Positions 1-64,000 of a stretch of DNA of 64,000 nucleotides are shown here, in pieces. Source of the DNA: Chinchilla lanigera (Eukaryota; Chordata; Mammalia; Rodentia; Chinchillidae); contig NW_004955475.1 of the NCBI RefSeq assembly GCF_000276665.1, forward strand, positions 5,152,794 to 5,216,793. The letters run 5' to 3'. Both the position numbers and the translations under genes were made by a program. The first letter of the stretch is position 1, and each line of letters opens with the position of its first letter. Under the pieces are notes generated by a model, which was not told where the DNA came from, made no database searches, and was given only the letters and a program-made list of their open reading frames with translations.

Positions 1-43
<43 letters not shown>

Positions 44-58
44 AAGAAAGAGAAAGAG
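1..58. repeat. GA microsatellite
   Basis: (ga)n with aaag interruptions at the window edge. Confidence 0.95.
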
Positions 59-412
59 GCAGGCTCATCTGTTATGCTGAATTTTGCTAATAACCCTGCA
101 TCATGATGTGTTTTTAAGTAAGTCTGGCAAAACCAAGTCATCTCAAAAGCATTACTATATTTTATATATTTTAAATTTTTTAATTCCTTACTTATTGGTG
201 ACTAAAATTAACATACCTAGGCCCTTCTGTAGGCCTGCATTGCCACCTTGATAAATGTTAAAAGTGCCTTCTGATTCCCAGAAAGCATTTAATTCTCAGT
301 GAGCATGTACCTCATGGAATGCTTCAATAGCACAATTTTAATATATGCTTATTTAGATGCTATAGGTATGGTACATTTCAAAACATAATCCTCAGTATAT
401 TAAGAAATTAGG

Positions 413-502
413 GCTGGGGATATAGCTCAGTGGCATAAGCACCTGCCTGGCAAACGCCAGGTCGTGAGTTCGATCCCCGGTACTGCAAAAAAAAAAACTT
501 AA
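413..502 (+). repeat. ID SINE
   Basis: Starts gggctggggatatagctcag, has a B-box-like gttcgatccccgg and an A-rich tail; tRNA-derived rodent ID. Confidence 0.9.
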
Positions 503-672
503 GCCGGACGTGGTGGCGCACACCTGTAATCCCAGCACTCGGGAGGCTGAGGCAGGAGGATCGTTACCAGTTCGAGACCAGCCTGGGCTACAAAGTGAGC
601 TCAAGGCCAGCCTGAACTGCAGAGCAAGACCCTGTCTCAAAAAGACAAAAAAAAAAACAAAAAAAAAAAGAA
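503..672 (+). repeat. B1 SINE with A tail
   Basis: 7SL-derived: tggtggcgcacacctgtaat, gggaggctgaggcaggagg, ending gaccctgtctcaaaaag. Confidence 0.92.
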
Positions 673-1950
673 ATCAATACCAGAATAGAAATTAACAGTG
701 CCTCTAGGTAGTAGTAAAACATTTGAATTTTAGTTTTCTTTATATGTTCAGTATTTTTGACATGTTATACTATAAGCATATACAGTTGTAATTATGAAAC
801 TATTTTTAAACAAAGAATTTGGCAGTATATAATATAAAAGTGGAGTATGCAACAGAAACTATTATTCCTGTTTTTATTTTTGGATTTAGACTATGTTTAG
901 GACAAGACCACACTTCATAGCCATGCAAAGCCAAATGAAATGAAATTCCATCTTCTTCTTCCAAATTTCCCTTCTAAATGATAGTTCTGGTGATTTTTTG
1001 CAATTTCATTGCTCTTGCTCAGCTTCTTAAAAGCAATTACTGGTAGCTATTTCTAAGGCTACTTTGGAACATATTGGCTGTTGAATGTATTTTCTTTTTT
1101 TTTTCTGAAGTGGTTTCAATTTTGAGTAGAGTAATATAATTGCTTCATGGTACTCAATGGAGACTTTTAAAACATGATTAGCATATACTTGGAAATATTA
1201 ACAAAGTTATTTAATATATTTTTGCAGCATGCCTCAAGAATGATAGAACAATGGGAAATCTTGCAATGCAGGTATTGATGAGGCTCCCAAAATTATATAT
1301 GAACTCATCCAAAGGGAACAATATGTGTAATTGGAGTTAATTTCTGTGTTAGTTGAGTGAAAGTGCCAGTAAGAAATGTAAAGTGAAAAAAACCTATCAT
1401 ACTGTCTTTATTCATGTACTAAGGAAACAGTTCTTCTGATCAGTCTTCTTTGACAATCAGTATCTGCTTGACTTTAATTCAATTGGTACTTGCCATCCGA
1501 AGCGTTTAATTAACTTAAATTTAATGTGATTTATGTTTATGTCAGAGCATCAATTACCCTGTAAAAAACATTATTTTTCACAACTAACTAGGCACAAATC
1601 TGGCACATAATTTCTGAGTTTTGAAGATGATGCTACTAAATATTATATATCTTTTCTTAAATTATGCACTAATTTCTCCTCTTCCAATTTCCATTCAAAT
1701 GAATTTTGTCTGGTATTTTAAATTTGTACTGTATTTTTCATATACATACTTGTGATATAATTTCTTCTCTTATTACACGTTCTGAGCATAAAAGAAATAC
1801 TTCATCTTTTGTGGAAAATTTAAAATTAGAGGAAGAAAATCAGTCATATAACCCTTTCACATAGAATAATATTTTTATTAATATTCTGATATATCTATTT
1901 CTCACATTTTGTCTGTTTTTAAGTTTTTGTCCAGAAAATTAATATTACAA

Positions 1951-2075
1951 GATAGGCATAGTGGCAATTGTGTATAGTCCAAGATACTTGGGAGGCTGAG
2001 GCAGAAGAGTCTCTTGAGTTCAAAAGTTCAAGGCCACCCTAGACAACATAGCACAACCCAATCACAAAAAAGTTG
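1951..2075 (+). repeat. Degenerate B1/Alu-like SINE
   Basis: Retains cttgggaggctgaggcagaa and gttcaaggccaccctagac; strongly diverged. Confidence 0.65.
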
Positions 2076-2179
2076 AAATTACATAAACACATGCATACCT
2101 AAATTACCTACATAAAGACATACCTAAATCATTTGTCTTTTAAAATTACAAGCATATTCACATTTTAAAAATTCAAGAA

Positions 2180-2450
2180 TATCATTTTGTTGTTCTACTG
2201 TATTTAATTAAATGGATATATGTGATATTTTCCACCAGCATTTTTATTATTACATATTTACAGTATATAATGAGTACATTTTCATGGCGAGTTGGTACAT
2301 GTAAATAACACATTTTAATTTTTTTTACTTCTCCTTCCCCTCTCCCCCCCTCAAGATCTCTTGTTCTCCTTCCCATTTGCAAAAGATCTATATCCCTGTT
2401 TCCTATTATTGTGTCAGCATTTACTGGTATGTATGTCTTTTTTGCTGTCA
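2180..2450 (-). repeat. L1 3'-end-like fragment
   Basis: AT-rich with a pyrimidine-rich plus strand (G-rich purine tract on the minus strand), as in rodent L1 3' UTRs; similar in character to 59816-60180. Confidence 0.4.
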
Positions 2451-2881
2451 ATGTTATTTTTGAAGCTTAATGTGTGTGTTTAAGATTTATCTCTCCCTAA
2501 TCCTCCATATAAACTTTATCTAAACCTCTGGCAAAACCTCTTCTTTTTTCATCTGTTGTGAACATTTGAATCTTTGAAAATGTGGCAGAAGAAATAGAAG
2601 ATAATAGAGAAAATGAAACTAATAATAGAAAATAATTACCATTGCAGCTATAAGATGGGAGTTGTTATTAGTCACCTGTGACCTTCAATAAAGTTTACAA
2701 TGGCAATATTTGCAACAACTGAATAAAAGGAATTTTATTTGCTCTTTTAAAAATGCATTCTTTGGTATCATCAAGGAAGAGAATGTTGTTAATCCCTTGG
2801 TACTAAGAAAAGACCTGTTTGGGGGTATATTTTTTGCTATCTATTGTTAATCCTCTTGCCTCTTATTCTCTATTTTTCTAA

Positions 2882-8760
<5,879 letters not shown>

Positions 8761-8814
8761 CATGACATAGGACTTAGTCCTTTATGCACATATAAATATT
8801 AATACTAACAATAC

Positions 8815-9065
8815 ACTAATACTATGATTATAGTAACTAATGATTTACATTGCGCTTTAAAAGTTATTGAATGTTTACATCATTTAAGCTCACAACAACC
8901 CAGTGAAATAGGTCTTATTAACATCCTATTTCACAGAGAAGGAAGCCGAAGCTCAATGAGATGTAAGTGACTTGCCATGGTTATGCTGCTAGCAAATGAC
9001 CAAGTCAAGACGCATACCCAAATCCTCTGACTCCAAGTCTCTTGCCCTTTTGCACTGCACCACTG
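8815..9065 (+). repeat. MIR SINE just after the ZC3H12B stop
   Basis: Core features: gctcacaacaacccagtgaa, tatttcacagagaagga, gtaagtgacttgcc, cctctgactccaag. It lies in the 3' UTR, about 55 bases after the stop. Confidence 0.75.
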
Positions 9066-9274
9066 CAGGTAATGGAAGACAAAACCCAGGGAAAGGAGCC
9101 TAAGTGCAAGAAATCCCAAGGGATTCCATTACCAGCACTTTCTTAATCACATGTTCTGTGTTACAGAGTATGGATGATATAACCAATTTAGAGAGAAAAA
9201 GCATCAGGATCAGATCATGTGGTGAATTAACATTTTAGGGTTTTAATAAAAATATTTAAAACTATTTAAAAGTA

Positions 9275-9380
9275 AGGGTCGGGGATATAGCTCAGTGGCA
9301 CAGTGCCTGCCTAGCAAGCGCAAGGCCCTGAGTTCAATTACCGGTACTAAAAAAAAAAAAGAAAAAAGAAAAACAAACAA
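9275..9380 (+). repeat. ID SINE in the ZC3H12B 3' UTR
   Basis: ggggatatagctcagtggca, cctgcctagcaagcgcaagg, A-rich tail. Confidence 0.9.
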
Positions 9381-12300
9381 AAAAATTAAATACATACTGT
9401 ATTGCATGGGTATCTGATCATTCATTATCTTTATTAATCAAGCCATAGGGTAACATTGAAGCTTCTAGAACTGTATTTAAACCCTATCATTAGCAATTAT
9501 ATTGCATGTATGAGTGTACATATTTGGTTTGATACGTGTGTATATCTGATATAACTTTTATATAGTGATTTTGAGAAGGTCAGCTCTACACAGTCCTAGT
9601 CTACAGGTGTATAGATCATGAATCTTATTGATTTTTGTCATATTTCATACTTTCAACTCAATCTCAATGTGAATTTATGTGCTAATATTTGAACATTGCT
9701 TTCTTAGGCACCAGAGCAAACCAGCTTTATTTCCTTTTCTTCCTTTTTACTTGCCAGCATTTATTACCAGTTCTTAGCTTCTAAGTTTCTTCACCTCAGC
9801 AAATTAGGGGTCAGGTTGAAGCCTTCTGCAGAGGAGCTGCTGAGTAAGTTTAAAATCCACACATAGTATGCGCTACAAAAGTGCAGAAGAGTCTGACCAG
9901 AACCAAAGGACTACCAAGTCCACTCCCCTTATCCCAGGAAAGATGGCCAAACCTACATGAAAGTAAATGAAAACACAAAAGCTTCATGCAAGGAGGGACT
10001 AATGGATGCCTTTTGGACTTCTGACCTATGCAGTATTAAACATCACAGGATAAAATATAATGGAGGACAGTGTATAGCCATGTCATCTGCTTTCTCCTGC
10101 CGTCCACCCTTTGGGCAATAAGGTCAATCACTGCTGAAACAGAATTTCTTTAGGAAACAAAACCAGGGGATTTTTCAGGTAGAAGAAAGGTAGATTCCAA
10201 AAGGGAATGCTGCATCTTTGCTAACAGCTGGCTCAGTTATGCACTTCAAATCCATTCAAAGGAGAGTGCAGTTGCTGTTAGATAATTCTTAGATGCATTA
10301 CTCAAGAAGGCATGACTTCTGGGTTGAGTGGCACTATTTGCGCAATTTGTATCTTGCTCAGGGTGGGAACCTGTGTAGCTAAATGCCTCTAGAAGAGGTG
10401 TTTATTGATTTGTTACGCTGCACTGAACGCACCCCCTTTTTGAACCCATTGTATATTTCAACATTTTGAACCATGCCCAGCTCACTATTTCTTGAGCTGG
10501 CACTTGATAACTTCAATGGTCGTTTTTTTTTTCATGAAAGTTGAGAGGGCCTGGCCTGGCCTTTTGTTTCTTCATGAGAAGGTGTGACACTGCCTATAAA
10601 TGTTTCTTACTGTGAAACACTCTGAATGTGAGGCTGCAGTCAAGGTTATTTCTGGGGTTTGATAACGGCTTGCATGCTGCTTTCTGGCTTTCTCTCTGTC
10701 CAAGCTGATCAATACTGCATCTTAACTAGTGTTTCTCTTCACGTACCCACAGCTTCGCATTCATCTCCTAACCTCTAATCATCCCATTCCCCAGCATACT
10801 GAGAAAGTGTAAAAGTATTTTTTTAATCAGGTAGGTCCACAGAGAATGATATTTGCCACCGCAGTTCTTGCTATTTCACACAAACACTTCTTCATACCTT
10901 CAATGTCTTAAGAGCTTCCAAAATGTCTCACGTCTAGGCAATAGTTTTTGACAACCTACTCTTACTACCAAATTCATCAATGAGTGACACTGCAGTGTCC
11001 ACCCATTGCACAATTTACAGGAAAGCACAAGATTAATCTTGTCTGCAATTCATCTTGAATATAATCATATTTAGTGCTCAAAGTAAGTGCGAGCTCTTTC
11101 CGGTACAGGAAATACTCTTAGCGCACTGTATGTGTCTTTTATTTTCTAAAACAAATAATCATTCTTTTCTCATAAAATGTGTACAAACCAAAGTAGCTAG
11201 GAGCAATGCCTCGAATAACCAGAAATGACCTTTTGTTGATACAAATTGTATCTTTTTTTCCTGGTTGTATAGAAATAAATGTACAAAACTCACCTTAAAC
11301 TAGGTTTGGTACTGAATTTTCTCCATGATGTTTGTGGCACTGTGTGTCACAAGGTCACAGGGAAGTAAGTAGCCCGGGGATTATGAGGGAGCTTTTATTT
11401 CCAAAGGGTAGTGGTGGTTTATAAGCAAAGATAATTTTTCAAGGCCTCTTTACTATACAGGTATTGTGTGTACAATTTCAAGTATTGCGTATGTCCTTGC
11501 TAGCCTATCAGATTTAATATGTCCTTATAACAGAGGTTTTGTGCTTCAAAAACGTGAATGTTAACGAATCATCTGCAAGAATCTATAATGCAGCTATACA
11601 ACTATGAATGCCTAAATCCAGCTTGTTTCTTAGTTATTAGACAAACATATTCTTTATATTGAGGTCTGCATACTTCTTTTGCATTTTGCCTGTAATTATA
11701 AAATAGCAAATAACAAAGAGCACTGGGATTTCCCTGGCTCCCTTGATAATAAAATCAAGCTTCCTTCATGGAGCTTAGCATGTGTCCTTCAGGATATTTG
11801 CCTCTAAGCACTCAGCATAGTTACTGCAGTGTTTTGTGTGGTTTCAAGAAGCAGTACATTTTGTAAGAGGTGCTTTGTAATTTTAATTCTTCCACTGATT
11901 TTCTGACCTCATAGTAAGCCCTTGCCTATTAAGGTCTTAGATTTTACAGTTTTGTGATTTTGTGTGCGTGTGTGACTTTGCTGTTGTTTTCACTTTGACA
12001 TAAAGGAGAAATGGGGCCCTCGTATGGCACAGTCAATCCAGGGACCCCTTTCTATAAAACAGTTCACAGAACAGGAAAGGCTTTTCAAAGGTAACATCAA
12101 ACTACTGCACGCTTACAGTGCCAGGTATAGACCAGAGAATGGCAGGTATGACAGATGCCTTACAGAAATGGTCTATGAAACTTTTCCTCTTCTAAATAAG
12201 GAGACACCTAGCATGATTTTTTCCTCTCTGTTTCCCCCTTCTCCCCGTCCCCTGCCAGTTTCTAGAATACTTCTCTTAAATTCATTTTTCTATTTTGGAG

Positions 12301-14939
12301 TAAATTATCTTTATACAGTAATTTAATGTTGGAATCCATGAACCTTTCTCACTGAGTTTTCTTCTAACATGGAAGAGTTCATTTTGAGAGGCACTATTTA
12401 TGCTGTAAGGGACTTTGTACAAATGCCCTTTTTGAGGGCCTACAATTTCAATACATTTTGTTTTACTCTGTGAACCAGGTCTGGATTTGCACAGAAAAGT
12501 AATGCTGAACTGTCCAAAGAGCCCTGCTCAGGTCTCCTAACCTTCCTCTACCCTCCCCTAGTTTGTTTCTCCTCAGGTCTCATACTGGGGAGTACAGTCT
12601 TCAACTGAAATAGCACTACAGTTAGTTTTCATTGGAAACCAAACCAGTGTATTTCTGGTATCTGCTTGTCTAAAGTAGTCAATGCCTTTGCAAAGATTCA
12701 GCATATTCAATATCTACTGTATTATAGCTAGCTATATACATAGGCAGATTGACTATTTTTAGTCCTGGTTTGTGTATCATTGAGCTATAGTAGTTTGCTT
12801 ATCCATTTGTGGGATTAAACAATACTGTTTAATGGTTGTAAACTTTTACAAAACCTCTTTGGGTTTCTTGTTTGACCCAAACATAATGTAAGTCTCAATG
12901 ACAAAATACACAAAGCCAACCAGAGGTGAGTGAAAAATATATCTTTTCCCGAGCTTCACCTGCCCCCAAAATGCATGTGCAATGCTCTGTAATATGTTCT
13001 CACTAAAATGAATGTGCTATGATTATTTAATAAGGTTTTGTCTCACCTATAATCATAATGGAAAATGTTGTATCGTTGAAACAATGAATTGTAACCACAC
13101 TTATTGCATAAACTATTTGTTTACTAAGTACTGACGGCTCTTTCTTTAAGAATATTAACAACAATAACCATACCACACATAAACATATATATACTTTGCA
13201 CCTTGAGACAAGCTATAAAGGCAGCGATCCCCACCCCAAGTGAGTCCATCTGAATTTCACCACAGTAAGTCTACGTCCTCTAAGTTTTGAAGACTAAGAT
13301 AACTCCTAGACTAATAGTATACTAAGTGGATCCAACTAGTTTTTTCTACAAGGCAGGGCTGGCTTCCCTTGGTGGGTCAGAATGACGTGGCAGGGTCGGC
13401 CCAGACTTATCTGTGTACGCAGCCTGTAGTTTCTCCCCAGAGCCTCAAGGCCACAAAGACATCATCTGTGGAACCTGAGACAGAATATCAGAGCCAGAAG
13501 AAGCGTAACACCCTATGCTGCATACCCGCTTCTCCGGTTATTTTGCATGAAATGAGGCTCCGGTAGGAGTGCTGAAGGGGATGTGACCGAGGCCCAGTGA
13601 AATTAGCAGGAAAAGAAATACTGGAAGGCCAGGCCTTGCGACTCCCAGCCCAATACGCCCTTTACTTAGCATCATGTTGTCCACTCTTGTCTCAGCCCTC
13701 TCTGGAGCCTCCTACTCACTCCCCACCCCACTGCAGGCCAGTCTCACTCTAAAGACAGAGGTGGCCACAGTGGCTGCAGAGAAGCCCAGCCCTAAGAGCC
13801 TTTGGAAGAGGCCATTTGTGAACTTGAGGCTGTTTTTTAAAAGTCATCCTCCATAGGACTAACAGTGCTCATTTCTTCCCACCCTTTTCTTTTTCTGTCT
13901 TTCCTGTTGCTCCCTCGTCTCACATTCCTCAGGCATATCTGTACCAAGTTCTGAGTACCAAATCAGTGCCTGGTCCATACTGGGCTAAAACAGATCCTAT
14001 TTGGGGGAAATTGCCCTCTAGTGGTGGAATGAAGCACATAGAAAAAAAAACCCACAAAGACCATGGTAACATGGGCATAGGGATAATGGTAAGAACAATT
14101 AGAACTCTAAGAGGGAACAACTGAATGTTTAATGCTTCTTCCCTAATCACTGATGAAAATTCAGCTGGTCTGGCCATAGCACTCCTCCAGCTCACCCCTC
14201 TGACTTTATGATTTACCCAGCTGCATCACCATATTCCAATCATCCTGGAAATTGCTCTGGTGCCCCCAAGCATGTTCTTCAGACTTTGGCCTTCCTTTCA
14301 CTCTTTGCTCTGACTAGTAAAGTCTTGCTTTTCAAGACTCAGTCCTAATGTCACCTTCCCTAGGAAGCAGTACCAACTACTATTAGTCCAGACACTGTTA
14401 GTCTCTTCCCACAGTGGACCTTGCAGGATTCTTGAACAGTACCTTTCTTATTTAGCACTTAACCATTCTATTGTAATTTTTTGGGCAGTCTGTAGCACCA
14501 CAAGAGTTCATTTCCGATGAACTCTGTCCTGTCAGAGGGTCTCCATAACTTATGTTCCCTTCTGTCGACCCCTCCTCATTGCCTCCCACTTAACTGGATG
14601 CAGTTCAAATTCTTCTAATCAGTTCTTGACCTCTAAGAAGGAAAAGGTCCAAGAGCAGTAAAGTTACTTCCTGGTAATAGCATATCCACTTCTGCTCCTA
14701 CTATCTGAAACGCTTGGACCTGGCCTCACAGTTCTTACGTTTCAGGAATCCAGCCAGTAATGACCCTTGGCTTTTACTTTTCCAGTTCTGCGCTAGAAAT
14801 GGGCTCAAGCAGTATGCTTCTTCTTCGTAGGTAAGTCTTTGAGGCCCAGGAAAAAGCAACATCCTGGCTGATATAGGAACCTGAGTCTTGAGTTCAAAAC
14901 TCAACACTGGCAGGAATCCTCACCACACACAAATATAAA

Positions 14940-15125
14940 ATATGCCATGCTTTAGATAGCACTTTCAAATCTATTGTCTGTTTTGATCTTTGTAGCAAGT
15001 CTGTAAGACAAACATTATTCTTCTACAGATGAAAAAATATAGCATGATTTGCTCAAGCTTGTTCCTACTATGAGGTGGAGCTTGCTTGGAACCCAGGTCT
15101 TTGGGCAACTTCTACCACTGCATTG
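14940..15125 (+). repeat. MIR SINE
   Basis: acagatgaaaaaatatagca, atttgctcaagcttg and ggaacccaggtctttgg in MIR order. Confidence 0.6.
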
Positions 15126-15880
15126 TGAACTTTGGTGTGCATCAAAATCAACAAGGGTCTAATAAAGCAGATTGCCGTCCCTCTTCAACCTTTGATTCAG
15201 AAAGTCTGATGGGGTTCAAAAATTTACATTCCTAACAAGAACACAAATAATGCTGAAACTGCAAGAAAACAGACCTACAACAATCTAAGAATTGCTGTGG
15301 CTATTTGCAAATTCCTTCCCTTTTTGTCTGCTTCTTGGTCTTAATGCATTTTAAACAAGAGGGCAAGACAAAAACTTATTCTCCAAACCTTCTTTTACAG
15401 TAAACTCCATCTTTCCAAAGAAATCACAAGTGGGATCCGAACACATACACAATAGTCAGGGCTGCTCTGGTGAAGTGGTGGAGAGGAGCTGAGAACTTGT
15501 GGTACCCACCTCCCCAGGTGCTGGAATACCTAACCAAAGCACACATTTTCAAGTACCTTCAGTAGAGGGCCTACATCCTTTGAGGACTCTGCCAGCTGAT
15601 ACTCCAGTACCTGGGAAAATTTTAGTCTTTGACATTGTGAGGGGAGAGGGAAGAGTCAGAGAGACTTTGTGTTAACCAGTACACAAAACTGTTCTGACCG
15701 TGCCTAATGTTTGTGTCCATATGAGAAATCTTAACCTTTTTGAGCTGGTGAAATCATGGAACCCTTTGACAATAACAAAAGCTATGGACCAGCTCCCTAG
15801 AGAAATGATAATATACACATAACTGCCAAGGTATTTAGTATATCCCTAGGGTCCTAACTCAAGCTAACACGCTTGATTAG

Positions 15881-15962
15881 AGGGCCAGGGGAGGAGCTCA
15901 GTAATAGAGCACTTCCCTAGTACACACAAAGCCCTGTGTTCAATCCCCAGCACCCTAAAGCA
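15881..15962 (+). repeat. Old ID-like SINE
   Basis: ggaggagctcagtaatagag, acttccctag, gttcaatccccagcaccc. Confidence 0.7.
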
Positions 15963-16778
15963 AAAAACCCTTGATTGGGCTATGGCACAGCACTTCCACC
16001 AAATTCTCCCTTGGTGTCTTTTAACAAGTCTTATCCATGATTTCTTTGCACAACCACCTAGAAAAATTCTGTCAGGCACTTAGCAGAGGTAACAGGTTAT
16101 TACCCAGTAAACGTGTCCTTCCTCACCAGGCTGACAGCACTGAGGGTGAAAACATGGCTTATTTAGCCCCCATCTCTTGGTAGCTCAGGGATGCCATGGG
16201 GTAGGCACTAGGAGGTTCAGAGAGGGCCTGCAGGGACTAAGTGACAACAAACAAGTGGCTCTGTGTGAGCCCCTAGGACAGTTTTCTGGCTCTAATGTCT
16301 GCTGCAGGGAAAGTCTACTCTTCTTCTTCTAAGGCAAAAGAGAGGTGACAAAGAAAGGTATATCTCTGGCTTTCAACTACTGCTTGGTACCCACTGAGGG
16401 CAGGTGGGGACATAAACAGGAAGACTTGAGTTTTCTTCCCACTGTCAGGAAGGCTCTGAGCAGCTCACCCCCAATAAACACACTACAGTTCCGAGCTAGA
16501 GTATGACAAGCAATGCCTCTCCTCTGGGGCTTCATGCTTCCAAGTGAACTGGCTCCAAACTACAGGTGAGAGGCGTGGAAATGGTCTGAGGAGCCAGGTA
16601 ACGGGGACAGGTAGAATCTGGTTACGGGAGCAATCAGAGCCAGTGGGCCCAAGGGGCCTCGGTACTCAACTCCTGCTTGTTATCATTCAAACTTCTCTGG
16701 AGCCTCTGAAGGAAGAACTACACTAGTGTGCCCTGCCGTATATACCCTCATCTCACAAATCAAAACTACAGTTGCTTG

Positions 16779-16784
16779 TTTATT
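16779..16784 (-). terminator. LAS1L: LAS1L poly(A) signal AATAAA
   Basis: The minus-strand hexamer AATAAA lies about 170 nt after the stop codon, giving a short 3' UTR with cleavage near 16.76 kb. It is the first canonical signal downstream; use is inferred. Confidence 0.7.
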
Positions 16785-16952
16785 GTTTTTCAAAACAAAA
16801 GGAGAAGGTCATTCCACATTCTAGTGGTGGAAAGCTGAGTAGATGTGGCTGATCTGGGCTGTCTCCCAGACTGTATCATGGAAGATCAGGTGCACATTGG
16901 GCTAGGCTGTTGCTCTGGCAGGGCTGGATGAACACTTCCATTAAGGCAGGCA

Positions 16953-36141
<19,189 letters not shown>

Positions 36142-36440
36142 CCCTCAAGAACTCAGACCTAACCCAGCACAGGATTTCCACCAGAAATGGGATCCTTGCC
36201 AGGCTCTGGGCCAGGACCTTCCACACAGTCTTCCACTCAACGTGCCACCCTCACTCCAAACCGCCGCCGCGACAATAGCCAATGGAAGACAGTGACGCCG
36301 GCTCAAGCCCGCCTCCTAGCGCTAATGTAACCAATCGAAACGTGGGACTGTTCTTATCGTATGGTTACTACGTCCTCGCGGCCCGGAAGTGTTCTTTTCC
36401 CAAAGTAGCTCGACCAGCTGCAAGTGCGCAGCCCCTATGT
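36142..36440 (-). promoter_or_regulatory. LAS1L: LAS1L promoter / 5' UTR, GC-rich
   Basis: CpG-rich sequence directly upstream of the start codon. It holds CCAAT boxes on the plus strand at 36279-36283 and 36331-36335, an ETS-type CCGGAAGT at 36383-36390 and an NRF1-like TGCGCA at 36425-36430. There is no TATA box. This is a housekeeping-type promoter, as expected for a ribosome biogenesis gene. The transcription start was not determined. Confidence 0.7.
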
Positions 36441-36662
36441 TCCGCGAATTTCTAGGTTGCCGACCAACTTCTGTGCAGACCGGAAAGAGTGTGTTTGGAC
36501 TGCAAGAAAATATTTTGCGCCCCTTGGCGGGCGACTATGGAGTTGTGATCAGCCGGTGGACTTCCTGGAATTTCGCTTTTTGGTAGGATTTTATTTCCAG
36601 GAGTCAGAACATTTTAGATACTGAAGCAGGGCTAAATAGAAAATATGTAATACACAGTTAAG

Positions 36663-36767
36663 GGGCTGCGGATTTAGCTCAGCAGCACAGCGCCTGCCTG
36701 GCAAGCGCGAGGTCGTGGATTCGCTTCCTGGTACCGAAAAAAAAAAATCAAAAAAGAAAAAAAAAAA
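36663..36767 (+). repeat. ID SINE with 15-bp target duplication
   Basis: gggctgcggatttagctcag body and A-rich tail. taatacacagttaag flanks it at 36648-36662 and 36768-36782, so the insertion is young. Confidence 0.93.
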
Positions 36768-37301
36768 TAATACACAGTTAAGGTCGCCTTTTTGAAAAAT
36801 CTGGTTTCTTGTCAAGTCCTCAGGGGCCCTGTTTTCTAAATTAATACCATCTTGTTTCTGCAGTAATATGAAGCCTGAATGACTGGAATGACAATTGTTT
36901 TGAGATTATAAGGACCTAGAGTTTGGTTTGAGTGTGGCTACTGTGTGATCTTGCACAAGTCTCTGCCCCTCAAGTTATATTTTGTTTGTTTAACAGTTAA
37001 CAGTTTTTTTTTTTTAAATCTGTACCATGTGGGTTTTACAGTGGTCTCTAGTTTTATTCCATAGCTCAAAATTTTAGGATTTTACTATGCAAGCGTTCCA
37101 CTGATGTTGGTTTCAGAGGTATACCTTAACGGGTATAGGTCCCCTCACCCCCCGCGTAACTCCTTGGGATTTCAGAGTACTGGGTTGAAAACAGTAGTAT
37201 GAAGCTCTTCCAATTTTGCAGGTTGGCTAAAATGTTTTTAGGACCTTGCCCAAATCCTCACAGGAGTTATTTCCCGTTTAACCTTTGAGAAACAATGGTT
37301 A

Positions 37302-37395
37302 GGGGCTGGGGATTTAGCTCAGCGGCACAGCTCCTACCTGGTAAGCGCGAGGTTGTGAGTTCGATTCCTAGTTACCGGGGAAAAAAAAAAGAGAG
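37302..37395 (+). repeat. ID SINE
   Basis: ggggctggggatttagctca, taagcgcgaggttgtgag, A-rich tail. Confidence 0.9.
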
Positions 37396-37429
37396 AGAAA
37401 CTGGTTAGTAGCAGTCTTAGTATTGCTGA

Positions 37430-37530
37430 TAGTGGCCCAGCACTTGGGAAAATAAAGCAGGAGGATCGCTGAGAGTTCGAGGTCAGCCTAAACTACATAT
37501 CGAAACCATGTCTCAAACAAGCAAACAAAA
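37430..37530 (+). repeat. 5'-truncated B1-like SINE
   Basis: cccagcacttgggaaaataa, gcaggaggatcgctgaga, ccatgtctcaaacaagc. Confidence 0.65.
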
Positions 37531-37771
37531 AACCCCAAATCCAAACAACAACAAAATATTGTTGATAGTGTTTCATTTATACTTTGCAGCAGCAATAAAT
37601 CACAACTCATTTTCTGTATGTGCTTCTTCAGTCATTTTCTCCTAAAGGGTAATTTGCCTTTGGTTCCTTGAAGGTTCTGTGTCTTTGTCTTGGTATCCCT
37701 AGACAAAGACATAGAACACTCCTTCCTTTCCTCTTTCTGGCAAACCACTATTAATCTTTAAGAGTCAAGAT

Positions 37772-37960
37772 CCTGCTGGGCATGGTGGTGCATACCACCA
37801 GCTATTCAGGATGCTGTGACCAGAAGACCAAATTCAAGACCTGTGTGGTCGATTTAATGAGATCTTGTCTCAAAATAAAATTTTAAAAGGGACTGGGAAT
37901 GTAGTTCAATGGTAGGGTGCTTGCCTAGCATGCACAGAAGCCCTGGGTTCAAGCTCAAAA
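37772..37960 (+). repeat. B1-ID composite SINE
   Basis: A B1/Alu-like half (ctgggcatggtggtgcatac ... gatcttgtctcaaaat) is followed directly by an ID half (gactgggaatgtagttcaat ... ccctgggttcaagctc). Confidence 0.75.
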
Positions 37961-38479
37961 AAAATCTGAATCCTTTGTCAAATCCAATTTTCCCAAGGGA
38001 TTCATTCATGAATCTATAGGAGTCATGAGAAAGTATAAAGAATTTGCAATTAGCTGGTACATCTGTCAGACCCTTCTCCAAATCCTCACAACATTTTGTA
38101 CATCCTTCTGCTGGAGGAATAAAGAAAAACACTTGTTGATTGCCTACCTTGGACCAGTCCTATTCTAAGTGCTTGATGACAGTGAGCTTTATCTGAGTTC
38201 TCACCTTCAGGAATGCAGCCAGACTTGAGAAATCCTCCCAGCCTTTTGTGTTCCAAAACTAGCTCATTCCAAAAGACCACATTACCCTTTAATGTTCCTT
38301 GACATAAGACCCTCTCCATCTTTCTTCATGACTCACCGAAGACTTGTGGATGACTCCCTTGTTCACCTGTTTCTAATGAAACTTTTAAGTTTCCTTTCTT
38401 TGGGCATTCTCCCTATGGCAATAGTCTGACTAAAATCGTTTCCTTAATTACCTTCTATATTTTGCCTTTTCACTGAAGT

Positions 38480-38640
38480 TGACTTCATTTTCATTAGTTT
38501 ACAGATGAGAAAGCTGAAGCTGAGCTGTAGGGCCTAGGACAACACCGTTAAGAAGGGAAAAGTGATTTCCTCACAGGTTTGTGTAGCCATAAAGCCTAGG
38601 TGGTGTCTACAACCTTCAAACCCAGGGCAGTTTTACCTGT
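38480..38640 (+). repeat. MIR-like SINE
   Basis: gtttacagatgagaaagctg then ggacaacaccgttaag; weakly conserved. Confidence 0.45.
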
Positions 38641-38997
38641 CTACAGGCATGCTTCATATTATGAGAGCTTCTTCAAGAGTGGGAACCCCAGCACTTAACA
38701 GTCTTAAGCCCCAAATGATTACTGAATAAATCATAACACCCACTAAGGCAGTGTTTCTAAAACTTTCTTTTTGATAAATAAAAAGAACTCAGCCCTTTTT
38801 GATAAATAGAAAAGCAAAACAAGACATAGTTTATGTGAATGGCTGAAATGCTTGGCCAAAGGAGACTGTGAGATCCAAGGAAACAGGTCCTCTGAGGAAT
38901 TTCAAGCTTGATGATGGTGATGAGGTTATGTTTCTTCAAAAAGTGTCAGCCTTCCAAATCCCTAAAGTGACAGTTTCCTCAGAGAAGTAGAAAACTG

Positions 38998-39533
38998 TGT
39001 TAGTAACTTTGCTCATTGCTGAGACAAAATACCTAACACCTACAAGTTAAGGGAAGAAAAGTTTATTTAGCTGACAGTTTGTAGAGGTTTCAGTCTATGA
39101 TCAGCTGGCTCTAAGGCAAGGTGGCATAGCAAACAGGAATCACAGAGGAAAAATAATTCATGGAGGACAGAAGGTAGCAGAGCCAGCAAGAGATAAGACA
39201 AGCCTCTGTGTGTCCTTTATATTGTAGATTTTTTTTTTGTCTTTTTTTTGAGGCAGGGTCTCACTGTGCAGTTCAGGCTGACCTTGAGCTCACTTTGTAG
39301 CCCAGGCTGGCCTCGAACTCGCGATGATCCTCTTGCCTCAGCCTCCTGAGTGCTGGGATTACAGGCGTGTGCCACCACGCCCGGCTTGTCCTTAGGCTTG
39401 TCTTTAGGATTAGGGTGGTGCCAAAGCAATCACCGCCCCAGCATCACGCACTGTAGATTCAGCCATCTCTGAAGAAGCCCCACCTATGACCACATGAGAA
39501 TTTGGGCTGATATTTAGACCCAAACCATAACAA
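38998..39533 (-). repeat. MaLR-type LTR with nested B1
   Basis: The minus strand begins TGTTATGGTTTGGGTC and ends with AATAAACTT followed by ggtattttgtctcagca, the MaLR (MST/ORR-like) LTR plan. A B1 (39232-39386) is inserted antisense within it. Confidence 0.7.
39232..39386 (-). repeat. B1 SINE, antisense, inside MaLR LTR
   Basis: gaggcagggtctcactgtgc through ccaccacgcccggctt. Confidence 0.92.
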
Positions 39534-40254
39534 TAACCTATTTAATTTATCGTATCTATTGTTCTATCCAACAGAACTTCAGAACCAAGTGCTGGGAGTT
39601 GATAACCAGCTAATACATCTCCAATTAACTGCCTGTTTCTATTGTAGAATCCTCTGTAGAATCATAATATCCTAATGAGGAAGCCCAGCAGATGTCATTT
39701 TACCTAGTTTCTGTCCTAATTAGATTGTATCAGTGAAATGAAGACCTGTGCCTTCTTAAGGATTTGTTTTAGATGCTAACAGTGCTCACAGTAATTAGTT
39801 GTTCTTGTGTAGCAACATTTATTTCACCTCTACCGATGTGGTCAACAGCATTATCAACTAAAAATTCTCACTCAGCCCCTTAATCTCCCAGAACAGGGCC
39901 TCTGTTTCCATCTTCAGAGGATGTATTCTTCCCTAAAGTACAAATTAGCTGAGAGAAGATTTTAGGACACATATCAATACTTTTATAAGGCAGTAAGTAG
40001 CTTTCAAACTTTTTTGGATGCAGAGTGATTGTAAGAAATACATTTGTTGTGGTTGATACATTGGGTCAACGTGAGGAGTCTAGAGGCTTGGCTAAGTGAC
40101 TCAGCAGTTCTACATCCTGGGTTGAAAAGGACACACCCTTCCGGTTTTAGAATGTCCTTCATTGTGTCAGTGTGAGAAGTTTAGAAGGTTAACTAAGTGA
40201 GTGGGCAGGGGGCCAGGATGATACTTTGTATCATCCTGAGCCTGTGCATGAGGA

Positions 40255-40350
40255 GGGCGGGGAGATGAGGTCTCAGTTTGATTCCCGGTACGCGGGGGGA
40301 GGGGGGGGGGGCGACGACAACGACGACGACGAGGACAAAAAACAAACAAA
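40255..40350 (+). repeat. ID remnant, G run and GAC repeat
   Basis: gtttgattcccggtacgcgg looks like an ID 3' end; it is followed by a run of G, (gac)n and an A-rich tail. Confidence 0.5.
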
Positions 40351-41144
40351 AAAACAAATCAAACTTCAAATTCTGACCTTGCCTTTATCTGACCATAAAG
40401 GGCCCAACCTTTGCAGAGGTGGTGTTCTTCTTTACCTCATTAGCAGTAAACTCATCTTTATCTAATCAATACAAGGTAGTGGTGATATTTGGGGAACCAG
40501 CTTTCAACATACTACAGAAGGCAGGATTTATTGAAGGAAAACTTATAAACAAACAAAAGTAGTGAAGTCTGCACAGTCTTCTGAACTCTCGTTTCCTAAC
40601 ATAGGCCAGTCATAAGTTCCATATGAATCACAGTCAAAATTCCAGGAACTATGACCTCTGGTTAGCAGGCCAGCTGTATGATTGTAAGTATTCCAAGAAA
40701 ACCTGAGCTTCATATCCACACTGGGAAATTGAAATAGGTAACATCTAGTTTCTTTAACAAGAAATGTACCAATGATCTCCCAGATCAGGAACACTGCTAG
40801 GGAGTGTGCACCCCCAAGGGCAAGGTCTGTATACAAAGGGCCAAAGAAAAATCCTTGCTGCCAGGAAGACTGACATTAGCCAAAGGCTTTTTCCTTCTAT
40901 AGCTGGCTCAGTCTAAAGCAGCCAGCTCTCAGCTGAGTTGCTGAAAAAGGGAAGGAAATGAAGTTCCAGGACCAACTAGACATGTCTCTCACGAATTGCC
41001 CCAGAAGTGATTCCACAAATAACCACTGGGTTGCAACCTATAGTTTAAAATAGAGTGTTCACACTTTTAGGGTGATTTAATATGTTCACTATTTCAACTG
41101 TGGCCATGGTTTCTCTAGTGTCTACACATGTGAAAATTCATCAA

Positions 41145-41270
41145 ATTTTTTCCTCCTTTCCTTCCTTCCTTCTTTCTTTCCTTCCTTTCTCTTTCATTCT
41201 AGGGATCAAACCTAGGCCTTCAACATACTAGGCAAGTGCCCTACCACTAAGCTACATGCCCCAGCCCAAA
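41145..41270 (-). repeat. Antisense ID-like SINE with pyrimidine tract
   Basis: A ttcc/tttc tract (41150-41198) then gggatcaaacctaggccttc and ctacatgccccagccc. Confidence 0.7.
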
Positions 41271-41300
41271 TTTTACACATATATGTGCAACTTAAAATAT

Positions 41301-41306
41301 GAAAAT
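41301..41306. repeat. Target-site duplication, left copy
   Basis: gaaaat directly abuts the 3' LTR and matches the copy at 48269-48274. Six bases is the betaretrovirus/IAP integration length. Confidence 0.8.
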
Positions 41307-41631
41307 AGTAGGGAACTTCATTGGTCTCTCGTCATACCCCAGAGAGAAACGGCGGTGGGTATGCGAAAAATAAAGACAAGCGACAAGGACTGCTTCAGGT
41401 GGAGTTACCTCTTACCTGATGGGAAGAGGACTGACTGCAACAGTAGGGGTGTTTATTTATACTCTTGCAAAGTTAGTATCAGGAGAGGTAACGTTGCCTA
41501 GCAACTAAGGACTGTAATTGTCCAGGCAGGATGTTTTTTCCAATACTGAGGTAGCGTGACTGCTTGAGGCACTCTGGCTCGGTCCTGCCCTCACACATAT
41601 GACCAATATCCAGCTCTAGCGTCTCCCAACA
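41307..41631 (-). repeat. 3' LTR of the provirus
   Basis: On the minus strand it begins TGTTGGGAGACGC and ends TTCCCTACT (probably an altered CA end). AATAAA lies at 41452-41457. It aligns with 47950-48268 over its whole length. Confidence 0.9.
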
Positions 41632-41647
41632 TATCTCCCTTTACTGT
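41632..41647 (-). promoter_or_regulatory. Polypurine tract
   Basis: The minus strand reads AAAGGGAGATA immediately before the TG of the 3' LTR, the expected place for plus-strand priming. Confidence 0.7.
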
Positions 41648-43740
41648 TTAGTTGCAGAAGTGATGGGTGTTCAGTTGAAACTGGAAAAGCTGTGCTTGAA
41701 GAATATAGTCCAAAGTCCGTAACAGTGGTCAGTTATCAGTCTAGCTGGCAGCTGGCAGAAGTTGTTGGTGACTTGAACCTTTTACAGCTAACCTATTACT
41801 ATTTCATTGCTTCTTACATCTGGTGGTTACACTTTTCTGCAGGATGTTTAAGACAAAGTTAAAGTGAGACCTGTGTAAATAAAAATTTAACCTTTTGCTA
41901 TCTATCAGGGTCAGTTAAGTCTCCTCAGGAATCATCTTGGAACCAAGTACAGCATCTCTAGATTTTCTGTCAGTGTCAGCCATCTGGATGAGTCACGGTC
42001 ATTGCTTGACCAAGGTGCTTTCTGTGAAAGCTTGAGAGATTTTTTCTCTCCTGGTGACTCTCCTTAGGTACACTGTACATCGTAGAATCACTTTCCTTTG
42101 TGGTCTCATAATCTCCTTGATCAGAAAATCAGGGACTCAACTGAGTGATAGGATGTCGCAGCAGAGGTCTCTTATGTCCTGAGTCCTTACTGACCTCGGA
42201 GGGCATAGCTAAAATATTGGCTGTCCTCTTAGCCCAATTTAACTCTAATTTTTGGTCTCCAAACCTCAGCTGTTCAACATCCAGCAGAGAAGATTAATGA
42301 CATAACATTATAACAGAGGCAGTATGCTTAATATTACTATTTGATCTGAACAGCAAACACCTTAGAACATAAAAATGGAACCATTATTTTTTAACAACCA
42401 TGGATATCCTAATATTTAAATCCTAATAGAATGTTAACAAACAATAGTTACATATTTTTAAACAGAAATTTAGAAATCAAAACCATACATAATATTGCTA
42501 CATGACCGTCATGATGACATTTTGTAACATACTTAAATTTTCATTTTGACGTAACATTACCTTTTTAACCAGTTATCTCTACCTAATGCATAGGAAGCTT
42601 TTATCTAATTTGTTGTCCTTTAATGGCATATACATCACAAGTTTTTGTTAAAGGCAGAGGTCTGTATCTGAAGGAAAGTCTTATCACAATTAATAATCTT
42701 TGTTTTACCTTTTGGAAGACCTGTACATGTAGAATCATGAATACACTTAATACACCATGAGATTAACACTAATAAATTATCATACACATGTGAAAACCTT
42801 TGTTAAATTTAGTTTTGTACCAAGAGCATCTTTTCTGAGAAAACCTTACTGTAATTTTTCCTGAAAAACTTTCTTTTGACCACATGACCCAATTATTGAG
42901 GTGACTTCCAAGAGACTATAGACATCACTGGGGCTCCTTATTAATGAATACAGGTTGGCCATTCCTCTGTTCACCAGTTGAAGTCCTACCTAATAATTTC
43001 TCCTCACCCTAAGGACTGTGGTTAAACTATCTTAATTTTGATATCATTTAAACCAGCTGGTAACTCAGGTGAAAGCATATTAAGTCTATAACCCAAATTG
43101 TATTATGAACAAATGGTAAAAGAAAAATTATTGAGCTCAAAATAAAGGGGAACAGCTGTTCACAGAATGACAAACACATAAACAAGTACACAGAACAAAC
43201 ACATTTACAAAATCAGAGTGCACTCAAATATATTTTTGGCCAAATTGAATTATAGTAACTGTACTACAATTTTAGAAATTTATAATTTAAATAGACTGGT
43301 CAGATTTTGTTGTCAATTAGTAAAGGTCTCTTATCAGAAAAACTGGGATAAAATACAATCCTTAATCTATAGTGAATATATATATATTCTTTGTATTTTA
43401 TTGTGTCTTAAGAATACTGGTAATTTTCAGCTTAATTATGTCTATATACTCTATCATTTATTTAAATCTTTAATTCCCATTTTGATTACTATTTCCTGGG
43501 CCTTCTGTGTCAATTTCTTTGGTTGGCCCCAGGTCAGGTTTAGCGTCACCTTGTCTATCAGGTATAGAGCGGTCTCTGAGGCATTAGTATCACAGAACTG
43601 TACATTAGCTCCCCTAAAGGTGGAACGAACTTCTTCTCTAGATCTAAGTTCGTGGTACAGCCAGACAGCATGCTTTAACAAAACACAGGCATATTCTGGA
43701 CACCAAGTTAGCTTTTTGTGTGTGTGTGCTTTACCCGATT

Positions 43741-43846
43741 TTTTTTGTTTGTTTGTTTTTTTGTTTTTCTCCGGTACCGGGAACTGAACTCACAACGTTG
43801 CACTTGCCAGGCAGGCGCTTTGCTGCTGAGCTAAATCCCCAGCCCC
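43741..43846 (-). repeat. ID SINE inside the provirus, with target duplication
   Basis: tccggtaccgggaactgaac through gagctaaatccccagcccc. tgctttacccgatt flanks at 43727-43740 and 43847-43860. It is younger than the provirus. Confidence 0.93.
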
Positions 43847-44070
43847 TGCTTTACCCGATTGAATTGTCTTTTGTTGTACTTCCATCTTTTGTAAAATTTT
43901 AAAAATTCTAATAGATTTTTATTTTCTGTATATTTTCAAAGAAATTAATTATTAGGACATTTTTAGGCTCCCTCTTAAAAGGATCAGTGTAATGTCTAGG
44001 AGTAGGCACACAAAGACTGTTGGGATGTACTTGAAAAAGGTCATTTATCTTAGTTTGGCTAGCTAAATTA

Positions 44071-44174
44071 TTTTTCTGTTTTTGTTTTTGTTTTTTTTCT
44101 GGTCTCAGGAATCGAACTCAGGACCTTGCTCTTGCCAGGCAGGCGCTTGTGCCACTGAGCTATATCCCTGGCGA
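44071..44174 (-). repeat. ID SINE inside the provirus, with target duplication
   Basis: gaatcgaactcaggaccttg through gagctatatccctgg. gctagctaaatta flanks at 44058-44070 and 44175-44187. Confidence 0.92.
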
Positions 44175-44376
44175 GCTAGCTAAATTAATTACCTCTAAAA
44201 ATTTCAAAACATAAAACATGTATGTATCCATAAGATGGACTCAAATTGCAGGGTCTGGCTGATGCAAGAGGGAATTTTCTCCCACTTAGCTGCTCGCTAG
44301 AGCCATTATGTTAGAATAAACCACTTATACCTGGACACATGTTAGCAGGTGTCAATACTAAGCAGCAGCTTATTGC

Positions 44377-45330
44377 TTTATTGTCTGGCGCAGCACCTGG
44401 GGCACGAAGTCCTGCAGGAAGCCACAGAGCTCAGGGAACAGCCCCTTTAAGTCCCCCAGAGGGGTGAGGGTGAGCGTCCCCTCTGCCTCGGAGCCACTAG
44501 CCACAAAGGTAATGAGGGGCTCAGCCTTTACTCCCTGCTCCCCACTGTCACTGCCAGGCCCAACCAGCTTGTAATCAGCCCCTCTATCACCCTCCTGGCC
44601 CTGCTGTCGCCCTTGCCACGTGTGGTGCAGCGCCAGCTAGCTCATCCCTGGCCTTCGTCTCTGAAGCCTGGGCATTGGCTAGCCACCACCGGCAGGTACC
44701 CTGGGTGTCTGAGGCTTCTCATGCCCCATTTCCACACCGGCTTGTTAGCCTCCACCGCTGTCTCCCCCTTTGCTGCTTGACCGAGGTTTCCTGCGTGTCT
44801 CCACAGCTCCTCATCCTCGTCCTTGTTGCCTTCCCCGTGCCCATCTAGCTTTAGTCTTTTGCCAGCTTCACCCTGGGTGGCCTCCTCCATCCTTGCCTCA
44901 GGCCTTAGCCTCTCTGTGCCGCGTTCTGTCTGGCACCCCAGTGCATCCTGTAGCACCCCGAGCAGAGCAGCAGTGAGCTGGGGGAAGGGCGCTGTGGGCA
45001 GGGAACGGGAGCAGCTGTGAGCAGGGAGGCGGGAGGGCATGGCTGCCTATGGGGCAGCAGCCCCCAGTCACAGCCTTGGGCAGGGGAGCCCTGACACTTC
45101 AGGCTCTGGCAGAAACTGGCTGTAGCTTCCACTTTATTGCCTTGGGGTCCAGCAAGTTGCTGGCAGGGCCCCAGCAGTCCTGCTTTATTTTCAGGAATGG
45201 GCTCCACTGCCTGCACACCCCCAAGTGTCTCTGTGGTCACTGCCTCTGTAGCCGCAGGGGATGTGCCCAGCCTCTGTGCATGCTGGCCATCGCTTTTGCT
45301 CTGGCCGCCGGATACTCTATTTTTGCCCAG
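44377..45330 (-). pseudogene. Unidentified GC-rich block downstream of ZAR1 (possible second captured gene or 3' UTR)
   Basis: Strong GC contrast with the AT-rich viral sequence that follows. An open frame at 44642-45040 (132 codons) keeps the same frame as its counterpart in the second copy (61719-62192). Shared peptides include FPQLTAALL-VLQD-LGCQ, the acidic stretch KDEDEELW-HAGNL, and LPVVASQCPG. It is Glu/Asp-rich in the middle. I do not recognise the protein. The block ends near a minus-strand AATAAA at 44377-44382, which would suit capture of a polyadenylated mRNA. Confidence 0.6.
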
Positions 45331-45339
45331 ATTCCAAGC

Positions 45340-46266
45340 ACTGGTGCCATCACAGGACAGGCGCCTGCTCCTGCACCTCTCACACAGGTCTTGACGATGG
45401 GAGTGTTTGGGGTCCACGTGGCAAAGTCTTACTGGGCATGAACATTTAGTTCTTTTACAACTTTGGCAGGTGATATCCTTCACTCAGTAAGGGTTGTAAG
45501 ATTTTTGACACGTTCTGCAAAACTGTTTAAAATAAACCTTATTTGTACCCTGGATGCACCAAACGAATGCACTCTCCCAGCGGATGTTGCAGTCCTTACA
45601 GTGATGATGCCATATTTCTGCTAAAAGCGCAAGTGCTTCTTGCTTGGCTGGGTATGCGGCAGTGATCTTTTCTGCACAGTGGTGGTTGTGTCTCTGCGGT
45701 CTCCAGCCCTCCCCACCACCAGGGGCCGCCCCAGCTTCTGCATCGCGGGCTGTGGACCTGGCTTGCCAGTTTGAGCCTCTTGTTGCTCCTGCCCGGCCCT
45801 CGGCGGTGGGGATGCGTTCCTTGTTGCCCCCTCATTCTCCTCTGGTGCCACAGAGCCCTGCGTGCTCGCTGGGGCCTTCTCCAGGCAGCCAGTGAGGTAG
45901 TGGGAACGCATAGGCGAGCACGCAGCGACGGAGCACGGGAAGCACCGCGGGGTGGCTGGGACTCCTGGGTCCCCGACCCAGCACGGCGGCATATGCCGTC
46001 CCAGCATGCACGGTACCGATGAGTGGCATCACTGGTTCACTTGCACCCCCCACATCACGGCAGCTGGGCCTGCAGGGGCCAGGCCCGAAGCCGGAGCTCA
46101 TGTGCGACAGGAGTCTGGTGGAGGAGGAGGAAGCAAGAGGGTGTTCCCCACCGCAGAGCTGCCAATCATTGGTGTCCTTGGAGTCCGGCACAGAGGGGAA
46201 GAGAGAGGAGGGAGCGCATGCCGGGTACCTGAATGTGCCTAGCACCTTGTCCCCCATTGCAGCCAT
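45340..46266 (-). pseudogene. ZAR1: ZAR1-like intronless copy inside the provirus
   Basis: On the minus strand an ATG at 46266 opens MAAMGDKVLGTFRYPACAP, matching the N-terminus of ZAR1 (zygote arrest 1). The C-terminal Cys-rich RNA-binding domain follows at 45345-45625, with HCKDCNIRWESAFVWC, FCRTCQKSYNPY and ITCQSCKRTKCSCPVRL. ZAR1 binds maternal mRNA in oocytes, and its Cys domain is split over several exons in the cellular gene; here it is continuous, so it came from spliced RNA. Closer to ZAR1 than ZAR1L by the RTCQKSYNPY and DITCQSC stretches. Breaks: a frame change in the middle region, TAG at 45621-45623, a 1-nt loss near 45608 and TGA at 45484-45486. The extreme C-terminus diverges after LSCDG. 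Confidence 0.88.
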
Positions 46267-46280
46267 CTGGGCGGCCCCCA

Positions 46281-47641
46281 TTATTTCATGTGGCTGAGGC
46301 AATCTGTGATGGGGGTTTCCCAGAAAGAGCTGACTTTTCCCAGCAGTTCTAGATCGACCCTGGTTATTCCAGTGATACACTTAGTATAGGGACTGCAAGG
46401 TTTAGCTACAGATAATGACTGTGCTGCCCTTATAGGTGTAGCAGAGCAATTCCGGACAAGGTGCCCCTTATTTCCACAATGAAAATAAATGGCCTTGTTT
46501 TTACCCTTTCCTCCAGGCTGTGGATGAATAACCTGAGTAATAGCTGCTGCCAAAGTACACCCTGTACATATGAGGGTCCAATATCTACACAGATCCGAAT
46601 CATATCCAGCAATGTGGCTCGCCTTTTACGGGCTCTTAAAGCCTCTTTACACCATTTATTTGCATTTTCAAAGGCTAGCTGCTGAACTATTAGTTTGCTG
46701 GCTTTTGTGTTATTTATAATCTTCTCGCTAGCCTGCAATAACCTTGAGAGGAAATTTTGCAAAGGTTCCTCAGGACCCTGATGTATAGAAGCCAAACTGA
46801 GGGCTGCCTCTCCCTTAGAAGGAAGTTCCCTCCAAGCCCTCCTGGCAGCCATCTTGGTTTGTTCATATGCTGGCAGTTCAAAGGTCAGTTGACTGCGGTA
46901 GCAAAGGCACCTTCCCCAATTAGCATATCTTTTGTAATGGCTATGTTGTGAATAGCATTCCCAGCGGCCTGGTCAGTGCAACGCTCAAGGAAGTTTCCTT
47001 TCCACATTAGTCTCCTGGATTTAATCATGCTTTAGCTATTCCTTTCCAATCATTTGGGGCCATAATCTGTTGTCCTAGAATTTCCATTAAACTCAAGGTA
47101 AAGGGAGCAGCAGGACCACAAGTAGCAACTGCTTGTTTTAATTCTTTTTAAGGTTTTAAAAGGTATAGCTTCATAACAACGTATAACTTGTCCTGGATCT
47201 CCAGAGACTTGACCTTCAGTAACAGGGTAGATATGTTGAAAACCCTCCATGGGCTCCCCTACCCATCTGGCTTCTTTTAATGCTAATCGCAAGGGAGACA
47301 GAGAAAATGGCTCTACTCTCCTGAGAGGCGGAAGTTCCAATCTGTGATGCAGTAAAATTTCTCTGAGCTGAAAAGGCTGGAATAGCCACCCGTGGTTCAG
47401 TCAATTCCACGGAATGTTGTGAGACAGAGTTCACAGGGAAACACCTCTCTGGTGGGGAAAAGTGCCTTTTGTCCCCCACCACTCCTTCCTTCTTAAATTG
47501 GACCAGGCTAGAGGGCTCAGGCTCTATCAGCAGAGCTGTTTCTCCGCCCTCCATGTCCCGCTTAGGCTCCAGACTTGATTTTAACATAACGTTCTGAGCC
47601 AAATCCCTTATGGTTACAAAACCCCTCCAAACCAACATCAA
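46281..47641 (-). pseudogene. Broken retroviral gag (capsid and nucleocapsid remnants)
   Basis: Fragments in several frames on the minus strand. A capsid N-terminal part lies near 47050-47340. A major-homology-region-like motif (QGPEEPLQNFLSRL) falls within 46430-46852. A nucleocapsid zinc knuckle (HCGNKGHLVRNC) lies within 46281-46553. The first knuckle Cys appears replaced by Tyr, so even the best motif is degenerate. At least two frame changes separate the pieces. The gag style is betaretrovirus-like (class II). The last stop falls just before the ZAR1-like start. Confidence 0.8.
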
Positions 47642-47929
47642 GAAAATTAAATATAGGAGTCAACATGCAACAAATACTTCTACAAGCATATACCTCCAGG
47701 AGTCTTGAGCCTCTACTTACACTTTACTATCCCTTTCTCTTTTGGCTTCTTTGAAGCCTGTAGATCTTTTAGCCCTAGAAAGCACATATCCCCACGCTTT
47801 ACACCTGATGGGCCAGTACCATGCACTCCAGTGCTAAATACTAGCTTTCACAAATGCGCCCCCACCCCCACCCCGACTGTTACGCACTCTTAGGAAGCGT
47901 ACCCAGTGCCCACTTATTTTCTCTCACTG

Positions 47930-47947
47930 GGTGTCCAGTGGGTGCCA
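47930..47947 (-). promoter_or_regulatory. Probable degenerate primer-binding site
   Basis: Two bases after the 5' LTR, the minus strand reads TGGCACCCACTGG. The TGGC-CCC core resembles tRNA-Lys type sites of class II elements, but the rest does not match well. Confidence 0.45.
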
Positions 47948-47949
47948 AA

Positions 47950-48268
47950 TATAGGGAACCTCACTGGTCTCTTGTTGTACTCCAGAGATAAACAGCTGTG
48001 GGTATGAGAAAAATAAAGACAAGAGACAAGGACTGCTTCAGGTGGAGTTACCTCTTACCTGATGAGAAAAGGACTGACTTCAGTAGGGGCATTTATTTAC
48101 ACTCTTGCAAAGTTAGTATCAGGAGAGGTAATGTTGCCTAGCGATTAAGGACTGTAATTGTCCAGGCAGGTTGTTTTATCAATACTGAGGCAGCTTGACT
48201 GCTTGAGGCACTCTGGCTGTCCTGCCCTCACACATATGACCACTATCCAGCTCCAGCGTGTCCCAACA
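47950..48268 (-). repeat. 5' LTR of the provirus
   Basis: On the minus strand it begins TGTTGGGACACGC and ends TTCCCTATA. An AATAAA lies at 48092-48097. It is a direct repeat of 41307-41631. Confidence 0.9.
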
Positions 48269-48274
48269 GAAAAT
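48269..48274. repeat. Target-site duplication, right copy
   Basis: gaaaat abuts the TG start of the 5' LTR and pairs with 41301-41306. Confidence 0.8.
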
Positions 48275-48397
48275 TATACTTCAAAAGCTGTGAAAAATTA
48301 ATTAGGAATGTGTCAGGGTGAATAGTATAGATGCATCAAGATTGGTCATATGTTAGTAATTTTTAAAGCTACTGTTATCTTTGAAAATTTCCTTTAG

Positions 48398-48562
48398 CCG
48401 GGCGTAGTGGCGCACGCCTGTCATCCCAGCATTCGGGAGACTGAGACAGGAGAATGGTTGTGAGTTTGAGACCAGCCTGGGCTACAAAGTGAGCTCAAGG
48501 CCAGCCTGAACTGCATAGTGAGACCCTGTCTCAAAAAGACCAAAAAAAAAAAAAAAAAAAAA
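48398..48562 (+). repeat. B1 SINE with A tail
   Basis: gccgggcgtagtggcgcacg through gaccctgtctcaaaaagacc; close to the local consensus. Confidence 0.93.
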
Positions 48563-48586
48563 TTTCCTTTAAAAACGTTTTTTGTG

Positions 48587-48665
48587 GGACCAGGGATATA
48601 GTTCAGCGGCGCAGTGCCTGCCTGGCAAGTGCAAGGTCCTGAGTTCGATTCTGCATACAAAATAC
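48587..48665 (+). repeat. ID SINE
   Basis: gggaccagggatatagttca, cctgcctggcaagtgcaagg, gagttcgattctgc. Confidence 0.87.
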
Positions 48666-48685
48666 CAACTTTTTGTGTGCATGAT

Positions 48686-48760
48686 GCAGGGGATTGAACT
48701 TGGGGCCTTGTACCTGCTAAGCACATGTTCTGCCAATGAATTACACCCTCATTCCTGAAA
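48686..48760 (-). repeat. Old antisense ID-like SINE
   Basis: ggggattgaacttggggcct, accctcattcc; diverged. Confidence 0.65.
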
Positions 48761-48782
48761 AATTTCTGAGTAATTTTTCCGT

Positions 48783-48920
48783 TGTTTTGAGACAGTGTCT
48801 ATGTAGTCCAGAACGGCCTTGAATTTGCTGTGTAACCCTGGCTAGCCTTGAACTCTCAATCCTCCTACATCAGCCTCCAGAGTGCTGGCAGCACCGGCAC
48901 ACACCACCATGCCTGGCCCT
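48783..48920 (-). repeat. B1 SINE, antisense, old
   Basis: gttttgagacagtgtctatg through caccaccatgcctggcc. Confidence 0.85.
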
Positions 48921-49004
48921 TCCTAAGTAATTTTTTAAGTGAATTTTACCACAGAGGGTATGTAACAATAACAAAACAAATCCTCAAAGAACAAAGCAAC
49001 TTTC

Positions 49005-49195
49005 AGGTGTGGGGCTCATGCCTGTAACCCCAGCTACTCAGGAAGTCCAGAGGATTGCAAAATCAAAGGCAATTTAGTGAGATCTTATCTCAAAATAAAA
49101 TTTAAAGACAGAGGGGCTGGAGAGGTTGCTCAGTGGTAGAGTACTTACCTAGCATGCAAGAGGCCCTGGGTTCAGTATCTGGCGCTGAAAACAAA
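49005..49195 (+). repeat. B1-ID composite SINE
   Basis: B1 half caggtgtggggctcatgcct ... gatcttatctcaaaat, directly followed by ID half ggggctggagaggttgctca ... ccctgggttcagtatc. Confidence 0.8.
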
Positions 49196-50429
49196 AAAGC
49201 CTTGATTTGCACTACTTGCACTTTCCGTGGTATAAATACTCTTGCCATGGCCGATTTCATTCACCAAATACAGAGTTAGGAAGAAATGCATGCAGTTGCC
49301 TCCAGCCTGTGTGAGCCAACTTCAGAGCATCACTGTGAGGTTCTGGAGGACATGTGGTGTTCTGTTCTTGGTTTTCATTTGTTCATTCTGGTGATACTGT
49401 AGAAAGAGGGACAGTGTCTTTACTGGCAGGCCTGCGCTGCACAACTCTGTATGGCACCATTCACATTTACATGAAGAGTACATTTATAGCTGTACAAGGC
49501 ACAGCTATTCTTGGTGGACCTACTTTCTAAAACCCCTAAAATGATACTGCTTTACTGCTTTGTAAGGTCAACTTAGGTATACAAGGTAAAAGTAATATAG
49601 ATAATATAATTGGAGCTATGGGGCTTCTTCCCTTCACTCACCTAAGCCTGAGCAACACCCCAGGGTAAGCCCCCCCTTCTCATAAGGCTTACTATATGGA
49701 GGCAGAGATAAAAAAGCAAAGACCACCCCTCAAGCCAGTGCTGAAAAATTCAAAAATTCCAAACCAGGACACATATATACCAGATCTGCCAACATGACCT
49801 ACAATAAATAACCTTTCTTCACCTAAATCATTGAAGGTTCATGCTTATTGATTACTTCTAATTACATACAATTATAACAAGGTAAATTATTTTAAAAGGA
49901 CATACACAATAGACACAGCACCCTGTAAATCATGTCAGTCATGCTCTAAAAAGCCCCACTAGGAGGCACCCCCAAAGCAACACAACGTGTTAAACTTCTA
50001 TATCCCATGTCTTTTGCGCTTATGCCATTTTTCTTTCACAAGCATGAGCCTGCTCACTAAACATACTATCGCCTTAGTAAACTTTGTTGCTTTTTCCTTA
50101 TCATAACATGCCACATCCAATTTTTTTTTCATCACACAAGAACCTAAAAGCATATCCTGAGGCCCCTCACTCATGATAACAGAAGTTGTGAAACTTCAGT
50201 ACATATCAAAATCACCTGATGTGCTTGCTAAAACTCAGATTGCTGAGCCTCAAAACCAGAGTCTGATTCTGCAGGTCTCGGTAGGATACAATATTTTTAA
50301 TTTCTAATGAGCTCCCAAATTGTGGTGATAATAATGATCTACGGAGTTAGTCTTTGAGAAACACTGGTATGTGGTAAAGTGCATGTAGTAAAGGGTATAC
50401 TTTCTCTGTGATGAGGAAATAACATGTCT

Positions 50430-50775
50430 GTAGTACTCAATTACAGTTTTTTGAGGAAGGTACATCATGTTTTCTATAGTGGTTGTACTAGTTTACATTC
50501 CCACCAACAGCATAGAAAGGTTCTTTTTTTTTTTCCCGGCTGCCTCACCAGCATTTGTTATTATTTGATTTCTTTTTGTTTGTTTGTTTGTTTGTTTTTT
50601 CTGGTACCGGGACTCAAACTCACGATCTTGTGCTTGCCAGGCAGGCACTGTGCCACTGAGCTAAATCCCCAGCCCCTATTATTTGATTTCTTGATAGCCC
50701 TTTTTTTCTGGAGTAAAATGAAATCTCAGTGTTGTTTTTAATTTGTATTTCTCTAATGGCCAGAGATTTTAACAC
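50430..50775 (-). repeat. L1 3' region, antisense, split by an ID
   Basis: ttctatagtggttgtactag and ttacattcccaccaacagca, then atttgtatttctctaatggc after the ID, match the familiar antisense L1 3' segment. Confidence 0.7.
50575..50677 (-). repeat. ID SINE in L1, with target duplication
   Basis: ggtaccgggactcaaactca through ctaaatccccagccc. attatttgatttctt flanks at 50560-50574 and 50678-50692. Confidence 0.92.
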
Positions 50776-50779
50776 AAGC

Positions 50780-51005
50780 TTAAATATCACATGGTTTCCC
50801 TTATATGAGAAACCCAAATATAAATAATTTAAAGGACAAAGATAGGTAATAGGAAACAGGGAGCTAGATCTTTTACACATTGGAAGGGAATTGAAAGATG
50901 GAGGAAGGGGGAGGGAAAGGTAGGGGAAGAGTATGAAAAGAATTAAGATGCTACATATATATACTAACTCTCTACAATAAAGACAAATGTAATCATTATG
51001 CACTG
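50780..51005 (+). repeat. L1 3' UTR-like fragment with purine tract
   Basis: cttatatgagaaacccaaat followed by ggaggaagggggagggaaag, an L1-3'-UTR-like purine tract. Confidence 0.45.
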
Positions 51006-51257
51006 CAAATGTGAACAAGAAAAGAAAAAAAGAATTAGCATGCCTTAGGGAATAGGGACTCAAAGTACGGTGAGGTCCCAACTCAAGCACCTACTGGGGA
51101 CTGGCAATAACAGAAGTATCTACTGGCTAGCTCAGATTTACAAAATGCTACTTTTATTTCTCCCTCTCCTTCCCAATGCTGCTCCACTTTCTCCTTCTTT
51201 TTTTTGTCTCCTTCTACTCCTTCTACTCTTGCTCCTTCTCTTTTTCTGCTCCTTCTT

Positions 51258-51378
51258 CTTTGACACTAGGCCCCACTATGTTACCCAGGCTGGTGTCAAA
51301 CCCTGAGCTCAAGGGATCCTCCTGTCTCAGCCTCCCAAGTAGGTGGGACTACAGGTCAATGCCACCTTGCCCAACTGA
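51258..51378 (-). repeat. Alu/B1-like SINE, antisense
   Basis: cactatgttacccaggctgg, cctgtctcagcctcccaagt, gtgggactacaggtcaatgc. Confidence 0.8.
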
Positions 51379-52195
51379 AAAAGTTACATTTAGTAAAAAG
51401 AAAAAAATGAAAATGTTACATTTAGAATTAATTCCTTTGCTTTAAGTTTTAGGAGCACTTCCCCCACACCAACCTCACCAAGATTTGTCTTCCCAAATTT
51501 TTTTCTGTTCTGAAGATCAAACCCAGGGCAGTATGCATGCTAGGCAAGGGCTGTATGACTCAGATATATCTTCCACCTCTGGTTTGTTTTTAGAAAGGAC
51601 TAGTTGGCCAAAACTGAAGTCGTTGTGTTGCAGTCTAGTTTTGGTCCTTGCTTTTAATAAGAATAGAAATTTAAACTAAAGCATAAATTTACAGAAAAAA
51701 AGTTTTAATTGGATAGTTAAAGGGAAGATAGGGAAGTACCCCGATTTAAGTAAGCTGGAGGGGGACATATTCTGATTACAAGAGTTTAGACTGGCCCACC
51801 CACAAAGGCAGGAGGCCCCCTTTTAAGGAATAGCTGGTAAGTGGGGTGCAGTTTATCATTATCTCAGTCCTGGTGTCATAGTTCTGGAATCTTTATATCT
51901 GGGGGATGGGTTTGTTTCTAGGTGATCAGGATAAGCAGATTCAGGACAGTGTCTGGAGACTTCTCAAGCAGAGTTTGATGTCCTTGGAAATTGCCCATCC
52001 TGTTGTCCTTAATCTTGAAGGGGGTAAGATTATGTAAATTCAGGCCTAATCAACCTTGTTTTGCCAATTTTTAGGCAGACACTCCCTAAATGATAAACAT
52101 ATCTATACATAGAGCTGAGAAGAGATCTGATGCAAATTTTATAGCAACAAAGGATACAAAATGAAAGTCAAAGTCAAATATTTTTTTTGTAGTGA

Positions 52196-52552
52196 TAGTT
52201 TATTTGAAAAAGTAAAGAGTGAGGGAGAAACTGGCCCTGCAAAGCAAGCTTGGGCTGAATGAAAGAGGAAAAATAAAGACAAAATTACACCCTGCAGGAA
52301 TCAGGGCATCCTGTTGAAACTCTAAAGTGTTTTTTTGTTTTGTTTTGTTTTTCTTCCGGTACTGGGACTCGAACTCATGACCTTGCACTTTCCAGGAAGG
52401 TGCTATGCCACTGAGCTAAATCCCCAGCCCCTGAAACTCTAAAGTTCTTGCAAGAAGTCCATGTGCAGGGCTTTGGGAACTATTCTGTGCATGTGTTCCA
52501 GGATCTTGTAATTAATAGGTCATGCCTACTTACCCAGCCAGCTTTGTTACAC
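52196..52552 (-). repeat. LTR-like repeat, copy A (interrupted by ID)
   Basis: Shares gagtgagggagaaactgg, ctgaatgaaagaggaaaaat and catgcctacttacccagcca with 53890-54275, with an AATAAA at the minus 3' end. An ID (52329-52431, duplication tgaaactctaaagt) sits inside. Confidence 0.6.
52329..52431 (-). repeat. ID SINE with target duplication
   Basis: ggtactgggactcgaactca through ctaaatccccagcccc. tgaaactctaaagt flanks at 52315-52328 and 52432-52445. Confidence 0.92.
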
Positions 52553-53337
52553 ACTGGGCTCTTTTGTCCATTTCCCCCTGAGAGACACAAATCTCCGTAA
52601 TTCTTTATGGGGTACTGAGGGAAGGTCAAACTTTTTGGCATCTGTAGGCCTGAGTGAAGAGTTAAGTTGTATAGCAAAACTGGCTTTTAAAATCTCTGGC
52701 CATCTCAGGAAAATACAGAAATCATGTTTTTAATGCCAGTAGGTAAAAGCCCAGGATTTTGCCTTTTTCCCCATCTCTATCATGTTCCCTAACTATGTTA
52801 CTGTTATAAAAATAAAATGGTGTGTGTTTACCTAATTGAGGAAGAAGTAGCACCCTGTTTACTTCTTAGATAGAGGTCTCCACTTAGAGAACTTGAGGTT
52901 TTTTTTTTTTTTTTAGGTTTTTTTTTTTTCCCCAGCCCCTCACTAATAGTCTGAATTTTATATTGACCCTGGACCTTATCAGCACAATTAGAGACGTTAC
53001 ATTATCTTGAACTAAAGTTTGAACCCAAAAGCTTGTGGGGTTCTTATTTACAGCTAATGGTTAAGAAAGCAAAGAAAAATCATATCTTCACTTTTCAAGT
53101 AGCCCCTCAGCCACCTATGTCCAGCCTGCTAATGACTTTCTGCCTAACATGATAACTGTGTCAATTGGAAGCATGGGAGCTAGGCGGTGATAGGTGAAAG
53201 GGAGTCAGCAGCCCAGCCCCTCACCACAGAGGGAGATGTCGAAAGGGGAAAGCAGATACTATAGACCCCTTCCTTTCTAGTACTCTCTCATCCCCCTTGG
53301 GATCCTCAAATGTGAGGATATTAACAAAGCCTACTGT

Positions 53338-53716
53338 CTTGTTTACTTTTCTCTATTTGCTGGGACAAAAATACCTGATGCTCAAAATTAAGGAAGGAAA
53401 GGTTTATTTAGCTCACAGTTTGTGGAGGATTCAGTCCATATGCAGCTGGCTCCAAGGCAGGGTGGCACATGGCAGAGGGCAACAGTTCATGGCAGTGGAA
53501 AACAGAAAAAGCAACAAGACCAAAAGGGAGGAGCAGCAGGGGGAGAACAAATCTCTTTCCTTCCCTTCTATTGTATACAGGCTTCCCGCCCCAGAGCAGA
53601 TGTAGCGCTCACACCCATAATGCCAGCATTGGACCATGAATTAATCAAGAACTCTAGAAGCCCATGCCATGACTGCATGAGGCTTTGGGGGCACATCTAG
53701 ACACAAATCATAACAC
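53338..53716 (-). repeat. MaLR-type LTR
   Basis: On the plus strand: gctgggacaaaaatacctga, gtttatttagctcacagttt, and the end acacaaatcataacacc (TGTTATGATTTGTGTC on the minus strand). Confidence 0.72.
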
Positions 53717-53889
53717 CTGCCCAGCACACAGGTGTGAGGTGGTTGTGCTATTGGGTAACTCCTTCTCAAAGTGGCTCACCAATTAAATGTTACCAGGTCT
53801 TGGGTTGCTCGCCTTTCCTTCTGGAGTTCAATTCCAGGTTATTCTCATCTCCAACAAAGAAATAAATGAAATAAGCAAAAAGCAATGAC

Positions 53890-54275
53890 AAAGTTTATTT
53901 GGAAAAAAGTAGAAGAGTGAGGGAGAAACTGGCTCTGCAGACTGAACTTGGGCTGAGTAAAAGGAAAAAGTAAGACAAAACTATACCATGAAGGAAGCAG
54001 GGCAGACTATCCTGAGGAAAGCCACAATAGCAAGCTCTTCTTGGCAGCTGTGTCCTTTAATACTGTCCAAATCTTGAGGAAACCTGTGAGAACTTCTACA
54101 TATGGGTCCTGAGAGGAAGTGTTGGGATCTCACGCCTCAGGCTGACATCAAGTGTAGGCCATCCTGTTAAAAACCTGTTCGAGTTCTCTCCAGAAGTGTC
54201 GTTTGGGAACTGTGCACATGTGATCTGGGATCTTATAATTAACAGCTCATGCCTACTTCCCAGCCAGCTTTGCTG
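53890..54275 (-). repeat. LTR-like repeat, copy B
   Basis: Same orientation as 52196-52552 with shared blocks in order (gagtgagggagaaactgg, gtttgggaactgtgcacatg, catgcctacttcccagccag). Confidence 0.6.
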
Positions 54276-54294
54276 TGCCCTAATCTTCTGTCTC

Positions 54295-54430
54295 AAACCT
54301 GCAACCCAAAGCCCAGTTATTCATTGCAAAGTGCCAGCACTGCGATTAAACCTGAATGGTTGGTTGCCGCAGTAATGCTGGGGCAACTTGGCTCAAATGC
54401 CAACAGAAAGGGCTCTGCTTGCCCTTTGTT
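54295..54430 (+). repeat. Unclassified repeat, copy 1
   Basis: Shares ctgcaacccaaa, attgcaaa, gaacctgaatg-like and gcaacttggctc blocks in order with 55548-55690; class unknown. Confidence 0.5.
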
Positions 54431-54439
54431 TCCCTTATT

Positions 54440-54835
54440 TCTCTCTCAGTAGTTTGTTATTCGTGTATAGGAATGCTTTTGATTTTTGAATGTTGACTTT
54501 GTATCCAGCTATGCTACTAAGTTTAGTAATGCTACTAAGTTTAGTTATTAAATCTACAGTCTTCTGGTGGGGCTTTTGGGGGTCTTCTATGTAGAGTATC
54601 ATGTCATCTACAAGTAATGATAATTTTTCTTTCTTTCTTATCCTTATTCCTTTTATTTTTTTCTCTTGTTTAATAGCTCTGCCTAATGTTTCCAGAACTA
54701 TATTGAATAAGAGTGGTTGCAGTGGACATCCTTGTCTTGTTCCTGACTTTAGAGTGAAAGTTTTCAGTTTTTGTCCATTTAGTATGATGTTGGCTGTTGG
54801 TTTGTCGTAGATAGCTTTTATCAGATGGAGATCAA
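54440..54835 (-). repeat. L1 ORF2 (reverse transcriptase region), antisense
   Basis: tatcatgtcatctacaagta, tattgaataagagtggttgc, ggacatccttgtcttgttcc and gtatgatgttggctgttggt are standard antisense L1 RT segments. No open frame remains. Confidence 0.85.
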
Positions 54836-54869
54836 GACTCTTCCTATTTTCTGTAGGGTTTTATTATGG

Positions 54870-55365
54870 GGCTTGAACTCGACTGGGAGCCACTAGGTGG
54901 AGCAAACAGTTGCTCCAAGTCCCAAGCTCAACTGGCCTCTCTTCAAGATGGCTCCCAGCCAATTGCCTTTTCTTGTCTGAACAGGATGTCTGAACAGGAA
55001 CAACTCACCAGCCACTGCAGTCTGCTACCTGTGCTGCTGTGCTCCATTGGTGTGCTTCTCTGTGGAGTATCCTGGGGTCACCAGCAGTCACTGTGTGTCT
55101 ACAGATTCAAGCTGCCCCTCCCATACACTGAGTCCAGGCTCAGAAAACACTGCCTCCTTCCTCCTTTTTCTTCACTGAAGTTTCTCTCTTCACTCTCCCC
55201 ATAGAGATTCTTGCGTCAGATCTTTCCTGGGTCCTTGGGACCCACTTCCCTCCTTCTTCTCTTCCTCGCATTGCTATATTACAGTGTCTGAACACCAAAT
55301 CTCAGAGAGATTCTTTCTCCGTTGCTCGCCACTCTGCCATCTTCCTGGATGTTTCCTGTCCATCT
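54870..55365 (-). repeat. L1 5' UTR-like segment, antisense
   Basis: The minus strand starts near aggaagatggcagagtggcg and continues gagaaagaatctctctgaga, typical of L1 5' ends. It abuts ORF2 sequence with no ORF1 between. Confidence 0.55.
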
Positions 55366-55547
55366 TTCTACTCTTCAAAGATATTTCTCCCCCTATCTTC
55401 CCCTCCCTTAGATTCCACACATATACACACTGAATTGAAGCATCTTATCCTTTTTTGAAGACTAGTTTAATTTGTAGACTTGAAGGCTGAGATTTGAGTC
55501 TTGATCTAGAGTAGTGATAGTGGACTTTTTAGAGAGCAAGTGCCAAA

Positions 55548-55690
55548 ACTGCAACCCAAAACCTACTTATTTATTGCAAAAGGCCAACACTGCAATTGAA
55601 CCTGAATGCTTGGCTGCAGGGACAATGCTGTGCAACTTGGCTCTTGTGCCGCAGAGAGGGGTCTGTGTGCCTGCTGCAGCATGTATGCCA
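55548..55690 (+). repeat. Unclassified repeat, copy 2
   Basis: Pairs with 54295-54430: actgcaacccaaaacctact, attgaacctgaatgcttggc, tgtgcaacttggctc. Confidence 0.5.
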
Positions 55691-56485
55691 TAGGTTCACC
55701 ACCACTCACCTAGAGAAAATCAAAGACCAGAGCCTAGGTGGAGGATGGCCAGGAAAGGATTAGAAGGATGTTGTTCACAATAACCCTTCCCAGAAATAGT
55801 GGCCATTCGAGCCCACAAAGCCTTTTCATGTCTATATTTTTGTTTCTATTGTTGTTCTGGAGATTAACACAGTGCCTCATGCTTGCCACTGAGCTACATT
55901 GCCAGCCTTTTAAAAAAAAATTATTTTGAGACAGGATCTTGCTGCGTTGCCTATGCTGCCTTCTGTCTGTGGTTGTAGGGGAGCTACTCTCAAAGATAAA
56001 TCCCAAGGACCTTAGCCGGGCCCTAGACATTTAGAGGAGAGTATATCTGAAGGCATGAATACTGGGAGCACTTTGGCTGACACTGCTGAGAGTATAGCTT
56101 GGCTGCACCATTTCCATAGAAGTGGCAGAGCCTCCTCTGGAAGACAGGCCTCTGATAGTAATTTGCTTTTCTGAAGCTTGAAGAAACCTGGGCACATCTT
56201 GGTAGCCCAACAACCTTTAGCTGAAGAATTTGCCTTATAGCTCTATACTAAGAGAGTCTGGGAATACCACCTTCTGCCCTGAGGAGGCTCATAGAGAATA
56301 GCCACTTGTTCAAGCACCATAATACAGGGAGTCACTAAGCATAGTTTTAGAGGGAGAGGGAGGCGGAGAAAGAAGAGAGGAGGTGCAGCTATATTCTTGG
56401 ACATAACCACGATCTGCCTGAGGAGTATTCACGGGGCCTGGCTGAAGAGTCAGTTCTTCGCTACAGTTAAGAAGCTACACTTATT

Positions 56486-56655
56486 ATTTTAATCACCTTT
56501 CCATTATTATAAAAATACCAAAAAGAAAAAATATTTATTTTGCTACACAGTTTTGGAGATTTAACTTCATGATTAGCTGTCTCTGATAATTTTGGATTTG
56601 AGATGAGGCAGCACATTTATGGCAGTAGCACATGGCAAACTGTTCACCTCGTAGA

Positions 56656-56692
<37 letters not shown>

Positions 56693-56856
56693 AAAGCAGG
56701 AAGAGTGAGGGCTTAGATCTCACTGTTCTCATCAAGGGCACACTCTGAATGGCTGGAAGACCTCCCACTAGCCCTACCTTTTAAAGTGCCCATCTGGAGA
56801 CCAAACCTTAAACACACAGGCCTTTGGGGGACATTCTAGATCCAAACTGGCATTCA
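56486..56856 (-). repeat. MaLR-type LTR, diverged, with CA repeat
   Basis: aaatatttattttgctacac, ggcaaactgttcacctc and gacattctagatccaaac keep the MaLR order. A pure (ca)n lies at 56658-56690. Confidence 0.55.
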
Positions 56857-57784
56857 CCTGTTCATTTCTCTTCTGGATCCTGAAAGCCAACACACGCATA
56901 CACACATGCGCGCACACACATGTACACACACTACTGAATAAAGGAAAACCTGGCTTTCTTCCCTCTCACCTTGATGCTCATGAAGAGACAGTGGGAGGAC
57001 CTGAAAATCCTTTATCTTGGAAATGGAGCAACATGTCTCAGATATACGATGGCCCAGGGTCCGCTCTAGGGAAACTTAGAGTATTAGACTTTTCACTCCT
57101 TGAAACTGCAAAGCATACATATCTGAAGCTCAGGCCAGTATATATCTTGAGCTTCTGGCATCATCCTGGCTAAAGCAAACTTATAAATAGGATCTTGGCT
57201 GTTAGTTTCTCCAGGGCTCCATATGGCTGAGAGACTGAGTTAGGAGAAGCACGATGCCAGGACTTTGAGGTCAAACCTGACAACTCTGAGCTTCTCTCTA
57301 GAAGAGACCCAAGGCCCCTCCCAAAAGTTCCTGCCAGAAGCCCTCAGGCTGTGCCTTTCCACTGACAAGCTTCAACTACAGAGCTGGTGTATGCACCTTT
57401 GTAAGTGCTGATTATGGTACCATATGGCGGCCCCTTGAGCACGGCTCTTTCTCAGTCTTGTGGGTCAAGAAGATTTAGATTCTTTGTTTCAGACCCGTGG
57501 TGGAGTTCTACTGCCCTCAGGTTCCAGGAATCCTCTTGCATGTTATCAACATGTACCAGCCGAAGAAGAAGATGCGCAGATTGTAGCCATGATCTTCACT
57601 AATGGACTACTCTCCAGTCCACCAGAGCCAGGAGCAAACTGTCCTAGCCTAGAAATATATATCTCTTTCTAAGTCTAACTTGCTTGCTAAATGCACTTTG
57701 CTTAGAGTCTAGATTGTTCTGTGCCTCTAACTGGTCATTGATTATTGGCCTTAATATGGTCACTTGTAAAATAAAGGGTTCAAA

Positions 57785-57842
57785 CTAGAGAATATAAAAT
57801 CTATAGTATTTAAGGAGAATATAAAATCTATAGTATTTATGG
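57785..57842 (+). repeat. Short tandem duplication
   Basis: agaatataaaatctatagta plus tttaagg is followed at once by gagaatataaaatctatagt; two units of about 28 bp. Confidence 0.85.
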
Positions 57843-57879
57843 GAGATCCCATAGAAGTTGTCTTGTTCTCCTGAAACCT

Positions 57880-58292
57880 TTTGGCTCCATGAAGAGAGCA
57901 GACGCAATACCTTTGTTCCCACTTTGGCAAGGGCAGGTTTAAGATGACCCAGGTGGGACTGGGTTGATGAATATGACCATCAGTCCTGATAAGTCAACTT
58001 TATGGTATTAAGAAAGCCACCTAGCTGACTAGTAAACCACTCTTGGGTGTGTTGGGGTGGGTCATGAAGGTGTGACCTTGGGAACTCTATCTGGTCCCTT
58101 GCCCATTCCTCTCTGGCATTGCTCTCATGCTGTTCTTCTCAGCCACCATGAACTAAGCAGCTTTTCTCTGCCACGTCCTTCTCCCGTGAGGTTTCTGCCT
58201 TAGAGCCTGCCAAACATGAGCTAAGTTAAACCTTTCTTCCTTTAAGTTGTGTGTCAGGTATTGTGTGTGAGCAAAAGGAAAGCTGACTAATA
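57880..58292 (+). repeat. MaLR-type LTR, sense
   Basis: gccaccatgaactaagcagc, ctaagttaaacctttcttcc, and the terminal gaaagctgactaatac are MaLR LTR hallmarks. The 5' limit is approximate. Confidence 0.65.
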
Positions 58293-58959
58293 CAGTGCAA
58301 GTGCAAGTCTTACCTTTCTGAAGTTCAGCCCCTGGCATTTGGTTCTAGTGGCTGCTTCTCTGAGATCAGGGTGGTAGGATCATGGAAAACCACGGAAAGC
58401 AAAAAGTACCTCCTTCTCTGGGGCAAACTCAGCTGGAATAATGCAAGCTGGATAGGTGTTTCGGGAGCCAAAGCCTCGGAGACTGACTCTCGCGTGTTTT
58501 GAAACTCTAGTAGCCAAGCTGTTGCCTTGAGAGTGAGTACTAAGCTATGGCATAAAGGCATCTCTGACAAGACCATGATGGTGAGTTAGTGAGCATACAT
58601 GGCTACAGTAACATGTTCTACAACCCTGAGGTACACAGGGCTCAAATATGGAGTGGGAGCAGAGTGGAGGGTGCAAATAAGATAGAAATATGACAGATTT
58701 TGAACACTTTCATGCCCAAAGGGGATGAGTATGAATGTTATGAGCGTATCTAGATGTGTATATACATACATATCTGGATACACACATATCTGGATGTCAC
58801 ACATATGTGATGTATGAGAGTTTTATGTTCAGGGCTGTGTACTTGTGGATGTTTTATGATTGTGTACATGTGTCACACATATACACATGCACACCTGTTT
58901 GGGAGATGCATGTTTTTGAACAAGGACCATGTTGAACGTGAGTATGTAATGGTATCAGT

Positions 58960-59212
58960 ATATTATAAGTAAGTCTCTAACTTACAAACATTTGAGTTGC
59001 AAACTTTCACAGATACAAACAAACCTCAGATTATGAACATTCATACATGCAAACAAATGGTGAAAGTAGCACATGTGTTTGCCAGTAAAAAGAGTTTGTT
59101 TATAGTATTTGTTTTTAGTGCTGTAAACTGTATATTTGTGTCAGAGGTGTAGTTGGATTACCGACAAATCCAATTTATGAACATTCTCATGGAGCCAAAC
59201 TCATTTTAAGTC
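58960..59212. repeat. Possible old DNA-transposon relic
   Basis: acttacaaacatttgagttg near one end and ccaatttatgaacattctca near the other resemble Tigger-type termini. Weak recognition only. Confidence 0.3.
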
Positions 59213-59312
59213 ACTGTGGAGACCAGGCTGGCCACAATCTCATGGTGATCCTCCTACCTCACCCTCCTGACTGCTGGGATGACAGAGGTGAGCCATCATG
59301 CCCAGCAGAAGT
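59213..59312 (-). repeat. B1-like SINE, antisense, partial
   Basis: gagaccaggctggccacaat through gccatcatgcccagcag. Confidence 0.75.
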
Positions 59313-59314
59313 GC

Positions 59315-59470
59315 TTTCATAGTGTCCCAGATGTTTTGTTGAGTAGTACAGTCATTGCCATTAACTTCCAGAAATTTTGAAATTTCTTCTTTGATTTCTT
59401 CTATGCCCAGTTGGTTGTTTAGAAGTATGTTATTAATTTTCCAGGAGCTTTTGCCTTTTTTGAACTCCTA
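59315..59470 (-). repeat. L1 ORF2 fragment, antisense
   Basis: gaaatttcttctttgatttc, ccagttggttgtttagaagt; standard antisense L1 segment. Confidence 0.65.
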
Positions 59471-59739
59471 ACTCCACTTGATATACTGGAATGGCCCAAT
59501 GTATTTGCATGCCAGGGTAGTGATGAAGAGTCATTCAGGGCTGTGAGCCCAAGTGTATATCCTGTTTCTCTGAACTATTGGATAGAGGTTGAGTGCTTTG
59601 AATATGAGCTGCCATGGCTGAATTGAAACTGAGGCACGTGAGGCTTCTGGGCAGGTGGGCCTCACCCTCCACAGGGAAAGACCATGTCTGTGCAAAAGCT
59701 GTGGCTATGTTTGGAAACTTGGTGGATAGTTTTTTTTTT

Positions 59740-60180
59740 TTTCCACTCTAGCATGAGTTTTTATTGTTTTGCAGCAAAATGGAGATTAAAAATAACATGA
59801 TAATCTTTTTAAAAATTTTATTAATACATGATAGATAGTTTAAATTATCTTGGGGTGTAGTTACATGTACATACCACACCTTGTTTTGCTTTTGTAAAAC
59901 CCTCTTGTCCCTCTCTGCACCTTCCCTCTCTCCTCCAATTTCCCTATTTCATTTTTTTGACATTATTAGTCTTAGCTCATATTATAGCACATAATGTTAA
60001 TATTAATTGAGGTTATTAAGTTCCTGTACATAGCATTTCTTTGTTCTGTTTATTTCTCTTTCCCCTGCTAATCACCCCTCATCCTTGTTCCCTTAGACAA
60101 CTTTCCTATTGCGAGAGATACATCCCCTTCTTCCCTTCTATTCACCCTTTATTATTCTCTTTGTTTGGGCTTTGTCTCAC
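59740..60180 (-). repeat. L1 3'-end-like fragment beside the second ZAR1 copy
   Basis: Pyrimidine-rich plus strand (cccttccctctctcctccaa), T run at the 5' side, similar in kind to 2180-2450. Its boundary meets the gag homology near 60181. Confidence 0.4.
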
Positions 60181-60594
60181 TCTGTGTCTCCCTTGCAATT
60201 GGCATTAAAAGAAGCTAGAAGGACAAGGGAGACCATGGAGGGTTTTCAGCATATCTACCCTGTAACTAAAGTTTAAGTCCCTGAAAATTCAGGACAAGTT
60301 ATATGTCCTTACGAAGCCGTACCTTTTAAAACCCTGAAAGGGTTAAAACAAGCTGTTGCTACTTATGGCACTTCTGCTCCCTTTACTTTGAGATTAGTAG
60401 AAATTCTAGGACAGCAGATTATGTCCCCAAATGATTGTCTCTTCAATTAAACCTGGCAGTCCTTGTACTAAGTGTCAGTGAGGGTATCACTGGAATAATC
60501 AGTGTAGATATAGAACTGTTGGAAAAGGTCGGCCCTTCCCGAGAAACACCCAATGGAACTTGCTTCAGCCCCATCAAATAATGGGGGCCACCCA

Positions 60595-61480
60595 GTGGCT
60601 GCAGTGAGGGACGAAGTGCTGGGCACATTCAGGTACCAGGCATGTGCCCCCTACTCCTGTCCCTTTCTGTACCCACTGGACACCGGGGCAGGCGGCTCTG
60701 TCATGGGGGGACACCCTCCTGCCTTGTTCTCCTCTGCCGCACTCCTGTCGCACTTGAGCCCGGGCTTTGATCCATGCCCCAGAAGTCCCAGCTGATGCGG
60801 TGTGGGGGTACAGGTGAAACAGCAGTGTGATGCTTCAGTTTAGTGCGCACTCGGGTGGCAGATACCGCTGTGCAGGGCCTGGGACTCCAGAACCCCAGCC
60901 GGCCCCCGCACACTTCCCACACTCCCCTGCCTCACCGGCTGCCTGGAAGAGGCCCCAGCGAGCACGCAGGGCCCTGTGGCACCGGAGGAGTACAAGGGGG
61001 CAGCAAGGAAGGCATCCCCACTGCCAAGAGCCAAGCAGGAGCAACAGGAGGCTCAAACTAGTGAGGCGGCCCCACAGCCCGTGCTGCAGAAGCTGGGGCG
61101 GCCCCTGGCAGCAGGGAGGGCTGGGAACACTGGGGGTGCGGCCACCACTGCGCAGAAGAGGTTGCTGCCAGATGCAGAGCCAGGCAAGGAGCGCCTGCGC
61201 TTATGGCAAAAATATGGTTATTATCACTGCAAAGACTGCAGCATTCACTGGGAGAGTGCCTGTATGTGGTTCAGGGCACGAACAAGGCTTACTTCAGACA
61301 GTCTTCTAGAATGTGCCAGAAGTCTCACAAGCCTTACCGAGTGGAGGATATCACCTGTCGAAGTTGTAAAAGAACTAGATGTTCCTACTCAGTAAGACAT
61401 CGCCACGTGGACACCAAAGACTCCCATGGTCAAGACCTGTGTGAGAGCTGCAGGGGCAGGCGCCTGTCCTGTGCCGGCGC
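60595..61480 (+). pseudogene. ZAR1: ZAR1-like intronless copy, second locus
   Basis: The N-terminal part reads AVRDEVLGTFRYQACAPYSC and the Cys domain (61208-61480) has QKYGYYHCKDCSIHWES, then, in another frame, KPYRVEDITCRSCKRTRC and DLCESCRGRRLSC. The start ATG is lost (an A is missing at about 60595) and a 4-nt deletion near 61262-61272 shifts frame inside the Cys domain. The Arg codon (61338-61340) that is a stop in the first copy is intact here. Both copies are therefore dead, but through different mutations. Confidence 0.85.
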
Positions 61481-61559
61481 AGTACACAAAATCCAGACAG
61501 AAACAAAATATTCAGCGTCCAGAGCAAAAGTGGCAGCCAACATTCACAGTGGCTGGGCA

Positions 61560-62195
61560 CCACCACTGAGCCACTTGTGGGGGTGGTGCAGGCAGTGGAG
61601 CCCATTCTCGAGAATAAAGCGGGACTGTTGAGGCTCTGCCGCCAACCTGCCCAGCCCCAAGGTGATAAAATAAAATCTGCAGCTAGTTACTGCCAGAGCC
61701 TAAAGTATCAGCTCAGCTGTGCCCAAGGCCGTGACTGGGGGCTGCTGCCTCCCCGCAGGCACACCCTCCAGCCTCGCTGCTCCTATTCTCTTGTCCACAG
61801 CGCCCTTCCCCCAGCTCACTGCTGCTCTGGTCCAGGTGCTGCAGGACACACTGGGGTGCCAGATAGTACGGGAGACAAAGAGACCAAGGCCTGGAGCAGG
61901 GATGGAGGAGGCCGCCCAGGGAGTAGCTGGCGAAAGACTAAAGGTAGATGGGCCTGGAGAGGGTGGCAAGGACGGGGATGAGGAGCTGTGGGGACATGCA
62001 GGGAACCTCGATCAAAAAGCAAAGGAGGAGATGGTTATGGAGGTTGGCAAGGTGGCACAGGACTGGGGCATGGACAGCTCCACACAGCCAGGGGACCTGC
62101 CGGTGGTGGCTAGCCAGTGCCCAGGCCCTAGCGAGGAAGGACAGGGTCACCCAACACCTGCCCATGTTAGTTGTTCCAATTACCAGATATAAGCA
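61560..62195 (+). pseudogene. Second copy of the unidentified GC-rich block
   Basis: An open frame at 61719-62192 (157 codons) aligns without frame change to 44642-45040 (minus) over about 110 codons, including GMEEA, KDGDEELWGHAGNL and LPVVASQCPG. Homology with the first copy stops near 62150. Confidence 0.55.
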
Positions 62196-62404
62196 TGCAA
62201 AATTGGTTAAGAAAAAAAAAATTAAGCATTAACTGTTCCTTTCAATAAACCAATAGACATCAGCAATACACTTATCCCAGCTATCCTTGTACATATGTAT
62301 GTATATATATATATATAGTTTTACAGAGAAAATAACAAAAACAAGGGTGTAAACAAAACAACATAAAAACAATAAAAATGATACAGAATCTCAGAACAAG
62401 GTGA

Positions 62405-63960
62405 TAGGATTTTTTTGATCCAGTTTGCCAATCTGTGTCTTTTAATTGGAGAGTTAAGGCTGCTAACATTGAGAGCTATTTTTGAGATTATATTGCTTGT
62501 TTACTATCACTGCCTTTCCTTTCCTTTTCTTTTTGAGACAGGGTCTGGCTATATAGGCCAGGCTGACCTTGAACTCACTATGTAGCCCAGGCTGGCCTTG
62601 AACTTGCAGCAATCCTCCTGCCTCAGCCTCCTGGTGTATACCACCATGCCCAGGTTGCTTTTTCTATCTGCTGGTGAATCCTGTTTTTATTTTCCTGACA
62701 TTTTTGTTGACCTCACTAGCTTCCTGTGTTATTTTCTGTGTCTATTTTGGTATTTCTATCAAGAATATTTTTAAGTACTTTCTTGGGAGCTAGTTTAGCA
62801 CTCATGTATCTTTTGAGTTGGTCTTTTTCATGGAAATACATTATTTCTACATCCAATTTTGAGGATAGCTTTGCTGCATAAGTTAATCTGGGTTGTAAGT
62901 TATTTGCTCTTAGGGCTTGCAATACTTTACTCTATGCTTTTCTGGCCTTTAGGGTTTATGTTGAGAAGTCTGCTATGATTCTAATTTATATATAAATTAG
63001 AATTATATACTTTCATATGTGACTTTTTGTTTTTCTTGCTTTTAAAATCATGTTTGTTTTGGGTTTTGGCTAGATATCTGATAATTTAATAAGGATATGG
63101 CTTGGTAAGCTTCTTTTTTCATCATATTTGTTTAGTGTTCTGTATGCATCACTTGTATTTTAAACTCTTGTATTTGGAAATTTTTCTTCTGGGATTTCTG
63201 TAAGCATGTTAATAAATCCATCTATGCTCTCTTCTAGTTTTTCTCTAACTCCAGTTAGCCTTAGATTGGTTTTGTTGTTATGTAGTAGCTACTGGATAAT
63301 ATTCTTTTGTTCTCTTATTTTCTTTGTTATTTCTTTGAGCACTTCATTGTAATTCACTATTTTGTCCTCAATTTCAGACACTATTTTCACATTGGTCATT
63401 TCTGTAATTTATAAATTCTATACAGTTTATTTTAGGTATTTCTGTCTGACATCTTTTTGAAGATTCCATATCCTTGTTGAATCTGTCATTTAAATTTTGA
63501 ACAGTTTTGTTGGTTAACTCATCTGTTTTTTTACCTATTTCCCCAAAATTCTCCATGAGGATATTGAGTGAAATTGCAGTGAACTTTTGGTTCATTTCCT
63601 CTTTGAACTTACATGTTTTATTCATCCCTTCTATAAACTTTTCATAGAGTTCCACTACCTGGTATTTGTTTTCTTCTTCCTTTGTGACCTCGTGCTTTGC
63701 CTTGGGAAAGTAGGAAGACCTCAAGGATCTTCTGTTCCCTTGCTTTCCCATGCTCCTATGTGTCTGTGTTTTTGTATACATATATTGAGGACTAGAAAAA
63801 TGAGGAGAGTTTGTGGTTTATATGGAGATTTTTAATAGATTGTTGCCTCCCTGTGCGTAATTTTCAACTTTGTAACTCCAGAGCTAGTACTTCCCTGATT
63901 TTTGTTCATTTTAAGACACACTGTCAACATGTTATCTTATATTGTTTTCGGGGCTCTGGA
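62405..63960 (-). repeat. LINE, HAL1/L1-like, antisense, with ORF1 fragment
   Basis: tttgccaatctgtgtctttt, tttctggcctttagggttta and gagaagtctgctatgattct are HAL1/L1 antisense landmarks. A 135-codon minus-strand frame (63374-63781) is Lys/Glu-rich and coiled-coil-like (GKKTDELTNKTVQNLNDRFN), like L1 ORF1. A B1 is inserted at 62540-62660. The element runs beyond the window edge. Confidence 0.65.
62540..62660 (-). repeat. B1 SINE, antisense
   Basis: tttttgagacagggtctggc through accaccatgcccagg. Confidence 0.88.
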
Positions 63961-64000
63961 TAAAGGGGTATGACTTTCTTGTTTGATGGTAAGGCCCGAA

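What the first reader, a model, noticed from the sequence alone, without database searches (positions are those of the whole stretch)
41307..48268. A pol-less endogenous retrovirus that captured the oocyte gene ZAR1
Between two LTRs with a 6-bp target duplication, a broken betaretrovirus-like gag is followed by an intronless ZAR1-like sequence from its N-terminus to the Cys-rich RNA-binding domain. No pro/pol motif was found. This is the plan of a transducing retrovirus that replaced its replicase genes with a host cDNA. Known transducing viruses mostly carry growth-control genes; an oocyte maternal-effect gene would be unusual, and fits the idea (inference) that the virus replicated in the female germ line.
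Basis: partly seen in the sequence, partly recalled or inferred. Interest (0 to 1): 0.96.

Follow-up and report, generated by a model that had tools for sequence, protein, structure and literature searches.

The report
Retrovirus family carrying fused ZAR1–TUT1 genes
Decayed copies of one retrovirus family, at about a hundred places in what is very likely the chinchilla genome, carry a spliced copy of the egg-cell gene ZAR1 fused to the tail end of a second host gene, TUT1, and the RNA-binding part of ZAR1 likely served the virus as a working protein, probably in the female germ line.

Summary
The window copy (minus strand, 41307-48268) has two LTRs, a 6-bp target duplication, gag and an intronless ZAR1. 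About 106 loci match the ZAR1/TUT1 queries; 72 of 83 TUT1-tail loci have ZAR1 just upstream. All four copies read at both ends have 6-bp duplications (one with a mismatch), so whole elements moved.

"Pol replaced by host cDNA" does not fit the family: 10 of 20 fetched copies keep pro/pol remnants after TUT1. The cassette was inserted between gag and pro-pol; pol decayed later. Four loci carry the cassette in a distant second gag-pol background, and a tree nests these within the first, which suggests transfer by recombination.

Variants shared among copies show too few amino-acid changes in the ZAR1 zinc domain (1/2000 permutations) and gag capsid (0/500), and only ambiguously in the TUT1 tail. 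So the zinc domain was likely translated and used. A role in oocytes is inferred. Closest precedent: KIT-ligand capture by CrocERV29.

The parts
48269..48274 (.). target-site duplication, 5' side of the element (ATTTTC)
47950..48268 (-). 5' LTR
47930..47947 (-). primer-binding-site-like stretch beginning TGG (tRNA not assigned)
   Evidence: sequence; inference
46973..47937 (-). leader and 5' gag region, conserved among copies, broken
46430..46972 (-). gag capsid region
   Evidence: Gag_p24_C 1.6e-22; deficit of shared nonsynonymous variants
46281..46625 (-). gag nucleocapsid region with a weak zinc knuckle; ends in a TAA that overlaps an ATG in the ZAR1 frame
45345..46281 (-). ZAR1-derived segment (start, middle, zinc domain), without introns at the two boundaries tested, frameshifted, with a stop at 45486-45484; ends nine residues before the ZAR1 C-terminus
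45127..45344 (-). linker of unknown origin between ZAR1 and TUT1
44363..45126 (-). TUT1 C-terminal segment, from inside the last exon to a few bases past the stop
41643..43674 (-). 3' region without recognised genes, shared with pol-bearing relatives
41632..41642 (-). polypurine tract
   Evidence: sequence
41307..41631 (-). 3' LTR
41301..41306 (.). target-site duplication, 3' side of the element (ATTTTC)
60181..62146 (+). second, truncated copy: gag piece, ZAR1, linker, TUT1; no LTR match found

Best explanation
This is one decayed copy of an endogenous, likely betaretrovirus-type family in which a spliced ZAR1 sequence fused to the end of TUT1 sits between gag and pro-pol, and the fused product was likely made as a viral protein whose ZAR1 zinc domain would bind RNA during replication in the germ line. 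Shown: the ZAR1 part is spliced; ZAR1, linker and TUT1 follow one another in the same order with the same joints in most copies examined; complete elements inserted independently; pol follows TUT1 in several copies; zinc domain and capsid carry fewer shared amino-acid changes than chance. Inferred: the capture was a copy-choice event by reverse transcriptase in particles that had packaged host mRNAs; translation began at the ATG that overlaps the gag stop, or from a subgenomic RNA; the protein bound viral or maternal RNA, as ZAR1 does, and favoured storage, stability or packaging of the viral genome in oocytes. Pol-deleted forms such as the window copy were probably moved in trans by pol-bearing relatives, and the cassette passed by recombination into a second viral background, where it lacks the ZAR1 N-terminus.
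For: Host ZAR1 introns absent from the provirus. Three TUT1 pieces in order and host TUT1 last exon. 72 of 83 TUT1-tail loci have ZAR1 upstream; 65 of 144 gag loci have the cassette downstream. TAATG at the joint in 16 of 20 rows. 6-bp duplications in four of four copies read at both ends. Pol remnants after TUT1 in 10 of 20 fetched copies; L019 RT to integrase. Zinc domain: shared variants 1/2000 and 19/2000, 4/500; capsid 0/500; not seen for singletons in frame. Type-B cassettes at four loci, nested among type-A copies. ZAR1 binds maternal mRNAs through this domain (PMC6868374, passages).
Against: No copy fetched has the whole fused frame open (20 copies and both window copies). No expression data. 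ZAR1 start and middle, nucleocapsid, linker and two TUT1 pieces show no significant deficit of amino-acid changes; the TUT1 tail is ambiguous (all differences 9/500, shared variants 50/500). Control frames were not all flat (z from -1.94 to +2.03; one wrong-frame singleton set z -2.13). Type-B copies lack the ZAR1 N-terminus. The source of the linker is unknown. The host row of the tree has a deviant base composition.
Confidence: 0.7

Rival explanations
1. Passenger: the cassette was captured by accident and amplified with a successful element without doing anything for it.
For: No whole open frame among the copies fetched; most cassette pieces show no significant constraint; type B lost the ZAR1 N-terminus.
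Against: Deficit of shared amino-acid changes in the zinc domain, absent from in-frame singletons; the cassette persists in two viral backgrounds.
Confidence: 0.2
2. RNA role: the captured sequence acts in cis as RNA (packaging, stability or oocyte translation control) and its coding content is irrelevant.
For: The cassette is kept as sequence even where frames are broken.
Against: The deficit is tied to the ZAR1 frame and not to the two other frames.
Confidence: 0.07
3. Host use: one or more copies were adopted by the host as a gene, and the constraint seen is the host's.
For: A predicted chinchilla protein joins Gag p24, ZAR1, linker and TUT1 (P0031).
Against: It is an automatic model from one locus; the signal comes from variants shared among many copies; no relative was found among proteins of other species.
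Confidence: 0.03
4. Processed pseudogenes of ZAR1 and TUT1 inserted into a provirus after integration.
For: The ZAR1 part is spliced.
Against: Same order and joints at many independent loci, own target duplications of whole elements, no poly(A) at the TUT1 end, TUT1 begins inside an exon.
Confidence: 0.01

Closest known systems
CrocERV29 with captured KIT-ligand (PMC4299795; abstract and sections 9 and 15 read)
   Same: Multi-copy ERV lineage with a captured host mRNA, inserted without loss of the replicase genes; authors report purifying selection on the captured frame.
   Different: One growth-factor gene placed between pol and env, nine copies with an open frame; here two fused RNA-metabolism genes between gag and pro-pol, about 106 matching loci, two viral backgrounds and no whole open frame among copies fetched.
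CrocERV31 with captured nectin3 (PMC4299795, section 15)
   Same: ERV lineage with a captured host mRNA, presumed to spread by retrotransposition.
   Different: The host mRNA took the place of env; a single cell-adhesion gene.
Rous sarcoma virus and other oncogene-transducing retroviruses (RSV and walleye virus as told in PMC4299795 section 15; otherwise recalled)
   Same: Spliced host coding sequence within a provirus.
   Different: Growth-control genes, mostly recent exogenous viruses; here an oocyte maternal-effect gene in an old endogenous family.
MusD and ETn elements of the mouse (recalled, nothing seen)
   Same: Deleted copies thought to be moved in trans by full relatives.
   Different: ETn carries no captured host gene.

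Membership tests
Gene-transducing endogenous retrovirus | Host sequence lies between LTRs of one provirus that has a target duplication | tested here: met
Gene-transducing endogenous retrovirus | Captured sequence is spliced (intronless) | tested here: met
   ZAR1 exons 2-4; the TUT1 part comes from a single exon and does not inform
Gene-transducing endogenous retrovirus | Same virus-host joint in independently inserted copies | tested here: met
Gene-transducing endogenous retrovirus | Captured gene is expressed from the viral promoter | not testable with these tools
   no transcript data at hand
Betaretrovirus-like (class II) ERV | Gag p24 of the Gag_p24/Gag_p24_C type | tested here: met
Betaretrovirus-like (class II) ERV | 6-bp target duplication | tested here: met
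   four of four copies read at both ends, one with a mismatch
Betaretrovirus-like (class II) ERV | Lysine-tRNA primer-binding site | tested here: inconclusive
   degraded TGG... stretch only
Betaretrovirus-like (class II) ERV | Pol groups with named betaretroviruses in a tree | not tested
   only Pfam domains of pol pieces were read
Processed pseudogene | Own poly(A) tail and target duplication, site private to one locus | tested here: not met
ZAR1 protein | C-terminal zinc domain | tested here: met
   PF13695 above cut-off only in L020, below it in the window
ZAR1 protein | ZAR1 C-terminal end (STFSFKYII) | tested here: not met
   match ends at LSCD, then the linker
TUT1 / Star-PAP enzyme | Nucleotidyltransferase catalytic domain | tested here: not met
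   only the C-terminal part, inside the last exon, is present

The most novel reading that the evidence does not exclude
A retrovirus turned an oocyte's own mRNA-storage factor into a viral gene: a ZAR1-TUT1 RNA-binding fusion that let viral RNA be stored and carried through oocytes and early embryos, so useful that it became an exchangeable module which moved between two retrovirus lineages and spread to about a hundred loci.
Probability: 0.35. Interest if true: 0.95.

Novelty: new variant of a known kind. Interest (0 to 1): 0.87.

Why it matters
Captured host genes in retroviruses mostly act on cell growth (recalled). A mammalian ERV family with a fused pair of RNA-metabolism genes, one of them a maternal-effect gene, would tie viral success to the biology of the egg. 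Over about a hundred loci and two viral backgrounds it records capture, use, later loss of pol and exchange of a captured gene, and it makes testable whether ERVs adapt to the female germ line by taking its RNA factors.

Tried and rejected
Rejected: processed-pseudogene insertion (shared joints, no poly(A)); single-locus oddity (about 106 matching loci); 'pol replaced by cDNA' (pol remnants after TUT1 in 10 of 20 fetched copies). The linker as TUT1's proline-rich region: that host exon was found but shows no convincing DNA match, nor does the upstream part of the TUT1 last exon (against 1540 bases of upstream sequence one copy, L014, scored z 3.1 and L015 z 2.0, the other four 0.1 to 1.7). The genome search for the linker's source did not complete. 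L031 was first taken for host TUT1 and is a decayed TUT1-tail fragment. L034, fetched as a cassette-free relative, is a rearranged cassette copy. The Rfam scan of the window gave nothing. Two protein searches for the fusion found only the chinchilla model, with limited sensitivity. A genome-wide count of type-A integrase did not complete. Dropped before counts: three host loci from the ZAR1 list and one from the TUT1 list, four reverse-strand matches of 18 residues (L012, L024, L027, WIN) that stem from inverted ZAR1 sequence inside the L034 query, L018 (too short).
Full report
What was checked. The finding's element lies on the minus strand. Its LTRs are at 48268-47950 and 41631-41307 (K2P 0.092 over 313 sites), with the six bases ATTTTC on both outer sides and a purine tract before the 3' LTR. 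Gag is recognisable by Gag_p24_C (E 1.6e-22); Gag_p24 and the zinc knuckle stay below their cut-offs. The ZAR1 part matches the solved ZAR1 zinc domain at E 6.9e-17, and the sequence just after gag matches the ZAR1 start (12 of 18 residues to a beaver protein).

A second host gene. The open frame that holds the end of the ZAR1 zinc domain runs on into sequence that matches TUT1 (Speckle targeted PIP5K1A-regulated poly(A) polymerase): residues 556-617, 609-729 and 816-872 of PDB chain 9j8p_A, in three consecutive pieces. The host TUT1 last exon in this genome (L035, open frame of 378 aa) aligns from a point inside that exon to about seven bases past its stop codon. Between ZAR1 and TUT1 lie 218 bases of unknown origin. 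The catalytic part of TUT1 is not included. That the captured tail forms the RNA-binding KA-1 domain is recalled, not tested.

Spliced capture. The host ZAR1 locus (L030) has introns after NKV and after ITCQ; the provirus aligns to exons 2, 3 and 4 in direct succession. The match stops at LSCD, nine residues before the ZAR1 end, so that ZAR1 reads on into the linker and TUT1. Host exon 1 could not be compared: 1486 of 2601 bases of that stretch (L039) read N. No poly(A) lies at the TUT1 end.

Host. The identification is an inference from that equality.

Copy number. The 192-aa ZAR1-linker-TUT1 query had 155 matches, 150 of them listed (150 of 264 candidates scored). The listed ones merge into 98 loci, 95 without three host loci. 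The TUT1-tail query gave 101 matches (all 120 candidates scored) in 84 loci, 83 without the host gene; 72 of these 83 have a ZAR1-query match within 1.5 kb upstream on the same strand, and the union is 106 loci. Not every one of these was read; at least one of the 11 TUT1-only loci (L031) is a bare fragment. The gag query gave 151 matches, 150 listed, in 144 loci, 65 of which have the cassette downstream, mostly at about 1 kb. The LTR has 1670 first-look candidates, 40 of them scored.

Layout of 20 fetched copies (L009-L028; 20 chosen from the top of the list). Mapping of window segments shows the order LTR, leader/gag, ZAR1, linker, TUT1, 3' region, LTR, with truncations in several (L018 keeps only ZAR1 to the start of TUT1; L010 lacks most of gag; some lack an LTR match). 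The gag-ZAR1 joint could be aligned in 18 of the 20 and in both window copies; TAATG stands in 16 of these 20 rows. That its TAA is the gag stop and its ATG lies in the ZAR1 frame was read in the window copy only. The four copies read at both ends have 6-bp duplications: ATTTTC (window), TATACA (L023), CTTTTG (L021) and CCCAAG/CCCAAA (L026). LTR pairs of eight copies differ by K2P 0.056 (L019, 132 sites) to 0.185. With recalled rates of 2.2-4.5e-9 per site and year, the window copy is about 10-21 million years old; this is an estimate. No fetched copy has the whole fused frame open; the longest frames cover parts, up to 467 aa.

Pol came with the cassette. Three gag loci without cassette hits were fetched. 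L032 has protease, RT, thumb and RNase H, and L033 has protease, RNase H and integrase domains (some matches are below curated cut-offs), followed by the 3' region that the window has. Searching these pol pieces in the 20 cassette copies finds remnants after TUT1 and in order in 10: L009, L011, L012, L017, L019, L020, L023, L024, L026, L028. L019 has RT, thumb, RNase H and both integrase pieces; L020 has protease to integrase; several others are short integrase ends, the weakest L023 (E 0.001). The other 10 and both window copies have none. So the cassette was inserted between gag and pro-pol and pol was eroded later. The third locus, L034, is a rearranged copy with ZAR1 inverted next to an integrase; its integrase and following region are 91% identical to L019's.

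A second background. L020 has a different gag (31% identity to the window's capsid) and pol. An integrase search with its sequence (150 of 1102 candidates scored) places similar integrase (66-85%) downstream of cassettes at three further loci, on C3, C198 and C158; most type-B integrase loci listed have no cassette (compared by eye). In these three (L060-L062) the same kind of gag joins ZAR1 directly, just ahead of the zinc domain, without the ZAR1 N-terminus; L020 has an extra 1.8 kb there. The linker is found in three of the four; in L061 that stretch is largely N. A tree of 24 cassettes with host sequence added puts the four type-B cassettes together (support 90/89) and, seen from the host, inside a group of type-A copies (two forks at 99/96). 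That fits one capture and a later transfer by recombination. L062 also has a type-A-like leader and LTR piece upstream. Caveats: the host row has a deviant base composition, ten of 22 inner branches are weak, and part of L061 is N.

Selection. For codons in the window's frame, variants shared by at least two copies were compared with permutations that keep base and CpG class. Capsid: amino-acid-changing fraction 0.582 against 0.699 (z -2.85, 0/500). Zinc domain: 0.617 against 0.712 (z -2.69, 4/500). ZAR1 start, ZAR1 middle, nucleocapsid, linker and two TUT1 pieces showed no significant deficit. The TUT1 tail is ambiguous: 50/500 for shared variants, 9/500 when all differences are counted. In-frame singletons showed no deficit in capsid, zinc domain or TUT1 tail. 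Wrong frames gave z from -1.94 (a TUT1 piece) to +2.03. With 20 more copies (41 besides the window copy) the zinc domain gave 19/2000 for variants in two or more copies and 1/2000 for three or more; the two wrong frames gave positive z there, in-frame singletons z +1.67, and singletons in one wrong frame z -2.13; the linker gave no significant result. Pooled pairwise dN/dS was 0.41 for the zinc domain, 0.45 for the capsid and 0.50-0.85 elsewhere, uncorrected for CpG and transition bias. Zinc-domain cysteines were kept in 452 of 501 cells against 2453 of 3002 for other residues; left out is one position that is Arg in the host and Cys in 15 of 42 copies (with it, 467 of 543).

How it most likely worked. 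ZAR1 binds maternal mRNAs in oocytes through this zinc domain (PMC6868374, passages). The viral version kept that domain under constraint while the lineage multiplied, so it was likely translated, by reinitiation at the TAATG joint or from a subgenomic RNA; neither is tested. A role in storing, protecting or packaging viral RNA in oocytes is the most economical idea, and it is inference. Deleted copies probably used enzymes from pol-bearing relatives.

Literature. Searches (open-licence papers only, capped listings) listed no paper that by title or abstract start treats ZAR1 or TUT1 in a retrovirus. Apart from the two papers named here, only search listings were seen. Closest is the capture of KIT-ligand and nectin3 by crocodilian ERVs (PMC4299795; abstract and sections 9 and 15).

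Noticed in passing
window 60181-62146 (+): A second, truncated copy with gag piece, ZAR1, linker and TUT1, in the opposite orientation about 12 kb from the first.
   Followed up: partly
window 45127-45344: Linker of 218 bases between ZAR1 and TUT1, present in 21 of 22 copies mapped at least in part and of unknown origin; it may be a third captured host sequence.
   Followed up: partly
L034 (G000:C107:1892500-1896900): Copy with an inverted ZAR1 stretch directly next to integrase; looks like a recombinant or a later rearrangement.
   Followed up: partly
L062 (G000:C158:1345700-1350500): Type-B gag and cassette with a type-A-like leader and LTR piece upstream, which suggests recombination between the two backgrounds.
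   Followed up: partly
L029 (G000:C53:15879700-15881700): A second locus with ZAR1 exon 4 and flanking intron-like sequence, but no exon 2 or 3 match within 2 kb.
   Followed up: no
L031 (G000:C2:30710600-30713600) and ten further loci: TUT1-tail matches without a listed ZAR1 match upstream; L031 is a decayed fragment.
   Followed up: partly
window 43740-43845 and 44068-44178: Two tRNA-like SINE insertions (resembling rodent ID elements; name recalled) between TUT1 and the 3' region, where other copies keep integrase remnants.
   Followed up: no
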